A stretch of 64,000 nt of DNA from Candidatus Gastranaerophilales bacterium (GCA_944324425.1 CALUWE010000004.1:1-64000), one strand, 5' to 3'; shown: positions 1 to 64,000, counted from the first letter of the stretch. A program made the numbers and translations. Notes: generated from the letters alone by a model not told the origin.

Positions 1-15
1 CAAACTCTCCGTTGT
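1..15 (-). rRNA. rrs: 16S rRNA, extreme 5' end (partial)
   Basis: Read on the minus strand, the window's first ten bases give GGAGAGTTTG, the near-universal start of bacterial 16S rRNA (nucleotides 6-15 in E. coli numbering). The gene therefore runs off the left edge and only about 15 bases are inside. The match is short, but it is preceded by a structured leader, a boxA-like element and three strong tandem promoters all pointing the same way, which is what an rRNA operon should look like. The mature 5' end is placed near position 15 by analogy with E. coli. Confidence 0.75.
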
Positions 16-370
16 CAGAAATTTATGTCTGACACTTCAGAAAGAAGTGATTGACTCAAAATTTAAAGCTTTAGCTTATCAAACCTAAGTCCAGTTTCGG
101 TCTGTTCGCCGAAGCTCATCGCTTCGCCGTCACGACCTCACATCCTTAGGCTCGCTCGAAAATTTTAGTAAAATAAATTTTACAAAAAATTTTCTTCGCT
201 AAGTGTCCGATTGTTTTTCTTAAAAAAATCAACAGGTATTTGTCGTTTGTATTATGTTATTCTATTTTCAACGTTCAAGAATAAATCTTTTACACTATTA
301 AAGGACGCTTTAAAATAAGCTTTGTTTTAGCTTTAACCATCCTTTACCAGAAAGCGATTAACATCGCCTT
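16..370 (-). other. pre-16S rRNA leader with hairpins and boxA-like element
   Basis: Transcribed leader of the rRNA operon, read right to left. About 240-285 gives TTGAACGTTGAAAATAGAAT, which resembles the boxA-type antitermination leader of Firmicutes and cyanobacteria (…TTGAAAACTGAATA…). Nearer the gene are clear inverted repeats: CCTAAG 84-89 with CTTAGG 145-150 enclosing CGAAGC/GCTTCG 110-126; CACTTC 33-38 with GAAGTG 44-49; and TGTCAG 13-18 with CTGACA 29-34 abutting the mature end. Such stems are usual sites for processing of the precursor, but which one is cleaved cannot be told from sequence. Confidence 0.6.
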
Positions 371-374
371 TAGT

Positions 375-402
375 ATGTTATCATCTCAAGTTTTAAAGTC
401 AA
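375..402 (-). promoter_or_regulatory. rRNA operon promoter P1 (proximal)
   Basis: Minus strand: -35 TTGACT (397-402), 16-base spacer, -10 TAACAT (375-380) preceded by TGA, i.e. an extended -10. The spacer is the same as in P2 apart from one position. An A/T-rich stretch lies upstream, as expected of an UP element. Confidence 0.75.
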
Positions 403-473
403 GAGCTATTTTTTATTTTTCTTAACTTAAGTTAACACTCAAGATTTTGGGTTTTGGTAACCCGTGCTTAACA

Positions 474-501
474 AGCTTATCATCTCAAGTTTTAATGTCA
501 A
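474..501 (-). promoter_or_regulatory. rRNA operon promoter P2
   Basis: Minus strand: consensus -35 TTGACA (496-501), 16-base spacer, -10 TAAGCT (474-479) with upstream TGA. It is nearly the same as P1 over 28 bases and lies 99 bases upstream of it. Confidence 0.75.
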
Positions 502-589
502 GCGGTAATTTTTTAAATCAACTTAATTGTTGAAACTTGAGAAATCTTTCCAGTTCAAAATGTTCAGCTTGTAAAAGGTCAGCTTTAAC

Positions 590-617
590 AGCTTAACATC
601 TCAAATTTTATTGTCAA
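590..617 (-). promoter_or_regulatory. rRNA operon promoter P3
   Basis: Minus strand: consensus -35 TTGACA (612-617), 16-base spacer, -10 TAAGCT (590-595) with upstream TGT. It shares the CGCTTGACA start and the TTGAGATG spacer end with P2 and lies 116 bases upstream of it. Confidence 0.75.
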
Positions 618-715
618 GCGATTTTAAAAGTTTAGTTCGCTTGGTGAATTTCGTTGTTAATGTTTAACTTAATGTGGTGATCTATTTGAGAATGTGCTGT
701 CTTTCAATGTTTATT

Positions 716-743
716 AATTTAACTCTTCAAGAAAAAATTGCAA
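716..743 (-). promoter_or_regulatory. possible degenerate fourth rRNA promoter P4
   Basis: Minus strand: TTGCAA (738-743), 16 bases, TAAATT (716-721), at a spacing of 126 bases from P3 and with a very A/T-rich upstream flank. The -35 and spacer are less like the other three and no TGn is present, so this may be a decayed copy or chance. Confidence 0.3.
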
Positions 744-867
744 GCGTTTTTTTAAAATTATTTTATATCTTTTTAATATTTATTAATAAATGCTCTATAA
801 TGCCCTAAAGAAAACGGTTTTGCCGTGTCTATATTTTCTGTCTTTCTTTTGTTTTTTTGTTTTTTCG

Positions 868-902
868 GATAAAAAATCATGCCAAAAATTAAACTTTGGC
901 AT
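868..902 (-). terminator. rho-independent terminator after the Stealth gene
   Basis: Perfect 8-base inverted repeat ATGCCAAA/TTTGGCAT (879-902). On the minus strand it is followed by a T-run (GATTTTTT). It ends the operon of 960-6591 just before the rRNA promoter region. Confidence 0.7.
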
Positions 903-959
903 GAAATAAATTTTTATTTTAACTTTTTAAAAAGCTTTTTGCTGCTTATTCACATGGAA

Positions 960-1919
960 TTAAATTTCAAAACCGGATTTATTCGGGTATCTTTTTTCAA
1001 GAAATTGTTTCATATATATTCTGTCTTCGTCTTTTGTATCTTCGTTATCATTTATGCAAAAAAGATTCGGTTTGAATTTATTTAAAACATATTCAATTTC
1101 TCTGCCTTGAGGGCATAGCAGGCAGGAATCTTTTTTATATTCTTTTTTTATTAAATTTATAAATCTTAAAATGGGATTTTTATAATCAACTCTTGAAACC
1201 TTTTTAAATTCGCCTTTTTTAACAGCTACAAAATATTTTTGATAAATTGTACGCTCAATGTTTTCTTTGTTTCTAAAATGGGAATTAATTGTTTTATCTA
1301 TTTCATCTTTAAAAGTTTCATAGCAATTAATAACTTCAGATTTTAAAAACGCATCAATATTATGGTGCAGTTCAAAATCAATTTTTATTTTAAATTTTTT
1401 ATAAATCAATTCATCAGCATTGTTAAGTGTTGCCTCATAAATTGTATGAAAAATAACCTTGCTTTTCTTTTTAAACCTTGAAATCGGAAAGCCCTTTTTA
1501 TTGAAGAAAAATTCAGGTGAAGTTGGCATGTTAAAAAACATGTCGTCATTTGCATATATAAAATGCTCTTCTAAATTTGGAATATTTTTTATACAGTGTT
1601 CAATTGAAATTGAATTAAAAGAAGGAAGAGCCGATTTTGGCATAATTTCTTTATGATTAACTATTTTTATTTTTGGGTTGTCTAAATTTAACCAATTTGG
1701 AATTTGGTTATCTGTTACAATATAAATTTTATTTACCCAAGGGGCATATAGTTCCACAGACCTTAGAGAATATTTTAATTCGCCGTTATCTGTAAAACGG
1801 CATGGGTTATTTGCTTCTTTATCAATAATTTGCCCTCTTAGAAAATTTTCTTTTCTCTGTTTAAAATTTGGGTCATCAAGGTTGCACCAAAGATAAACTA
1901 AATCTATTTTTTTATCCAA
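960..1919 (-). CDS. Stealth-family sugar-phosphotransferase
   Basis: Predicted transferase of the Stealth family (capsule/teichuronic-type hexose-1-phosphate transferases related to GlcNAc-1-phosphotransferase). The 319-residue protein opens with the CR1-like IDLVYLWCNLDDP, then a CR2 block (ELKYSLRSVELYAPWVNKIY, VTD, PNW) at about 50-80, and a CR3-like block with FIYANDDMFFN near 115-125. There is no signal peptide or membrane segment, so it is probably cytoplasmic and acts on lipid-linked or activated sugars. AGGAG precedes the ATG. It follows a GT2 gene by 40 bases and the two probably act on the same surface glycan. The acceptor cannot be predicted. CR1 has WCNLDD where many members have WVNGSD, a modest divergence. 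Confidence 0.8.
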   Translation of the reverse strand: MDKKIDLVYLWCNLDDPNFKQRKENFLRGQIIDKEANNPCRFTDNGELKYSLRSVELYAPWVNKIYIVTDNQIPNWLNLDNPKIKIVNHKEIMPKSALPSFNSISIEHCIKNIPNLEEHFIYANDDMFFNMPTSPEFFFNKKGFPISRFKKKSKVIFHTIYEATLNNADELIYKKFKIKIDFELHHNIDAFLKSEVINCYETFKDEIDKTINSHFRNKENIERTIYQKYFVAVKKGEFKKVSRVDYKNPILRFINLIKKEYKKDSCLLCPQGREIEYVLNKFKPNLFCINDNEDTKDEDRIYMKQFLEKRYPNKSGFEI

Positions 1920-1959
1920 AATTCTCTCCTTTTTTACAAAATACAGATAAAAAACAAAG

Positions 1960-2985
1960 CTATTTGATTACAATTGTTAGCCCCAATATATTTAAAACTT
2001 TTCTTTTTTTGCCGCCTTGTCTGATGTTTTTCAAAGCAAATAATTTTTCCGCGAAAGAAAAATTGCACTTTGTCATCTTATGAAAAGTTTTATATTCTTC
2101 TTTTGAAAGAATTTTTTGAACTTTTTCTAAAAATTCATCGGAATTTTCATCCGGAATACAGCCATAGTGTGAAACAAATGTAGTAATAAGATATTTTCTG
2201 TATGCATTTTTATATTTTTCATAAAAGCCGTTTTCAATAAGAAAGTTTTTAACAAGCTCAATGTTTTCAAAAACAGAAAAATATTCTTTGCTTGCCCTGT
2301 TCAGTGCAGAATTTTCACGCTTTCTGTAATTGTACAAGATTTTTTCAACATATAATATTTTATCTGCAAAAAGGTCTGCCGCTATTGTAAAGATATTATC
2401 TTCAGAATGTTTGTAGGGGGCAAAATGCAAATTGTTTTCTTTAATGAATTTGTGAGAAAAAATTCTGCACCAAATTGTAAGCCCTATTTTAGAAAAATCA
2501 ACATTGTTAACGTTTTTCCAATTATATATAGAATTGTCTGAAATTTTGAGGTTAAATAATTTATTTGCATCTGCGGCAAAAGAAGAAACGGAATCGATTT
2601 TTTGCTTGCTTTCATTAAATGTTTGAGAATTATATCTGATTATTTGGGCGTTTGTTTCTATAAATTTATTGTACAGAAATTCATACATCCCCTGTTCTAA
2701 CCAATCATCAGGGTCTACAAAAGAAATATATTCGCCTTTAGCAATTTTTAAACCTTCGTTTCTTGCAATTCCTTGGCCTTCATTTTTTTTGGTTATTACT
2801 TTTATTCTTTCATCTTTTTTTTGATAATCCGCTAAAATTTTTGGGGAATTATCTGTTGAGCCGTCATCAATGCAGATAATTTCAATATCTTTCAAACTTT
2901 GAGTAATGATACTGTTTAAGCACTGTTCAAGATATTGTTCAACATTATAAACAGGTATTATGACTGAAATTTTCGGATTGTCCAT
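1960..2985 (-). CDS. family 2 glycosyltransferase (GT-A fold)
   Basis: Transfers a sugar from a nucleotide donor to an unknown acceptor, probably for a surface polysaccharide or lipid-linked oligosaccharide. The N-terminal 110 residues are classic GT2: SVIIPVYNVEQYLEQCLNSI, IDDGSTDNS near 40, GIARNEGLKIAKGEYISFVD with the DPDDW metal-binding DxD at about 92-96. The remaining two thirds are a helical C-terminal region without recognisable domains. AAGGA lies before the ATG. It starts 11 bases after ispE and is followed by the Stealth gene, so all are probably one transcript. Confidence 0.88.
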   Translation of the reverse strand: MDNPKISVIIPVYNVEQYLEQCLNSIITQSLKDIEIICIDDGSTDNSPKILADYQKKDERIKVITKKNEGQGIARNEGLKIAKGEYISFVDPDDWLEQGMYEFLYNKFIETNAQIIRYNSQTFNESKQKIDSVSSFAADANKLFNLKISDNSIYNWKNVNNVDFSKIGLTIWCRIFSHKFIKENNLHFAPYKHSEDNIFTIAADLFADKILYVEKILYNYRKRENSALNRASKEYFSVFENIELVKNFLIENGFYEKYKNAYRKYLITTFVSHYGCIPDENSDEFLEKVQKILSKEEYKTFHKMTKCNFSFAEKLFALKNIRQGGKKRKVLNILGLTIVIK

Positions 2986-2996
2986 TTACTTGTCCT

Positions 2997-3773
2997 TTAA
3001 ATTAGTTCAACTCCGCTTTTTATTGCGTTCAGGTTTTCAAAAACTTCATATTCAGAGGTTTTTAGGTTTTCACTTACTGTTTTATTCAAAATAAAAAACG
3101 AAGGCCCCGAACCTGACATTTGAAAGCCCAAATTGTGCAACTTTTGAAGTTCATTATATTTTGAAATTAAGGCAAATTCAAGGTCGTTTTTCATATTTGA
3201 AGTTTTTTTTAAATTATCAAAAGCTTCATAGGCATCTTTTGTTGAAATTTTAAGGTTTTTTGGTTTTATAATTGAAAGGTTAAAAGGTTCAAATTCAAGC
3301 GGGGTAAGGTTATCGCCTTTGCCTTCAGCTAAAGCTCTGCCGCCAAAATAGCAAAAATTAATGTCTGAACCTAATTTTGAATTAATTTCAACAATGTCTT
3401 CTTTTTTCAAAATATTATTATATATATAATTAAGTGCAAATATCGTTCCTGCGGCATCGGTTGAACCGCCTGCCAAGCCTGCTGCAACAGGGATGTTTTT
3501 TTCTAAATAAATTTTAAGCCCTTTTGGTTTTTGGTTTGCTTTTTTGTAAAATTCAAGTGCGGCTTTTATTATTAAATTGTTTTCGTTGTATTCAATTTCA
3601 TTGTTGTTGCCCGTCAATTCAATTTTCCCCGAATTTGTTAATTCAAAAGTTAAATAATCAAAAAGGCTTACTGTCTGCATAATGCTTTTTATGGGGTGAA
3701 AGCCCGTTATTTCATCTTTTTTAAAAACCTTTAAGGTTAAATTAATTTTTGCGGGGCATTTAACTTTTATCAT
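2997..3773 (-). CDS. ispE: 4-diphosphocytidyl-2-C-methyl-D-erythritol kinase
   Basis: ATP-dependent GHMP-type kinase of the MEP (non-mevalonate) isoprenoid pathway; cytoplasmic. The 258-residue length is slightly short for the family. The start KCPAKINLTLKVF carries the substrate-binding Lys, the GHMP phosphate loop is PVAAGLAGGSTDAAGTIFAL at about 95-114, and MSGSGPSFFIL near 218 is the C-terminal GHMP motif. Its first bases overlap the end of rsmA by four (ATGA type), suggesting translational coupling. The rsmA-ispE pairing is common in bacteria. Confidence 0.95.
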   Translation of the reverse strand: MIKVKCPAKINLTLKVFKKDEITGFHPIKSIMQTVSLFDYLTFELTNSGKIELTGNNNEIEYNENNLIIKAALEFYKKANQKPKGLKIYLEKNIPVAAGLAGGSTDAAGTIFALNYIYNNILKKEDIVEINSKLGSDINFCYFGGRALAEGKGDNLTPLEFEPFNLSIIKPKNLKISTKDAYEAFDNLKKTSNMKNDLEFALISKYNELQKLHNLGFQMSGSGPSFFILNKTVSENLKTSEYEVFENLNAIKSGVELI

Positions 3774-4612
3774 TTTAATTCCCTTTTTAATTCAAGCGAC
3801 AGTTTGTAAAAATCATCATAAGAAAGGTTTTCGCCCCTTAGGTTGGGGCTTATTCCACATTTTTCAAGGGCTTCAACCACATTTATAAAGCCTGCAGCAT
3901 TCAAGCAATTTTTTATATTTTTTCTTCGCATTGAAAATGCCGCTTTTATTGTTTGTTTTAAGTTTGGAGAGATTTCTACCCTTGGGGTTTTATTTATTTT
4001 AAATTTAACAAGGGCGGAATCTACCTTTGGAGACGGGTAAAAACACCTTTTACCAACTTTTTTTATAATTTTTGTATCTGCAAAAAAGTTAGATAAAATA
4101 GATAAAAGCCCGTATTCTTTATTTTTTGAATTATTATCCGCAACAATTCTTTTTGCTACTTCATATTGCACCATTAAAACAATTTCTTTTATTTTATTTC
4201 TTGTTTTGTGGTTTATATCATCAATTTCACCCAAAAGATGAACCAAAATGGGTGTTGTTATATAGTATGGAATGTTTGCAATTACTTTAATTTTTTCATC
4301 TTCATTAAATAAAGATGGGATATCTGTTTTTAGGATGTCGTTTTTAATTAGGGCGAAATTTTTATATTCAGATAAATTTTTTTCTAAAACATTTATGGCA
4401 TCTTCATCCAATTCAACGGCAACAACTTTTTTTGCTTTTTGAACAAGTTTTTCCGTTACAAAACCAACGCCGGGGCCGATTTCTAAAACGTTATCCGATT
4501 CAGATACATTATTTAAAATTTCATCAATAACATCTTTTGAAATTAAAAAATTTTGCCCCAAGCGTTTTTTTGTTCTGAATTTCTTTGCTCTTAAAATATA
4601 TTCGTTCAACAT
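3770..4612 (-). CDS. rsmA: 16S rRNA (adenine1518/1519-N6) dimethyltransferase
   Basis: KsgA/RsmA dimethylates two adjacent adenines in helix 45 of 16S rRNA using SAM. The 280-residue protein has KKRLGQNFL near 15, the SAM motif LEIGPGVGFVTEKL at about 43-56, the catalytic NIPYYIT at about 114-120 and the C-terminal helical domain with FSMRRKNIKN. No Shine-Dalgarno sequence precedes the ATG; instead TATAAT ends 7 bases upstream, within the 20-base gap after the cyclase gene, so this gene may be expressed partly from its own leaderless transcript. It overlaps ispE by 4 bases. Confidence 0.95.
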   Translation of the reverse strand: MLNEYILRAKKFRTKKRLGQNFLISKDVIDEILNNVSESDNVLEIGPGVGFVTEKLVQKAKKVVAVELDEDAINVLEKNLSEYKNFALIKNDILKTDIPSLFNEDEKIKVIANIPYYITTPILVHLLGEIDDINHKTRNKIKEIVLMVQYEVAKRIVADNNSKNKEYGLLSILSNFFADTKIIKKVGKRCFYPSPKVDSALVKFKINKTPRVEISPNLKQTIKAAFSMRRKNIKNCLNAAGFINVVEALEKCGISPNLRGENLSYDDFYKLSLELKRELK

Positions 4613-4619
4613 AAATTGA

Positions 4620-4625
4620 ATTATA
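4620..4625 (-). promoter_or_regulatory. -10 box placed for a leaderless rsmA mRNA
   Basis: Minus strand TATAAT followed by exactly 7 bases and then the rsmA ATG, with no Shine-Dalgarno sequence between. No convincing -35 is visible, so this is suggestive only. Confidence 0.4.
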
Positions 4626-4632
4626 TAATAAA

Positions 4633-6591
4633 CTAATCATTATCTAAAATTCTTAAAACTTCATAGATGTTTATTTTTTTGGCTTTGCCTCGGATTGAAA
4701 CTTCTCTGATTTTAATAACATCAACATATTTTTGTACTTTAAGAAAAGTTTCTTCGCTTATTAAAAAGTTTGTTCTGTATACTTTATTGTAGTTTTCAAT
4801 TCTTGAGGCCGTATTTACGGTATCACCTATAACCGTGTATTCAAGACGTTCTTCGGAACCTATATTTCCAACAAAAACTTCACCGGTTGCAATTCCTATT
4901 CCTATTTCAATTTTGGGCTTTCCTTCATTCAACCATTTTTCTTGAAGGAGTTTAACTTTTTTAAGTATCTTGTTTGCACACTTAACTGCGTCCACGGGAT
5001 GATTTTCATTTTTAATAGGTTCACCGAATATGGCTAAAATTGCATCCCCCATGAATTTGTTTAATATGCCGTTGTGCTGCTCAATTATGGGAACAAGTTC
5101 CGAAAAATATTCATTTAAAATTTTTGTAACTTCAACTGCGGAAAGCTGCTCCGATATTGATGTAAAACCCCTGATATCAGCAAATAAAACCGTAACTTCC
5201 GCCCTTTTGCCGCCTAATTTAATGCTGTCTATATTTTGAACAACATTTTGCATAACGTCTTTTGAAATATATTTGCTCATTGCGGTTTGAATTTTTTCTT
5301 TTTTTCTGCCTTCAACCAGATATTTATATGAATAACCGCAGCCTATTGCAAAAAGCATGAAAATTTCAGGCATAATTAACCCGATTGCAATCCTGTTGTC
5401 ATACATAATAAATGCAAAAACAAAATATAAAAGCATTGCACAAGACGCACACAAAAGTGCGGTCGAAACAGGTAAAACCGAAACAAATGCCATAACAACC
5501 AAAAATGAAAACAATACAACCGCAAAATCATAATAAATGCTGGATGTTGTATAGAAAACATTATCTATAAGGTTGTTAAAGTTGGTTGCTTGAATGTCTA
5601 CACCTGCAAAAGTATCTGAAATAGGTGTTCTTTTAATATCAAACAAAGCTTGTGCATTTGCATTTGCCCCGACAAAAACGGCTTTATCTTTAAAAATAGC
5701 AGGGTCTAAAATTGGTTCTTCGCCTTTTTGAATACTTTCCAATGATTTTATGACATCTGATGCCGATATTTTTTTATGAGAATACATTCCGTCTTGCGTT
5801 CTGTAAAAAGAAATATAGCTGAAAACAATGCCCGAATCCGACTTAATCGGAATTTTTAATTTATATTTATCGTTTTCAGCCCTTATATATTCATCATCCA
5901 AAGTAAATTCGTTAATGCCCGTATATTTTGCATATGCAATAAGCCCCAAAGAAGGATACAAACTGCCGTTGTAATCAACCAATTGGTCAATGCGCCTTAT
6001 ATAGCCGTCTTGATCTTGGTATGTATTAACAGAACCCAACAATTTTATATTTTTGAAATAATCTTTTAAAAACGGGGTAAAGCTTTTATAAAAATTTTCT
6101 TTATTTTGTATTTTTGTTCTTTTATCTATAATCTTTAAATTGTTTTTTTGGGACAAAATTCCGTTGTATTCGGCAACATTAATATTATCGCCGAAGCTTT
6201 CATTCATAAAGCCGACGCCTGCAATTAATTTATCGTATTTGCCCACATTATTGAAGAAATATCTGTCGCTTCTCGGATTTTCAAAATCAGGCGCCATAAC
6301 AACCGCATCATAGGCTATAACTTTTGCATCAGTATGATATTCAAGATAGTCAAAAATTTGGATGGTTCTGTCTCTTTTCCAAGGCCATCTGCCAAGTTCC
6401 GTTAAAGATTTATCATCTATAACAACCAAAATAACATCATCTGAAGCTATATTATCATTTGATGTATATTTCACCATAAAGTTATATGATTTATTTTGAA
6501 AAATTGCATTGCCGATTAAATACGACAAGAAAAAAAGCAGAACCGACGCAACAAATATCAATATAAAAGATTTTTTACCGGAAATTTCCAT
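4633..6591 (-). CDS. CHASE2-domain class III adenylate cyclase
   Basis: Membrane-bound receptor cyclase making cAMP from ATP. Order: signal-anchor helix 8-27; extracytoplasmic CHASE2 sensor about 35-340 (VILVVIDDKSLTELGRWPW, AKVIAYDAV); three membrane helices about 350-425; cytoplasmic class III cyclase about 455-645. Both metal-binding Asp are present (FADIRGFT near 470, GDAILAIFG near 515), as are the adenine-specifying Lys (NKFMGD) and Thr (YTVIGDTVN) and the transition-state Asn/Arg (NTASRIE). It should therefore be active and ATP-specific. An AAGG site precedes the ATG. It heads the rsmA-ispE-glycosyltransferase run. The ligand is unknown; cyanobacteria have many CHASE2 cyclases. Confidence 0.9.
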   Translation of the reverse strand: MEISGKKSFILIFVASVLLFFLSYLIGNAIFQNKSYNFMVKYTSNDNIASDDVILVVIDDKSLTELGRWPWKRDRTIQIFDYLEYHTDAKVIAYDAVVMAPDFENPRSDRYFFNNVGKYDKLIAGVGFMNESFGDNINVAEYNGILSQKNNLKIIDKRTKIQNKENFYKSFTPFLKDYFKNIKLLGSVNTYQDQDGYIRRIDQLVDYNGSLYPSLGLIAYAKYTGINEFTLDDEYIRAENDKYKLKIPIKSDSGIVFSYISFYRTQDGMYSHKKISASDVIKSLESIQKGEEPILDPAIFKDKAVFVGANANAQALFDIKRTPISDTFAGVDIQATNFNNLIDNVFYTTSSIYYDFAVVLFSFLVVMAFVSVLPVSTALLCASCAMLLYFVFAFIMYDNRIAIGLIMPEIFMLFAIGCGYSYKYLVEGRKKEKIQTAMSKYISKDVMQNVVQNIDSIKLGGKRAEVTVLFADIRGFTSISEQLSAVEVTKILNEYFSELVPIIEQHNGILNKFMGDAILAIFGEPIKNENHPVDAVKCANKILKKVKLLQEKWLNEGKPKIEIGIGIATGEVFVGNIGSEERLEYTVIGDTVNTASRIENYNKVYRTNFLISEETFLKVQKYVDVIKIREVSIRGKAKKINIYEVLRILDND

Positions 6592-6643
6592 AGCCTTATT
6601 TTACTTTATATATTATTTTTTGCCAAATATTTCGCTCAAGAAT

Positions 6644-6672
6644 TTGTCCTTATTTAAAATTTATACTACAAT
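6644..6672 (+). promoter_or_regulatory. promoter of the ctp gene
   Basis: TTGTCC (6644-6649), 17-base spacer, TACAAT (6667-6672). This gives a leader of about 45 bases with AGGAG 13 bases before the ATG at 6724. Confidence 0.55.
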
Positions 6673-6723
6673 TGAATTATAAGGATATAGTATTATTCTA
6701 ATTTTAGGAGTATTTTTTAAAAA

Positions 6724-7938
6724 ATGAAAAACTTACTTAAAAAACTATCATTATTTATTGCAATATTGGGGATGTTTTATTATACAACATCGTTCAACGA
6801 AGTTTTGGCGCAATCACCGCAAACCATGTATGACAGAGCGTGGAATTTAATTAATACAAAGTATGTCGATCAGACAAACAACAACCAAAACTGGAAACGT
6901 TGGCGCCATAAATATGACGAAGTTATGCAAACGGATGAAGATGCATACGTTGCAATTGAAACAATGGTTTCAAGTTTAAATGATGTTTATACAAGGTTTT
7001 TAAGCCCGAAAGAATACAGCGAAGAATCAGCTTCAATTCAAGGTAAATTATCCGGCATAGGTGTTCAAATCGGCGTTAGAGAAGGTAAACTTTTAATTAT
7101 TGCGCCACTTGAAGACACCCCGGGAGAAAGAGCAGGGTTAAGAGCCGAAGATGAAATTTTAGAAATTGACGGTAAATCAACAAAAGGCATCACGGTTGAC
7201 GCTGCTGCGGATAAAATCAGAGGTAAAGAAGGCACAAAGGTTAAACTTCTTGTAAAAAGAGGAAAAGAAGAACCAAAACTCTATACAATTACAAGAGAAA
7301 ATATTGAGTTAAAATCCGTTTCGACCAAATTACCGGAAACCATTAAAATTGCACCGAATATCGGATATATAAGACTGAGTTCTTTTATTTCAAAAAATGC
7401 AACGGAAGAATTTAAACAAGCGCTTGAAGCAAACAAAGATAAAGACGGCCTTATTATAGATTTAAGGTCTAACCCGGGGGGGCTGCTTACAAACGCTATC
7501 TATATTGCAGATTTTCTTTTGGATTCAAAAGTGATTGTTTCGACTGTGGATAGAGACGGCTACAAAGAAACCCAAACTTCGACCAAAACAACTCTTACAG
7601 ACCAGCCCATTGCGGTTTTAATTAATGAAGGGTCAGCATCTGCCAGTGAAATTTTATCTGGTGCTCTAAAAGACAATAAAAGAGCTGTTATCATAGGTAA
7701 AAAATCCTTCGGCAAGGGTTTGGTTCAAGAAATTAACAGAATGCCGGATGGCGCCGCAATGCACATTACTATTCAAAAATATTTAACTCCTTCAGGAACG
7801 GATATTAATAAAAAAGGTATAGAACCTGATATTGTGGTTGATTATACAAAAGAAGACTTAGATAAAAAAATAGACCCTCAAGTGGCAAAAGCAAATGAGG
7901 TTTTACTTCAACAAATAGGGAAAATAACAAAAAAATAA
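6724..7938 (+). CDS. ctpA: C-terminal processing peptidase (S41, PDZ)
   Basis: Periplasmic serine protease that trims the C-terminal ends of exported proteins. The 404-residue protein has a signal peptide or anchor (residues 1-29, ending near VLAQ), a PDZ domain about 95-175 (SGIGVQIG, AGLRAEDEILEIDG), and the S41 core with NPGGLL, the catalytic Ser in GSASASEIL near 303 and the Lys in GKKSFGKG near 325. The size and residues suit an active CtpA/Prc-like enzyme. The substrate is unknown; cyanobacterial CtpA matures D1 of photosystem II, which is not expected in this organism. A strong terminator follows at once, so the gene is transcribed alone. Confidence 0.93.
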   Translation: MKNLLKKLSLFIAILGMFYYTTSFNEVLAQSPQTMYDRAWNLINTKYVDQTNNNQNWKRWRHKYDEVMQTDEDAYVAIETMVSSLNDVYTRFLSPKEYSEESASIQGKLSGIGVQIGVREGKLLIIAPLEDTPGERAGLRAEDEILEIDGKSTKGITVDAAADKIRGKEGTKVKLLVKRGKEEPKLYTITRENIELKSVSTKLPETIKIAPNIGYIRLSSFISKNATEEFKQALEANKDKDGLIIDLRSNPGGLLTNAIYIADFLLDSKVIVSTVDRDGYKETQTSTKTTLTDQPIAVLINEGSASASEILSGALKDNKRAVIIGKKSFGKGLVQEINRMPDGAAMHITIQKYLTPSGTDINKKGIEPDIVVDYTKEDLDKKIDPQVAKANEVLLQQIGKITKK

Positions 7939-7939
7939 T

Positions 7940-7966
7940 AAAAAGTGGTTAATATAACCACTTTTT
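7940..7966 (+). terminator. terminator after ctpA
   Basis: 12-base stem AAAAAGTGGTTA/TAACCACTTTTT ending in a T-run, directly after the ctpA stop. It rules out the upstream in-frame ATG at 7945 as the start of the next gene. Confidence 0.85.
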
Positions 7967-8013
7967 ATTGTCAGAATTTAAAATGTTATATCGGATTAAT
8001 TAAGGAATTGATA

Positions 8014-8940
8014 ATGAAAACTTGGAAGGACAAGCTTTTTTGGATAACCACAAAGCTAAAAATTTTAAAATTTCAAATTTTTGTCAAATATGTGTCGCCA
8101 AAGCTTAAAGATGTTTACAGTGAAGTAAATACAATTATTACAACAAGGCCCGATTACATTATTAAACTTCAAGGCAGGCTTGGAAATCAAATGTTTCAAT
8201 ATGCCTTTTCAAAATGCTTAAAAGGAAATGTTTTGTTTGACCGTTCTCCTTTAGAAACCCAAAAATTTGCAAAATATCAACTGGATAAATTTAATGTGAA
8301 TTTAAAAACCATAAAAACCCAAATATTGGCAGATTTTGAAGAAAAACACAAATTAAAATCAGGCTTTGGTTTTATTGATACAGAAACAATTAAGCCGCCA
8401 GTATATTTAGACGGATACTACCAAAATGAAAAATATTTTATAGAATACAAAGATGAACTTATAAAAGAATTTACAACAACTGCCAAAATGACGGATGAAT
8501 ACCTTAAAATGGCAGAAAAAATTGAAGGTTCAAATTCCGTCTTATTAAATTTCAGAGTTGCAAAGGATTATAAAAATATTAACTGGACAGTCAGTTATGA
8601 CTACCAAAGAAAGGCAATCGAATATATAAAAGAAAGGGTTCAAAACCCCGAATTTTTTGTTTTTGCGGATGATATTAATGAAGTTAAAAGAAGCTTTAGA
8701 ACGGATGAAAAATTAACTTTTGTAGATATAGGAAAAAATAACCCTGATAAAGTTTACCTTGATTTGGAACTTATGAAAAAATGCAAATATGACATTTTAA
8801 CAAATTCCAGTTTTTCATTTTGGGCAGGCTGGTTAAATCAAAACCCGAATAAAATTGTAATAGCACCGGACCCTTGGATACAGGAAAATGACGGCGTTGT
8901 GCCTGATGATTGGATAAAAATAAGAGCGGAAAAAAATTAA
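8014..8940 (+). CDS. divergent GT11 (alpha-1,2-fucosyltransferase-like) protein
   Basis: Related to family 11 glycosyltransferases, which move fucose from GDP-fucose to a galactose 2-OH. Seen: GRLGNQMFQYAFSKCL (the family's N-terminal signature, about residues 52-67) and NSSFSFWAGWLNQNPNKIVI near 270-290 followed by APDPW. The family's donor-binding HxRRGDY is altered to NFRVAKDY, keeping the first Arg and the final DY but losing His, the second Arg and Gly. It may use another donor or be weakly active. The ATG at 8014 has TAAGGA 8 bases upstream; the longer frame begins inside the preceding terminator. Residues 1-45 are a basic, aromatic leader without clear function. A terminator follows. 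Confidence 0.75.
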   Translation: MKTWKDKLFWITTKLKILKFQIFVKYVSPKLKDVYSEVNTIITTRPDYIIKLQGRLGNQMFQYAFSKCLKGNVLFDRSPLETQKFAKYQLDKFNVNLKTIKTQILADFEEKHKLKSGFGFIDTETIKPPVYLDGYYQNEKYFIEYKDELIKEFTTTAKMTDEYLKMAEKIEGSNSVLLNFRVAKDYKNINWTVSYDYQRKAIEYIKERVQNPEFFVFADDINEVKRSFRTDEKLTFVDIGKNNPDKVYLDLELMKKCKYDILTNSSFSFWAGWLNQNPNKIVIAPDPWIQENDGVVPDDWIKIRAEKN

Positions 8941-8965
8941 AAAGGGCTAAATTAAGCCCTTTTTA
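8939..8965 (+). terminator. terminator after the GT11-like gene
   Basis: Stem AAAAGGGCT/AGCCCTTTT directly after the stop codon, followed by T residues. Confidence 0.8.
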
Positions 8966-8974
8966 ATACATATT

Positions 8975-9004
8975 AAAAGACACCGATTCTTTTTGTTCGG
9001 TGTC
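8975..9004 (-). terminator. terminator of the small gene at 9097
   Basis: Perfect inverted repeat GACACCGA/TCGGTGTC (8979-9004) with TTTT on the minus-strand 3' side. It lies about 95 bases past the stop of the minus-strand small gene. Confidence 0.6.
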
Positions 9005-9096
9005 AGCTATTATTGTTATAGCTTCGGGATTGTGTTGTTAGGTGTCGATAAATAATTTTATATTATTTTGGTTGTTATTAATGCATCATTTATGGT

Positions 9097-9339
9097 TTAA
9101 GCCATAATGTTCAACTTGGTTTCTTCAAGACCTTTTTCTATGCTTTTAGCTCTTGATTGAATTTGTGTAAAAATAGGAACAACTGTTCCGACAAAGCCTG
9201 TTAATAAACCGCCTTCAACCATGTTGCTTTTTGGTGACGGAGCTTCGAGGCCGTAATTTGTTTGTACGCCGGCTTTGAAGCTGATGTTTTTATTATTTAG
9301 TGTATTATATACATTATTTATTGAGTTAACTTTTAACAT
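9097..9339 (-). CDS. small lineage-type protein with ISFKAG motif
   Basis: 80-residue protein of unknown function. It starts with an Asn-rich stretch (VNSINNVYNTLNNKN) and then ISFKAG, a short F-K/F-G motif that recurs near the N termini of other unassigned proteins in this window. Residues 42-62 (EGGLLTGFVGTVVPIFTQIQ) are a moderately hydrophobic helix; the C terminus is charged and ends near LNIMA. It is real on expression grounds: TTGACA-17-AATAAT lies upstream, AAGAAG precedes the ATG, and a terminator follows. I do not recognise a family. Confidence 0.6.
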   Translation of the reverse strand: MLKVNSINNVYNTLNNKNISFKAGVQTNYGLEAPSPKSNMVEGGLLTGFVGTVVPIFTQIQSRAKSIEKGLEETKLNIMA

Positions 9340-9682
9340 TTTTCTTCTTTAGCCTTCTCTTTTTCTTCTCTTTAAAGTGTATGTGAAACACTTTTTGTTT
9401 ATATTTGTATTATTACCCTAAAACTTTAATTTGTCAACCCCCCTTTATAATTTTTTTATATCCTTGGTATTAAAGGGTTTTGACGATTTTAAAAATTAAT
9501 AAGGCTGATAAAAAATAATAAGTGTTATTTTAACAATTATAAAACCTTACTCAATACAGACAATTTGGAATTTTAATTTGATACTATTTTAAAATCCTCA
9601 TATTGTTTATTACCCAAAGGGGTTATTTTGCTTGTCGTAACTTGAATTAAGATAAAAAACAAAAATAAAAAGGCTGTTATTA
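9340..9682. other. intergenic region between divergent genes
   Basis: 343 bases holding the promoter of the minus-strand small gene (9409-9437) and the upstream region of the exporter operon. AAGTGT/ACACTT at about 9375-9394 is a weak hairpin in the small gene's leader. No good promoter for the exporter operon was found; the only candidate is TTGGAA-17-TTTAAA around 9567-9596. No gene is visible. Confidence 0.5.
9409..9437 (-). promoter_or_regulatory. strong promoter of the small gene at 9097
   Basis: Minus strand: consensus -35 TTGACA (9432-9437), 17-base spacer, AATAAT (9409-9414). It would give a leader of about 60 bases. Confidence 0.65.
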
Positions 9683-10990
9683 ATGAAAAAAATTCCCTGT
9701 TTTTTATTTCTCTTGTTTTGGTTTCTTGTGCCGCAAAAAGCACAAGCCCTGAATTTAAACTGGTTTGACAATTTTCAAGACCCCAATTTAACAAAATATA
9801 TTTTAATGGCGCTTGAACAAAATAAAGATGTTGAAATTGCAAGAAAGAACATTTTAAAGTACAGGCAAGAAAAAAATCTTGCAATATCCAAACTCTTCCC
9901 AAATGCAAATGTGGGTTCAAATTATGCCCTATTAAAAATTCCGAAAACTTCAATCCCGGGGAATGACATTCAGCCAAACAGCTATATTTTGCCTTTTAAT
10001 TTTTCTTGGGAAATAGACTATCTTTTAAAAAATTACAATAAAGTTCAGCAGGCAAAATTAGACATAGAAAATTCAATTTTTGAAGTTGAATCAACAAAAT
10101 TAATTGTAATAACAGATACCGCAAGCGCCTATTTCAATGCTTCCAATTTAAATAAGCAAATTGAAGAACAACAAAAAATTTTAAACCAAACTAAAAAAAT
10201 TTATGAAGCGTATCAAAAAATGCTTAAAATAGGCTCTGTTAATATAATTGATGTTAATTTAAAAGAAGATTCTTTGCTAAGGGCAACAAACAACCTGAAT
10301 GACTTAAAAAAACAAAGAGGAATTTTTTTAACAAATCTTGCTTATTTAACGGGAAATTCACCCTATAACTTAGATGAAATGGAAATAACCCCTATTGATA
10401 AAATCGAATTTAAAGGAGCTTATCCCGAAACTTTAAACGGCGGAATTATTTCAAACAGACCGGATATTAAAAAACTTGAAAATGAAATAAAAAGGGCAAA
10501 AATAGATATAACAATAGCCAAAAAAGATTTCTTACCCAAAATAAACATTTTAGGCTTTATGGCATTTTCAACAATTGTTCAAAACTTTGGCTGGGACGGG
10601 GTTTTTGCAGGGTTAATTGCAGGGGCAAGCCAAAATATTTTTGACGGGGGTAAAAGAATTTTTAATTTTAAAGAAAGAAAAATTGATTATGAAACAAAAA
10701 TTGAAAACTACCTGAAGGCAGACTTAAACGCTCTAAAAGAAGTAAATGAAAGCTTGTATACCTTAAAAAAAGATTATGAAACCTTATTAAACGGCGAAAA
10801 AATGGTGAAATTGGCGGAAACCAATTTTATAAAAGTTTTTAAATCTTATGATTACGGCAAAAGCAGCTATCTTGATTATTTGGATGAAAACAATGTTTTT
10901 TTAAATTCAAATATCAGCTACTTTAACCTCAAAAACCAAAATTTTATAAATTTAATTTCCTTGTATAAAGCTGTCGGCGGAGCATTATAG
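9683..10990 (+). CDS. TolC-like outer-membrane efflux protein
   Basis: Outer-membrane channel of a tripartite exporter (OEP family). The 435-residue protein has a signal peptide ending near QKAQA (about residue 22) and two related halves of alternating coiled coil and strand, typical of TolC/NodT. Visible family features are DTASAYFN in the first half and NRPDIKKLENEIKRAKIDI, LPKI and an IFDGGKR segment in the second. There is no obvious lipobox Cys at the signal cleavage site. The next gene's ATG follows the stop directly, so it is co-transcribed with the adaptor, ATPase and permeases. AAGG lies 9 bases before the ATG. Confidence 0.88.
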   Translation: MKKIPCFLFLLFWFLVPQKAQALNLNWFDNFQDPNLTKYILMALEQNKDVEIARKNILKYRQEKNLAISKLFPNANVGSNYALLKIPKTSIPGNDIQPNSYILPFNFSWEIDYLLKNYNKVQQAKLDIENSIFEVESTKLIVITDTASAYFNASNLNKQIEEQQKILNQTKKIYEAYQKMLKIGSVNIIDVNLKEDSLLRATNNLNDLKKQRGIFLTNLAYLTGNSPYNLDEMEITPIDKIEFKGAYPETLNGGIISNRPDIKKLENEIKRAKIDITIAKKDFLPKINILGFMAFSTIVQNFGWDGVFAGLIAGASQNIFDGGKRIFNFKERKIDYETKIENYLKADLNALKEVNESLYTLKKDYETLLNGEKMVKLAETNFIKVFKSYDYGKSSYLDYLDENNVFLNSNISYFNLKNQNFINLISLYKAVGGAL

Positions 10991-11818
10991 ATGAAAAAAG
11001 CATTTAGCATTATTTTAATTTTTACAATTTGTTGTTTTCTTGTATGGTTTTTCTTTTTTAAAGAAAAAAAAGATAAAAGAATAACATTATACGGTAACAT
11101 TGAAATTCGCCAAACCGATTTATCCTTCAGGGTTTCTGGCAGGTTAAATAAACTCTTTAAAGAAGAAGGCGACTATGTAAAAGAAGGGGAACTTTTAGCC
11201 GAAATTGAAGATGACATCTATAAAGCCGCCTTAAATAAAGCAAAAGGAAACGTTAAAGAAAAAAGAGCCCAAAAAATTAAAAATGAAGCCATTTTTAACT
11301 ATAACCACCCCCTATGCCACGATTTCACAATTTCAAAAGAAGAATGTTCAAATATAACCCAAAATGTTGAAATTGCAAAAGGGGAATATAAGGTAAGCGT
11401 TTCGGAACTTGAAAAAGCAATAATTGATTTGGATGACACCAAAATGTATGCGCCCTACGACGGAGTTATTTTAAGCAGGGTTAGAGAAAAAGGAACAATT
11501 TTATCATCGGGCGAGACCGTTTATTCAATTTCTATGCTGCAGCCTGTTTGGGTTAGAGCTTTTATAGAAGAGCCGATGTTAGGAAAAATTAAACTTGGCC
11601 AAAAAGCTTTAATTTATACTGATTCAAGGCCAAAAAAGCCTTACTTGGCACACATTGGGTTTATTTCCCCCGTTGCTGAATTTACCCCAAAAACTGTTGA
11701 AACAACAAGCTTAAGGGCAGATTTAGTTTACAGAGTAAGAATTATTGCAGATAACGTTGACCCCTATTTAAGACAAGGCATGCCTGTAACCGTTAAAATT
11801 TTAGAGGATGAAATTTGA
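10991..11818 (+). CDS. HlyD/YbhG-like periplasmic adaptor
   Basis: Membrane-fusion subunit linking the inner-membrane ABC transporter to the TolC-like channel. The 275-residue protein has an N-terminal anchor about 5-24, a biotinyl-lipoyl domain (SFRVSGRLNKLFKEEGDYVK near 40-60), a short coiled hairpin (70-150), and the matching lipoyl half DTKMYAPYDGVIL near 147-160 followed by a beta barrel. The hairpin contains two Cys (PLC, EEC) about 11 residues apart, which could form a disulfide in the periplasm; this is inference. Its stop overlaps the TTG start of the ATPase gene by four bases. Confidence 0.88.
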   Translation: MKKAFSIILIFTICCFLVWFFFFKEKKDKRITLYGNIEIRQTDLSFRVSGRLNKLFKEEGDYVKEGELLAEIEDDIYKAALNKAKGNVKEKRAQKIKNEAIFNYNHPLCHDFTISKEECSNITQNVEIAKGEYKVSVSELEKAIIDLDDTKMYAPYDGVILSRVREKGTILSSGETVYSISMLQPVWVRAFIEEPMLGKIKLGQKALIYTDSRPKKPYLAHIGFISPVAEFTPKTVETTSLRADLVYRVRIIADNVDPYLRQGMPVTVKILEDEI

Positions 11819-13515
11819 ACCTTTTGGATGTTAAAAATTTATATAAAACCTTTAAGGGTGAAAAAAGCCCTTCCCTATATGATATTTCTTTTTCTCTGAA
11901 AAAGGGGGAAAGAACAGCGCTTATCGGGCCGGATGGTGCCGGCAAAACAACTCTTTTAAGGCTTTTGGTGGGGTTAATTGAAGCTGACAACAAAAAAGAA
12001 AACCCCATTTTAATTGAAGGCTTATCCCCTTGCAAAAATTTGGATGAAATTAAAAAAATTATAGGCTATATGCCCCAAAAATTCGGGCTTTATGAAGATT
12101 TAACCGTTAGAGAAAACCTGGAGCTTTATGCAGGCTTAAAAAATATAGAAGGGGATGAAAAAGAAAAAAGCTTTAATGAACTTTTAAAATTTTCAGGTCT
12201 GACCGATTTTCAAAACAGGCTTGCAGGGGCACTTTCAGGCGGAATGAAGCAAAAATTGGGCTTATCTTGCGTTTTGTTGTCAAAACCAAAGCTTCTTTTA
12301 TTGGATGAACCATCCGTTGGTGTTGACCCTGTTTCAAGAAGAGATTTGATTGAAATAACGGATAAGCTTTCAAAAGAAAATAAAATAAGCATAATTTGGG
12401 CAACAAGTTATTTAGATGAAGCTAAATTTTTTGAAAATGTCATTTTGCTTCAAGACGGCAAAAAAATTTACGGGGGAAGCCCCGACAATGCAACAAAGGC
12501 AGTTGAAGGGCTTACTTTTTACACAAAAGAAAATTATGAAATAAGAAATTATCTATATGACATTATGACAAAAGAAAAAGGAATAACGGATGCCACAATC
12601 GAAGGGGATAAAATAAGGGTTGTTTTTGAAAATAAAAACGCCGTTAAAAATTTTCACCATCCCTTAACAGAAACAAAAAGCAGGTTCGAAGATTTTGTGA
12701 TGAGCGCAATTCATCAAAAAGAAAATTTTTATGTTGAAAATAATGATTTTATTAATCTGAAAGCCCCAAATAATATTGCAATAGAAGCAATTAATTTATC
12801 TAAAAAATACGGCTCTTTTACAGCTGCAAATAAAATTAATTTTAAAGTAAAACAAGGGGAAATTTTCGGGTTATTAGGGCCGAACGGTGCGGGAAAATCA
12901 ACCACTTTTAAAATGCTCACAGGCCTTATTAAACCAACGGGCGGCAATGCTAAAATTATGGGCAGCTCAATTAATGATAACCCGGTTGAAGCAAAAAAAC
13001 ATTTTGGTTATATGGCACAAAAATTTTCACTGTTCGGAAATTTAAGCGTAAAACAGAATATTGAATTTTTTATGGGGGTTTACGGGGTTAAAAAGAAAAT
13101 AAAAGAAGTTATCAAAGGTTATGAAATTGAAAAATACCTTGAATACAGCGCACAAAACCTGCCTTTAGGGTATAAGCAAAGATTATCACTTTTATGTGCA
13201 ACCATTTCAAACCCTCCTGTTTTATTTTTGGATGAACCCACATCAGGCGTTGATCCTAATTCAAGAAGAGAATTTTGGATGAGAATAAACAACTTTGTAA
13301 AAAATAATTCAACCGTGCTTGTAACCACCCATTTTATGGATGAAGCCCAATTTTGCGACAATGTTGCCCTTGTTTATAGGGGGGAAATTTTAGTTCAGGG
13401 AACGCCCGATGAATTAAAAAATATGGCAAAAACAAAAACAAACAATAACCCAACAATGGAAGATGCCTTTGTTTTCCTGATTAAAGAAGCCGACAAGGGG
13501 ACAAAAACAAGATGA
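11815..13515 (+). CDS. tandem ABC ATPase of a YbhF-type exporter
   Basis: One polypeptide of 566 residues carries both nucleotide-binding domains of an ABC-2 exporter. NBD1: Walker A GPDGAGKTT near 39-47, signature LSGGMKQKL, Walker B LLLLDEPSVGVDP. NBD2 from about residue 320: GPNGAGKST near 355, Walker B VLFLDEPTSGVDP, but its signature reads LPLGYKQRL instead of LSGG, so ATP hydrolysis may be asymmetric; the same drift is known in YbhF-like proteins. The start is a TTG with GAGG 6 bases upstream, overlapping the adaptor's TGA. It overlaps the first permease by four bases. Confidence 0.92.
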   Translation: MNLLDVKNLYKTFKGEKSPSLYDISFSLKKGERTALIGPDGAGKTTLLRLLVGLIEADNKKENPILIEGLSPCKNLDEIKKIIGYMPQKFGLYEDLTVRENLELYAGLKNIEGDEKEKSFNELLKFSGLTDFQNRLAGALSGGMKQKLGLSCVLLSKPKLLLLDEPSVGVDPVSRRDLIEITDKLSKENKISIIWATSYLDEAKFFENVILLQDGKKIYGGSPDNATKAVEGLTFYTKENYEIRNYLYDIMTKEKGITDATIEGDKIRVVFENKNAVKNFHHPLTETKSRFEDFVMSAIHQKENFYVENNDFINLKAPNNIAIEAINLSKKYGSFTAANKINFKVKQGEIFGLLGPNGAGKSTTFKMLTGLIKPTGGNAKIMGSSINDNPVEAKKHFGYMAQKFSLFGNLSVKQNIEFFMGVYGVKKKIKEVIKGYEIEKYLEYSAQNLPLGYKQRLSLLCATISNPPVLFLDEPTSGVDPNSRREFWMRINNFVKNNSTVLVTTHFMDEAQFCDNVALVYRGEILVQGTPDELKNMAKTKTNNNPTMEDAFVFLIKEADKGTKTR

Positions 13516-14636
13516 ATTTAAGAGTTGTAAAAGTTTTTGTAAAAAAAGAATTTAAACAAATTATAAGGGATAATTCAAGCGTTTTAATTGCTTTTATTTT
13601 GCCTTTAATTTTGCTTTTTTTATTTGGTTTTGGCGTTAATTTTGACACAAATACGGTAAAAATCGGAATTGTGGATTTATCCAATTCAATAGAATCAAGA
13701 GATTTTATTCAATCTTTGAATGATACAAGGTATCTTGAAACAAAGTTTTTTAAAACAACCAATAAGGCGGAAATTTCTTTAGCAGGGGGGAAGATAAGAG
13801 GATATGTCGTGATTCCCGTTAATTATGCAATTGAACTGAAGAAAAAAACAAACCCCAAAATTCAAATTATAACAGACGGCACGGAACCAAACACGGCAAA
13901 ATTTGTTTCAAGTTACATTCAAGGGGCATATCAAGCATACATTCAATATGAAAATTCAAGGCAGGGGGGTTTAAATAAAACAAAAACAATCACTGCAAAT
14001 ATCCGCTCTTGGTATAACCCTGCCCTAAAAAGCACTTATTTTATACTGCCCGGGTCGCTTGCAATTATTATGACCATGACAGGAACCGTTTTAACCGCAC
14101 TTGTTATTGCAAGAGAATGGGAAAGGGGCACAATGGAAGCCATTTTAACCACCAACATTACAAAAGGCGAATTTATTTTGGCAAAATACATTGCATATTT
14201 TGTTTTAGGGTTTTTATCAATTCTTTTTTGCCTGTTTTTAATTATTTTTGTTTTCAAAGTGCCTTTTTATGGTTCATACATTGCGCTTTTTGTTGTTTCA
14301 TCTCTTTTTATGCTAACAGGCCTTGGGCTTGGACTTTTAATTTCAACAATTTTTAAAGACCAGTTTACATCAAGCCAAATAGCGGGAAGCATAGGGTTTA
14401 TGCCCTCTATGATGCTATCGGGGTTAATTTATGAAATAGATTCAATGCCCTTTTTAATTAAAACAATTTCTAATATAATTCCTGCAAAATATTATGTTTC
14501 TGCTGTTACAAGCCTATTTTTATCCGGAACAATTTTTAAAATAATTCTTTTTAGCTCAATTTATATGTTGGTTTTTTCAATTATGACGGCAATTTTAATT
14601 TATAAAAATACAACGGAAAGGCTTGAAAATTGTTAA
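13512..14636 (+). CDS. ABC-2 permease (YbhS-like)
   Basis: Inner-membrane permease of the exporter. 374 residues: one N-terminal helix (VLIAFILPLILLFLFGFGV, about 24-42), a large periplasmic domain (about 45-170) and five C-terminal helices, including the ABC-2 signature region around GTMEAILTTNITKGEFILAK. Pairs with the following permease to form a heterodimer. The ATG overlaps the ATPase stop (ATGA). Substrate not predictable; YbhFSR homologues export drugs or cations. Confidence 0.9.
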   Translation: MNLRVVKVFVKKEFKQIIRDNSSVLIAFILPLILLFLFGFGVNFDTNTVKIGIVDLSNSIESRDFIQSLNDTRYLETKFFKTTNKAEISLAGGKIRGYVVIPVNYAIELKKKTNPKIQIITDGTEPNTAKFVSSYIQGAYQAYIQYENSRQGGLNKTKTITANIRSWYNPALKSTYFILPGSLAIIMTMTGTVLTALVIAREWERGTMEAILTTNITKGEFILAKYIAYFVLGFLSILFCLFLIIFVFKVPFYGSYIALFVVSSLFMLTGLGLGLLISTIFKDQFTSSQIAGSIGFMPSMMLSGLIYEIDSMPFLIKTISNIIPAKYYVSAVTSLFLSGTIFKIILFSSIYMLVFSIMTAILIYKNTTERLENC

Positions 14637-15769
14637 AAGAAATTTTAAACAACCTGAAAGAAAAATATAAAAGGGTTTTAAGCCTTATTATAAAAGAATT
14701 TCATTCAATTTGGCGCGATAAAAAAAGCAGAAGTGTTATTTTTCTGCCCACAATAATGCAGCTTTTTATTTTTTCATATGCCGCAACATTAGATATAACA
14801 AATATAAAACTCGGTATTCTGGATTACGACAACACGGAAATTACAAGAGAATTCATAAGGCAGATTAAAGGAAGCAGATATTTTGATAAAATTTACAACT
14901 TCAAAAGTCATAAAGAATTAAAAAATGCAATTGATGAAGAAAAAATAAGGGTCGGAATTTTTATTGAAAACAACTTCACAAAAAACTATAAAATGGGAAA
15001 CAACCCTTCAATTATGGTGTTAACGGACGGCAGAAGAACAAATTCAAGCCAAATTATTGCAAGCTATATAACAGAAATTGCAAATAATTTTTCACCTTTG
15101 GGGCAAGTTTCAAGAAATTCAAAATCGCCTTTTTTTGAAGTCAGAAACCACTATAACCCGAATTTATCTTATCACCTTTTTATTGTGGCATCTTTAATGG
15201 GAATTTTACCCATGACAGCTGTTGTTTTGTTATCATCTTTATCTCTTGCAAGAGAAAAAGAAATGGGAACATTTGATGAGCTTTTGGTTTTGCCGTTTAA
15301 AACAAGCGAGATAATTTTTGGAAAAGTTGTTGTGCCCTTATTTTTCGGACTTATTAACGGAATTATTATACTTTTAATATCAAAAATATTTTTTAATTTG
15401 CCCTTTACAGGCTCATTTCCCTTATTTATGCTTTCTTTAAGCCTGTTTTTAATTTCTGTTGTCGGCATTGGGCTTTTTATCTCATCCGTTTGCAAAACCC
15501 AGCAGCAAGCCATGCTTGGTGTTTTTGTTTTTATGTTCCCTGCCATACTTTTATCGGGCTATACAAGCCCCATTGAAAATATAACCCCTGAAATTTTGCA
15601 GCAATTAACCGTTTTGAACCCTTTAAGATTTTTTCTTGTAATTTCAAAGGGAATTATTTTAAAAAATATGAATTTTTATTACATTTTCTTAAATTTGTTG
15701 CCGATTGTTATAATTTCAGCATTGACTTTAACCTTTGCAGGACAAGCGTTTAAAGCCAAATTGGAATAG
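14630..15769 (+). CDS. ABC-2 permease (YbhR-like)
   Basis: Second permease of the exporter, 379 residues with the same plan: helix near 40-55, periplasmic domain to about 180, then five helices, with EMGTFDELLVLPFKTSEIIF as the coupling region. It starts at TTG (14630) and overlaps the previous gene by 7 bases. It resembles the preceding permease and the pair probably arose by duplication. It is the last gene of the operon; no terminator is obvious before the pilin promoter about 40 bases downstream. Confidence 0.88.
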   Translation: MLKEILNNLKEKYKRVLSLIIKEFHSIWRDKKSRSVIFLPTIMQLFIFSYAATLDITNIKLGILDYDNTEITREFIRQIKGSRYFDKIYNFKSHKELKNAIDEEKIRVGIFIENNFTKNYKMGNNPSIMVLTDGRRTNSSQIIASYITEIANNFSPLGQVSRNSKSPFFEVRNHYNPNLSYHLFIVASLMGILPMTAVVLLSSLSLAREKEMGTFDELLVLPFKTSEIIFGKVVVPLFFGLINGIIILLISKIFFNLPFTGSFPLFMLSLSLFLISVVGIGLFISSVCKTQQQAMLGVFVFMFPAILLSGYTSPIENITPEILQQLTVLNPLRFFLVISKGIILKNMNFYYIFLNLLPIVIISALTLTFAGQAFKAKLE

Positions 15770-15810
15770 TTTTTATATTAAGGCAATTGGTGTATTTTTG
15801 ACCGCTATTA

Positions 15811-15840
15811 TTGCATTAAAGGGGCTTGCAATGGTATAAT
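15811..15840 (+). promoter_or_regulatory. promoter of the prepilin-like gene
   Basis: TTGCAT (15811-15816), 18-base spacer, consensus TATAAT (15835-15840) with upstream TGG (extended -10). Confidence 0.7.
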
Positions 15841-15875
15841 AAATTTGGTCCTAATTTATGAAAGGTAACTTAATT

Positions 15876-16541
15876 ATGAAAAAGAGCTTAGGTTTTACAT
15901 TGGCTGAAGTTTTGATTACTTTGGCTATTATCGGTGTAGTTGCTGCGATGACCATTCCTTCAGTTATCGTTAACACTAACCAATCAGAATTCAAAACAGG
16001 CTTAAGAAAAGCAGTTTCTGTTTTGAACTCATCTTTAACAATGAATATTGCTCTTGAAGGTGAATCACCATACGACAACTCAAACTTGTTCGGATACCTT
16101 CAACAGCACATGTCAGTTATGAAGTCAACAACAAACCTCAACTTCAACAACGACGGCAACTATGCATTCTACACAACCGACGGTATGAGATTTGAATTCC
16201 CAACCACAGGTACTCAAAAATTCACATTGCACGAAAAAGTTGACCAACAAACAATCACATTCAACCAAAACAAATCAGAAGGCAAATACATTGGTGAATG
16301 CGGTTCATTGGGCTTAGCTACAAACGTTAACTCAACAAACAAAGGTCCTTGCTTGATTATGGTTGACGTTAACGGCGACAGAAAACCGAACCCTGCTAAC
16401 GCTTCACAAAAAGCTGTATACGCTTGGGCAGGCCCCGGTGAAAAACTTCTTAAAGACGTATTCACCATCATGATTACAGACGAAAAAGCTGTACCTCTCG
16501 GTGTTTCAGCTCAAAAAGCTATGTACCAAGCTCAAAAATAG
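15876..16541 (+). CDS. type IV prepilin-like protein with N-terminal methylation motif
   Basis: Secreted pseudopilin/pilin-type protein. KKSLGFTLAEVLITLAIIGV is a textbook class III signal: a short basic leader, cleavage between G and F, Glu at +5 of the mature protein and a hydrophobic helix. The remaining about 190 residues form an unassigned globular domain rich in Asn, Thr and Gly, with two Cys (GECGS, GPCLI) likely disulfide-bonded. AAAGG lies 9 bases before the ATG at 15876, so this start is preferred over the in-frame ATG at 15858. Codon use differs from neighbours (AAC, TTC and GCT favoured), implying high expression. No pilus assembly genes are adjacent. A strong bidirectional terminator follows. 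Confidence 0.85.
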   Translation: MKKSLGFTLAEVLITLAIIGVVAAMTIPSVIVNTNQSEFKTGLRKAVSVLNSSLTMNIALEGESPYDNSNLFGYLQQHMSVMKSTTNLNFNNDGNYAFYTTDGMRFEFPTTGTQKFTLHEKVDQQTITFNQNKSEGKYIGECGSLGLATNVNSTNKGPCLIMVDVNGDRKPNPANASQKAVYAWAGPGEKLLKDVFTIMITDEKAVPLGVSAQKAMYQAQK

Positions 16542-16561
16542 TTTGGTTTAAAAGCTATAAG

Positions 16562-16596
16562 AAAAACCCTGAAGACCTTATCTTCAGGGTTTTTTA
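16562..16596. terminator. bidirectional terminator between prepilin gene and gpsA
   Basis: 11-base stem AACCCTGAAGA/TCTTCAGGGTT (16565-16591) with A-run before and T-run after, so it can serve both convergent genes. Confidence 0.9.
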
Positions 16597-16627
16597 TATA
16601 TGTATAAAATAAACCTCAAATTATGGC

Positions 16628-17635
16628 TTATTTTTTAAGAAAAGTTTCTTCGCCTTTAAGAGCTCTGTTCATTAACTCTAAAAAGATTTCTTTTGAATTT
16701 TCTTTTGAATAAACAGCTTTATAAATTGCGTTTGAAATAGGTGTATCAATATTAATTTTTTGAGCAAGCTCAACAATTGCTTTTGATGTTTTAACGCCTT
16801 CTGCAACAGACCCTAATTCAGCTAAAATATCATCAATTTTTTTGCCCCTAGCAAGCATCCTGCCAACCGTATTATTACGGCTTAGATGGCTGCTGCAAGT
16901 TGCAATTAAATCGCCCATGCCGGATAACCCCCACAATGTGGAAGGATTTGCCCCCAAATGAACGCTTACTCTGACAATTTCTGCCATGCCTCTGGCTAAC
17001 AGCGCCCCTTTAGAGTTATCTCCGAATTTCATTTCATCAATAAAGCCTGCCGCAATTGCAATGACATTTTTCAAACTGCCGCCCAATTCAACGCCAATCA
17101 TATCGTCATTTGTATACAATCTGAATTTATTTGGCACGTTTAATGCCATTTGAACTTTTTTTGCCGTTTCCATATCAACGGATGCAACAGAAGCGGCTGT
17201 CGGCTGCCCTTCTAAAACCTCCAAAGCTAATGTGGGGCCTGATAAAACAGCAATTTTTTGATTCGGAAGCTCATCCAAAATAACTTCGCTCATTCTTTTC
17301 AATGAACCTTGTTCCAACCCTTTTGAAGCGTTGACTAAAATTTGTTCGTCTTTAATGCCTGCTTCTTTTAATTGTTTACAAACAATTCTGATAGCCGATG
17401 TTGCAACAACAAGAAGAATAATATCGGCATTATCTATTGCCTCTTTTAAATTGCTTGTTATCTTAACTTTGTCTTGCAGTTGAACAGAAAAAGGTTTCGT
17501 AGTCCTTTTATATTTAACAAGCTCTTCCGATAAATCTTGTTCTCTTGACCATCCGACAACTTCATCAAAATTGTCCGTCAGAAGCTTAGTTAAAACCAAA
17601 CCCCAACAGCCTAAACCTAAAACAGCTAATTTCAT
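16628..17635 (-). CDS. gpsA: glycerol-3-phosphate dehydrogenase [NAD(P)+]
   Basis: Reduces dihydroxyacetone phosphate to sn-glycerol-3-phosphate for phospholipid synthesis. 335 residues; N-terminal dinucleotide fold with GLGCWGLVLTKLL near 6-18 (the family usually has GxGxWG), LVNASKGLE near 100-108, SGPTLALEV near 136-144, the catalytic Lys region GGSLKNVIAIAAG near 186-198 and GLSGMGDLIATCSS near 238-251. GGGGA lies before the ATG. A small gene starts upstream and ends 25 bases before it, so both may be read from the promoter at 17916-17944. Confidence 0.95.
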   Translation of the reverse strand: MKLAVLGLGCWGLVLTKLLTDNFDEVVGWSREQDLSEELVKYKRTTKPFSVQLQDKVKITSNLKEAIDNADIILLVVATSAIRIVCKQLKEAGIKDEQILVNASKGLEQGSLKRMSEVILDELPNQKIAVLSGPTLALEVLEGQPTAASVASVDMETAKKVQMALNVPNKFRLYTNDDMIGVELGGSLKNVIAIAAGFIDEMKFGDNSKGALLARGMAEIVRVSVHLGANPSTLWGLSGMGDLIATCSSHLSRNNTVGRMLARGKKIDDILAELGSVAEGVKTSKAIVELAQKINIDTPISNAIYKAVYSKENSKEIFLELMNRALKGEETFLKK

Positions 17636-17660
17636 TTTTCCCCAATACTAAAACTAAAGA

Positions 17661-17879
17661 CTAAATAAGCCCCATGGATTGTAATTCTGATTGAATTTTT
17701 ATTCCTCTAGGGCTGTTTGAATAGCTTGCTTCAGCCATTCTGACAAAAACATCATTTTTATTGTTGTCCATTTTTGAATTTGTAATTGCACTTTGCTTGT
17801 TATTTAACTTTTGAAACCCTTGCCCCATGGCGGTTGAATTTATGTGGCTTTTTTGAGCAAAGATAGGCAAAATGCGCAT
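17661..17879 (-). CDS. small unassigned protein upstream of gpsA
   Basis: 72-residue hydrophilic protein, Asn/Lys/Gln-rich and probably disordered at first (MGQGFQKLNNKQSAI), with a helix-prone C-terminal third (RGIKIQSELQSMGLI). No signal peptide or known domain. It is likely real: consensus-like promoter TTGCAC-17-TATATT, AAGGAG 11 bases before the ATG, and in-frame stop 25 bases before gpsA. Possibly a lineage-specific protein; function unknown. Confidence 0.6.
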   Translation of the reverse strand: MRILPIFAQKSHINSTAMGQGFQKLNNKQSAITNSKMDNNKNDVFVRMAEASYSNSPRGIKIQSELQSMGLI

Positions 17880-17915
17880 AAATATAGGACTCCTTATAGT
17901 TAAAGTTCAAGCATA

Positions 17916-17944
17916 AATATACCATAACTTTAGCTTATGTGCAA
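17916..17944 (-). promoter_or_regulatory. promoter of the small gene and gpsA
   Basis: Minus strand: TTGCAC (17939-17944), 17-base spacer, TATATT (17916-17921) with TGG before it. It overlaps the far end of the rRNA methyltransferase gene's stop region by only a few bases. Confidence 0.65.
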
Positions 17945-17962
17945 TAAGAAACTTAGGGAGTT

Positions 17963-18697
17963 TTATTCTTGCAGTTTGTATAAAACAATTCCTGCACAAA
18001 GCGCCAAATTCAATGATTCTACGTTATTTGTCATTTTTATGGTAAGCTTTTCATTGGCCAAATTTAATAAATCGTTACATAGGCCATCAGCTTCAGAACC
18101 AAACATGACAATTAATTTACCTTTTGGCTTGTAATCTGAAAAATTTTTATTTGAATTAACAACGGTTGCAATAAAATTAAATTCTTTTTTAAACTCCTTT
18201 AATTCTTCCATATTGATTTTTCTGACAGGAATTTTAAACATGTTCCCTGCCGTTGATCTTATTGTTTTCGGGGAATATTCATCAACAGTATCATTAAACA
18301 ATAAAATTCCATCCACACCGAATGCACTTGATGCTCTTATTATGGTGCCCAAATTCCCCGCATCTTTTATATTATCCAACAAGACAATTTTTTTATAAGA
18401 TAAGAATTTTTTTATGTCGTAAATTGGTTTTTTTGCAACTGCGACAACAACGGAAGGGCTTTCTGTGGTTGAAATTTTTTTCATAATTTCATCTGTTACA
18501 AAAAAAGTTTCAAAATTTTTAAATTCGGGGGAGTCTTCCAAGGTAAAAATTTTTTCAATTTTTAATTTATATTCAATTGCTTCTAAAACAGCTTTTTTGC
18601 CTTCAATTAAAATTAAATTTTCTCTGTATTTTTTTTGATGTAATTTTACAACATCTTTAATTAAATTATTTTGCAAACTTTTTATTTCTTTTAGCAT
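17963..18697 (-). CDS. SpoU/TrmH-family RNA 2'-O-methyltransferase
   Basis: SPOUT methyltransferase, 244 residues. N-terminal substrate-binding domain (LIEGKKAVLEAI at about 28-39), then the knotted SAM domain with motif 1 NIKDAGNLGTIIRASSAFG near 108-126, motif 2 IVMFGSEADGL, and motif 3 NVESLNLALCAGI near 226-238. These match enzymes that 2'-O-methylate rRNA or tRNA (RlmB/TrmH-like); the exact nucleotide cannot be told. Its start overlaps the M24 peptidase gene by 7 bases. Confidence 0.88.
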   Translation of the reverse strand: MLKEIKSLQNNLIKDVVKLHQKKYRENLILIEGKKAVLEAIEYKLKIEKIFTLEDSPEFKNFETFFVTDEIMKKISTTESPSVVVAVAKKPIYDIKKFLSYKKIVLLDNIKDAGNLGTIIRASSAFGVDGILLFNDTVDEYSPKTIRSTAGNMFKIPVRKINMEELKEFKKEFNFIATVVNSNKNFSDYKPKGKLIVMFGSEADGLCNDLLNLANEKLTIKMTNNVESLNLALCAGIVLYKLQE

Positions 18698-20259
18698 TCA
18701 TAAATCCTTTTTGCGGTTTCTTGCCAATCAAACAGCCATTTTTGTTCTTTTTTTGTTAGCATATCATAATTTATAAGGTCTTCTTCATACGGAAAATGAG
18801 AAAGCGAAACTTTTTTATTTTTTTCTAAATAAACCGTATTTTCAAGCCTTATTCCAAAATGGTTTTCTTTGTATAGCCCGGGTTCAATTGTAAAAATATT
18901 ATTATTTTTCAATTTATATTTTGAATTAACAGATAATGTAGGCGGTGCTTCATGAACCGGTATTCCAACCCCATGACCTAAACCATGGGGGAATAAAAAC
19001 CCTTGTTTCTGATATTTTTTTAAATATTTAACAGCCAGCATATGAAGTTCAAAACAATTCAAAATGTTTGAATGATAAATATTTAACTGTGCCTTTAAAA
19101 CGGCTGTGTATATTTCTTTTAACCTTTCATCAGGGGTTTTCCCTTTGCAATAAAAAGCCCTTGTTATATCTGTTGCATAGCCTCCTTCATAATAGCCCCC
19201 GCAATCAAGAAGAAGAATATCGCCTTTTTTTAAAATTTTATCTTTAGAATTTGCCGTATAGTGGATTATGCTTGAATTTTCGCCTATTGCTAAAATTGTT
19301 TTAAAACTTGTTCCTTTTGCGCCGAATTTTTTTAATTCCCGTTCAAAAATTTCGTTCAATTCAAATTCGGATAATCCTTCTTTAATTTTTTCTCTAAAAG
19401 AATAAAGCGCTAAATCAAGCCTTTTAAAACTTTCTTTATAATGGTTCAATTCAAACTTATTTTTCTTTGATTTCATTTCAACAACGGGGTTTTTCTTAAT
19501 AAAAACAGGATTGTTGATTAGAAGATAATCAAATAAAGAAATCGAAGCCTCATCAATTGAAATTTCATCATTAATATTTTTTATAAAGCTTTCAAATTCT
19601 CTTATCGGTTTTTTAATTAAAAAATCAAAATTAAGAGGGGTTTTATAATCCGTAAATAAATAAACTTCACCCTTGTTTTTTATAAAAAGTTTAGCTTTGA
19701 ATGTTGAAGCATTATTTGTTTTATAGCTTCTTAAATTTAAAAGATAAGCTATTTGCACTAAATCCGTTATTAAAAAGTTTTCAATTTTAATTTTTTTTAA
19801 TTTTTCCTTTTGGGTTTTTCCTGCAATATTTTTTGCAACTTCAAAAATTTCTTCTTTGTTATTGTCAATTGAACTTTCATCAGAGGGGGTATTATAAGTT
19901 TTAATGTTAACTCCGTTTAATTCTTCAGTTAATTTTTTATAAAATAAAAAAGGGGTTGATTTATATGGAATATAAAGGGTTGAATTTTTTGGCAAAAACT
20001 CTTTTAAATAGGTTAAAAAGGGCTTTTTAAAATCCGTTTTAGCAACGTCGACATTTTTTCCTTTTGTTTGAATTTCCGCTTGAATATGGTATCTTGGATC
20101 AACAAAAAGGGTGATTTTTCCTTTATTGTCTTTAATTCCTTCTCCTGCCGTTCCGAAAAACCCCGTTTCCATGCTTAAGGGGGCAGTTTTATAGTGTTCG
20201 TATGAAAAATCATCTTTTGATTTTAATAAAATAAATTCGTTTTCTTTAATTTTTTCCAT
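18691..20259 (-). CDS. pepP: M24B Xaa-Pro aminopeptidase
   Basis: Cytoplasmic dimetal aminopeptidase removing N-terminal residues before proline. 522 residues: a creatinase-like N-terminal region (1-260, divergent) and a pita-bread catalytic domain. All metal ligands are visible: Asp in LLLDCGGYYEGGYATDITR, His in HGLGHGVGIPVHEAPP, Glu in FTIEPGLY and Glu in IRLENTVYL. No signal peptide. No clear Shine-Dalgarno sequence in the 12-base gap after the UPF0047 gene, so it may rely on coupling. Overlaps the methyltransferase gene by 7 bases. Confidence 0.9.
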   Translation of the reverse strand: MEKIKENEFILLKSKDDFSYEHYKTAPLSMETGFFGTAGEGIKDNKGKITLFVDPRYHIQAEIQTKGKNVDVAKTDFKKPFLTYLKEFLPKNSTLYIPYKSTPFLFYKKLTEELNGVNIKTYNTPSDESSIDNNKEEIFEVAKNIAGKTQKEKLKKIKIENFLITDLVQIAYLLNLRSYKTNNASTFKAKLFIKNKGEVYLFTDYKTPLNFDFLIKKPIREFESFIKNINDEISIDEASISLFDYLLINNPVFIKKNPVVEMKSKKNKFELNHYKESFKRLDLALYSFREKIKEGLSEFELNEIFERELKKFGAKGTSFKTILAIGENSSIIHYTANSKDKILKKGDILLLDCGGYYEGGYATDITRAFYCKGKTPDERLKEIYTAVLKAQLNIYHSNILNCFELHMLAVKYLKKYQKQGFLFPHGLGHGVGIPVHEAPPTLSVNSKYKLKNNNIFTIEPGLYKENHFGIRLENTVYLEKNKKVSLSHFPYEEDLINYDMLTKKEQKWLFDWQETAKRIYEC

Positions 20260-20271
20260 TTTAAAAAGCCG

Positions 20272-20646
20272 TCAGTAAATTATTTGTATTATAACACTTC
20301 TTGCCCTTTTTTTATCATCAAAATCCAAAAGAAGAATTCTTTGAAATCTGTCCAGCTCAAATTCGCCCGAAACGAAAGGTATTGTGGCCGAATTTCCTAT
20401 AAAAGCGGTTTTTATGTACGGTGCGCTTTCATTTCTGATTAGCTTTTCCGTAAAATATGAAAAATCGGCCGTTAATTCAGGAGTATATTCCATAACAACA
20501 ACCGAAGCCGATGAAAAAGGAGAATGAACATTGATTAAGGCATTTTGAACATTGTTTTTTTTAACGGCAGATTTTACTTTTTCCGTTATATCAATAATAT
20601 CATTGCCGTTTGAATTAATCACAAACTTTGAAACTTTTACTGTCAT
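20272..20646 (-). CDS. UPF0047/YjbQ-like protein lacking signature residues
   Basis: 124-residue protein of the UPF0047 fold. The family pattern is visible (ALINVHSPFSSASVVVMEY; IKTAFIGNSATIPFVSGEF; RILLLDFDDKKRARSVIIQI), but key residues differ: the conserved PHTTA-type His is PFSSA here, the second His before the ASLLG-like strand is missing, and the GTWQ signature reads DRFQ. Homologues have weak thiamine-phosphate synthase activity in vitro; this copy may have lost it. Located between the pseudo-pyrophosphatase terminator and pepP. Confidence 0.75.
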   Translation of the reverse strand: MTVKVSKFVINSNGNDIIDITEKVKSAVKKNNVQNALINVHSPFSSASVVVMEYTPELTADFSYFTEKLIRNESAPYIKTAFIGNSATIPFVSGEFELDRFQRILLLDFDDKKRARSVIIQIIY

Positions 20647-20661
20647 AATTTTTACCGAAAT

Positions 20662-20690
20662 AAAAAGCAGGAAATCTTCTTCCTGCTTTT
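20662..20690 (-). terminator. terminator of the pyrophosphatase-like gene
   Basis: 11-base stem AAAAGCAGGAA/TTCCTGCTTTT (20663-20690) directly after the stop at 20704. It would separate this gene from the UPF0047 gene downstream. Confidence 0.8.
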
Positions 20691-20703
20691 ATTTGATATT
20701 AAA

Positions 20704-22626
20704 TTAAATGACAGGCATAAGCAATGCCGAAACAAGCAGCGCCGAGACAGCAATCAGCTTAGATTCAATATTTGAAACAAAAGCGGAATTTTCTTTTGAA
20801 GTTGAATCCGAAGCAATTTCAAACAATGCATTTTTGCTGCCAAACAAAAGCGAAATCACCCCGCATACAACAATTGCCCCCAATAATGCTCCAGTCAACG
20901 AATGAAGCGCAAGGGTTTTTTCAAACAGCTTTAATATTGCAAAATAAACAAAGAGCGGAAGCAATAAAGTTAAAATAACCGGCAAAAATATTCCGACAAA
21001 CCCTTTATTTGTAGCTGTTTTAATTGTTTGAAGAGTGTTTGTCGCATTATTTTTAAAAACTTTTTTAACTGCTTTTATATACGAACCGTTAATAAGTCCG
21101 ATCGGCAAAATTGCAATTCCCGCACCGAATATAAGGGCAAACGCAACAAACGGATTGAGGCAGTCAACTCCTTCAAGGTTAATTGTCGTTGCAAAAGCAA
21201 CAAACAAAAGAATGCTTGCATATAAAGACACTATTGAAAATATTGTTTCAGACTTTGCACCGTATATAGCAAATGCGGGGAAAAATTCGCTTACAATATT
21301 TTTTTGATTTTCATTTTCCGCCGAAATCAATGCATTTTTTGAAATATTTGCCGCACCTTTCATTGCGCCGAAAATAGAAGTTATTGAAAGCATCGAAACG
21401 GCAGCCAGTCCCAATCCCCAAAAACCTGCCGAATAACTTTCCATGCCGCTTGCATAAAGAAAAGATGCAATAGCCGCAAAACCCCCTATTAAAAGCGGAA
21501 TTGCAGCTGCAATAAGATTTCTTGAATTTATTTCTTCTCTCAAATGATTTTTTAGTTCATCTTTCTTGACTCTGAGATTAAAATATCCGGCACCCGCAAT
21601 AATAACTGCAGCCAATGCACCTATCAAAACGGGATAAAACAAGCCGTATTTCGGCATAAACACTTTTTCTACAATATAAAACGAAATTCCGAGATACAAA
21701 ATTACGGAAACAACAAATGCGGTGAACAAAGAGATTTTGGAACTGAAGGCACCTTTTAATTTTGCAAATATTGAAGCCAATATTGTGCAAAAAATGCCTG
21801 TTGCCGCCAGAGTTAAGGGAATAAAAGCGCCAAATAAATTTAAAACCAAAACGCCGCTTAACATAGCCCCTGTTAATACCGCAATAAAACTTACGGCATA
21901 ATCAACCGCCGAATTTTTTGCATTAATCCCGTTTGAAAGCATGACCGCTTCTTTTGTTTCTTCTTTTTCCAAGTAAATAATATTTGACGCTTTTGAATAA
22001 ATTTCATCAAAAGCGATTATAAGAAAAGCTTCCAAACATGCCCCAAAAGCAAACCCCATAATAATCGCAGGGTCTTTATATATAAAATATAAAACCGGAA
22101 ACAAAATCATGCAAAAACCCACAGGAATTAAAAATGTTGAATAGCCGCCGTTTACCGAAGCCTTATAAAAAGCATTCGGGGAAGTTTCCGCGGCTTTTAA
22201 TATATTGGAATTTACATTGATTGAAACCAAAGAAGATAAAAATGACGATATAAAAATTGTTATTGAACCTGCCAAAAAGCAAATTGCAAGGGGCAGATTT
22301 AAAAATTTATAAATCAACGGAAAAATTACCGCCAAAGATATTAGCGTCAGGAAAAATTCTTTTTTTTGAATATTAAAAAAGCCTTTTTTCAGGTTATTTT
22401 GAATTTCTTTCAAATGATTGTTATCATTCATAGCAAAAAGCACATCATGAACTTTTAATGCGGAAAATAAAAGTGCCGCCATGCCTGCAATTGGCCCTGC
22501 CCAAATAATTTTAATTGTTGTAAAATCCGTTGCCAATTTGAATAAAATCAGCCACATTGAATAAATTAATACAACCCAAAAGAAAAGATTGTAAATAACT
22601 TTTCTCAATTTCATTGAAAAAGACAT
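20704..22626 (-). CDS. catalytically degenerate H+-pyrophosphatase (HppA) homologue
   Basis: 640-residue polytopic membrane protein with about 15 helices. Its whole length follows membrane pyrophosphatases: an N-terminal block with KEIQNNLKKGFF and SFLSSLVSINVNSNILKAAE; IMGFAFGACLEAF near 189-201; GFWGLGLAAVSMLSI near 401-415; a LTGALLGAIVVCGVI block near the end. But the acidic pyrophosphate/Mg sites are gone: GG-IYTKAADVGADLVGK is EIYSKASNIIYLEKE (208-222); DNVGDNVGD is SNGINAKNS (231-239); the DAYGPxxDNAGG loop is MKGAANISKNALI (422-434); and the C-terminal DTVGDPxKDT loop is absent. It cannot hydrolyse PPi in the known way. It has its own promoter and terminator. Role unknown: scaffold, channel or sensor. 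Confidence 0.82.
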   Translation of the reverse strand: MSFSMKLRKVIYNLFFWVVLIYSMWLILFKLATDFTTIKIIWAGPIAGMAALLFSALKVHDVLFAMNDNNHLKEIQNNLKKGFFNIQKKEFFLTLISLAVIFPLIYKFLNLPLAICFLAGSITIFISSFLSSLVSINVNSNILKAAETSPNAFYKASVNGGYSTFLIPVGFCMILFPVLYFIYKDPAIIMGFAFGACLEAFLIIAFDEIYSKASNIIYLEKEETKEAVMLSNGINAKNSAVDYAVSFIAVLTGAMLSGVLVLNLFGAFIPLTLAATGIFCTILASIFAKLKGAFSSKISLFTAFVVSVILYLGISFYIVEKVFMPKYGLFYPVLIGALAAVIIAGAGYFNLRVKKDELKNHLREEINSRNLIAAAIPLLIGGFAAIASFLYASGMESYSAGFWGLGLAAVSMLSITSIFGAMKGAANISKNALISAENENQKNIVSEFFPAFAIYGAKSETIFSIVSLYASILLFVAFATTINLEGVDCLNPFVAFALIFGAGIAILPIGLINGSYIKAVKKVFKNNATNTLQTIKTATNKGFVGIFLPVILTLLLPLFVYFAILKLFEKTLALHSLTGALLGAIVVCGVISLLFGSKNALFEIASDSTSKENSAFVSNIESKLIAVSALLVSALLMPVI

Positions 22627-22661
22627 AAAATTCTATCCCTAAAATACTACTTACAGAGCGC

Positions 22662-22690
22662 ATTATAGCATATTCAAAATATATTGTTAA
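22662..22690 (-). promoter_or_regulatory. promoter of the pyrophosphatase-like gene
   Basis: Minus strand: TTAACA (22685-22690), 17-base spacer, consensus TATAAT (22662-22667) with TGC before it. Confidence 0.7.
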
Positions 22691-22772
22691 GCTTTGTAAC
22701 ACAATTCATATTTAGCGAAATTTTTTTTCATTCGATGTTTTTATTTATTTGTACGGATAAAAAGGTATAACT

Positions 22773-23060
22773 ATGAGCAATCCATTTACAATTAATCCAT
22801 TTAATGCGTACGCACAGAATGCAACTCCTGTGTCAAGCGCTTATGTGGGCGGAAGCTCCGCAGGTGGTACCGGAAGCATTTGGGGAGGAACCCCTGAGGC
22901 TCAAGGTGTTTCTAAAACCGGCGGTAATCAAGGAGTTAATTCTTATCAAAAAGACATTAACGAAGTTGCCATGATTGGTGCAAACAAACGTGCAGGCTTT
23001 GAAAACGGGCTTGGGGGAACAAATAACCCTGATGATCACAAGCTGTTTTTGACAGCCTAA
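22773..23060 (+). CDS. small Gly/Asn-rich protein
   Basis: 95-residue protein without recognised domain. It begins SNPFTINPFNAYAQNATPVS, has a Gly-rich low-complexity middle (GGSSAGGTGSIWGGTPEAQG) and ends with a more ordered stretch (INEVAMIGANKRAGFENGL, then DDHKLF). No signal peptide. AAAGG lies 7 bases before the ATG and a perfect bidirectional terminator follows. Codon use is less A/T-biased than neighbours, hinting at good expression. Probably lineage-specific; function unknown. Confidence 0.6.
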   Translation: MSNPFTINPFNAYAQNATPVSSAYVGGSSAGGTGSIWGGTPEAQGVSKTGGNQGVNSYQKDINEVAMIGANKRAGFENGLGGTNNPDDHKLFLTA

Positions 23061-23077
23061 GTTTTAATATAAAGTTT

Positions 23078-23110
23078 AAAAAAAAGAGGCTAATTTAAGC
23101 CTCTTTTTTT
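23078..23110. terminator. bidirectional terminator at the end of the hydrogenase operon
   Basis: 12-base stem AAAAAAAGAGGC/GCCTCTTTTTTT with an 8-base loop, between the convergent small gene and the hydrogenase operon. Confidence 0.9.
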
Positions 23111-23112
23111 GT

Positions 23113-24870
23113 TTATTTTAAATCAAGGTAACTGCCTTTTCTTTTGTCTGAATATGTTGTGTGCAAAAGATGGTGTGCCAATTTTGACCCGGGAGTTTCC
23201 AAAAATTCTTTGTATAATTTTTTAATTTCAGGGTTATCGTGGGAATTTCTAATGGGAAGGCTTTTATCTTCTTTATATAACCCTTCCATTCTTTCTTCTT
23301 TTATTTTTGAATCTTTGCATGAAATCGGTTGTCCTGCACCATTAATACAGCCGCCGGGGCATGCCATAACTTCAAGCATTTGAAAATCTGCTTTTCCTTC
23401 TTTTACTTCTCTAACGGCTTTTTCTGCTTCAATTAAGGTTGAAACAACTCTGATTTTAACTTTTTTACCTTGAATATCAAGAACTGCTTCTTTTGACCTT
23501 GAAGCGGCATCAACACCTCTTAGAGGAACAATATCAAGATTTTCCAAATCTTTACCGGTTATCATATTGTAAGCGGTTCTAACAGCAGCCTCAGCCACAC
23601 CGCCAGATGCGCCAAATATTGTGGCGCCGCCTGAATAGCCGCCAAAAGGTGAATTTGCTTCTTCTTCTTTTAAGTTTTTAAAATCAATTCCTTCCGCTTG
23701 AATCATTTTTGCAAATTCAACCGTTGTTAAAACAACATCTGTTTGACCGTTTAATTCTTCTCTTTTTGCTTCATATTTTTTAGCACTGCAAGGCATAACG
23801 GAAACCACTTTTAAGTTTTCTTTTGTTACTCCTTCATAGAATTTCGGAACAAATTCTTTTATGGTGGAAGATAACATTTCTTGCGGAGATTTTGCCGTTG
23901 ATAAATGATTCAACATATCAGGGTGTTTTAATTCCATATATCTTACCCACGCAGGACAGCAAGAAGTAAAAATGGGAAGGTTTTCATTTTTAACCACCCT
24001 TTGAACAAATTCATTTGCTTCTTCCATAATTGTAAGGTCAGCTGAAAAATTGGTGTCAAAAACAAGGTCAAAGCCCAATTTTCTTGCAGCCGCATACATT
24101 TTTTTAACGGAATTTTCGCCTGCCTTTAAGCCAAACATTTCACCCAAAGCAACCCTAACTGACGGTGCAAATTGAATTGCCGTTTTAATTTCTCTGTCGC
24201 CCAAAAAGTCGTAAACGCAATCTATGTTTGATTTAACCGTTAAAGCGCCTGTCGGACAAACGGAAGCGCATTGTCCGCAGTTCACACAATCAACATCAAA
24301 CATGTTTTTGTTTGCCATTGTTTGAACTTTAGCTTTATAGCCTCTGTTATAAAAATCAAGAACACCCAAGCCTTGAAATTCATGACATGCTCTAACGCAA
24401 GCACCGCACAATATACATTTATTCATATCTCTTTGAATTGAATAGCTTGATGTATCAATCGGAAGAAGATCTTCTTCTTTAATTTTTTCAAAAGAAATAT
24501 TTGTAACACCGTATTCTTGAGAATATTTTTGAAGTTCACAAGAGCCGGATTTAGAGCACATTGTGCATTCTCTGTCGTGGCGTGCCAATAACAATTCCAA
24601 AATTGTTTTTCTTATTTTTCTTACCTTTTTAGTGTTGGTATAAACTCTTAAGCCAGCTTCAGGGGGCATTGTACAAGAGGCTTGAATTCCTCTTTTTTCA
24701 ATTTCCACAACACACATTCTGCAAGCTCCGAATTGTGTTAAATCGGGGCGGTAGCAAAATGTGGGAATTTCAATTCCCGCTTTTTTTGCAACTTCTAAAA
24801 TAGTTTTTTCTTTATCAAATTCAACTTCAATATCATTTATAAAAAGAGTTTTTTTATCGCTATCTGTCAT
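23113..24870 (-). CDS. hndD: [FeFe]-hydrogenase catalytic subunit (HndD/HydA type)
   Basis: Catalytic subunit of a soluble NAD(P)H-linked [FeFe]-hydrogenase. 585 residues in the usual M3 order: 2Fe-2S ferredoxin domain (CYRPDLTQFGACRMC, near 38-52), His-ligated 4Fe-4S motif (HDRECTMCSKSGSC near 94-107), two 4Fe-4S clusters (CILCGACVRAC near 151, CVNCGQCASVCP near 195), and the H-cluster domain with L1 FTSCCPAW near 303, L2 MPCSAKKYE near 360 and L3 ACPGGCINGAGQP near 508, then a small C-terminal domain. All cofactor Cys are present. It lies 11 bases after the NuoF-like gene; together they form a trimeric, probably electron-bifurcating enzyme. The HydEFG maturases are not in this window. Confidence 0.95.
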   Translation of the reverse strand: MTDSDKKTLFINDIEVEFDKEKTILEVAKKAGIEIPTFCYRPDLTQFGACRMCVVEIEKRGIQASCTMPPEAGLRVYTNTKKVRKIRKTILELLLARHDRECTMCSKSGSCELQKYSQEYGVTNISFEKIKEEDLLPIDTSSYSIQRDMNKCILCGACVRACHEFQGLGVLDFYNRGYKAKVQTMANKNMFDVDCVNCGQCASVCPTGALTVKSNIDCVYDFLGDREIKTAIQFAPSVRVALGEMFGLKAGENSVKKMYAAARKLGFDLVFDTNFSADLTIMEEANEFVQRVVKNENLPIFTSCCPAWVRYMELKHPDMLNHLSTAKSPQEMLSSTIKEFVPKFYEGVTKENLKVVSVMPCSAKKYEAKREELNGQTDVVLTTVEFAKMIQAEGIDFKNLKEEEANSPFGGYSGGATIFGASGGVAEAAVRTAYNMITGKDLENLDIVPLRGVDAASRSKEAVLDIQGKKVKIRVVSTLIEAEKAVREVKEGKADFQMLEVMACPGGCINGAGQPISCKDSKIKEERMEGLYKEDKSLPIRNSHDNPEIKKLYKEFLETPGSKLAHHLLHTTYSDKRKGSYLDLK

Positions 24871-24881
24871 TTTCTAAATCC

Positions 24882-26744
24882 TTATTCGCTAACAATTGCC
24901 TTAAATGGGCAAGCATTTAAGCAAGCGCCGCATTTAATACATTTAGATTGGTCAATTTTATGAGGATTTTTAACCGTACCCTCAATCGCGCCCACAGGGC
25001 AATTTCTTGCGCACTTTGTACAGCCCTTGCAAATTTCTTCTTTAATAACAATTCTCTTCAAAGCTTTGCAAACGCCTGCGGGGCATTTTTTATCTTTAAT
25101 ATGTGCTATATATTCGTCTTTAAAATATTTAAGAGTGGATAAAACAGGGTTTGGAGCGGTTTTTCCCAAGCCGCACAAAGAACCCGCTTTTACAACTTCT
25201 GCAAGCTCTTCAAGTTTATCCAAATCTTCCATTGTGCCGTTGCCTTTAACAATTTTTTGCAAAATTGCAAGCATATTTTTTGTACCTTCACGGCAAGGAA
25301 CACATTTTCCGCAAGATTCATTTGTTGTGAAATTCATAAAGAACCTTGCAACCTCAACAATACAGGTTTTATCGGACATAACAACCAAGCCGCCTGAACC
25401 AACCATAGCGCCCGCCTTAATTAAGTTGTCATAATCCATCGGAATATCAAGATGTTCTTCTGTCAGACAGCCGCCTGAAGGCCCGCCTATCTGAACGGCT
25501 TTAAACTTTTTGCCTTCTCTCATTCCGCCGCCAATGTCAAAAATAATTTGCCTCAAAGTGGTTCCCATAGGAACTTCAATGAGCCCTGTATTATTAACTT
25601 CACCTGTTAGAGCAAATGTTTTTGTACCTTTAGAGGTTTCGGTTCCCATTTTATTAAACCAATCAGCACCGTTTAAAATGATAACCGGAACATTTGCTAA
25701 AGTTTCAACGTTATTTATAAGGGTGGGTCTTCCAAATAAGCCTTTATTTGCAGGGAATGGCGGTTTTGGCCTTGGCATACCGCGTTCGCCTTCAATTGAT
25801 GCCATTAGGGCTGTTTCTTCACCGCAAACAAAAGCACCTGCACCTTCTCTGATATGAATTGTAAGGTTAAAGTTTGTGCCCATTATGTTATTGCCTAAGA
25901 AATTTCTTTCTTCTGCGTCTTTAATGGCTTTTCTTAAACGCTTAATTGCAAGAGGATATTCTGCCCTTACATAAATGTAGGCTTCATCTGCGCCAACGGC
26001 AAATGCTGCAATTGCAATACCTTCCAATAATTTATGGGGGTCGCCTTCCATAACGGACCTATCCATAAAAGCACCGGGGTCACCTTCATCACCGTTACAA
26101 ACAACATAAGACTTTCCGCCTTTATTTGCAGCCGTAAAGCGCCATTTTCTGCCTGTCGGGAACCCGCCGCCGCCGCGGCCTCTTAAACCTGATTTTTCAA
26201 TTGTTTCAATTACTTTATCAGGGTCATTTTCTTCCAAAACATTATATAATGCTTCATATCCTCTGACTGCAATTGCTTCATCGATTGATTCCGCATCAAT
26301 ATTTCCGCAATTTTTAAGAGCGGTTCTTGTTTGTTTTGCATAAAAATTAATGTGTTCATCATCCATCACGTGGTTATGTGTCATAGGATCAACATATAAT
26401 AATCTTTCAACCGGCTTGCCGCCTTTTATGTGGCTTTCAAAAATTTCCTCAACATCAGATACTTTAACTTTTACATAAGTTACTTTGAGATCGGGAATTG
26501 TAACCAAAACGCCTTGTTCGCAAAACCCGTGGCAGCCTGTCGGAACGGTTGTCATTTTATCTTGTTCAGATAATACGGCAACATCGGCGCCAAGTTCTCT
26601 GAACTTTTCTATAACCTGCATAGAACCGTTTGCAACACAGCCGGTTCCCGCACAAACCAAAACTCTTAAACCTTGTTTTTTAATTAATTCCTGAGCTTTA
26701 TCTTGTTCTTTTTTTATATCGGTATTCAATGCTGTTTTTTCCAT
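24882..26744 (-). CDS. hndC: hydrogenase NADH-binding subunit (HndC/NuoF-like)
   Basis: Diaphorase subunit that oxidises NADH via FMN. 620 residues: an N-terminal thioredoxin-like 2Fe-2S domain (CAGTGCVANGS near 32; TGCHGFCEQG near 68), the NuoF core with NADH/FMN sites (GRGGGGFPTGRKWRF near 191, CNGDEGDPGAFMDR, GAGAFVCGEETAL), an SLBB domain, the 4Fe-4S motif ESCGKCVPCREGT near 477, and a C-terminal 2x[4Fe-4S] ferredoxin (CKGCTKCARNCP, CIKCGACLNACP). This is the architecture of HndC/HydB in bifurcating hydrogenases, where it links NADH and ferredoxin. Its first base overlaps the stop of the NuoE-like gene (TAATG). Confidence 0.95.
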   Translation of the reverse strand: MEKTALNTDIKKEQDKAQELIKKQGLRVLVCAGTGCVANGSMQVIEKFRELGADVAVLSEQDKMTTVPTGCHGFCEQGVLVTIPDLKVTYVKVKVSDVEEIFESHIKGGKPVERLLYVDPMTHNHVMDDEHINFYAKQTRTALKNCGNIDAESIDEAIAVRGYEALYNVLEENDPDKVIETIEKSGLRGRGGGGFPTGRKWRFTAANKGGKSYVVCNGDEGDPGAFMDRSVMEGDPHKLLEGIAIAAFAVGADEAYIYVRAEYPLAIKRLRKAIKDAEERNFLGNNIMGTNFNLTIHIREGAGAFVCGEETALMASIEGERGMPRPKPPFPANKGLFGRPTLINNVETLANVPVIILNGADWFNKMGTETSKGTKTFALTGEVNNTGLIEVPMGTTLRQIIFDIGGGMREGKKFKAVQIGGPSGGCLTEEHLDIPMDYDNLIKAGAMVGSGGLVVMSDKTCIVEVARFFMNFTTNESCGKCVPCREGTKNMLAILQKIVKGNGTMEDLDKLEELAEVVKAGSLCGLGKTAPNPVLSTLKYFKDEYIAHIKDKKCPAGVCKALKRIVIKEEICKGCTKCARNCPVGAIEGTVKNPHKIDQSKCIKCGACLNACPFKAIVSE

Positions 26745-27256
26745 TATCTGCCTTCCTCTTTCATAAGAGTATCAATTATCAGTGTTATTGCTTCAGGTGT
26801 CATTTGCGGATAAACCTTTTCGTTTATAACGACAACGGGAGCCAAACCGCAAGCACCAAGGCAGCTGACCGTTTCAACGGAAAACAAACCGTCTTTTGTT
26901 GTCATCTTACCATTTTCCATAGGAAGCTTTTCTTTAATTGCTTCCAAAACAGGAAGCGACCCTCTAACGTGGCATGCCGTTCCGTCGCATACTTTTATTT
27001 CATATTTGCCTTTGGGCTCAAGGCTAAACTGCGCATAAAAAGTTGCAACACCCAAAACAGTAGCGGGCGATAAACCTTCAATTTTATCCCCGATGTATGT
27101 TATGGCGTCTTCCGGCAAAAACTTGTAAACTTCCTGAACTTTTTGCAAAACAGTTATAAGATTTGTTTTCTCATAGCCGTAATCACTCAATATCTTATCG
27201 ATTTTGGTAAAATCAATAGAGCTCTTTAACTCTGTCATTTTATTTCTAATCCCCAC
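26744..27256 (-). CDS. hndA: hydrogenase 2Fe-2S subunit (HndA/NuoE-like)
   Basis: 170-residue thioredoxin-like ferredoxin that carries electrons between the NuoF-like subunit and the hydrogenase. The N-terminal helical part (ITVLQKVQEVYKFLPEDA) is followed by the four cluster Cys in CDGTACHVRGS near 95-105 and SCLGACGLAPV near 133-143. Length and motifs match NuoE/HndA. It is separated by 48 bases from the phosphatase gene upstream and is coupled to the NuoF-like gene by overlapping stop/start. Confidence 0.94.
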   Translation of the reverse strand: MGIRNKMTELKSSIDFTKIDKILSDYGYEKTNLITVLQKVQEVYKFLPEDAITYIGDKIEGLSPATVLGVATFYAQFSLEPKGKYEIKVCDGTACHVRGSLPVLEAIKEKLPMENGKMTTKDGLFSVETVSCLGACGLAPVVVINEKVYPQMTPEAITLIIDTLMKEEGR

Positions 27257-27304
27257 AAACTAACGGAAACATCATAATACAAACAAAAGCCATAATCAAA
27301 TAAT

Positions 27305-28465
27305 TTACATATATTGGACGGTAACTTTCTTTAAATATTTGTCTTTTAAAGTTTTTGCGATTTTTTTAATAACATCGCGTCTTAATTCAATTTCAATGGG
27401 CAAATTCGGGTCATAATGCGCCGAATTAACCTTTGCACCCACAACAAAATCAATACAGTCGGCATCCAAAAGGAAATCAATTAAATCTTTTGCAGCGTCT
27501 TTTTTATCTTCAAAATTATCATCCGATAAATATTCAGACACTCTTGTTAGGGTTAAAATACCTTCGGTTACAATGTCTGCTCCGTCCATAAAGGAAACGG
27601 CAGGCAAAGAACCGCCCGAATTTTGGTTTATATAAATTTCTTTATTTAATTCTCTTGCCAAAATTCCCGCAGTCGTACCCCCTGCAACACCTTTTTTTCC
27701 GTCAAATTCTTCAAAAAGGCTTGCCCATTCGGAATCTTTGTCATTATTATAAGGAGGACCCGTATAAATTAGGGCTTTTTTAGGCCTTGCTGCCCTTAAA
27801 ACCAGCGCCGAAATATCATCTTGCGGAGTATGGCCGGATGAAACATATTTCGCAATGTTTGTAATATGGTGCGCCAAATCATCAGGGTTAAAATTCGGGG
27901 TTTTTTCAACGTATTCTTTTACTATTCTTTTTAAACCGTCTCTTGTAATGCCGTCTCTCAATTGCTCTGATGCAAGCCCTGCTTGCGTTACGCCGTCTGA
28001 AACAAAAACAAGAACATCGTTTTCTTTTAATGTCAGATTGTAAATTTTCAGGTGCCTGTCTTTATGGTTTTTAGAATCAATAATTTCAGGAGTTAATTCA
28101 ATGATTTTATTATCGGAATAATAAATAAAATCAGGATTGCCTTCTTCTATTATGTGAACGCCGCCTTCATTATCGGCCACAACAACGGAAAATGTAGAGT
28201 AGCTTATGTTTCTTACTTTGCAAACAGGAAGCGAGTTCATAACAATTTCTGCCGACTTCACCAAATCCGCATTATTTTCTGCAAAACCCATAAGCATAAC
28301 GGATGTCATTGTAGATAAAATGTTTGCTTTTATGCCGCTTCCAAGCCCGTCCGATAAAACGGCCGTTATTTTATCCGAATCTTTGTATCTTTTGGTTATG
28401 ATACAATCTCCGCAAGCGTTTTCTTGATTCTTTTTAAGTGAGGATTTTCCTATTCTTATAAACAT
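27305..28465 (-). CDS. SpoIIE-type PP2C serine phosphatase linked to hydrogenase
   Basis: 386 residues. The N-terminal about 230 residues are a PP2C/SpoIIE phosphatase: SDGLGSG near 38 (metal Asp), DNEGGVHIIE, FVSDGVTQAGL near 150 and QDDISALVL near 218. The extra C-terminal about 150 residues (FDGKKGVAGGTTAGILAREL) are a domain repeatedly found attached in hydrogenase-associated phosphatases; its role is not known to me. The stop of the sensory hydrogenase overlaps its ATG. Probably part of a phospho-relay that acts on an anti-sigma or similar target in response to the sensory hydrogenase; the target is not in the window. Confidence 0.85.
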   Translation of the reverse strand: MFIRIGKSSLKKNQENACGDCIITKRYKDSDKITAVLSDGLGSGIKANILSTMTSVMLMGFAENNADLVKSAEIVMNSLPVCKVRNISYSTFSVVVADNEGGVHIIEEGNPDFIYYSDNKIIELTPEIIDSKNHKDRHLKIYNLTLKENDVLVFVSDGVTQAGLASEQLRDGITRDGLKRIVKEYVEKTPNFNPDDLAHHITNIAKYVSSGHTPQDDISALVLRAARPKKALIYTGPPYNNDKDSEWASLFEEFDGKKGVAGGTTAGILARELNKEIYINQNSGGSLPAVSFMDGADIVTEGILTLTRVSEYLSDDNFEDKKDAAKDLIDFLLDADCIDFVVGAKVNSAHYDPNLPIEIELRRDVIKKIAKTLKDKYLKKVTVQYM

Positions 28466-30186
28466 TATTGATTTTCACCCTCGCTTGAATAGTCTTCCGC
28501 AATTGAGCTTAAAAGGGTTTCAACATCAACCATATGTTCCCCTAATAAACTTGCTATATTTTGAACGGTTTCAATGTTTTTGTTTATAACTTCTCTTGCT
28601 TTTCTTGCAACTTTTTCTCTGTTCACTTCAGATGTTGTAACATCCGTTATAATGGCGCCCGTTAAATTGTTTTCTTCTATAACAAAAACATTTATATCAT
28701 AGAGTTTATCTTTTATTTGATACCTTTCTTTGTGAACTTCCGTATTTTTCATTAATGCCGTTTCAAACAACGAATAGAAAGGTAAAATTCTGTCTAAAAG
28801 AGCACCCTTCATGCCGTCAGGACGTTTTGAGAATATATCATACATATCAGGCGCAAACATTTTAATAAATGCATCGTTTGTTTCCATAATTTCCAATTTG
28901 TTATTAACCATAACCATAGCTGACGGCATTGTCCTTAAAAGCATTGCGGTTTTTTTCATGGCAAGCTTTCTCATATAAGAAACACACATGGAAGGTTCCG
29001 CTTTTTTATCCAAAATTGCAGCGGCAAGCTCTCTGCAGGTTGAATATCCGCAGCCGCCGCAGTTTAGTTCGTCTTCATCAGATGTTTTGCCTATGGATTT
29101 CATAGCATCCGACATATCGATTAAAGAAATTTTCTTATCGGCTTTTGCCAAAGGCTCATATTTCATTTCCAAAACAGTATCAGGTGTTTTTGGAATATCA
29201 CTTCTTTTCTTTACTTTGGATAAAATATTTGAATTAACAATCAGCCCTGATTTTTTCTGCGGTACGGCAGGCCCGTTCACACAGCCCCCTTCGCAAGACA
29301 GTGCTTCTAAAAATATTTTGCCTTCAATATTTTCGGGTTTTAAGTTTTGAAGCGCCCTTTTTAGGGCAGGCAGGGAACTTAAACTTATTAAGCGGACATC
29401 TTTTTTAATTTTATCCATTTTGATGGTTTCGTTCATGCCGCCTTCAATCGGGTACAAACCGCCCTCATGGGCTGCTTTTGGAATAAAGACATCTTCTTTA
29501 TTGGGTTCAATTGAATTTATATCAACCCTTAAATCTTTTATCCAAAAATTAAGCTCGTCATAAGTTAAAGATGCGTATATTAAATCGGAGTTTCTGTCGG
29601 CTTCATTTTTCTTTGCAATGCAGGGACCGATGAAAACCACCTTTATATCTTCATCTTTATAATAATCTTTTAAGTATTTTGCATGGGTTAAGGCAGGGGA
29701 AGCTATTTTTGCAATATAATCGGTAAATTCCGGCTTATAGTTTCTTATGTAATCCACAACAACGGGGCAGCAGGATGAAATTAAAAGCCCTTTTTCCATT
29801 TCGTTTAATGTTCTTGTTGTTTCAATGGAAACAGATTCCGCCCCAAGCGCAGTTTCGCTAACACCATAAAAGCCCAAGGTTTTTAAAAGGGAAATCATAA
29901 CCGGTGCCGAATAATCATAAACACCTGCCCAAGAAGGAGCAAGGGAAACAATAACTTTTTTATCGGACAACAAAAGCGATTTAACTTTATCTATGTCATA
30001 TCTTATTCTTTTTGCGCTTGACGGGCAAACCCGAACGCAGTGGCCGCAAGCTATACATTTATCTTTTATAATTTTTGCCTGAGAATCAATAACTTCAATT
30101 GACTTTACAAAACACTCCCTAACGCATTTATAGCAATCATGGCACTTATTTGAAAGCGTGTAAACGGGATAAAATTTTTCTTCCAT
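28465..30186 (-). CDS. hydS: sensory (group C) [FeFe]-hydrogenase with PAS domain
   Basis: 573 residues. N-terminal 2x[4Fe-4S] ferredoxin (CHDCYKCVRECF near 14; CIACGHCVRVCP near 44), an H-cluster domain (SSCCPVVV near 137, GPCIAKKNEA near 187, SCEGGCVNGPA near 299), a further Fe-S domain (CGGCGYSTCREL near 378-389), and a PAS domain (MPSAMVMVNNKLEIMETND, about 425-530) with a short charged tail. This is the layout of the putative H2-sensing HydS/HsfB hydrogenases, not of enzymes for bulk turnover; the L1 motif lacks the usual Trp. It is the first gene of the operon, overlapping the phosphatase gene, with the catalytic trimer downstream, so it probably controls the genes it is transcribed with. 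Confidence 0.88.
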   Translation of the reverse strand: MEEKFYPVYTLSNKCHDCYKCVRECFVKSIEVIDSQAKIIKDKCIACGHCVRVCPSSAKRIRYDIDKVKSLLLSDKKVIVSLAPSWAGVYDYSAPVMISLLKTLGFYGVSETALGAESVSIETTRTLNEMEKGLLISSCCPVVVDYIRNYKPEFTDYIAKIASPALTHAKYLKDYYKDEDIKVVFIGPCIAKKNEADRNSDLIYASLTYDELNFWIKDLRVDINSIEPNKEDVFIPKAAHEGGLYPIEGGMNETIKMDKIKKDVRLISLSSLPALKRALQNLKPENIEGKIFLEALSCEGGCVNGPAVPQKKSGLIVNSNILSKVKKRSDIPKTPDTVLEMKYEPLAKADKKISLIDMSDAMKSIGKTSDEDELNCGGCGYSTCRELAAAILDKKAEPSMCVSYMRKLAMKKTAMLLRTMPSAMVMVNNKLEIMETNDAFIKMFAPDMYDIFSKRPDGMKGALLDRILPFYSLFETALMKNTEVHKERYQIKDKLYDINVFVIEENNLTGAIITDVTTSEVNREKVARKAREVINKNIETVQNIASLLGEHMVDVETLLSSIAEDYSSEGENQ

Positions 30187-30219
30187 ATCAATCTTCTTTA
30201 TAACAACCTAGCCATTTTT

Positions 30220-30248
30220 ATTTTACATTATTAAGGCGTATTTTACAA
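30220..30248 (-). promoter_or_regulatory. promoter of the hydrogenase operon
   Basis: Minus strand: TTGTAA (30243-30248), 17-base spacer, TAAAAT (30220-30225). It lies about 35 bases before the sensory hydrogenase ATG. No Rex-type TTGTTAA-N-TTAACAA palindrome was seen. Confidence 0.6.
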
Positions 30249-30280
30249 TTTATTGGCTATACTTTTAATTAATTTTGTAG

Positions 30281-30286
30281 TAAAAT
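30281..30286 (+). promoter_or_regulatory. -10 box placed for a leaderless mRNA of the Clp-N gene
   Basis: TAAAAT followed by 8 bases and the ATG at 30295, with no Shine-Dalgarno sequence. The only -35-like hexamer (TTGGCT, 30253-30258) is 22 bases away, which is too far. Confidence 0.35.
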
Positions 30287-30294
30287 TAAGCAAA

Positions 30295-31680
30295 ATGTTT
30301 GAAAAGTTCACCCAGAAAGCTTTAGATATTGTTGTTAACGCTCAAATTGAAGCGGGCAATTTCGGTGCCGATAAAGTTTATTCGGAACATTTTTTAATCG
30401 GGCTTGTAAATTCCTTAAAAGGCGTTCAAGGCAGGCTTTTAGGGTTGAATGAAATAAATATAGATGAACTGAAACAAAAAATAGACAATAAAATTGAACT
30501 CAAAAAAGAACCGAAAAACGGCGAATTTATTCCGTTTTCAGAAAGCGCCAGAGAAATTTTGGAAAAAACAATGGAAATTTCAAAATTTTATAATAATTCG
30601 CTTGTAATCCCCTATTATATAGCTCTTGCAATTTTTAATTCAAAAAACTCAGGCGCATATGAAATTTTAAAGGAATTTAATTTCGACGAAGAAAAAGCTA
30701 TTTCAAACATAAAAGGCTTATTGAGCAAAAAAAAGAAAAAGAAACAGTTTAAACACCCCGAAGAAGATGATAAAACATTAAAACAAGACAGTTTCTTTAA
30801 AAAGGTTGATACCATTTTTACCGAAAACAACTTGTCAAACCTCTTAAGTTCGGCAAGAGCAAAGCTTTCTACATACGGTTATGAAATCTTGGGCACGGAA
30901 CAAATTATTGAATCCGTTTTGGATGAAGAAACGGATATAACAAAAATTTTAGCAAAATATGGCATCACAAAAGAATCTTTTGATGAAAAATTGAAGAATT
31001 TTTCAAACAGGGAAGAAGAATACGGCGAAAGGCAAATTATATTCACACCAAATGCCTTTAGAGTGATGTTAAACGCCGTTGAAGCCGCAAAAGAAATGGG
31101 CAGCGTTGAAATTAAGCCGGAACATGTTATTATGGGCGTTTTAAAAGCTAAAACAGGCATTGCATACAAAATTATAAAAGAATTGACAGGCTATAAAACA
31201 GATTTTATTGACCAATTAACAAAAGAATTAAATACGGGTGCCAAAACCATGCCTGAAACCCTTGCTATTTTAAGGCTGGCAAAAGCAGAAGCAAAAAATT
31301 TAAACAAAACAACAATCGGCACGGAAATGATTCTGCTTGGAATTTTAGCTTACAAAAACGGTGTTGCGGCAGAAGTTTTGGACAAATTGGGAATAACATT
31401 GAAAGATGCAAGGCTGCAGGCGCTTAATTTAATAGGAGATGACATTGAAGAAGGCGACGAATCTTCAATGAAATACACCAAAAAAGGCAAAAGCCTTTTG
31501 GAGATTGCATATGATGTTGCAAAAAACCATGGCAAAGAAAAAATTATGTCCGAGCACATTTTATATGCAATTACAAAATTAACCGATTGTGTTGCAATGA
31601 AAATTTTGGAAAATTTAGGAACGGACACATTAGAAATTAAACAAGGCATTTTGGTTGAATTGAAAAATATACAAATTTAA
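30295..31680 (+). CDS. tandem Clp N-domain protein without ATPase
   Basis: 461 residues made of three double Clp-N (Clp-R) modules. Module 1 about 1-150 (FEKFTQKALDIVVNAQIEAG, SEHFLIGLVNS; second half SESAREILEKTMEIS). Module 2 about 165-310 (LSSARAKLSTYGYEILGTEQ; TPNAFRVMLNAVEAAKEMGS, PEHVIMGVL). Module 3 about 315-461 (ILRLAKAEAKNLNKTTIGTE; TKKGKSLLEIAYDVAKNHGK, SEHILYAI). ClpB/ClpC carry one such module before AAA+ domains; here no Walker motif exists. A KKKKKK linker sits near 145. It may be an adaptor or decoy binding Clp substrates. The preferred start is the ATG at 30295, since the longer frame begins within the promoter region. It converges on, and shares stop-codon bases with, the Ycf45-like gene. 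Confidence 0.85.
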   Translation: MFEKFTQKALDIVVNAQIEAGNFGADKVYSEHFLIGLVNSLKGVQGRLLGLNEINIDELKQKIDNKIELKKEPKNGEFIPFSESAREILEKTMEISKFYNNSLVIPYYIALAIFNSKNSGAYEILKEFNFDEEKAISNIKGLLSKKKKKKQFKHPEEDDKTLKQDSFFKKVDTIFTENNLSNLLSSARAKLSTYGYEILGTEQIIESVLDEETDITKILAKYGITKESFDEKLKNFSNREEEYGERQIIFTPNAFRVMLNAVEAAKEMGSVEIKPEHVIMGVLKAKTGIAYKIIKELTGYKTDFIDQLTKELNTGAKTMPETLAILRLAKAEAKNLNKTTIGTEMILLGILAYKNGVAAEVLDKLGITLKDARLQALNLIGDDIEEGDESSMKYTKKGKSLLEIAYDVAKNHGKEKIMSEHILYAITKLTDCVAMKILENLGTDTLEIKQGILVELKNIQI

Positions 31681-33275
31681 TCGTCATTTCTTGAAATTTG
31701 TATTCTTCGATTTTCACCTTCGCCAATGCTTTTAGATTGCAGGTTATATGAATCTGCAAGTTCGTGTTGTAATTTTCTTATATTTTGCGGCTGCGGCTCT
31801 AATTCAACAGTTTCTGCGCCTTCCATAACTTTTGCAATAGCAGCTTTTGCTTCATCAAGCGCAAGCTCGGTTTCATCTTTATAATTAACCGTAACTTCTT
31901 TAAAATTAGGGTTTTCCGCCAAATGAAGCGCGTCTTTTAAAACTTTTTGAATTTGCGACATTGTATTTGTTCGAACAAAATAAACAGGAAGCCTGTATTC
32001 ATTTGCAATTGATAAAATTTTGCACCCGCCCTTTGCAAAGTTTTTATGGGCAATTACAATGTCTGCATCTTCCACGTTTCTTACAATTTCAACATCTATA
32101 TCAAGTCTTTCTATAATTTTATTTACAATAGACCTTGAAACTGCATATATATAAACTTTTTTATGGTTTTTAACCTTGTTTACGTAAGCTTGCCTGTTGA
32201 ATGAAAAATTCATCGGGTTTTGCGTTCTGCTATCCAATTCATTTACTTTATCAATAGTCTTTTCAAGTTCCGTTTTGGTTGGAATTTTATCGTTATAAAC
32301 GCCGTCCACTTTTCTAATCTCGGGCGTAACCGGCCAGCCTCTTAAAATGCAATCAACAGCTTCTGCCGTGTCTTTATAAACGGCAAGGGTATTTCTGTCT
32401 ATAATTTCAATTACGATATCAAATGTAGGCTGTTTTTCTCTTTCTAAAACGGTTTTTTGGCAGCCTCTGTGTTTTGCTTCTTCATCGCCTAAGGTAACGG
32501 AACTGACGCCGCCAACCAAATCTGACATAGCGGGGTTTTTAATCAGGTTGTCCAAAGTGTTGCCGTGTGCCGTTGCAATTAACATAACACCGCGCTCTGC
32601 TATTGTTCTTGCGGCGGCAACTTCCAGTTCCGTTCCTATTTCATCAACCACAATAACTTCAGGGGTATGGTTTTCAACCGCTTCAATCATAATATCTTTT
32701 TGAAATTCAGGCTGCGGCACTTGCATTCTTCTTGCTTTTCCTATTGCAGGGTGCGCAACATCGCCATCGCCTGCAATTTCATTTGATGTGTCTACAACAA
32801 CAACTCTTTTGCCTAATTCATCCGCAACAAGGCGGCTTATTTCCCTTAATTTTGTTGTTTTACCAACGCCGGGGCGCCCCAAAAAGAGAATGCTTTTATT
32901 TTGCATAACAAAATCTTTAATGCAAGTTATAGTGCCCGTAATAACACGCCCGATACGGCAGGTAAGACCAATAATTTTCCCTTGCCTGTTTCTGATTGCA
33001 CTTATTCTGTGCAGTGTGCCTGCAATACCCGATCTGTTATCTGATGTAAATTCGGGAATTTTTGATGTTATATAGTCAATGTCATCAGATGTAACGGTGT
33101 CTGTTCCTAAATATTCAATCTTTCCGTTTCCTATACGAACTTCGGGGAGTCTTCCAATATCAAGAACAATTTCAATGGCTTCATCTAAAAGCCCGTCATA
33201 GATATTTCTTTTAATTTTCGGAGGTAAAATTTCAATTAACTTGGTGAGGTCGTTTTGAAATTGAACTTCACTCAT
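31677..33275 (-). CDS. Ycf45/SpoIIIAA-like AAA ATPase with R3H domain
   Basis: 532 residues. An AAA/secretion-type ATPase domain with Walker A GRPGVGKTTKLREI near 133-146, VVVVDTSNEIAGDGDVAHP near 159-177 and Walker B VIVVDEIGTELEVAAARTI near 205-223, then a linker and a C-terminal R3H nucleic-acid-binding motif (LQHELADSYNLQSKSIGEG, NRRIQI). This combination matches the chloroplast/cyanobacterial Ycf45 proteins, related to SpoIIIAA. Function is not established; single-stranded nucleic acid binding is likely. A promoter TTGGCT-17-TAATAT lies with its -10 only 8 bases before the ATG; AAAGG is 14 bases away, so the mRNA may be leaderless. Confidence 0.88.
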   Translation of the reverse strand: MSEVQFQNDLTKLIEILPPKIKRNIYDGLLDEAIEIVLDIGRLPEVRIGNGKIEYLGTDTVTSDDIDYITSKIPEFTSDNRSGIAGTLHRISAIRNRQGKIIGLTCRIGRVITGTITCIKDFVMQNKSILFLGRPGVGKTTKLREISRLVADELGKRVVVVDTSNEIAGDGDVAHPAIGKARRMQVPQPEFQKDIMIEAVENHTPEVIVVDEIGTELEVAAARTIAERGVMLIATAHGNTLDNLIKNPAMSDLVGGVSSVTLGDEEAKHRGCQKTVLEREKQPTFDIVIEIIDRNTLAVYKDTAEAVDCILRGWPVTPEIRKVDGVYNDKIPTKTELEKTIDKVNELDSRTQNPMNFSFNRQAYVNKVKNHKKVYIYAVSRSIVNKIIERLDIDVEIVRNVEDADIVIAHKNFAKGGCKILSIANEYRLPVYFVRTNTMSQIQKVLKDALHLAENPNFKEVTVNYKDETELALDEAKAAIAKVMEGAETVELEPQPQNIRKLQHELADSYNLQSKSIGEGENRRIQISRNDD

Positions 33276-33283
33276 AAACTTAT

Positions 33284-33312
33284 ATATTACCTTTCAAACA
33301 TGCTATAGCCAA
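33284..33312 (-). promoter_or_regulatory. promoter of the Ycf45-like gene (leaderless geometry)
   Basis: Minus strand: TTGGCT (33307-33312), 17-base spacer, TAATAT (33284-33289), then 8 bases to the ATG. Confidence 0.5.
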
Positions 33313-33376
33313 AAAAGGTTTATCTACCTATATTATAAACTTTTTTAATATCGAATACAAGAGTATTAAAAATATT

Positions 33377-33412
33377 AAAAAAGCCCCGTCTTTAAAAGAC
33401 AAGGGCCTTTTT
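33377..33412 (-). terminator. terminator of fabI
   Basis: Long stem (AAAAAG, GTCTT/AAGAC, GGGGCTTTTTT on the minus strand) with one bulge, after the fabI stop and ending in a T-run. Confidence 0.7.
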
Positions 33413-33427
33413 AAGTTAAATTTTAAA

Positions 33428-34255
33428 TTAAACACCGACAGGTTCTTTTTGAGATTGGCACATAAGCTCCATTTCATCTAACGATGCAAAAACGCTGTGT
33501 GCGCCGCAATCTACAAAATGAACTTCGCCCGTTACACCTGAAGATAAATCCGAAGCTAAATATAAGCCTGCTTTACCGACATCTTCAAGAGATGGTGTTC
33601 TTTTTAAAGGTGCCTTCAAGGTATTTGCTTTTAACATTCTGTCAAAACCGCCAATACCTTTTGCAGCCATTGTTTTAACAGGGCCAGCCGATAAGCAGTT
33701 GCATCTGATGTTGAATTTGCCTAAATCCGCTGCGATAAATCTCATTGATGATTCCAAAGCCGCTTTTGCAACACCCATAATGTTATAGTTTGCAACAGCT
33801 TTTGTTGAACCCAAATAAGTTAAAGCTAAAATTGAACCGCCGCCTGTTAATTCCATTTGAGGTTTAGCATATTTTGACATTGTAAGAAGCGAATATGCAC
33901 TAACATGCATTGCTAAATCCCAGCCTTCACGGGTTGTTGTGTAAAAATCGCCCATTAAGTCTTCTTTATTTGCAAATGCAACGGCATGAATTACAAAATC
34001 TAATCTGTCATATGTTTTTTGATATTCTTCAAAAACTTTTTTAACATCTTCGTCCTTTGTAACGTCGCATTCTAAGCAAAGTTTAGCGTTCATGGAATCC
34101 GCTATCGGACGAACTCTTTTTTCCATTGCTTCATTTGCGTATGTAAAAGCAATTTCGCCGCCTTGATTATAAATTTGTTCGGCTATGGCGTTTGCAATAC
34201 CAAATTTATTTGAAACACCAAAAATAATGCCCTTTTTACCGTCCATTATCCCCAT
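33428..34255 (-). CDS. fabI: enoyl-[acyl-carrier-protein] reductase (NADH)
   Basis: Last reductive step of type II fatty-acid elongation; cytoplasmic SDR-fold tetramer. 275 residues: N-terminal cofactor motif GIIFGVSNKFGIANAIAEQI, VIHAVAFANKEDL near 88-100, and the catalytic Tyr-(X6)-Lys in YNIMGVAKAALE near 157-168 after LTYLGSTKAVANY. C-terminal substrate loop GGFDRMLK and GEVHFVDCG are typical of FabI. AGGAG lies 8 bases before the first ATG. Own promoter and terminator. Confidence 0.95.
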   Translation of the reverse strand: MGIMDGKKGIIFGVSNKFGIANAIAEQIYNQGGEIAFTYANEAMEKRVRPIADSMNAKLCLECDVTKDEDVKKVFEEYQKTYDRLDFVIHAVAFANKEDLMGDFYTTTREGWDLAMHVSAYSLLTMSKYAKPQMELTGGGSILALTYLGSTKAVANYNIMGVAKAALESSMRFIAADLGKFNIRCNCLSAGPVKTMAAKGIGGFDRMLKANTLKAPLKRTPSLEDVGKAGLYLASDLSSGVTGEVHFVDCGAHSVFASLDEMELMCQSQKEPVGV

Positions 34256-34285
34256 AAGATAAGCTCCTTAAACTTTTTACAAGTT

Positions 34286-34314
34286 AAATATACTATAAAG
34301 AAGTTGTTTTGTAA
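34286..34314 (-). promoter_or_regulatory. promoter of fabI
   Basis: Minus strand: TTTACA (34309-34314), 17-base spacer, TATATT (34286-34291). The leader is about 25 bases. No clear fatty-acid operator palindrome was seen. Confidence 0.6.
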
Positions 34315-34352
34315 ATCAAGGGAGAGATTATATTTATATTAATGAAAACTAA

Positions 34353-34384
34353 AAAACGCCTTCCGTTTTCAGAAAGGCGTTTTA
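34353..34384 (-). terminator. terminator of the HEAT-repeat gene
   Basis: Stem AAAACGCCTT/AAAGGCGTTTT with a loop of about 10 bases and flanking A and T runs; located after the stop at 34409. Confidence 0.75.
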
Positions 34385-34408
34385 TTAAAAAGGATTAATT
34401 AAACAAAA

Positions 34409-35263
34409 TTAGAATAAAGCCGGTTTTTTAACGGGTGCGGCACCGGGGATTGATTCCCAGTTGGCAGCCATAATTTTCTTGAATGATTTCAATGCTGTAT
34501 CTTCAAGTTCACCGAGTTCTTCAGCTTCAATAATTAATTTTCTCAAAGGAAGAAGTGCTCTTTGGTCTCTTAAAACGCCAAGTGCAGCAGCTGCGCCGGC
34601 TCTTACCAAATCATTTTCATTTTTATTTTCCATAACTTCAATTAAAGCGGGAACGGCTTTTGTATCGCCTAATTTACCGAGTGAAGTTACGGCATAAATT
34701 CTAACATTAACCCATTCGTCTTTTAACATTGTGATGATTTTTTCAACTGCTTTTTTATTGCCGATTTCACCCAATGCTCTTGTTGCGTCGCATCTTACAT
34801 TAACTTTTTCATGGTCTAATGATTCAATTAAAGCGTCTGTTGCAACATCACCGATTTCAATTAGGGCATCAGTTGCTGTTATACAAACTTGGGGATTTTC
34901 ATCGTTAAGTGCTTCAACAAGGGGTTCAACAACAATGCCGCCGCCTAAACGACCCAAAGCTCTTGCTGCACGAACACGAACGTCAACGTTTCTGTCTTCT
35001 CTTAAAGATTCAATCAAAGGAACCGTTGCATTTGTATCGCCCAATTCGCCTAATGCACGAGCTGCATATAAACGAACCGAACCGTTTTTATCATATTTTA
35101 AAACATCAATTAAAGGTTTAACGGCTTTAAAATCGCCCATTTCACCAAGAACTCTTGCAGCATTATAACGAACTTTTTCTGAATTGGATGTTTGAAGATC
35201 TTTAATTAATTCATCAAAAGTTTTCTTCGCTTGTTTTTTGCGGTTGTTCACACTAATTGTCAT
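34409..35263 (-). CDS. PBS-lyase-type HEAT-repeat protein
   Basis: 284 residues, almost all of it about eight regular 31-residue HEAT repeats with the core ..VR..AARALGELGD..AV.PLIE.L.. (for example VRLYAARALGELGDTNATV and VRVRAARALGRLGGG). The family includes phycobilin lyase subunits, but such repeats are general protein-protein scaffolds and no phycobiliprotein genes are near. A 21-residue tail (ANWESIPGAAPVKKPALF) follows. The ATG at 35263 is chosen because GGAGG lies 11 bases upstream; an upstream in-frame TTG would put the Shine-Dalgarno sequence inside the coding region. Moderately A/T-poor codon use suggests good expression. Confidence 0.88.
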   Translation of the reverse strand: MTISVNNRKKQAKKTFDELIKDLQTSNSEKVRYNAARVLGEMGDFKAVKPLIDVLKYDKNGSVRLYAARALGELGDTNATVPLIESLREDRNVDVRVRAARALGRLGGGIVVEPLVEALNDENPQVCITATDALIEIGDVATDALIESLDHEKVNVRCDATRALGEIGNKKAVEKIITMLKDEWVNVRIYAVTSLGKLGDTKAVPALIEVMENKNENDLVRAGAAAALGVLRDQRALLPLRKLIIEAEELGELEDTALKSFKKIMAANWESIPGAAPVKKPALF

Positions 35264-35724
35264 ATAATCAGATTCCTCCAAATAACAATTTCTTCACTTT
35301 TACACTTTTTTTGAGACATTAAGACACGAAGATATAAAACACTTCACATATTATTAAAAAAATTTTATCCTTTAAAAATTGACTTATTTATGTTGCAATG
35401 CTTAACGAAACTTCATATCTTTTATTGGTTAATTAATCTCTATTTCCTGCTTTACCCTTAATGGGTAAAAAGAACACTTTATGCAATCATATTACCATTT
35501 TTTTTGGTTTTTGTCCTACATTGTTCATATTACTTAACATAAAAAATGCAATTGTTTTTTTAAAGATAGAGCATTATTAATCTATTCTTGAAATTTAATT
35601 TTAACATTTCTTAACATAAATTTGACTTTTAATTTTACATGTGCAAAAAAATTTTTTTTGTGGTTTAAATATTAAAGAAATTTTGTGTCGGAATAATTAT
35701 ACATATATATTAAGGAGAAATTAA
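35264..35724. other. long intergenic region between divergent HEAT and malQ genes
   Basis: About 460 very A/T-rich bases. A plus-strand promoter-like pair TTGCAA (35393-35398), 17 bases, TATCTT (35416-35421) would give malQ a leader near 300 bases. A short inverted repeat TTACCC/GGGTAA lies at about 35453-35468, and TTAACATAAA occurs twice (about 35534 and 35612). Close to malQ, TATACA and TATATT overlap around 35698-35711. Nothing here proves an RNA gene or riboswitch. Confidence 0.35.
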
Positions 35725-37506
35725 GTGAAGTTAGGTGCTGTTACCGGTTTTTGCCGTCAAAATTCACCCGCATTCGGAAGGAAATTAAGAGAAGACGAGA
35801 AACCGCTTGTAAAAAAAGACATTGAAGAAGGCTTGAAGACTTTAGGAAAAAATATGGGGGTTATTTTACCCACAAATTGTTCTCCTTCTTATAAGGAAAG
35901 CGATGTAGGCGTCGGCCAGCCGTATTCAAAATGTTCAAATGAAAAATTGTATCCGTTTTTAAGCACTTGGGGCTTTAGCACTCAACAAAAACAGCCTTTG
36001 GGTCTTGGAAAACGCACGGATTCTTCCCCTTATGTTTCAAATTCAAGTGCTTATAATACAGCAATAATTAATTTGGATGAACTAACCAAACCCGAATCAG
36101 GCGCACTTTTAAGCGAAGAAACATACAGAAGAATTGTGGACAACAACCCAAGAAAAGGTCAGGGCAAATCCGCCTATGTATATAATGCTCAAGAAACCCA
36201 CAATGCATTCGCCGAAATTTATGACACTTTTGAACAAAAAAGAGCAAATAAAGATTCTTTGCCTGAAGTTGAAAGAAGAGCAATAGAAGGTCTTGAAGCT
36301 GATTTTGAAGCCTTTAAACAAGCTCATGGAAAACAGCAGGAAAAGAACGCTTTATATAATATATTAACAGATATATATGATAACGATTATTGGCCAAATT
36401 GGGAAAATCCGACAGACAGAGATCTTTTCAAAAAGCCCAAAAATGACAGAGAAAAAGAACAAAGAACATCAAGATTAAATGAATTAAGAGAAAACCACAA
36501 AAAAGAAATCAATGCATTTTTGTTCTCACAAATGCTTGCTAAAAAAGAAATTTCCAAAGGTCATAAAACACTTGATAAAAACGGCATAAGCGATATTGGC
36601 GATATACCGATAGGATTTTCCGATACTGAAGTTTGGGGCAACAGAGACTTATTCTCGGAAGATTTAAGACTTGGCTGCAAAGAACCTTGGAACCCGAACG
36701 CTCAAAAATGGGGCTTTATTGTTCAAGACCCGACAAAGATATTCAACCAAGACGGCTCTTTGGGTGAAGGCGGAAAATTCTTGTACAACAAATATAAAAA
36801 AGCTTTTGAAGAAAACAAAGGCGGCGTCAGAATAGACCACGTTGTAGGATTAATGGACCCTTATGTTTATTCTGAAAACGGTGGCCGTGAAGGAAGATTA
36901 TATTCGGAATTATACAGAGGATTAAACGGAGACAAATTTGACAGAATTCTAAGAAAAATAGTTCTGCCTGCCGCAAATGAAGCAGGGTTGAACGCTTCGC
37001 ACATAATTGTTGAAGACGCAGGATACCTGCCTGGCTGCACAAAACAAACACTGAGCGAGCTTGGTTTGGGCGGCACAATTATTACAAAATGGAGCAATTC
37101 GGATAAGACTTGGAATGCACCAAGAAATTCAACCCTGATGGTTACAAACCATGACACGGAAACCGCAAAGGAATTATATCCGAATAAAGGAGAAAGAAGA
37201 AACAAATTTGTGGAATTATTCTCCTCAGGTGCTAAAAACATTCAAATTTTCTGGACGGATTTGTTCGGAATAAAAGAAAGATACAATGTACCGGGGGTAG
37301 TGGGCCCTGAAAACTGGTCATTAAGAATGACGGAAAATTTTGAAGACACATACCACAAGAGATTAGAACAAGACGATGCTCTGAACCTTCCTGATGTAAT
37401 ATTGGAAGCAAACGTAAGACGAAATCATAATTTCTGGAATGACCATTCAAGGCTTGCTCATTCTCTTCAACATTGGTCAAATGTTTTAAAAGAAAAAGAA
37501 AACTAA
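35725..37506 (+). CDS. malQ: 4-alpha-glucanotransferase (GH77) with N-terminal extension
   Basis: Amylomaltase/disproportionating enzyme transferring alpha-1,4-glucan segments in glycogen or maltodextrin metabolism. 593 residues, starting at GTG after AAGGAG. Catalytic landmarks: GDIPIGFSDTEVWGNRDLF near 290, nucleophile Asp in VRIDHVVGL near 370, acid/base Glu in VEDAGY near 428 and third Asp in NHDTET near 475. The first about 45 residues (NSPAFGRKLREDEKP…) precede the GH77 core, which begins at MGVILPTNCSPS; their FGRKL motif resembles N-terminal motifs of unassigned proteins here. The usual LP(T/S)S region is NCSPS. Other maltodextrin genes are absent nearby. A terminator follows. Confidence 0.9.
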   Translation: MKLGAVTGFCRQNSPAFGRKLREDEKPLVKKDIEEGLKTLGKNMGVILPTNCSPSYKESDVGVGQPYSKCSNEKLYPFLSTWGFSTQQKQPLGLGKRTDSSPYVSNSSAYNTAIINLDELTKPESGALLSEETYRRIVDNNPRKGQGKSAYVYNAQETHNAFAEIYDTFEQKRANKDSLPEVERRAIEGLEADFEAFKQAHGKQQEKNALYNILTDIYDNDYWPNWENPTDRDLFKKPKNDREKEQRTSRLNELRENHKKEINAFLFSQMLAKKEISKGHKTLDKNGISDIGDIPIGFSDTEVWGNRDLFSEDLRLGCKEPWNPNAQKWGFIVQDPTKIFNQDGSLGEGGKFLYNKYKKAFEENKGGVRIDHVVGLMDPYVYSENGGREGRLYSELYRGLNGDKFDRILRKIVLPAANEAGLNASHIIVEDAGYLPGCTKQTLSELGLGGTIITKWSNSDKTWNAPRNSTLMVTNHDTETAKELYPNKGERRNKFVELFSSGAKNIQIFWTDLFGIKERYNVPGVVGPENWSLRMTENFEDTYHKRLEQDDALNLPDVILEANVRRNHNFWNDHSRLAHSLQHWSNVLKEKEN

Positions 37507-37516
37507 AATTAAATAC

Positions 37517-37548
37517 AAAAATGCCGCCCAACATAGGCGGCATTTTTT
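37517..37548. terminator. bidirectional terminator between malQ and the next gene
   Basis: 12-base stem AAAAATGCCGCC/GGCGGCATTTTT with a 7-base loop, between convergent genes. Confidence 0.9.
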
Positions 37549-37561
37549 ATTTTAAAACTTA

Positions 37562-38392
37562 TTAATCGTCAATATCTTCAGTTGATTGTTCTATTGTATC
37601 AGCGTTTTTATCAAGAGCTGCTCTTGCAAATTCTCTTGTAAGAGCCAGTTTGTTTACGTTTGAAACAAATGTTTCTTCTCTTTTTTGAGCAACCTCATTT
37701 GCCAAAATAACAGAGCCGCCCAAAGCACCCGCAACCGGTGCGAAAACAGCCGCATTTCTTGTAACGGAAGCTAATTTCGGATATCTTGACGCAATTTCAG
37801 ATGTTTTGCTTGAAATTTTTTGTGAAAACTTACCGAGAACAGAATTGTCTAATTTATTAGCATGTTGGATTAAATTTTCTTTAAGAGCGTCTGCTGTCGG
37901 TCTGAACATTTTAGCAAGTTTATCACCACCCTTTTTGGCACCGCCCAAAACAAGAGCGCTTGCTCCGGCTAGGGCTGCAACACCAACAGCAAGTTGAACA
38001 AACGGATTTACTTCTTTTTTATTGCCTTCTTTATCTTCTCTTGTCAAAAGTTTATCAGTTATTTTATCAACCGGTTTTGAAAGAGCAAAAACCGTACCCG
38101 TTGCACCCAATGTTTTTACGGCAGACGTAACTTTTGCGGATAATTTACCTTTTGTTAAGGCACCCGCAGCTATGGTTGTTGCTGCTATAAACATTAAAGG
38201 CCACTTTTCAAGGGCACGCGCAGCTGTTGTTTTTTCTGCTTCTTTATTTGCGTTTCTCAAGCTCGCACTTATTATTTCGTAGTCTGACATTCGAGATATA
38301 CTACTTAATATTGGTCGCTTTCGATGTCGCTCAGGCAGATTCTGATTTTTAAATGACGACTCACCGAATGTTATTTTCGAGACAGTAGGCAT
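37562..38392 (-). CDS. unassigned membrane-associated protein with TFG/SFK N-terminal motif
   Basis: 276 residues from the ATG at 38392, which has AAAGGG 5 bases upstream; longer starts lack a binding site. N terminus MPTVSKITFGESSFKNQNLP carries the F-G/F-K motif seen in other unassigned proteins here and is followed by a basic stretch (PERHRKRP). Hydrophobic segments lie at about 65-85 (MFIAATTIAAGALTKG), 128-148 (VQLAVGVAALAGASALVLGG) and 210-235 (AAVFAPVAGALGGSVILANE), small-residue rich like membrane-inserting helices. The acidic tail ends in EDIDD. No family recognised. Confidence 0.65.
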   Translation of the reverse strand: MPTVSKITFGESSFKNQNLPERHRKRPILSSISRMSDYEIISASLRNANKEAEKTTAARALEKWPLMFIAATTIAAGALTKGKLSAKVTSAVKTLGATGTVFALSKPVDKITDKLLTREDKEGNKKEVNPFVQLAVGVAALAGASALVLGGAKKGGDKLAKMFRPTADALKENLIQHANKLDNSVLGKFSQKISSKTSEIASRYPKLASVTRNAAVFAPVAGALGGSVILANEVAQKREETFVSNVNKLALTREFARAALDKNADTIEQSTEDIDD

Positions 38393-38466
38393 TTTTCCCT
38401 TTCGCATGAAAAATTCATGCCATATTATCAAATTACATGACTTATTCTATATCAAATTAAAAAAAA

Positions 38467-38494
38467 TTGCCAGTATTTTTTTATCTGATAATAT
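38467..38494 (+). promoter_or_regulatory. promoter of the DRE-TIM synthase/miaB pair
   Basis: TTGCCA (38467-38472), 16-base spacer, TAATAT (38489-38494) preceded by TGA. Gives a leader of about 30 bases with AAAGG before the ATG. Confidence 0.55.
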
Positions 38495-38531
38495 ATTAAC
38501 TAACGGTGCAGAAATAATCAAAAGGTAGAAT

Positions 38532-39842
38532 ATGACTGAAAATTACATTAAATTTGTAGATGTTACAAATCGTGATGGTGTTCAAACATCAAGATTAGGC
38601 TTAGCCAAACTTCAAAAAACAATAATTAATCTTATGTTAAATGATATGGGAATAACCCAATCCGAGTTTGGTTTCCCCACAACTTGCCATGAAATTAATT
38701 ACTTGAACGGTAATTTAATGCTTGTTGAAAGAGGCGCAATTGATAAAACAATTTTATCGGGCTGGTCAAGAGCATTAGCATCAGATGTTGATAAATCATT
38801 TAAAAATGTTCCCAAATTAAAAAACATTAATTTATCTCAATCAACATCAGATCAAATGATAAACGGCAAATATGGCGGTAAAAAAACAAAAGATGATATT
38901 TTAGCCCAAACGCTGGAAGCCGTTAATGAAGCAGTTAAAAACAATGCAGATATAATAGGCGTTAACGCAGAAGATGCCTCAAGGTCAGATTTAAGTTACC
39001 TTATTAAATATGCAAATGAATGCAAAAGATACGGTGCAAAAAGGTTCAGATACTGTGATACTCTGGGTTATGACGACCCAAAGACAGCGTATGACAGAAT
39101 TTACACCCTTGCAAAAGAAACCAATATGGATATTGAACTCCACTTCCATAATGACTTAGGCATGGCCGTTGCAAACTCTGTTATGGGTGCAAAAGCTGCA
39201 GTTGATGCAGGTGTTACTCCTTGGATTAATACAGCCGTTAACGGTATGGGAGAAAGAGCCGGTAATGCCGATTTAATTTCTTGTATTCTTGCAATTTTAA
39301 AATCTTCAGGTTTTGAAGGCAAATACCAAATTGACCCTCAAATTGATTTATCAAAAGCATGGAAACTTGCAAAATATACAGCTTATGCCTTTGGCGTTGC
39401 AATTCCGATGAACCAAGTTGCCGTGGGCGACAACGCATTTGCCCATGAATCCGGAATTCACGCTGATGGCGCCTTAAAAGACAGAAGAAACTATGAACTT
39501 TATGATTATGAAGAATTAGGAAAAGGTGAGCCTGAAATCATTGAAACAGGCAGAATGATAACGGTTGGCGAATATTCAGGCATTAAAGGTTTCAGAAACG
39601 TTTATCAAAACTTGGAACTTGAATTTAAAGATGAAGAAGAAGCAAGGAACATTTTGGAACTTGCAAGATATGCTAACGTTCACACTCAAAAACCTTTAAC
39701 CAAAAGCGAATTAAGGTTTATATATTTCTACCCCAATATCGCAGCAAAAATTATGACGGTGGAACCTTATTATAAACCGCTAGGTGCCTTGAAAGAAAGA
39801 ATTGAAAGATTAGAAAACATTAATTCTTCAATTATTGTGTAA
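38532..39842 (+). CDS. homocitrate/isopropylmalate synthase-family enzyme (DRE-TIM)
   Basis: Acetyl-CoA-dependent Claisen condensing enzyme of the DRE-TIM superfamily, 436 residues. Seen: FVDVTNRDGVQTSRLG (catalytic RDG-Q), the metal-binding HFHNDLGMAVANSV near 201-214, NGMGERAGNAD near 236-246 and HESGIHADG near 307-315, after which comes a short C-terminal region without the full LeuA regulatory domain. This fits homocitrate synthase (NifV-like) or a re-citrate or citramalate relative; the first strand (VDVTNRDG rather than DTTLRDGEQ) is divergent. No leucine, lysine or nitrogenase genes are near, so the substrate stays open. Followed closely by miaB. Confidence 0.78.
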   Translation: MTENYIKFVDVTNRDGVQTSRLGLAKLQKTIINLMLNDMGITQSEFGFPTTCHEINYLNGNLMLVERGAIDKTILSGWSRALASDVDKSFKNVPKLKNINLSQSTSDQMINGKYGGKKTKDDILAQTLEAVNEAVKNNADIIGVNAEDASRSDLSYLIKYANECKRYGAKRFRYCDTLGYDDPKTAYDRIYTLAKETNMDIELHFHNDLGMAVANSVMGAKAAVDAGVTPWINTAVNGMGERAGNADLISCILAILKSSGFEGKYQIDPQIDLSKAWKLAKYTAYAFGVAIPMNQVAVGDNAFAHESGIHADGALKDRRNYELYDYEELGKGEPEIIETGRMITVGEYSGIKGFRNVYQNLELEFKDEEEARNILELARYANVHTQKPLTKSELRFIYFYPNIAAKIMTVEPYYKPLGALKERIERLENINSSIIV

Positions 39843-39852
39843 GGTTAAAAAG

Positions 39853-41163
39853 TTGGAATCCAAAAATAAAAAATTATACATTGAAACTTTAGGCTGTCAG
39901 ATGAATAAATCTGACAGCGAAAGAATTATGGGCATTATGAGTCATTTTGGATATGAACCGTCAAATGAAGATGAGGCTGATTTTTTAATTATAAATACAT
40001 GCTCCATCAGAAAATTATCCGAAGATAAGGCATATTCAAAAATCGGCAACTGGGGCAAAAGAAAAAAAGGCGGCGAAGATATTAAAATCGGCATTTGCGG
40101 CTGCGTTGCACAACAAGAAAAAGAAAACATTTTTAAAAAATACCCTTATGTTGATTTAATTTTCGGAACTCACAACATTTATGAACTTCCCGACCTTTTA
40201 AAACAAGAAGGCAGAATTTGCGCCATAAGGGATAAAGCGGTTAATGAAAAAGATTTTGAAATTATAAGAAATAAAAATATAAATGCTTGGCTTCCTATTA
40301 TGGAAGGCTGCAACAATTTTTGTACATATTGCGTTGTACCCTATACAAGAGGAAGAGAGCGAAGCAGAACGGTTGAGAACATTTTAAAAGAAGCAAAACA
40401 AATTATAAAAGAAGGATTTAAAGAAATTACTCTTTTGGGGCAAAATGTTGATAGCTATGGTAAAGATTTAGAAGGAAAACCAACCTTTGCCTACCTTTTA
40501 AGGGAATTAGACAAACTTGATGGAAATTTCAGAATAAGGTTTACAACATCATACCCGACTGATATTACGGATGATGTTATTAAAACGGTTAAAAACGGTT
40601 CTAAAATTTGCGAATGCTTCCATATTCCGATGCAATCCGGAAACGACAGAATTTTAAAAATGATGAACAGAAGATATGATGTTCAAAAATACAGTGAAAT
40701 TGTAAGAAAAGTGCAAAGCGAAATTGAAAATGTAACTGTTACATCAGATTTTATTGCAGGGTTTCCATCAGAAACCGAAGAAGAATTTCAAGATACAATT
40801 AAACAAATTAAACTATTGGGGCTTGATTATTCAAATACTGCGGCATATTCCCCAAGGCCAAATACCCCCGCAGGAAAAATGGTTGATAAATTTATTCCGG
40901 ATGAAGTTAAAAAGCGCCGCTTAATTGAATTGAACGAAACAATTAAAGAAGCAAGTTTTAATTCAAATAAAAAATATGTCGGAAAAACATTGGAAGTTCT
41001 TGTTGAAAAAGAAAAATTTGAAGATAATAAAAGGCTTTTAGAAGGCAGGCTAAGAAACAATAAAGTGGTTCATTTTGAATCAAATAAACATAACGTGGGT
41101 GATTTTGTTCTTGTGAAATTAAACAAGGCCTCTATCTGGTGCCTTTTTGGGGAAGAAGTTTAA
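39853..41163 (+). CDS. miaB: tRNA-2-methylthio-N6-dimethylallyladenosine synthase
   Basis: Radical-SAM methylthiotransferase acting on i6A37 of tRNAs reading U-starting codons. Three domains: UPF0004 (YIETLGCQMNKSDSERI with the first cluster Cys; NTCSIR; GCVAQQE), radical-SAM core with EGCNNFCTYCVVPYTRGRE near 148-166, and a C-terminal TRAM domain (LEVLVEKEKFEDNKRLLEGR). About 436 residues. The TTG at 39853 is preferred: AAGG lies 8 bases upstream and translation from it begins right before the conserved N terminus. The TTG at 39835 lies inside the preceding gene. Confidence 0.92.
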   Translation: MESKNKKLYIETLGCQMNKSDSERIMGIMSHFGYEPSNEDEADFLIINTCSIRKLSEDKAYSKIGNWGKRKKGGEDIKIGICGCVAQQEKENIFKKYPYVDLIFGTHNIYELPDLLKQEGRICAIRDKAVNEKDFEIIRNKNINAWLPIMEGCNNFCTYCVVPYTRGRERSRTVENILKEAKQIIKEGFKEITLLGQNVDSYGKDLEGKPTFAYLLRELDKLDGNFRIRFTTSYPTDITDDVIKTVKNGSKICECFHIPMQSGNDRILKMMNRRYDVQKYSEIVRKVQSEIENVTVTSDFIAGFPSETEEEFQDTIKQIKLLGLDYSNTAAYSPRPNTPAGKMVDKFIPDEVKKRRLIELNETIKEASFNSNKKYVGKTLEVLVEKEKFEDNKRLLEGRLRNNKVVHFESNKHNVGDFVLVKLNKASIWCLFGEEV

Positions 41164-41260
41164 TTTTTAAGTTTTGTTAAGCAGTGTTCATTTTGCATGG
41201 CAATATTTAGTTAAAAATTTTTTTAATTAGAATATGTTAAAGTGAAAGGAAAATGGTAGA

Positions 41261-41554
41261 ATGGGTGTCGGAGCATTAGCATCAGGTTTACAATCTATGC
41301 CTATTGCGGTAAAAACAGGTACAACCGCATTGGCAACAACAACAGGAAGGAATCTTCCCGCAATAAAACAAACAGGCGCACTTGCAGTTATTGATGATGC
41401 AGCGCAAGTTGTAAAAAAATCGGGTACAAAAGGAAAAATCATTGCAGCAATTGCAGCAGGCGTTGTAGGTATTGCAATGGCAGCAAAACTTATAAGCGAT
41501 AAAAACGCAGCAACACAAGAAGCACAAACAACTGAACAGAAAGTATATGCTTAA
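41261..41554 (+). CDS. small Ala/Thr-rich protein with C-terminal hydrophobic helix
   Basis: 97 residues, low complexity, rich in Ala, Thr, Gly and Lys. The middle (LAVIDDAAQVVKKSGTKGK) leads into a single hydrophobic helix (IIAAIAAGVVGIAMAAKLIS, about 62-81) and an Ala/Gln/Thr tail. It could be a tail-anchored or membrane-associated small protein. GGTAGA near the ATG is a weak binding site; AAAGG lies further up. A perfect terminator follows the stop, which supports a real transcript. No family recognised. Confidence 0.55.
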   Translation: MGVGALASGLQSMPIAVKTGTTALATTTGRNLPAIKQTGALAVIDDAAQVVKKSGTKGKIIAAIAAGVVGIAMAAKLISDKNAATQEAQTTEQKVYA

Positions 41555-41567
41555 ATAAAAGATATAC

Positions 41568-41599
41568 AAAAAAAGACCCTTATAAAAGGGTCTTTTTTT
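41568..41599. terminator. bidirectional terminator between the small gene and pgi
   Basis: 12-base stem AAAAAAAGACCC/GGGTCTTTTTTT with an 8-base loop, at the convergent 3' ends. Confidence 0.9.
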
Positions 41600-43007
41600 A
41601 TTGGTTGATTTTTTCTTCTTCTTTTATGCCGATTTTTTCTTCCAATTCATGCCTTGATTCTTCATAACCGGAGCGGCCCATAAGAGCGTATGTATAATTT
41701 TTGGCTTGCTCAACCCCCGGCTGATTAAATGCGTCTATATTGTATAATTCGCCCGCAATTGCAGTTTGAACTTCTAACATATAAAACAGTTGCGCCAAAT
41801 AATAAGCATTAACTTTCGGCATATGAATTGTTAAATTCGGACGTTTAAAATTGGATAGAGCAACAGCCGTTGCATCAGCTTCAGCGTTTATAAGTTCATT
41901 AATTGTTTTACCGCCTAAATAATTAATTCCTGTAAATTCAAATATTTTTGGAATTTCAACCACGTTATCAAATTCATCAACCCTGATAAAATTGATTAAT
42001 TTGTCGTGCTTGCCTTCATTATAAAGTTGAATTTGGGAATGCTGATCAGTTGCGCCTAAAGCTTTAATTGGCACAGGGCCAATATTTACAACATTGCCTT
42101 CTTTATCAATTTCTTTTCCTAAAGATTCCGCCCAAAGTTGAACAAACCAATCCGATACATATTTTAATCTTGAAGAATATGGCATCATAACCGTTATATA
42201 GTGGCCTTTTTGAGTATCCATTAAATAATGAATTAAGGCATTTTGGGCTGCAATGTTTTTATTAATATCGGTATTTTTAAGGGCTAAATCCATTGTTTTG
42301 ATGCCGTTCATAATTTCATCAATGTCAATGCCGACAAGCGCCATCGGAACGAGCCCGACAGGTGAAAAAACGGAAAATCTGCCGCCGACATCATCCGGCA
42401 CAACAAAAGTTTTATATCCTTCTTCGTTTGCAATTTGCCTTAAAACACCCGAGAGTTTATCTGTTGTTGCAACAATATTTTTTCTGTAATCATCACCAAG
42501 CATATTTTGCAATTTATCTTTAATTATCATAAATTGCGCCATGGTTTCCGCTGTTGAACCTGATTTTGTGATTACATTTACAAGCGTTCTTTTAAGGTCA
42601 AGTATATTTAATAAGCTTTGAATTTCATCGGGGTCAATGTTATCTAAGAAGAAAATTCTCGGGTATCCTCCTCTTTCTTCTTTAGATAAAAGGTTCCAAC
42701 TAAGGTTTAAAAGCGCATGGCAAAAAGCAATTGCACCAAGTGCAGAGCCGCCTATTCCCAAAACAAGAACATTATCAAACCTGTTTTCAACCATAGCTGC
42801 ATATTCTTTAACATACCAAAGGGTTTCTTCGTTATACCCCAAATTCATCCACTGCAGCCAAGCACCTTGTTTATCTTTGTTAAAATTAAGGTTTTTTATA
42901 ATTTCTTCAATTTTAGGCGCATAAATTCCAAACTCAGATTCAATATCAAGGCCGTATTCTTCGCCTATTACTTTTGATGAAACATTCTTAAAATCAATTT
43001 TAATCAT
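41598..43007 (-). CDS. pgi: glucose-6-phosphate isomerase
   Basis: Interconverts glucose-6-P and fructose-6-P. 469 residues, in the shorter size class of bacterial enzymes. Motifs: VLGIGGSALGAIAF near 80-93, TKSGSTAETMAQF near 144-156 (phosphate site), GGRFSVFSPVGLVPMALVG near 206-224 (PGI signature 1), catalytic Glu/His region WAESLGKEIDKEG and ATDQHSQIQLYNEG near 310-325, and PGVEQAKNYTYALMG near 432. Own promoter with a palindrome inside its spacer. Confidence 0.95.
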   Translation of the reverse strand: MIKIDFKNVSSKVIGEEYGLDIESEFGIYAPKIEEIIKNLNFNKDKQGAWLQWMNLGYNEETLWYVKEYAAMVENRFDNVLVLGIGGSALGAIAFCHALLNLSWNLLSKEERGGYPRIFFLDNIDPDEIQSLLNILDLKRTLVNVITKSGSTAETMAQFMIIKDKLQNMLGDDYRKNIVATTDKLSGVLRQIANEEGYKTFVVPDDVGGRFSVFSPVGLVPMALVGIDIDEIMNGIKTMDLALKNTDINKNIAAQNALIHYLMDTQKGHYITVMMPYSSRLKYVSDWFVQLWAESLGKEIDKEGNVVNIGPVPIKALGATDQHSQIQLYNEGKHDKLINFIRVDEFDNVVEIPKIFEFTGINYLGGKTINELINAEADATAVALSNFKRPNLTIHMPKVNAYYLAQLFYMLEVQTAIAGELYNIDAFNQPGVEQAKNYTYALMGRSGYEESRHELEEKIGIKEEEKINQ

Positions 43008-43034
43008 TATTTATAATCCCTTAATTTAAGAATA

Positions 43035-43063
43035 ATTATACTAAGAGCAAGCTCTGATGTAAA
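43035..43063 (-). promoter_or_regulatory. pgi promoter with an inverted repeat in the spacer
   Basis: Minus strand: TTTACA (43058-43063), 17-base spacer, consensus TATAAT (43035-43040). The spacer contains AGAGC-AA-GCTCT (43044-43055), a possible operator. Confidence 0.65.
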
Positions 43064-43124
43064 TACTGTTGAGATTGCCCGACTTATCAATGATAAAAAT
43101 AAGTGAATTTGTTAAAAGAAGAAT

Positions 43125-43733
43125 ATGAGAACATTTAATAAAAACGACGATTTTATTTTCGAATTAATCCATGACCTAAAAGCGCCCATCATAAGCATGG
43201 ATTTTGCACTTAAAAATATAAGGCGTGATGAATTTTTGGATGAACTTTTTAAAATTAACAGGCACAATTTGAACTATGTTGAAAATATGATGAGCTCATA
43301 TTCCTTGCAAAAAGGCAGATATTGCCCCAAATTTGAGCTTGTTAATTTAAGCGCAATGATAAAAGAAGAAACAAGGGTTTTAAATTTTTTGATAGCGGAA
43401 AAAAATTTAAGAATAATTATGAGCCTTGATAAAGCATTTGACCCTTATGTTGTGGGGGATAAATATTTAATAAGACAAATTATTTTAAACCTTTTAACAA
43501 ACGCTGTTAAATATACGCCTAATGACGGCACAATAAAAATTGTTTTTGAAAAAAGGGATAACTATTTAACAATTTGTTTTTCAAACCCTTATGATAAAAA
43601 ACAAAAAAACCTGTGTTCCACCAAAATGGGGCTTGAAATTGTAAGAAAAAAATTGAGAGCAATTAAGGGCAAATTAAAAATAATCAAGAACTCAAGCGAT
43701 ATTTGTTTTCAGATTTCGTTTGAATCTAAATAA
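43125..43733 (+). CDS. minimal sensor-less histidine kinase-like protein
   Basis: 202 residues, soluble, consisting only of a dimerisation/phosphoacceptor helix pair and an ATPase domain. H-box FELIHDLKAPIISMDFAL with His16; N-box IRQIILNLLTNAVKYTPND near 117-135; G2-like KMGLEIVRKKL near 178. The G1 box (DxGxG) is missing: the strand reads TICFSNPYDKKQKN. ATP binding may therefore be weak or the protein may be a docking partner or phosphotransferase. No transmembrane or sensor domain and no response regulator next to it. Divergent from pgi; AGAAG precedes the ATG. Confidence 0.8.
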   Translation: MRTFNKNDDFIFELIHDLKAPIISMDFALKNIRRDEFLDELFKINRHNLNYVENMMSSYSLQKGRYCPKFELVNLSAMIKEETRVLNFLIAEKNLRIIMSLDKAFDPYVVGDKYLIRQIILNLLTNAVKYTPNDGTIKIVFEKRDNYLTICFSNPYDKKQKNLCSTKMGLEIVRKKLRAIKGKLKIIKNSSDICFQISFESK

Positions 43734-44969
43734 TTATTTTTTAAGTTCGTCCAAAACGCCTTCAAGCGCAATTTTTACGTGGTAATAGCTTAAGCCCCCC
43801 TGCATATAAATTGCATAGGGCGGGCGAATCGGCCCATCGGCTGAAAGTTCAATTGTAGAACCTTCAATAAAACTGCCCCCTGCCATAATTAATTTGTCTT
43901 CATACCCCGGAACAACATCAGGAATCGGGGTTAAGTAGCTTTCAACAGGAGAATATCTTTGTAATGCTTTACAAAATTTTTCTTGTTCTTCGCCTTTTGT
44001 AAATTTAATTGTTTGAATTAAATCTACCCTTTTTTCATTTGAATGAGGGTGAGTCAAAAAGCCTGTATTTTCAAAAACTTTTGCAGCTAAAATTGCCCCT
44101 TTAAGAGCATTTGCAACAATAGATGGCGCCATAAAAAAACCTTGCAAGATAACACGAGTTGTATTAAACATAGCACCCCCTTCTCTGCCGATACCGGGGG
44201 ATGTTAATCTTCTTGCACAAAGTTCAACAAGCCTTTCTTTTCCTGCAATATAGCCCCCCGCTTCAACAATGCCGCCTCCGGGGTTTTTAATTAAGCTGCC
44301 TGCCATAATATCGGCGCCAACCTCAAGCGGTTCTTTTGTATCTGTAAATTCACCGTAGCAATTGTCTACAAAACAAATTGTATTTGGGTTTTTAGCTTTT
44401 ACAATTTCAACAATTTTTTTAATATCATCTAAAGTTAAAGATTTTCTTAAAGAATACCCTCTTGATTTTTGAATTAAAACCATTTTGGTGTTTTCTTTTA
44501 TATAATTTGGAATTTTTTCAAAATCAACTTCAAATTCATTTTTTAAGGGAATTTCATCATAAGTTACTTTATGGCCCATTAAAGATGATTCAAAATAAGG
44601 GTCATCATTTCTTTTTCCTATTATTTCTTCTAAGGTGTCATAAGGCGCTCCTGCTATTGAAACAAGGTTATCGCCCGAATGTAAAAGCCCGAATAATACA
44701 CAAGATAGGGTGTGGGTTCCTGATACAAAATGGGGGCGGACAATGGCAGCTTCAGCTCTAAAAGCATCTGCAAAGACATTATCCAAGGCTTCTCTGCCTA
44801 AGTCGTCATGCCCGTAGCCAGTTACAGTATAAAAATGTTCTTCGCCAATTTTATTTTTATAAAAAGCATCCAAAACTTTTCTTTGGTTAAATTCGGCAAT
44901 TCTGTCAATTTCCTTGAATTGTTCAATAAGTTCGCTTTCGGCTTTTTCTATAATTTCTTTTGAATTCAT
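43734..44969 (-). CDS. methionine gamma-lyase-like PLP enzyme (YnbB/aluminium-resistance family)
   Basis: 411-residue fold-type I PLP enzyme of the group called 'aluminium resistance protein' or YnbB. Seen: FYTVTGYGHDDLGREALDNV near 48, RPHFVSGTHTLSCVLFGLL near 96, the cofactor Asp region CFVDNCYGEFTD near 207 and the PLP-binding Lys in GSLIKNPGGGIVEAGGYIAG near 228-247. The physiological substrate is uncertain (probably a sulfur amino acid or a cystathionine-like compound). Its ATG overlaps the rocD stop (TAATG), so the two are coupled. Confidence 0.85.
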   Translation of the reverse strand: MNSKEIIEKAESELIEQFKEIDRIAEFNQRKVLDAFYKNKIGEEHFYTVTGYGHDDLGREALDNVFADAFRAEAAIVRPHFVSGTHTLSCVLFGLLHSGDNLVSIAGAPYDTLEEIIGKRNDDPYFESSLMGHKVTYDEIPLKNEFEVDFEKIPNYIKENTKMVLIQKSRGYSLRKSLTLDDIKKIVEIVKAKNPNTICFVDNCYGEFTDTKEPLEVGADIMAGSLIKNPGGGIVEAGGYIAGKERLVELCARRLTSPGIGREGGAMFNTTRVILQGFFMAPSIVANALKGAILAAKVFENTGFLTHPHSNEKRVDLIQTIKFTKGEEQEKFCKALQRYSPVESYLTPIPDVVPGYEDKLIMAGGSFIEGSTIELSADGPIRPPYAIYMQGGLSYYHVKIALEGVLDELKK

Positions 44970-46159
44970 TATTCTTCCTTAAATACCGCCTTAAACCCTT
45001 CTATAATAGTATTAATTTCATCCTTTTTAATTATTAAAGGCGGCGCAATTCTTATTATATTTTCGTGAGTTTCCTTTACAAGAATACCATAATCCTTAAA
45101 TAATTTTTCGCAATATTTTCTTGCGGGCTCGTTTAATTCCATTGCAATTAAAAGCCCTTTTCCTCTTACTTCTTTGATTTTATTATTTTTAATTTTTTTA
45201 AGTTCAGCCAAAAGATATTCACCCATTTTTTTGGAATTTTCAGCTAATTTTTCATCAACAATAACATCCAATGCCGCCATTGCAATGCTTGAAGCCATCG
45301 GACTGCCGCCAAAGGTAGAACCGTGTTCGCCCGGTTTAAAAACACCCAAAATATCTTTTGAGGATAAAACCGCAGAAACAGGATAAAAGCCGCCCGATAA
45401 GGCTTTTCCGACAGTTACAATGTCGGGGCGGATATTTTCATATTCAAAAGCAAAAAATTTACCGCATCTTCCAAAGCCTGTTTGAATTTCATCCAATATC
45501 ATTAAAATATTGTTTTCGTCGCAAAGTTTTCTTATATCTTTTAAATAACCGACAGGCGGAATTTTCACTCCTGCTTCGCCTTGAATTGGTTCCAATAAAA
45601 TTGCAACGGTATTTTTTGTTATTAATTCTTTCATTGAATTAATATCGCCGTATTTTGCAATTTTAAACCCTTCCGTGTAAGGGCCAAAATCTTTTTTTGC
45701 GCTTTCATCCGTTGAAAAACTGATGATTGTTGTTGTTCTTCCGTGAAAATTTTCAGAACATACAATAATTTCAGCAGCTTCAACCCCCTTTTTTTGATAA
45801 CCCCATTTTCTTGCGGTTTTAATTGCGGTCTCAACCGCTTCGGCGCCTGTGTTCATCGGCAAAACCATTTCAAACCCCGTTAGTTTGGTCAATTTTTCAT
45901 AATAAAGGGGCAAAACATTATTTCTAAAAGCACGAGAGGTTAGAGTTATTTTTTTTGCCTGCTCAACCATGGCTTTCATTATTTTAGGGTGGCAATGTCC
46001 CTGATTAACGGCACTGTATGCACTAAGACAATCCGTATATCTTTTGCCTTCAACATCAAAAACATAAATTCCTTCGCCTTTTTCAATTACGACATCTAAG
46101 GGTTTATAATTGTTTGCACCGTATTTTTTTTCAAGTTCTATAAAATCAAGAGAATTCAT
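44969..46159 (-). CDS. rocD: ornithine aminotransferase
   Basis: Converts ornithine plus 2-oxoglutarate to glutamate-5-semialdehyde. 396 residues, class III PLP aminotransferase: KYGANNYKPLDVVIEKGEGI near 14-33 and DCLSAYSAVNQGHCHPKI near 43-60 are characteristic of OAT; MNTGAEAVETAIK binds PLP phosphate; LDEIQTGFGRCGKF near 225 carries the cofactor Asp; and the Lys is in TVGKALSGGFYPVSA near 252-266. GGGGG precedes the ATG. It fits with the arginine dihydrolase at 50505, giving arginine to ornithine to P5C. An acetylornithine transaminase role cannot be fully excluded. Confidence 0.9.
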   Translation of the reverse strand: MNSLDFIELEKKYGANNYKPLDVVIEKGEGIYVFDVEGKRYTDCLSAYSAVNQGHCHPKIMKAMVEQAKKITLTSRAFRNNVLPLYYEKLTKLTGFEMVLPMNTGAEAVETAIKTARKWGYQKKGVEAAEIIVCSENFHGRTTTIISFSTDESAKKDFGPYTEGFKIAKYGDINSMKELITKNTVAILLEPIQGEAGVKIPPVGYLKDIRKLCDENNILMILDEIQTGFGRCGKFFAFEYENIRPDIVTVGKALSGGFYPVSAVLSSKDILGVFKPGEHGSTFGGSPMASSIAMAALDVIVDEKLAENSKKMGEYLLAELKKIKNNKIKEVRGKGLLIAMELNEPARKYCEKLFKDYGILVKETHENIIRIAPPLIIKKDEINTIIEGFKAVFKEE

Positions 46160-46217
46160 ATTTTGCCCCCTTTCTTTTTTATAATTGTAGTAGAAAAAAA
46201 TAAAGCTCGCAATTATT

Positions 46218-46246
46218 TTGCATTTAAAAAAAATTCCTACTATAAT
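46218..46246 (+). promoter_or_regulatory. promoter of the GT39 pair (leaderless geometry)
   Basis: TTGCAT (46218-46223), 17-base spacer, consensus TATAAT (46241-46246), then seven bases (TTTTTCT) and the ATG at 46253. Transcription should start at or next to the A of the ATG, with no room for a Shine-Dalgarno sequence. Confidence 0.7.
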
Positions 46247-46252
46247 TTTTCT

Positions 46253-48253
46253 ATGAAATCAAATAAAACTTATATTTTTTGGGGGTTGGCGGCTCTTGTT
46301 GTTTTTCTTTTTGTTCTTGTAATAAAGAATATTCTTCCGTCTAATCTTCCTAAATATCCCGTTTTTCCGACGGTTTATAATGCCGTCAATGTTATTTTGG
46401 ATACAAAAACAAACAACAATGATGATATTATTTTAAAAGTTAATGATGAATATTATTCCGTTCCGAATTCGAAAGAACTTTTAAACAAAACAATTAAATA
46501 TAAGACCGACAAAATAAGCATTCTTGTTGATAAAAATTTCAAAAATGAAATTAAAAATATTGTTATTTTTAATGACCTGAAATCTTTCTATTTCAATGAC
46601 TTTTCAAAATTTGATAAAAAAGAAAGTGAACTTTGTTTAAATAACAATTGCAAAGTTTATTATGAATACGACATTTCAGACCATGTTAAATATAACAGAA
46701 ATGCAAGTTCAATTAATTTTCATTCAAACACAAATTTGATTTGCAATATAGTTTTGTCGCTTTTTTCGGGAAGCTTGATTTTTGCGGTTCCTTATATTTT
46801 GCTCTTTATTTTGATAATTTATTTTATAAACAATAAAAAAGAGATTAAAATATTCAAATTTAACCCTTACATTTTAACGGTTTTAATTTTTCTGTTCGGT
46901 AGTTTAATGTATTCAAACGGAATGCTTGATTATCTTCCTTGGCCTGATGAATACAGAACAATTGAATATTCGGATCCGAAGCTTCCTTTTATGACTATTT
47001 TTACAGACCCCGGAAACCCGCCTTTATTTTATCTTTTATTCAGAATTTTTATAGGATTTTTTGGCGTTTCAATTTTAACCATGAAATTATTCCCCTTTAT
47101 TATAGGAATTTTAGCCATTTTTATAATGTGGCTGATTTTAAAATGCGAATTTGATATAAAAACCGCAAATATTGGCGCATTTTTAGCCTTTATCAATGTT
47201 CCTTTGGTTTATTACAGCGAAGAAACAAGAAGTTATATTCTGCAGGCATTGTTTTCGCCGGTTTTAATTTGGACTCTTTTTAGAATTTTAAACACAAATA
47301 AGAAAAAGTATTATTTTATATATGCAATTTTAGCAGCCGTCATTTCAAATATTCATTATTATGAAATTTTGCTTTTGGTTTCAATTTTTATTTACGCTTT
47401 TATTTATTTAATAATTCAAAAAAGATATTTTGATATTTTTAAATTTTTCTTAGCGAACCTTTTTGGTGCAATTTGTTTTTTACCCTTTTTCATTTTAACC
47501 GCATTTAATAAAGCGCTTGTTGACAGTTCTTTTAACAATTGGATTCCCCCTATTTGCTTTAATCAAATTAAAAAGTGCACTTACTATATTTTTGGCGGCT
47601 TGGCCTCATTCCTAATTTCTGCTTTTGTTTTCATTAAAACAATTCTTAAAAACGAAATTCAAAACGAAAGAAGAAATAATTATATAATCTGCCTGTTTTC
47701 GGTTATTTTAATGACGATTATTCAAGGAGTTATTTTATCTTATTCAATTCGCCCAATGCTTGTTGAAAGATATCTTCTTTTGTTATCGCCTTTATTCATA
47801 ATGTTTTTAGCCATTGTATTTACAAAAAAATACAATAATAAATTTGCGGTAATCTTCTTTTTAATTTGGGTCATTTTAATTCAAGCGGGTTCATTTGAAA
47901 AAAACAACAGAAGAAAAGGAATTTTAGAAAATCCTTTAAGATTTTCAAAACAGTATTATGAAAATAAAGAAAAAAACGAAAATATTTATGCAATTTTAAA
48001 CATCTCAAACCCTGAATACCTTGAAAATAAAGATGATTATATGAATGAAAATATAACATATATTTCAAGATCAATTTTTATAGCTCAGGAAACAATAGAT
48101 GAAATTTTAAATAAAGATAAAAATGCGGTTATTTTTACATCAACTTTATCTGCGGATGAAAAAAATTCCAAAACTCCCGATAACTATAAATGTTATTTTA
48201 ATTCTTCGACAGACCTTTGTTTGTGGAAAATAACAGGGGTGAAAAATAAGTAA
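46253..48253 (+). CDS. GT39/ArnT-like membrane glycosyltransferase, copy 1
   Basis: 666-residue polytopic protein of the dolichyl-phosphate-mannose/ArnT-like (GT-C) group, transferring a sugar from a lipid carrier outside the membrane. Anchor helix 7-27; an extracytoplasmic domain about 30-160 with two close Cys (ELCLNNNCKVYYEY); then about 11 helices. The catalytic acidic motif is in LPWPDEYRTIEYSDP (DE), with PGNPPLFYLLFRIFIG and YSEETRSYILQALFS as conserved loops. Start ATG at 46253 is chosen because the promoter overlaps the longer frame. The stop overlaps the next gene's ATG (TAATG); that gene is a full-length paralogue. Confidence 0.82.
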   Translation: MKSNKTYIFWGLAALVVFLFVLVIKNILPSNLPKYPVFPTVYNAVNVILDTKTNNNDDIILKVNDEYYSVPNSKELLNKTIKYKTDKISILVDKNFKNEIKNIVIFNDLKSFYFNDFSKFDKKESELCLNNNCKVYYEYDISDHVKYNRNASSINFHSNTNLICNIVLSLFSGSLIFAVPYILLFILIIYFINNKKEIKIFKFNPYILTVLIFLFGSLMYSNGMLDYLPWPDEYRTIEYSDPKLPFMTIFTDPGNPPLFYLLFRIFIGFFGVSILTMKLFPFIIGILAIFIMWLILKCEFDIKTANIGAFLAFINVPLVYYSEETRSYILQALFSPVLIWTLFRILNTNKKKYYFIYAILAAVISNIHYYEILLLVSIFIYAFIYLIIQKRYFDIFKFFLANLFGAICFLPFFILTAFNKALVDSSFNNWIPPICFNQIKKCTYYIFGGLASFLISAFVFIKTILKNEIQNERRNNYIICLFSVILMTIIQGVILSYSIRPMLVERYLLLLSPLFIMFLAIVFTKKYNNKFAVIFFLIWVILIQAGSFEKNNRRKGILENPLRFSKQYYENKEKNENIYAILNISNPEYLENKDDYMNENITYISRSIFIAQETIDEILNKDKNAVIFTSTLSADEKNSKTPDNYKCYFNSSTDLCLWKITGVKNK

Positions 48254-50208
48254 TGAATAAAATATCCAAAACTTTTTATTTTTTATGTTTCGTTTTTGTT
48301 TGTCTTTTAATCAATTCATTCTTTTTAATTGCAAAAGAAATAAGCCCCTTAAATAACTACTCTTCTGTCTTTAACCCTATATGTGTTATTATTGAATTAA
48401 AGAAAGAGTCTGATTTTAAACCCGTTTTAAAAGTTAATAACGAATTTATAAACTTTGAAAATAAAAACAATCAGCTGAAAGCTTCAAGCGCAAAAAATAT
48501 AAAATCGCTTGACATATTAATTGAAAAAGAGCTTGAACAAGATATAAAAAATATAGTAGTTTTTAACGATACAAAATTAAATTATTTTAAAGATTTTTCT
48601 TCTTTTAAAAAAAGCGATTATTTGCTTTGCAACTCTAAAGGCTGCAAAAATTATCTGAAATATGAATTTCCGAAAAGTGTTAAATATAATGAAAATTCTT
48701 CTTCTTATAATTTCAAAAGCTATATAAACATTTTTTCAGCGGAATTTTTGTCTTGCTTTGTATTAAAACCTTTTATTTTTCTTCCGTTTTTATTTTTAAT
48801 TTTTATAACTTTTTACTTTGTCAAAAATAAAAATGAAATAAGCTTGCCAAAAATTAACTCTTGGCTTGTTTTTGCGCTTATTTTTGCGGCAGGAAGCTTA
48901 ATCAGATTCAACGAACTTTTTTCATATCCTTTAGAATTGGATGAGTCTGCTTCAATTTATTTTTCAGACCCCAAAAAAGACATTTGGTACACGTTTGATG
49001 ATGCCGGAAACCCGCCTTTATTTTATTTAATGCTCAGGTTGTGGCTGTCTGCTTTTAATGTCAGCCTTGTTTCTGCCAAACTTTTCCCTTTTATTATAAG
49101 CTTATTCGGAAGTTTTTTCTTATGGTTATTTTTAAAAAAAGAATTCAGTTTAAAAACCGCCAATTTAGGTTTGTTTTTAGCTTCCGTTAATTTGCCTTTG
49201 ATTTATTTTTCAAACGAAGTAAGAAGCTATATTCTACAAGCCGCTATTGTTCCTTTTATTGTTTATGTCTTATTCAAAATTATTGATACAAATAAACCGA
49301 AATACTATGTCTTTTACGCTGTTTTAGCCGCAATAATATCAAATATTCATTATTACGGAATTCTTTTATTAATTTCGAATTTTCTGTATTTAACCTGCTT
49401 TTTTATTTATAAAAAAAGAGGTCTTGATATTTTAAAATTTTTTATAGCAAACCTTTACGGCATTTTATTTTTTATTCCGTATTTTTTTGGAATTGCAAAC
49501 GAAAATGCACTAAACAACACCAATTTTAACGACTGGATTCCAAAAGTTTCAATTGGCCAAATTAAAACCTGTCTTATGTATATTTTTGGCGGCGGCATTT
49601 CTTTTATTTTGAGTTTGGTTTTCTTTTTAAAAAATTTATTCAAAGAAAATTCCAAAGAAAAAAGAATGGTTATTTATTCTTTTTCCATAATTGTTTTAAC
49701 CTTTCTTCTTTCGGTGATATTCTCTCTAATTATTCGCCCGCTTATGGTTGAAAGATATTATATTTTGATTTTACCTTTATTTATAATCTTTTTAACTTGT
49801 ATATTTACATCAAAATATAAAAATAAATATGCGGTAATTCTTTTTATATTGTGGTTTTTTATTATTCAAACAAATGCAAAAGAACCTGTTGACAGAAGAT
49901 ATGGGATAATTAACCATCCCTTAAGCATTTCTTATTATTATGAAAATAAAGATAAGAATATTTATGTTGTAACAAATCAAAGCGAAGAAAATTTGAAATT
50001 CGGGTTTGAAAAATTTATAAAAAAAGATGTTAACTATGTTCAGGATTTAACCTTGTCTGCAGAAAAAACGGTTTATGAAATTTTAGACAAAGATAAAAAT
50101 GCGGTTATTTTTACATCTTTGATTCAAAACCCAAAAAGCCTTGTTAAAAATGCAATTCATTATTACAACCCCGCAACAAAAAGCATTCTGTATAAAGTTG
50201 AAAATTAA
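48253..50208 (+). CDS. GT39/ArnT-like membrane glycosyltransferase, copy 2
   Basis: 651 residues, colinear with the preceding protein along its length: the same N-terminal extracytoplasmic domain with paired Cys (YLLCNSKGCKNYLKYE), the acidic motif LELDESASIYFSDPKKD, AGNPPLFYLMLRLWLS and FSNEVRSYILQAAI, FNDWIPKVSIGQIKTC, and the C-terminal RPLMVERYYILILPLFIIF. Evidently a tandem duplication followed by strong divergence. The N-terminal domain between helix 1 and helix 2 is not part of the core GT-C fold and may bind acceptor or partner. Same transcript as copy 1. Confidence 0.82.
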   Translation: MNKISKTFYFLCFVFVCLLINSFFLIAKEISPLNNYSSVFNPICVIIELKKESDFKPVLKVNNEFINFENKNNQLKASSAKNIKSLDILIEKELEQDIKNIVVFNDTKLNYFKDFSSFKKSDYLLCNSKGCKNYLKYEFPKSVKYNENSSSYNFKSYINIFSAEFLSCFVLKPFIFLPFLFLIFITFYFVKNKNEISLPKINSWLVFALIFAAGSLIRFNELFSYPLELDESASIYFSDPKKDIWYTFDDAGNPPLFYLMLRLWLSAFNVSLVSAKLFPFIISLFGSFFLWLFLKKEFSLKTANLGLFLASVNLPLIYFSNEVRSYILQAAIVPFIVYVLFKIIDTNKPKYYVFYAVLAAIISNIHYYGILLLISNFLYLTCFFIYKKRGLDILKFFIANLYGILFFIPYFFGIANENALNNTNFNDWIPKVSIGQIKTCLMYIFGGGISFILSLVFFLKNLFKENSKEKRMVIYSFSIIVLTFLLSVIFSLIIRPLMVERYYILILPLFIIFLTCIFTSKYKNKYAVILFILWFFIIQTNAKEPVDRRYGIINHPLSISYYYENKDKNIYVVTNQSEENLKFGFEKFIKKDVNYVQDLTLSAEKTVYEILDKDKNAVIFTSLIQNPKSLVKNAIHYYNPATKSILYKVEN

Positions 50209-50236
50209 GATTGTATAAAGCTTTTAATTTTCATGC

Positions 50237-50242
50237 TATAAT
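50237..50242 (+). promoter_or_regulatory. extended -10 promoter of the arginine dihydrolase pair
   Basis: TGC-TATAAT (50234-50242). TTGTAT at 50211 is 20 bases away, so the extended -10 probably carries the activity. The promoter overlaps the longer in-frame reading of the next gene, supporting its later start. Confidence 0.5.
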
Positions 50243-50279
50243 AAAAACTACAAATATAGTAGATAGGAAAACCGTTGTT

Positions 50280-50501
50280 ATGATTAAAAAAATGAAATTG
50301 AAAGGCCACATTATTGACTCCCTTATTTTATCAAAACTTTTAGACCAAATAAATGAACTTGGTTTAACTTGTTATGCAACGGAAGTTGAAATAGGAAAAA
50401 GAAGGGAAGATATTTCAGAAGCCACCTTTATAATTGAAGCCGATAACAATGATGAAATGGAAAAAGCAATTGAGCTTGCAAAAAAACAAGGGGCTTATTA
50501 A
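50280..50501 (+). CDS. stand-alone LOR/SDH (ArgZ C-terminal-type) domain protein
   Basis: 73 residues. KLKGHIIDSLILSKLLDQIN, CYATEVEIGKRREDISEATF and ADNNDEMEKAIELAKKQGA follow the conserved 'LOR/SDH bifunctional enzyme' region, which in cyanobacterial ArgZ/AgrE proteins is fused behind the arginine dihydrolase domain. Here it is a separate gene placed 3 bases before that domain. Role: probably a regulatory or structural partner of the dihydrolase. Start ATG at 50280 has AGGA about 12 bases upstream; a start at 50292 is also possible. Confidence 0.75.
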   Translation: MIKKMKLKGHIIDSLILSKLLDQINELGLTCYATEVEIGKRREDISEATFIIEADNNDEMEKAIELAKKQGAY

Positions 50502-50504
50502 ACC

Positions 50505-51305
50505 ATGACAGAAAAAATTTTAATGTGCAGGCCCGATTATTACGGCATTAAATATGAAATTAACCCTTGGATGAACGTTAACATTCAAGCAGACAATAAA
50601 AAAGCAAAAATACAGTGGGAAAGCCTTTATACAACTTTAAAGGATGACCTGAAGGCTGATGTTCAGTTGGTTGAACCTAAAGAAGATGTTCCCGATATGG
50701 TGTTTACCGCAAATGCAGCAGTTATGTACGGCAATAAAGCCATTATGAGCAGGTTTAAATACCCTGAAAGGCAAAGGGAAGAAAAATATTACGCCGAATG
50801 GTTCAAAAATAACGGCTATGAAGTTGTTTGGATGCCAAACACAATAGCTTTTGAAGGTGCAGGGGATGCTCTTTATTTGGGTGAAACCTTATTTTCAGGC
50901 TATGTCCCAAGAACGGATATTCAAGCGCACGCTTGGATTAGCAACTTGCTTGGTATACAGGTAATTTCTTTGGAGCTTATAAATAAAAATTTTTATCACA
51001 TAGACACTTGCTTTTGCCCGCTTAAAGGAGGATATTTGATTTATTACCCCGAAGCTTTTGATTCTTATGGTAATATGGTTATAGAAAGATTTGTTGAACC
51101 CGATAAAAGAATTATTGTAAATGAAGAAGAAGCTTCTTATTTTACATGTAATGCTGTTAATGTGGGAAAAAACGTTGTTACAAATTTAACCACAAAAAGG
51201 TTCACAAATTTATTAAAAGAAAAAGGTTTTAACCACATTCAAGTTGATATGAGCGAGTTTATGAAAGCGGGGGGAGCTTCAAAATGCCTGACATTAAAAA
51301 TTTAA
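50505..51305 (+). CDS. argZ: arginine dihydrolase/amidinotransferase-family enzyme
   Basis: 266-residue guanidine-modifying enzyme (pentein fold). Seen: MVFTANAAVMYG near 66-77 (substrate-binding Asn), AFEGAGDALYLGETLFSGYV near 118-137 (acidic residues), catalytic His in NKNFYHIDTCFCPLKGGYLI near 160-180 and nucleophilic Cys in GGASKCLTLKI at the very end. It matches the N-terminal half of cyanobacterial ArgZ/AgrE, which hydrolyses arginine to ornithine, two ammonia and CO2. DDAH or arginine deiminase activity is the alternative. Preceded by the LOR/SDH gene; overlaps gph by 22 bases. With rocD it forms an arginine catabolic route. Confidence 0.82.
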   Translation: MTEKILMCRPDYYGIKYEINPWMNVNIQADNKKAKIQWESLYTTLKDDLKADVQLVEPKEDVPDMVFTANAAVMYGNKAIMSRFKYPERQREEKYYAEWFKNNGYEVVWMPNTIAFEGAGDALYLGETLFSGYVPRTDIQAHAWISNLLGIQVISLELINKNFYHIDTCFCPLKGGYLIYYPEAFDSYGNMVIERFVEPDKRIIVNEEEASYFTCNAVNVGKNVVTNLTTKRFTNLLKEKGFNHIQVDMSEFMKAGGASKCLTLKI

Positions 51306-51952
51306 AAATCGATACTTTAATTTTTGATATGGATGGCACCTTGTTAGATACCCTTGATGACCTTAAAGACAGCGTTAATTATGCTCTAAATTACCTTGGA
51401 TATAAAGAAAAAACAAAAGAAGAAATAAGGCTTGCAGTGGGCTCCGGAATAACTAAACTTTTTGAAAGGGTGGTCCCTGGCGGGCTTAGAAACCCAGATA
51501 TAACTGAATGCATTAAAAAATTTAAGGAATATTATACAGGTTTAAAAACATCAAAAACTCACCCCTATGACGGCATTATTGAACTTTTAACCGAACTTAA
51601 AAAAAGAGGCTATAAAACAGGAATTGTTTCAAATAAATTTGATGCTGCCTGCAAAATGCACTCTAAGGAATTTTTCCATGACCTTATAGATTATGCCCAA
51701 GGTGAAGATGAAATAAACGGCATTATAAGAAAACCAAACCCAAGTGGCGTTTTAAAGGTTTTAAATGTTTTAGGTTCAAAAAGCGAAAATTCGGTATTTT
51801 TAGGCGATTCAGACATTGACATTCAAACCGCAAAAAATGCAAATATGCCTTGTATCAGCGTTTTATGGGGTTTTAGAAGCGAAGAATTCTTAATTCAATC
51901 TGGCGGAAACATTTTTGTTAAAAACCCGTCAGAAATTCTTGCCATGGTATAA
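51284..51952 (+). CDS. gph: HAD-family phosphatase (phosphoglycolate phosphatase-like)
   Basis: 222 residues, HAD superfamily subfamily IA with an alpha-helical cap. Motif I DTLIFDMDGTLLDTLDDL near 10-27, motif II GIVSNK near 112, motif III Lys in RKPNPSG near 149, motif IV VFLGDSDIDIQTAKNANM near 168-185. Probably hydrolyses 2-phosphoglycolate or a similar small phosphate. The start lies 22 bases inside the dihydrolase gene, with GGGGGAG 8 bases upstream encoded within that gene. The stop codon overlaps the -10 box of comM. Confidence 0.88.
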   Translation: MPDIKNLKIDTLIFDMDGTLLDTLDDLKDSVNYALNYLGYKEKTKEEIRLAVGSGITKLFERVVPGGLRNPDITECIKKFKEYYTGLKTSKTHPYDGIIELLTELKKRGYKTGIVSNKFDAACKMHSKEFFHDLIDYAQGEDEINGIIRKPNPSGVLKVLNVLGSKSENSVFLGDSDIDIQTAKNANMPCISVLWGFRSEEFLIQSGGNIFVKNPSEILAMV

Positions 51953-51953
51953 T
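51948..51953 (+). promoter_or_regulatory. -10 box of comM (leaderless geometry), overlapping the gph stop
   Basis: TGG-TATAAT then 7 bases to the comM ATG at 51961; no Shine-Dalgarno sequence. No -35 at the right distance; the extended -10 could suffice. Confidence 0.5.
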
Positions 51954-51960
51954 AAATTCT

Positions 51961-53478
51961 ATGGTAATTAAGGTTACAAGCGCAAATTCAATAGGCCTTA
52001 CGGTTCATAAAATTTTAGTTGAAGCGGATGTTACAAATTCGCTTCCTCAAGTTGTGATTGTAGGGTTAGGGGATACTGCCGTTTCGGAAGCAAAAGAAAG
52101 GTTGAAGCTTGCAATTAAAAATTCAGGTTACAGTTTCCCAAATACAAAAGTTGTAATTAATTTAGCCCCCGCCAACCTTAAAAAAGAAGGTGTTATTTAT
52201 GATTTAGCAATGGCTGTCGGCATTTTAGGAAAAGAAAAAATTATTCAAAATGTGCCAGATAATATTGCATTTTTAGGGGAATTATCCCTAGATGGTTCTA
52301 TTCGCCCTGTTAATGGGGTTTTAGCCATAGTTTCCGAGTTAAAAAATTTCAAAATCGATAAAGTTATAGTGCCTTATGAAAATTTGCCTGAGGCAAGCTT
52401 TGCAGATAATATTGAAATTTATGGCGCAAGAAACCTTATTGAAGTTGTTGAATTTTTAAATAACAATCAAGAGTTAAAACAATTAAAACAAAATGTTGAT
52501 GATTTTTTAAATACGGATTATGAATTTGAAAACGATTTTAAAGATATAAAAGGGCAATCGCAAGCTAAAATGGCACTTGAAATAGCTGCAGCTGGGGGGC
52601 ATAACGTTTTAATGTCAGGGTCCCCCGGTAGCGGCAAAACAATGCTTGCACGTGCTTTTGTTTCAATTCTTCCCCCTTTAACAAAAGAAGAAGCAATTGA
52701 ATTAACTAAAATTTATTCTATAGCAGGCTTATTGGATTCAAAAACACCCTTAATTACAAAAAGACCGTTCAGATCGCCCCACCATAGCGCATCATCCGTT
52801 GGAATTACAGGGGGCGGTTCAATTCCAAAACCGGGGGAAATTACCCTTGCACATAGAGGCGTTTTATTTTTAGATGAAATGCCTGAATTTCAAAGAACGG
52901 TTTTGGAAGTTTTAAGACAGCCATTAGAAGAAAATTTCGTTACCATATCAAGAATACAAAACACAATAAAATACCCCGCAAATTTCATTTTAATAGGTGC
53001 TATGAACCCATGCCCGTGCGGCTTTTTAGGGGATAAAAAGAAAGCTTGCACATGTTCTGAGTTTCAAATAAATAGATACAAAGGCAAATTATCAGGCCCT
53101 TTATTAGATAGAATTGATATTCAAATTAATGTTCAAAGGCTCACTGATGAAGAACTTTTGAATATGAAAAACGATGGCGAAACATCAAATATCATAAGAA
53201 AAAGAGTGATAGCTGCAAGAAAAATTCAGCTTGAAAGATATAAAAATGACAACATCTATACAAATTCAGAATTAACGCCAAAATTAATTAAAAAATATTG
53301 TAAAATTGATGATGAAATAAAAGCTTTATTAAAAGGCGCAATTAATAGGTTTAATCTATCTGCCAGAAGCTATGACAGATTGTTAAAAATTTCAAGAACA
53401 ATAGCAGACCTTGATGGTTCCATTGATATTAAACAAGAACACGTTATAAAAGCCTTAACTTTTAGAGGGTTAAATTAA
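51961..53478 (+). CDS. comM: ComM/YifB-type Mg-chelatase-like AAA+ ATPase
   Basis: 505 residues. N-terminal Lon-protease-like fold (VEADVTNSLPQVVIVGLGDT near 22-41; VVINLAPANLKKEG), AAA+ core with Walker A MSGSPGSGKTMLARA near 218, FRSPHHSASSVGITGGG near 270, Walker B LFLDEMPEF near 302, zinc-like Cys in NPCPCGFLGDKKKACTC near 350 and a C-terminal helical domain (YDRLLKISRTIADLDG). ComM is a branch-migration helicase helping integration of DNA during natural transformation. It converges on the nuclease gene with a 9-base 3' overlap. Confidence 0.93.
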   Translation: MVIKVTSANSIGLTVHKILVEADVTNSLPQVVIVGLGDTAVSEAKERLKLAIKNSGYSFPNTKVVINLAPANLKKEGVIYDLAMAVGILGKEKIIQNVPDNIAFLGELSLDGSIRPVNGVLAIVSELKNFKIDKVIVPYENLPEASFADNIEIYGARNLIEVVEFLNNNQELKQLKQNVDDFLNTDYEFENDFKDIKGQSQAKMALEIAAAGGHNVLMSGSPGSGKTMLARAFVSILPPLTKEEAIELTKIYSIAGLLDSKTPLITKRPFRSPHHSASSVGITGGGSIPKPGEITLAHRGVLFLDEMPEFQRTVLEVLRQPLEENFVTISRIQNTIKYPANFILIGAMNPCPCGFLGDKKKACTCSEFQINRYKGKLSGPLLDRIDIQINVQRLTDEELLNMKNDGETSNIIRKRVIAARKIQLERYKNDNIYTNSELTPKLIKKYCKIDDEIKALLKGAINRFNLSARSYDRLLKISRTIADLDGSIDIKQEHVIKALTFRGLN

Positions 53479-54045
53479 TTTATTTATAATTTGAACTATT
53501 TTTTCTTTTGCTTCATTTAATTTATTTTCATCAATATTAATTTCAAATTTTTCATTTTTTAAAATGGAATAATAAACCATTTTTATATTTTTTGTTTTAT
53601 ATAGTTTTGATAAAGAATAAATATAGACAAGCGTTTGAATGTCAGAACTTGGATTTTTTGGAAGATTATTTATTTTCCAATCTAAAATATAATAGGTTTC
53701 ATTTTTTTTAATAACGGCATCAAATCTTCCCGTTAAATATTTATCGTTGATTTTTACAAAAAAAGGCTGTTCTATAAATTTTTCATCTGCTGATATTGCA
53801 AATTTTACAATTTCAGAATTTATAAATTGTTCTAAAGTTTGAAGTTCAGCATTATTAAACGCTTTTTTAAATTTTTCAATATCAAAATTTTTAAGGTAAT
53901 AGCAAATAATATTGTGGAATTTATTTCCAACCTTTAATTCTTCATTGTCTTCAATTAAATAAAGGTTAGATAGGTATTTCATTTTAAATTCCTGAATGGA
54001 GCTATCTAAAATTTTTAGAGAATTTGCACTAAATGTATCTAACAT
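53470..54045 (-). CDS. stand-alone PD-(D/E)XK nuclease of RecB/Cas4 type
   Basis: 191 residues with the RecB-family nuclease pattern: KFHNIICYYL (upstream His), EQPFFVKINDKYLTGRFDAV (Asp in GRFDAV), ETYYILDWKI (the D-x-K core) and DIQTLVYIYSL (Gln motif). In AddAB/RecBCD this domain is fused to the C terminus of a helicase; here it is its own gene overlapping the large helicase by 7 bases, with GGGGG before its ATG. Expected to work with that helicase at DNA ends. No C-terminal Fe-S Cys set is present, unlike AddB or Cas4. Confidence 0.85.
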   Translation of the reverse strand: MLDTFSANSLKILDSSIQEFKMKYLSNLYLIEDNEELKVGNKFHNIICYYLKNFDIEKFKKAFNNAELQTLEQFINSEIVKFAISADEKFIEQPFFVKINDKYLTGRFDAVIKKNETYYILDWKINNLPKNPSSDIQTLVYIYSLSKLYKTKNIKMVYYSILKNEKFEINIDENKLNEAKEKIVQIINKLI

Positions 54046-57000
54046 AATTCCCCCTTTAAAATTTCAAAAATTTTAGATGCCTTTACATTTGTTTTTTTAT
54101 TAAAAATTTTATATTCCAGTGCCGTTGTTATATAAATTTCATTTCTTGCCCTTGTAAGCCCCACATAAAAAAGCCTTAGGTTTTCATCTATAATATCTTG
54201 TTTTTTATTTTCTTCTTTATTGTTGTTTAAATTTAGAGTTATTTTAACTTCATCTTTCAATTTAATTTCATCTAAACTAAGGCCTAAATTTTTATCATAC
54301 ATATTTGGAATAAAAACGTAATCAAATTCATCCCCTTTTGATTTATGAAGGGTCATAACATAAATTTCACCTTGTTTTGTTTCATCGTTATCATCAATTA
54401 ATTTTAAATTAAAGCCGCCTTTTTTGTTTATTTCATTCATTTTATTTAAAGTTTCTTCAAAGTTCCCTGCTGTTGCATAAATTTTTGAAACAACGGATGA
54501 AATTGGCGCTATATTTATTTTTTTTATTTTATTGTTTCTAAAATAAAATTCACCAATTTTAAATGCAAGTTCAACTACAGGCAAAGTTACAAGCTCTAAA
54601 AAATATCTTAAATCCCACCAATAGGGGGAATCTTCATTGTTTTCCAGAATAAAAGGTGAATTTTGGTTTTTAATTTTTTCAATTAATTCAATTTCATTTT
54701 TATAAAAACCAAGGTCTATTAAGGTTTTTAGGTTGTTTGAAATAATAATATTGTTCATTGGGTTTGAAATAAAATTAAAAATAGCTAAAACCGCCTTAAA
54801 AACAGGGTTTTGAGAAATACTATCCGATTTTGTGATAATTTTTGCATCTATATTTTCTTTTAAGTATTGAGCAAAAATTTCAGCTTCTTTATTTGTTCTT
54901 GTTAAAATGCCAATTGTCGCATTTTTATCATTTTCTTTAATTTCAATTATTTTATCTTTTATAAATTTCTTTTCATCTTCTTCAAAATCAAAAATTTTCA
55001 ATTTAACGGCATTGTTATTAACAATGTTTTTCCCCTCAATTGGTTTTGTTTCAATTTCAAAAAATGAAGTTTTTGAAACTTTTAAGCCCCTTTTAATTAA
55101 ATCATTTGCAGCGTTTATAACCCCTGTTGAATTTCTTGCGGTAAAATTCATTGTAACATTTTCGCTTTTTTCAATGAATTTTTTAAACCCTTTAGTGTCA
55201 GAATTTGTAAATGTGGATGTTATTGCTTGGTTAATATCGCCGCAGCGAATAATGTTTCCAAATTTATGGGCAATTATATTAATTAATTCTTGCTGAATTT
55301 CGCTTGAATCTTGCGCTTCATCTTCAATCACAACTTTGGCTAAATTTTGGTAATATTCCCTTATTTTAGAATTTGTTTTTAAAAGTTCCAAAGATAAAAT
55401 TAAAAGGTCATCATAATCTATTAAATTTAATTCTTTCAAAGAATTTTGGTATTTTTGATAAATTCTTTTAAAAGAAGGGGTTAAAAGTTCATAATTTTTG
55501 AATTTTGAATTTTTAAAGCTTGAAATTGCCCTTTCATAATTTTGGGCATTTTTTGGGTCAAAGCCTTCATTATATAAAATTTCTGTTATTAACTTTAATT
55601 TTTTAATTTCATCAATAATATCAAAATCAACATCTAGCCCCAAATGCGCATGGTTATTATTTTCTCTTAAAATTCTCATAGAAAGCCCATGGATTGTTGA
55701 AATGTTTGGAAGTTCAGACATATCGGGAAATGTATTTTTAATTCTTTCTCTAAAAGTTCTTGCGGCAGAATCCATATATGTTAAAACAAAAATGTTATCG
55801 GGGGCTATTCCTTTTTCTAAAAGTTTTATAATGAGTGCAAGCATTATTGTTGTTTTGCCGGCGCCTGCCACTGCCGTTACTGCCATTAACCCTTTTTCAT
55901 ATTCTAAAACGGGCTTTTGATCAGGCCTTGGGGCTATATTAAATTTTGGAGTTGTTTTTTTATTTTCAACAAAAAAATGTTTTATCCCTTTAAAATTTTC
56001 ATTGCCTAAAAAATTATAAATGGATGACAATAAAATTATTTCACCATCTTGAAGAAGATATAATTTTCTCATCATTCTTGCAATTTTGTTGTTTGTTAAA
56101 TTAATGTTATCATCCAGCGTGAAATCTTTTTTAATTCTGTTTTTTTGAAAAACCCAAGCGTTATATAATGGGCCTATATCTTGTTTTATCCAGTTAGCGT
56201 TTGTTGAATCAAATAAGAAAAGATATTTTGATTTAATTTTAAAATCAATGGCTTTTTGCAAACTTGAAACATTAACTGCGTTTTCTTTTAATTCATCTTC
56301 AAAAATGGGGTTTTCAGATATTATTGTGTTTTCCAACTGAATTAAAAGTTCAGATTTATTAAAGGTTTTAAAAATGTCCTCAAAATCTCTTAATTGCTTT
56401 AAAAGACGGTTAATTTTTTCATAATCCGTTTTATTATTTTCATTTTTTTCAATGAATAAATTTGTTATTTTAAATAAAATTTCAGATAATTTTTTATCTT
56501 TCAATTCTTCTTTTAAATTTAAAAATTCTTTTGTTTTGCCAATTTCAATGTAGGTTTCTAAAATTTCAAAAATATTTTTTGCGCCAAAATCTGCTTCATA
56601 GGTTTGTGCAATTTTTATACTGTCATCCAAACTAAAGCCTAAAACCTGCCCCAATAAGCCTTTTAATTTGTAGGGAGAAATTTTAAAATTGGCTGGCTCT
56701 ATAATTAATTTCATTATTGAAATTAAGGCTGAAACCGTTTTATTTTCTTCAATTTTTTCACTTCCTGTTATAAAATTTATTTCAGAATTTATTTTATCCA
56801 AATAAAATTTTAAAAATTGGTCATTTTCAGGGATTACAATTAAAATATCACTCGGTTTAACACTTTTATCCAAAAGCGAATTAACGGAATTTATAAGATA
56901 TTCTGCCATCTCATCCGCTCTTATAAATTCTTTATTTTTCAAGTTTTCTAAAACAACGGGGGAATTATTTGAAATGTTATTATAAATTTCATCCCCTTTT

Positions 57001-57788
57001 TTATCATCTTCCAAAATAATTGGCGTTTCACATAAAAAGGCTTCAAAATCGCTATCTTGAGCGCAAAGATAACCAACCCTTGAACCCCCTTTTTTATCAG
57101 CTGCTATAAAAAATTCTTTAACATCTTTTTTAATAAAATTCAGATAATCAAAAATTAAAGGGGTTATTTCATCGCCGTCATCTAAAAAAACGTATTTATA
57201 AGGATTGGGGGAATTTTTAAAAATGTATGAAAAAAGTTGCGCTTGCCTTAGGTAATCAAAGGCTCTATATTTTAGAGTTTCTTTTTTATACATATTAAGT
57301 GCAAAATTAACATCAGATGTAAAAGATTCCCTTAAAATTTTTGTTCTTTCTTTAATTTCATCATCAGATAAATCGTTCATTGTAATTAAAGAAAGCCTTC
57401 TTAAAAGCTGATGCAAAAGGTTTACCTTTGAATTGTACCCTTTAAAATTAATTTTATCTATCGCATTTTTAAAAATGTATCTTGAAGCCTCTAGTCCGCA
57501 AGTTTTAGGTGAAACAACAACACCATCATAATTTATTTTTTCTTCAATTAAAGGGTAAAATTCTAAAAGTTTATTATAACAAAGCCCAAAATAAGAATAG
57601 ATGTTGAATTTTGTAATGGCTTCAATTTTTAAAAGTTTTTTTGTTTTTTCAATAAATTCATTTTTTAATTTTGAATTTTGAACAAGAACCAAAATTTCAT
57701 CTGAACTAACGCCTGAATTTAAAAGGTTAGAATATTTTTCAATTAAAATTTCTGTTTTATTTGTTTTTAGATTGCCAAAAATAAGCAT
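54039..57788 (-). CDS. two-module SF1 helicase: AddB-like dead half plus UvrD/AddA-like half
   Basis: 1249 residues. The N-terminal about 600 residues look like an inactivated helicase of the AddB type: a degenerate P-loop GNLKTNKTEILIEKY near 5-19, LVLVQNSKLKNEFIEK, YKYVFLDDGDEITPLIFDYL (a motif II remnant), DILIVIPENDQF, and KYLFLFDSTNANWIK. From about 625 a full active SF1A helicase begins: Walker A TAVAGAGKTT near 637, Ia VFVLTYMDSAARTF, ISTIHGLSMRIL, II IEDEAQDSSEIQQ near 820, III RCGDINQAI, IV NFTARNSTG, V VMTLHKSKGDEFDYVFIPN near 1150, VI RLFYVGLTRARNE near 1205. No nuclease domain; a separate nuclease gene follows. Likely an end-processing recombination helicase replacing AddAB/RecBCD. 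Confidence 0.8.
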   Translation of the reverse strand: MLIFGNLKTNKTEILIEKYSNLLNSGVSSDEILVLVQNSKLKNEFIEKTKKLLKIEAITKFNIYSYFGLCYNKLLEFYPLIEEKINYDGVVVSPKTCGLEASRYIFKNAIDKINFKGYNSKVNLLHQLLRRLSLITMNDLSDDEIKERTKILRESFTSDVNFALNMYKKETLKYRAFDYLRQAQLFSYIFKNSPNPYKYVFLDDGDEITPLIFDYLNFIKKDVKEFFIAADKKGGSRVGYLCAQDSDFEAFLCETPIILEDDKKGDEIYNNISNNSPVVLENLKNKEFIRADEMAEYLINSVNSLLDKSVKPSDILIVIPENDQFLKFYLDKINSEINFITGSEKIEENKTVSALISIMKLIIEPANFKISPYKLKGLLGQVLGFSLDDSIKIAQTYEADFGAKNIFEILETYIEIGKTKEFLNLKEELKDKKLSEILFKITNLFIEKNENNKTDYEKINRLLKQLRDFEDIFKTFNKSELLIQLENTIISENPIFEDELKENAVNVSSLQKAIDFKIKSKYLFLFDSTNANWIKQDIGPLYNAWVFQKNRIKKDFTLDDNINLTNNKIARMMRKLYLLQDGEIILLSSIYNFLGNENFKGIKHFFVENKKTTPKFNIAPRPDQKPVLEYEKGLMAVTAVAGAGKTTIMLALIIKLLEKGIAPDNIFVLTYMDSAARTFRERIKNTFPDMSELPNISTIHGLSMRILRENNNHAHLGLDVDFDIIDEIKKLKLITEILYNEGFDPKNAQNYERAISSFKNSKFKNYELLTPSFKRIYQKYQNSLKELNLIDYDDLLILSLELLKTNSKIREYYQNLAKVVIEDEAQDSSEIQQELINIIAHKFGNIIRCGDINQAITSTFTNSDTKGFKKFIEKSENVTMNFTARNSTGVINAANDLIKRGLKVSKTSFFEIETKPIEGKNIVNNNAVKLKIFDFEEDEKKFIKDKIIEIKENDKNATIGILTRTNKEAEIFAQYLKENIDAKIITKSDSISQNPVFKAVLAIFNFISNPMNNIIISNNLKTLIDLGFYKNEIELIEKIKNQNSPFILENNEDSPYWWDLRYFLELVTLPVVELAFKIGEFYFRNNKIKKINIAPISSVVSKIYATAGNFEETLNKMNEINKKGGFNLKLIDDNDETKQGEIYVMTLHKSKGDEFDYVFIPNMYDKNLGLSLDEIKLKDEVKITLNLNNNKEENKKQDIIDENLRLFYVGLTRARNEIYITTALEYKIFNKKTNVKASKIFEILKGELC

Positions 57789-59813
57789 TTATAATACATC
57801 CATAGGGTCAACATCTACAACCATTTTAATATCGTTTGGCAAAATTACTTTTTTTAAAAAACTTAAAATGGTGAAATGCCCCTTTTCATCCAGTTTATTT
57901 TTAACTATTATATTAAACCTGAACTCCCCTTTCAACTTTTCTATAACGCAAGGAACAGGGCCTAGAACAATTAATCTTTCCGTTAAAGAAAGTTTTTCAA
58001 TCCAATCTTTAAGGCGCATGGTTATTTCCATTGAAGCTCTTTGGGCTCTAAAAATATTATTCGATTTTAAAATAATTCTTATAATTGATGAAAAAGGCGG
58101 ATAATCAAATAGTTCTCTTGTTTCAATTTCATTTTCATAGAAGGTTTTATAATCTTGTTTTTTAGCATTTATTAAAAATTCATTATCTGCATTAAAGGTT
58201 TGAAAAATAACTTCCCCTTTGTTTTCGCCCCTGCCCGAGCGCCCTGCAACTTGGGTTAAAATTGAAAAGCCACGTTCTGTGCTTCTAAAATCTGGCAGAT
58301 TAAAGCTAAGGTCAGCATTTATAACACCAACCAAGGTTACATTCGGGTTATCCAACCCTTTTGCAATCATTTGAGTGCCGATTAAAATGTCAATTTTCCC
58401 ATCCCTAAAATCGTTTAAAATTTCAACATGTTCATTTTTTTTAGATAGTGCATCTGAATCAAGCCTTTTTATATTGGCACCTTTAAAAATTGTTCTTGCA
58501 ATTTCTTCCACTCTTTCACTTCCTGCGCCAAAATTTTGAAGGGCGTCTGTTTCACATTTTGGGCAGATGTCTAAATTTTTAAGTTCAAAATTACAATAAT
58601 GGCACTTATGAGAATTTGTTGATGAATGATAAATTAAAGGTATGGCGCATTTTGGGCATTCAATAACACTGCCGCAATTTAAGCATTGAGTATAAGTTGA
58701 AAAGCCCCTTCTATTTATAAGTAAAATTGTTTGTTCATTATTTTCAATTCTATCATTTATTTTATCTATCAAAAATTTTGAAAAAAGCCCGTTATTTTTA
58801 AACTGCCGCTCCATCCTCATATCAACAACGGTTACTTTTGGAAGAGAAGCATTATTATACCTTTGTTTTAGTTCAAACAAAGAATTTGAATTAACCGCCC
58901 TATAATAATTTGAAATATCAGGCGTTGCAGAGCCTAAAATAACTTTTGCTCCATATAAAGCCCCCAATTTTTTTGCAACCTCAACTGCATTATATCTTGG
59001 TTCTTTTGCATCTTGCTTGTAGCTATCATCATGTTCTTCATCTAAAATAATAAGCCCTAAATTTTTAATTGGCGCAAAAACGGCAGAGCGGGCGCCAAAT
59101 AAAATTTTAATTTCATCAGACCTTAATTTTTGCCAAACAGCGTATTTTTCAGCTTCTGTAATAGATGAATGCCAAATTGCAACGGGGTCTTTTCCAAACC
59201 TTTTAATTGTTCTTATTGTTAATTGCGAAACAAGGGCAATTTCAGGCGCTAAAAATAAAACGTTTTTGCCTTTTTTTATTGTATCTTCAATTAATTTAAA
59301 ATAAACTTCCGTTTTGCCTGAACCCGTTATACCGTAAAGTAAGCTTACAGGCGCATTTACATAGGTTATTTCATTATAAATTTTTTCTTGTTCGTCTGAT
59401 AATTTATGAACAGCATTTTCATCAAATTCTGTTTCAAAAATAATTTGTTTCTTTTTTGGGGTTCTATAATTTTTAACATTTTTTTCAAAAAATTTAGATG
59501 GCAATGCCGTTTTTAAAACGGTTGGAAGGTCTGAAAAATAATAGTTTGAAACCCATTCTAAAAGTTTTAGGTATTCAAGATTAAACATTGGTTCAAAATC
59601 AAGAATATCTTTTATATATTTTGCTTTTATCCCTTCTTCCAAATAATCTGAAAACCCAACAACATAGGCTTTTATTTCTCTTGATTTACCAAAAGGAACA
59701 AGAACAGGAATTCCTATATTTATTTTATCTTTCATATTATCTGGAATTAAATATGAAAAAGTTTTTGTTCCTAAAGTTTTTATATCAACAAGGCATAGGG
59801 CATATTTTTTCAT
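57789..59813 (-). CDS. priA: primosomal replication-restart helicase PriA
   Basis: SF2 3'-5' helicase that reloads replication forks. 674 residues: N-terminal DNA-binding domain (TKTFSYLIP, GIPVLVPFGKSREIKAYVVG), Walker A LYGITGSGKTEVYFKL near 160, Walker B ILDEEHDDSYKQ near 256, zinc-binding Cys array (CLNCGSVIECPKC…HKCHYC…CPKC) about 380-425, IGTQMIAKGLDNPNVTLVGV near 475 and QVAGRSGRG near 520. The stop is directly followed by the helicase ATG; the start overlaps the small secreted protein gene by 4 bases. Confidence 0.94.
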   Translation of the reverse strand: MKKYALCLVDIKTLGTKTFSYLIPDNMKDKINIGIPVLVPFGKSREIKAYVVGFSDYLEEGIKAKYIKDILDFEPMFNLEYLKLLEWVSNYYFSDLPTVLKTALPSKFFEKNVKNYRTPKKKQIIFETEFDENAVHKLSDEQEKIYNEITYVNAPVSLLYGITGSGKTEVYFKLIEDTIKKGKNVLFLAPEIALVSQLTIRTIKRFGKDPVAIWHSSITEAEKYAVWQKLRSDEIKILFGARSAVFAPIKNLGLIILDEEHDDSYKQDAKEPRYNAVEVAKKLGALYGAKVILGSATPDISNYYRAVNSNSLFELKQRYNNASLPKVTVVDMRMERQFKNNGLFSKFLIDKINDRIENNEQTILLINRRGFSTYTQCLNCGSVIECPKCAIPLIYHSSTNSHKCHYCNFELKNLDICPKCETDALQNFGAGSERVEEIARTIFKGANIKRLDSDALSKKNEHVEILNDFRDGKIDILIGTQMIAKGLDNPNVTLVGVINADLSFNLPDFRSTERGFSILTQVAGRSGRGENKGEVIFQTFNADNEFLINAKKQDYKTFYENEIETRELFDYPPFSSIIRIILKSNNIFRAQRASMEITMRLKDWIEKLSLTERLIVLGPVPCVIEKLKGEFRFNIIVKNKLDEKGHFTILSFLKKVILPNDIKMVVDVDPMDVL

Positions 59814-60166
59814 TTAATTGCCTCAGTTGGAAGGTTATATAAATTGTTTTGAATTTCTGTAAAAATTAAATTTCTGATATCAGCCAAAGGCGAATCTTGT
59901 TTTGATTTTGTAATTTTTATATTGGCTGTATTATTGCCGTTATTTGAAACCATTATTAAATATTCATCACCCATTGGCGTTTTAAATAAAATGTAGCCAC
60001 TTGTTGATTGCATTTCAACAATTTTATAGTTTAATTTTTGAATTGAAGATAACGTAACCATAAAAAGGTTATCCGCTGACATTGAAAAGTTTTTGGAATC
60101 TGCCGTTTTAGATAAAACAGGAAGCCCCAAAAAAAGAATTAATAATAAAATGTAAAATTTTCTCAT
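59810..60166 (-). CDS. small secreted protein within the polA-priA operon
   Basis: 118 residues with a clear signal peptide (RKFYILLLILFLGLPVLSKT, cleavage near residue 20-22). The mature part is an alpha/beta domain of about 95 residues (NLFMVTLSSIQKLNYKIVEM, SGYILFKTP, EYLIMVSNNGNNTANIKITK). This is similar in style to small periplasmic proteins that evaluate 'STSGYILF' type beta-sheets, but I recognise no family. It overlaps polA and priA by four bases on each side, an unexpected place for an exported protein. Confidence 0.75.
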   Translation of the reverse strand: MRKFYILLLILFLGLPVLSKTADSKNFSMSADNLFMVTLSSIQKLNYKIVEMQSTSGYILFKTPMGDEYLIMVSNNGNNTANIKITKSKQDSPLADIRNLIFTEIQNNLYNLPTEAIK

Positions 60167-62787
60167 TTGCTCTCCATCCAGCTTTTGCCCGTTTTAATTT
60201 CAACATCCAAAGGAACATCCAAGGGTTGGTTTAATTGCATTGAAGCTAAAACAATTTCTTTAACTTCTTCAACATCATTTTTATGAACCTCTAAAACAAG
60301 CTCATCATGCACTTGAATTATAATATTTGCCCTGTAATTTTTCAATTTTTCATCCAAATCAACCATTGCCATTTTAATAAGGTCAGCGCTTGTCCCCTGC
60401 AATGGCGCATTTATTGCGGCTCGTTCCGCAAATTCTCTGATTTTTGCATTTCTTGAATTTAATTCTTCTTTTAGATATCTTCTTCTTCCAAATAATGTTT
60501 CAACGTAACCTGTTTGGTGCGCTTCCATTAAAGTGTTTGTTATATAGGAGCTTATTTTTGGATATTGCCTGAAATATTTATCAATAAATTCCTGCGCTTC
60601 AAATGGAGATATATTAAGGGAAGATGCCAAACCATACCTTGTTTGGCCGTATATTATACCGAAATTAACGGTTTTTGCTTTTCTTCTCATATCTTTTGTA
60701 ACTGAATTTATATCAACCCCAAAAATTTTGGCTGCCGTAACGGAATGAATATCATCATGGTTTATAAATGCATTTTTCAAGGTTTCATCGCCTGAAATGT
60801 GCGCTAAGAGCCTTAATTCAATTTGAGAATAATCTGCTGATAATATTTCATAATCGCTGTTTTTTGCAACAAAAGCAGCTCTTATTCTATTTGAAAATTC
60901 GGTTCTGATTGGAATATTTTGTAAGTTCGGATCTGAACTTGATAATCTGCCTGTTGCGGTTACTGTTTGATTATAGTGGGTGTGGATTCTATTATCTTCT
61001 TTAACAAGCTTTGGCAGGTTATCAACATATGTTGTTTTTAGCTTCATATAGGTTCTATGCTCTAAAATATCCCTTGCAATTTGGTTGGTTTCTGCAAGTT
61101 CTTCCAAGATTTTAGCGTTTGTTGAATAGCCCGTTTTATTTTTCTTTTTCGGTTTTATGTTTAAAACATTGAATAAAACATCTGCCACTTGTTTTGGCGA
61201 ATTTATGTTAAAGTTAACCCCTGCCTCATCATATATTTTTGTTTCATACTCTTTTATTTTTTCATCAATCTCATCATTCAATTTTTTCATATAATCTGAA
61301 TCGATTGAAACACCAACCGCTTCCATTTTGTATAGAACGTATGCAAGCTTTAATTCTAAGGCGGCAAGTTTTTTTTCTCTATCCGTTAATTTTTCACTAT
61401 ATATATTTGACAGGTCATAAATGCACCCTGCCAAAATATATGGGTCATTTGGTTCAATAATATCTAAAAAGTTTTGAATTTGGCTTATTAAATCCGATTT
61501 TCTTGATGAATCCAAAACATAGCTTGAGAGCATAATATCATCAATAACGCCATCTATTTTATTAAATTTATGAAGGGTTGATTTTATATCAAACGCAATT
61601 TTTTTAATTTCGGGGTTGTTTAAAATTTCAAGGGCTTCATTAACCCCTAATTTTGAACATTCAATATCGTTTGCAAAATAGCAAAAATCTCCTTCAATAT
61701 AAAATGAAATTTTATTTTCCAAATTGAAATTTTTAAATTCAACTTCATTTCTTTTTTTTGTTTCAGATTTTTTATTTTTAATTTCAATATCACCAAAAAG
61801 AGAAGTTTGAAAGGGTTCAATTTCAATATCATCGTCTTTAAATTGAACAATGTTATCTTCATTATTTATTTCAACAGCTTCATTTTTGCACATAAAAGGG
61901 GTTAACAATTTATCAATGTTTTTCACGAAACTGTAAAATTGAAGGCTTTTAAAATATTCAATAACATTTTTCTTATCTTCAATTTCTAAGCAGGTTGAAT
62001 TGAAGTTAAAATCAATGTCTACATCTTGTTTAATTGTTGCCAAAAATTGTGAAAGATAAGCTGTTTCTTTTTCATTTTTCAATTTTTCAACAACGGATTT
62101 TTTAGATATTTCATCAATATGAGAATAAATGTTATCTAAAGTTTTATATTCTTTAAGCAAGCTTACTGCCGTTTTTGGGCCAATTCCTTTAACGCCCGGA
62201 ATGTTATCGGATGTATCGCCGCAAAGCGCTTTATAATCTATAACCTGATTTGGGTAAACTTCCAGTTTTTCATAAACTTTATCCCAACTATATTCAATAA
62301 GCTCCCCTTTTGACGGAATTAAAACCTTGATAAAGCCTTCTTTATCAACAAGCTGAAGAGAATCTCTGTCGCCTGTTAAAATGTATGTTTTATGTCCTAA
62401 TTCTTTTGCTTTTTTTGAAATTGTGCCTATAATATCATCGCCTTCAAAGCCTTCTTTTGTGTAGATTGGAATATTCAGGGCTTTTAAGCCTTCCATAATT
62501 AAAGAAAGTTGGGGGCGGAGGGAATCGGGCATTGACTCTCTGTTTGCTTTATAGTCTTCATATTTTTCAAGACGGAAAGTGTGTCTTGAAACATCAAAGG
62601 CAACTGCTATATTATCAGGTTTTATTAAGCCTTTATTATTCAACATATCAAAAATTGCTTTAAAAAAACCAAAAACAGCCCAAGTAGGCGTGTGGTCAGT
62701 TGTTTGCATATTGGTTCGCTCAAGCGCAAAAAACATTCTGAATGACAGCGCATGCCCGTCTATTAATATTAAAGTTTTTGAATTCAT
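60163..62787 (-). CDS. polA: DNA polymerase I
   Basis: 874 residues. 5'-3' exonuclease (1-290) with ILIDGHALSFRMFFAL, YKANRESMPD and GDTSDNIPGVKGIGPKTA; a middle 3'-5' exonuclease-like domain (about 330-470); family A polymerase with motif A SADYSQIELRLLAHISGD near 645, motif B RRKAKTVNFGIIYGQ near 700 and motif C IIQVHDELVLEV near 823. The proofreading domain lacks the DxE of motif I (the strand reads ISFYIEGDFCYFA) so it is probably inactive, as in Taq and Bacillus Pol I. Roles: Okazaki fragment maturation and repair. GGGGAAG precedes the ATG; the stop overlaps the small secreted gene. Confidence 0.95.
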   Translation of the reverse strand: MNSKTLILIDGHALSFRMFFALERTNMQTTDHTPTWAVFGFFKAIFDMLNNKGLIKPDNIAVAFDVSRHTFRLEKYEDYKANRESMPDSLRPQLSLIMEGLKALNIPIYTKEGFEGDDIIGTISKKAKELGHKTYILTGDRDSLQLVDKEGFIKVLIPSKGELIEYSWDKVYEKLEVYPNQVIDYKALCGDTSDNIPGVKGIGPKTAVSLLKEYKTLDNIYSHIDEISKKSVVEKLKNEKETAYLSQFLATIKQDVDIDFNFNSTCLEIEDKKNVIEYFKSLQFYSFVKNIDKLLTPFMCKNEAVEINNEDNIVQFKDDDIEIEPFQTSLFGDIEIKNKKSETKKRNEVEFKNFNLENKISFYIEGDFCYFANDIECSKLGVNEALEILNNPEIKKIAFDIKSTLHKFNKIDGVIDDIMLSSYVLDSSRKSDLISQIQNFLDIIEPNDPYILAGCIYDLSNIYSEKLTDREKKLAALELKLAYVLYKMEAVGVSIDSDYMKKLNDEIDEKIKEYETKIYDEAGVNFNINSPKQVADVLFNVLNIKPKKKNKTGYSTNAKILEELAETNQIARDILEHRTYMKLKTTYVDNLPKLVKEDNRIHTHYNQTVTATGRLSSSDPNLQNIPIRTEFSNRIRAAFVAKNSDYEILSADYSQIELRLLAHISGDETLKNAFINHDDIHSVTAAKIFGVDINSVTKDMRRKAKTVNFGIIYGQTRYGLASSLNISPFEAQEFIDKYFRQYPKISSYITNTLMEAHQTGYVETLFGRRRYLKEELNSRNAKIREFAERAAINAPLQGTSADLIKMAMVDLDEKLKNYRANIIIQVHDELVLEVHKNDVEEVKEIVLASMQLNQPLDVPLDVEIKTGKSWMESK

Positions 62788-62808
62788 CTCTTCCCCTGTC
62801 TTTTAAAT

Positions 62809-64000
62809 TTATTTTTTGCCCGTTGAAGACCAGCTTCCTTGTATATCTTCATCCGTATGGCCGGATGCAAGCGGTATAAAATTGTCATATTCTTTTTTAT
62901 TTATAACCGTTAGGTTATTCAAAATGGTCAATTTTACCAGCGCATCTCTTTTGAACCACTTTGCAAATTTACCAAAAAAGCCGCCCGAACCATCATTTTG
63001 GGTAAAGCCGGGGTCGCATGGGTTGTTGTATGTGCCGTCTGTTTTTTGTTCACCCGAGCCGCCTGCTTTTAAAACCCAAAGGGCATTAATTCTGTTCAGC
63101 CTGCTTTTTGTGTCTATTGTGCTTGAAGTATCTTTTGCAAGGTCAAAAACAATTGTGCCTTCTTCGGCTGCGTCCACACAATAATAACATTGTGTCGAAG
63201 AGCTGTAATCCGTGGTTTCCTCGTATAAAGACCAGTTATCGCCGTTTACGCATACCCTTCTGAGTTCGGAATTCATTTTATTTATCGCTTTATTTCCGAT
63301 ATCTGACCAGCCGTCATAAGTATCACTTGTCGGGTCTTTTTTGTATCCGGCAACAACAAAGAATCCGCCGCCCGAACCAAGGTCAAGCTCGGTATCGCCC
63401 CACCAAGAAGCCCTTTTTTCGTAACCGAACTGAATCATAAAATCACCGAGGCCTGTATTTCTTGCGGTAATACCGCTTGCATAATCGAGTGCGCCGCCGT
63501 TTGCTTCATTTGTTGTTGTAAAATCAAATATTGCCCTTGATTGTTGCCAAGTTGCATAATCAACATAATTACTTGTATTTTGTTCCGCTTCAATTTTTCT
63601 TTCAATTTCAACCCTGTTTGTTTTTGCGTATGCGGTTGAATGAATTACAATTGCTTTAACACCTACAAACCTTAAAAAAGCAGGCATAACTCTTGATGTT
63701 GTTTTAACCCTTACAACTACTTCATGATTGACCCTGTCAGCTTTATAGTCCATGTTTGTAATTTTAAAAAGTATAACGCCTGAGCCTGATACGTTATATA
63801 TGGCTTCGTATTTAGTTCTGATTTCTTCTCTTTGTTTTTCTTCTTCTTCTGTTTTAATCGTATTATTTGCATCTCTTGCCTTGCTTGATGCAAATTCAAT
63901 AGCAACATATTCGGTTATTTTTTGAAGTTTATATCTTGATAAAATAATGTATGCGGCATCCGTCCCAAACGAGCACAAAAGCAGTAAGGAAATGCCGAAT
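62809..64000 (-). CDS. TadE/TadG-like membrane-anchored protein (5' end beyond window)
   Basis: At least 396 residues visible; the open frame continues past the right edge, where it reads …ISLLLLCSFGTDAAYIILSR, a hydrophobic helix followed by a helix (KLQKITEYVAIEFASSKARD). This is the typical N terminus of TadE/TadG pilus-associated pseudopilins. A coiled Glu/Lys-rich segment (TIKTEEEEKQREEIRTKYEA), a beta domain (VNHEVVVRVKTTSRVM) and a large extracellular region with Gly-rich loops and Cys pairs (RRVCVNG, QCYYCVD, NNPCDPG) follow. No vWA motif is obvious in the visible part. It ends 21 bases before polA. Other tad genes must lie to the right if present. Confidence 0.6.
   Translation of the reverse strand, partial: FGISLLLLCSFGTDAAYIILSRYKLQKITEYVAIEFASSKARDANNTIKTEEEEKQREEIRTKYEAIYNVSGSGVILFKITNMDYKADRVNHEVVVRVKTTSRVMPAFLRFVGVKAIVIHSTAYAKTNRVEIERKIEAEQNTSNYVDYATWQQSRAIFDFTTTNEANGGALDYASGITARNTGLGDFMIQFGYEKRASWWGDTELDLGSGGGFFVVAGYKKDPTSDTYDGWSDIGNKAINKMNSELRRVCVNGDNWSLYEETTDYSSSTQCYYCVDAAEEGTIVFDLAKDTSSTIDTKSRLNRINALWVLKAGGSGEQKTDGTYNNPCDPGFTQNDGSGGFFGKFAKWFKRDALVKLTILNNLTVINKKEYDNFIPLASGHTDEDIQGSWSSTGKK

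Follow-up and report, generated by a model that had tools for sequence, protein, structure and literature searches.

RecBCD, AddAB and AdnAB are the described bacterial machines for double-strand-break resection that come closest to the locus analysed here. In AdnAB of the mycobacterial type, AdnA and AdnB each carry a motor and a nuclease. In AddAB of the Bacillus subtilis type, a live SF1A motor is combined with a dead SF1A fold and RecB-family nuclease activity, AddA and AddB each ending in a nuclease domain, while RecBCD has one nuclease, a lead motor and one dead SF1A subunit, RecC. AddB and RecC use their dead helicase domains to search the single strand for Chi (PMC4824097). Among cyanobacteria, recBCD occurs in marine Prochlorococcus and Synechococcus, and model cyanobacteria are reported to lack recB, recC or recD (PMC5101192). 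In Clostridiales, UvrD is found with a Cas4-like (pfam12705) nuclease, either fused or in an operon, and a role in DNA repair was suggested for the unfused operon (Hudaiberdiev et al. 2017, PMC5704561).

A stretch of 64,000 nt (the window) from a Candidatus Gastranaerophilales genome (Cyanobacteriota; 1.84 Mb, 30 contigs, 97.9% complete) contains a fused helicase gene followed by a nuclease gene. With a probability of roughly 70%, these genes are the version, found in Gastranaerophilales, of an undescribed helicase-nuclease with three components whose task is to resect double-strand ends for RecA recombination. No paper on the three-gene system was found in literature searches.

The fused helicase and its nuclease in Gastranaerophilales

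The initial annotation had described a degenerate P-loop half and a complete UvrD-type motor within 1249 residues, with a 191-residue RecB-type nuclease in the next, overlapping gene, and both descriptions agree with the ORF coordinates, motifs and Pfam matches (Table 1). The two ORFs share 7 nt, within ATGTTAG. UvrD-helicase and UvrD_C matched residues 623-873 (E 6e-53) and 1092-1223 (E 5e-28) of the long chain, the N-half searched alone matched UvrD-helicase weakly over residues 11-233 (E 5e-6), and the 191-residue protein matched PDDEXK_1 above the cutoff (E 1e-10).

Table 1. Features of the helicase-nuclease locus and its neighbours in the window
Feature	Position	Strand	Remarks
ComM/YifB-type Mg-chelatase-like AAA+ protein	51961-53478	+	converges on the nuclease gene, 9 nt overlap
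PD-(D/E)XK nuclease (gene3 equivalent), 191 aa	53470-54045	-	PDDEXK_1 match; catalytic residues kept
Fused helicase, 1249 aa	54039-57788	-	degenerate SF1A half and UvrD-type motor predicted from motifs to be active
Helicase C-half (gene2 equivalent), from residue ~618	54039-55949	-	complete UvrD-type motor, EDEAQDS and RxGDxNQ[AS]I
Helicase N-half (gene1 equivalent), residues 1 to ~617	55936-57788	-	four-domain SF1A fold
priA	57789-59813	-	directly upstream of helicase; TAA stop touches helicase ATG
118-aa protein	59810-60166	-	between polA and priA, overlaps each by 4 nt
polA, DNA polymerase I with 5'-3' exonuclease domain	60163-62787	-	first of the same-strand run

All helicase motifs are present in the C-half, including AVAGAGKTT, IEDEAQDS, RCGDINQAI and GLTRAR. 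In the N-half, motif I reads GNLKTNKT, a degenerate Walker A with the glycine lost, and motif II reads LDDGDE, without the DExx glutamate; its AlphaFold model (pLDDT 88.6) has a complete SF1A fold. Dead and live motor are held at a ratio of 1:1 by their fusion in one chain. In the nuclease, H44, E92, D109, D122, K124, Q137 and Y141 are intact and invariant across 17 aligned sequences, and the Fe-S cysteines of most relatives are absent.

The fused gene is present in most of 58 related genomes searched and is usually followed directly by the nuclease gene, which argues that the pairing of dead and live motor with a nuclease is not due to chance. The nuclease gene is placed elsewhere in six genomes (G032, G033, G035, G039, G041 and G056). 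The window's family includes two genera, g48 and g17, that keep the fused helicase but in which no convincing gene3 was found (G240, G268, G270, G274, G282, G232, G024 and G246). The priA gene lies directly upstream of the fused helicase in eight Gastranaerophilales loci. The 118-aa protein between polA and priA has an apparent signal peptide, and elsewhere in the window two adjacent paralogous membrane proteins of 696 and 651 aa, GT39-type glycosyltransferase-like, are encoded at 46163-50208 (+).

Most nucleases of the relatives carry the four-cysteine pattern of AddB/Cas4 Fe-S nucleases; the cysteines were lost in the window's genus and two related genera (L018, L019), with a separate loss in L032, and the catalytic residues remain in each case. 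Every N-half sequence read from the window's family has a degenerate motif I, as does family f6, but the motif is intact in families f2, f3, f4 and f7 (GPLKSGKT, GPPGTGKT and APLGSGKT, for example), and motif II lacks the DExx glutamate in every member of the order read, whatever the state of motif I. Nucleotide binding by the N-half was therefore probably ancestral and lost at least twice, and the catalytic glutamate would have gone before it. The loss of Walker A in gene1 and of the Fe-S cysteines in the nuclease is read as derived. The order offers a natural series, from unfused with Walker A through fused with Walker A to fused with Walker A lost, in which one can ask what a second, non-translocating motor contributes in such enzymes.

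Unfused relatives and the ancestry of the helicase halves

The parent layout consists of gene1 (degenerate SF1A, ~700 aa), gene2 (motor, ~750 aa) and gene3 (Fe-S PD-(D/E)XK, ~275 aa), and homologues of all three were found at the window, the gene2 equivalent bearing both signature motifs. In genome G068 they are three separate overlapping genes in that order (673, 712 and 280 aa), and in G088 gene2 adjoins gene3 with gene1 elsewhere. A profile search with the N-half recovered stand-alone gene1 proteins of ~660-750 aa in other Cyanobacteriota. In eight cyanobacteria examined, gene1 and gene2 were dispersed in 8/8 and gene3 was present in 7/8; the gene adjoining gene1 in most cyanobacterial loci read is presumably pcxA. 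A gene2 scan of the genome collection revealed all three genes as an operon in at least ten Chloroflexota, most of them Anaerolineae and one of them Pelolinea submarina, whose genome is complete. A single MAG labelled Syntrophothermus has the operon too, and Vampirovibrio MAGs have fused forms. What looked like a gene2-gene3 fusion in L138 proved to be a scaffold gap of Ns. The unfused relatives carry the nuclease as a separate gene and the fusion of gene1 with gene2 is the derived state, so that the earlier description of the nuclease as "split off" had the direction the wrong way round.

Directly after gene3, recJ was found in nine loci with room for it (Chloroflexota and L164) and close by in two more, with L166 as a locus that has room but no recJ; RuvX, ssb and a DnaQ-type exonuclease lie near the operon in several Chloroflexota and L164 loci. 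These neighbours bear on the proposal that the helicase is a UvrD/Rep-like accessory or replication-restart enzyme working with PriA, its nuclease processing stalled forks and not double-strand ends. In the window's genus and in one further genus, priA and polA stand directly upstream, and the motor is nearest to the PcrA/Rep/UvrD models among the family models compared, but elsewhere the helicase genes have recJ, RuvX and ssb for neighbours, the host genome has a separate PcrA, and the distribution in Cyanobacteriota is a mirror image of that of RecC, making this proposal very unlikely.

The gene2 proteins share EDEAQDS and RxGDxNQ[AS]I, in place of which PcrA has VDE[YF]QDTN and VGDxDQSIYS. 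In an IQ-TREE PMSF tree, gene2 including the C-half formed one group (27 rows, support 100/99) that excluded PcrA, five AddA, one sampled AdnA and a second UvrD-nuclease of the host genome, so that the label "AddA-like" given to the C-half in the initial annotation was not supported. The 1249-aa chain scored 79 against the AddA NCBIfam cutoff of 708 and 74 against the RecB cutoff of 696, with no match to the AddB NCBIfam model.

The gene1 groups matched each other over their full length (hhalign, E 1e-33 to 1e-65). Their profile scores were 66/45/33 to AddB versus 104/75/63 to gene2, and PcrA was mostly matched better than AddB too. Structural comparison of the N-half model with Foldseek gave E-values favouring UvrD and TM-scores slightly favouring AdnB (0.66) and AddB (0.65), the highest seen, over UvrD (0.52-0.61); with the whole chain, UvrD matches to the C-half dominated. 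Against PDB sequences, the N-half profile gave weak UvrD-family matches only (Rep, E 0.035). No gene1-specific family was found in NCBIfam or Pfam, the latter giving generic matches only. Given these profile scores, which favour gene2 and PcrA over AddB, and the structure comparison, the most fitting view of gene1 is as an SF1A protein that degenerated separately, perhaps a duplicate of gene2, and not as AddB by the tests available. For the term "AddB-like" applied earlier to the N-half, the fold agrees with that of AddB, and the AddB profile match ranked below gene2 and PcrA.

True descent from AddAB, by fusion of AddB with AddA, loss of the AddB nuclease and detachment of the AddA nuclease, would explain an order of dead motor, live motor and nuclease that recalls addB-addA, as well as the TM-scores to AddB and AdnB and the AddB/Cas4-type four-cysteine signature in most relatives of the nuclease. 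It is nonetheless unlikely, as gene2 groups apart from AddA, gene1 scores lower to AddB than to gene2, and the relatives are three separate genes and not AddA plus AddB; an AddB/AddA ancestry of the fused chain was left unsupported by both profile comparison and tree. The best reading is that the complex would work like AddAB without being AddAB: it resembles that system in its live motor, dead SF1A fold and RecB-family nuclease, but has two motors in one chain and one free-standing nuclease gene, with the motor outside the AddA group and a dead half that is not AddB-specific by profile. AdnAB likewise has UvrD-like motors and RecB-family nucleases, but differs in that here both motors lie in one chain with the nuclease separate.

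Distribution and relation to RecBCD

The gene1 and gene3 tallies, counted by hand from tables, covered 292 Cyanobacteriota genomes at E<=1e-8, a threshold used because PcrA proteins also score with the N-half profile; the hits in G016 and G325 (E ~1e-7) are probably such cross-matches. Both genes were present in 221/292 genomes and both absent in 50/292, so that presence agreed in 271/292; gene3 alone occurred in 16/292 and gene1 alone in 5/292. RecC was found in 40/292 genomes, 35 of them in family f35, whose small genomes were judged to be Prochlorococcus/marine Synechococcus-like, and all 35 lacked both gene1 and gene3. Among the five RecC-bearing genomes outside f35, gene1 was present in 3/5 and gene3 in 5/5. 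This pattern agrees with the published survey (PMC5101192); as it mostly reflects a single replacement in one family, the contrast with RecC is suggestive and is not a count of independent events. In genus g9 (G016 and G325) and family f9 of the same class (G126, G143, G153, G276 and G280), gene1, gene3 and RecC all seem to be missing.

The three-gene system is not simply exclusive, since G334, G339 and G341, three Chloroflexota that have gene2 or the whole operon, also encode large AddA-like helicases with a PDDEXK_1 protein next to them; no AddB was found in Pelolinea. In the host genome, a search by family found no AddAB or RecBCD elsewhere, bearing out the earlier expectation: RecC (PF04257) was absent, and the best RecD score was 18 bits against a cutoff of 310. 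UvrD-helicase matches comprised PcrA (contig C25), a 1007-aa UvrD-nuclease (C5), both halves of the 1249-aa chain, a DNA2-like protein (C6) and a 698-aa UvrD-like ORF (C29), and PDDEXK_1 was matched only by the window's nuclease and the C5 protein. The window's system is like RecBCD in having one nuclease, one dead SF1A component and a lead motor, and is taken to serve the same step; it differs in lacking a second active motor, in a host without RecC or RecD over the cutoff, and in a distribution that mirrors RecBCD in Cyanobacteriota. On the strength of that distribution and of the operon with recJ in Chloroflexota, the three genes are concrete candidates for the missing resection activity of most cyanobacteria and could be tested in Synechocystis, Anabaena or Synechococcus elongatus.

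Proposed function and related helicase-nucleases

What the analysis shows directly is the sequences and fold, the state of the motifs, orthology, operon structure and co-occurrence, and the case for resection builds on these. Favouring it are an apparently active motor, a dead motor and an intact nuclease in one putatively translation-coupled unit; the same-strand run with polA and priA, and the recJ, RuvX, ssb and DnaQ-type neighbours elsewhere; and the co-occurrence of gene1 with gene3, the RecC pattern of f35 and the failure to find AddAB or RecBCD in the host genome. Counted against it are the g48 and g17 genomes without convincing gene3, and the second motor-nuclease on C5. In cyanobacteria proper, where the three genes are scattered, joint action rests on co-occurrence and orthology. 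A DNA end-resection complex had been proposed at the outset; a role in end resection is probable from the parts, context and distribution, and it is the proposed ancestry that fell away.

In the proposed mechanism, the gene2 motor would translocate and unwind from a DNA end, presumably with the 3'-5' polarity of SF1A members. The gene1 half, its hydrolytic motifs lost, would serve as a fixed partner that holds a separated strand and channels it towards the nuclease, as AddB and RecC do with their dead helicase domains, and the RecB/Cas4-type nuclease would dock on the complex and trim the strands, leaving a 3' tail for RecA. Complex formation, the DNA-end substrate and RecA loading are what we infer from these parts. 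The initial annotation, which suggested that the dead half could read a Chi-like sequence, had proposed a search for an over-represented octamer; none was convincing in 464 kb of the host genome, with blocks oriented by weak GC skew.

There is an even chance that RecBCD, AddAB and AdnAB are joined by this system as a fourth class of machine for resecting double-strand breaks in bacteria, made up of a dead SF1A protein, a motor of the UvrD family and an Fe-S nuclease encoded on its own. It would be the end-resection enzyme of most cyanobacteria and many Anaerolineae, missing where marine Prochlorococcus/Synechococcus-like genomes carry RecBCD, and made more compact by fusion in Gastranaerophilales.

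An anti-phage helicase-nuclease of the UvrD-Cas4 or Gabija-like kind would fit the PADLOC results, in which the motor matched GajB-type UvrD and the nuclease matched Cas4, both generically, and UvrD-Cas4 fusions are known from defence contexts (PMC5704561). Cyanobacterial gene1, however, has no PADLOC match, the gene set is kept across a phylum, and the neighbours are housekeeping repair genes, so a dedicated defence function is highly improbable. A resection enzyme could still degrade phage DNA ends as a by-product, by analogy with RecBCD.

The Clostridiales operon resembles the window's genes in pairing a UvrD-like motor with a pfam12705 Cas4-like nuclease, but no dead-motor partner is named in the text on it (PMC5704561), and this operon could be an instance of the three-gene system in which gene1 went unseen. 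Compared with the UvrD-Cas4 fusions, motor and nuclease are separate genes at the window, and the fused layout is found in the host's C5 protein (L009:6362-9385 (-)), a single 1007-aa chain of UvrD and PD-(D/E)XK with four cysteines, which may overlap in function with the window's pair. Its gene stands alone between prs and yebC-like genes and is present across the window's genus, and the protein forms a long branch in the motor tree. The 698-aa UvrD-like protein of contig C29 (L041:861-2957 (-)) lies on a 3.1-kb contig, adjoining a 239-aa ORF.
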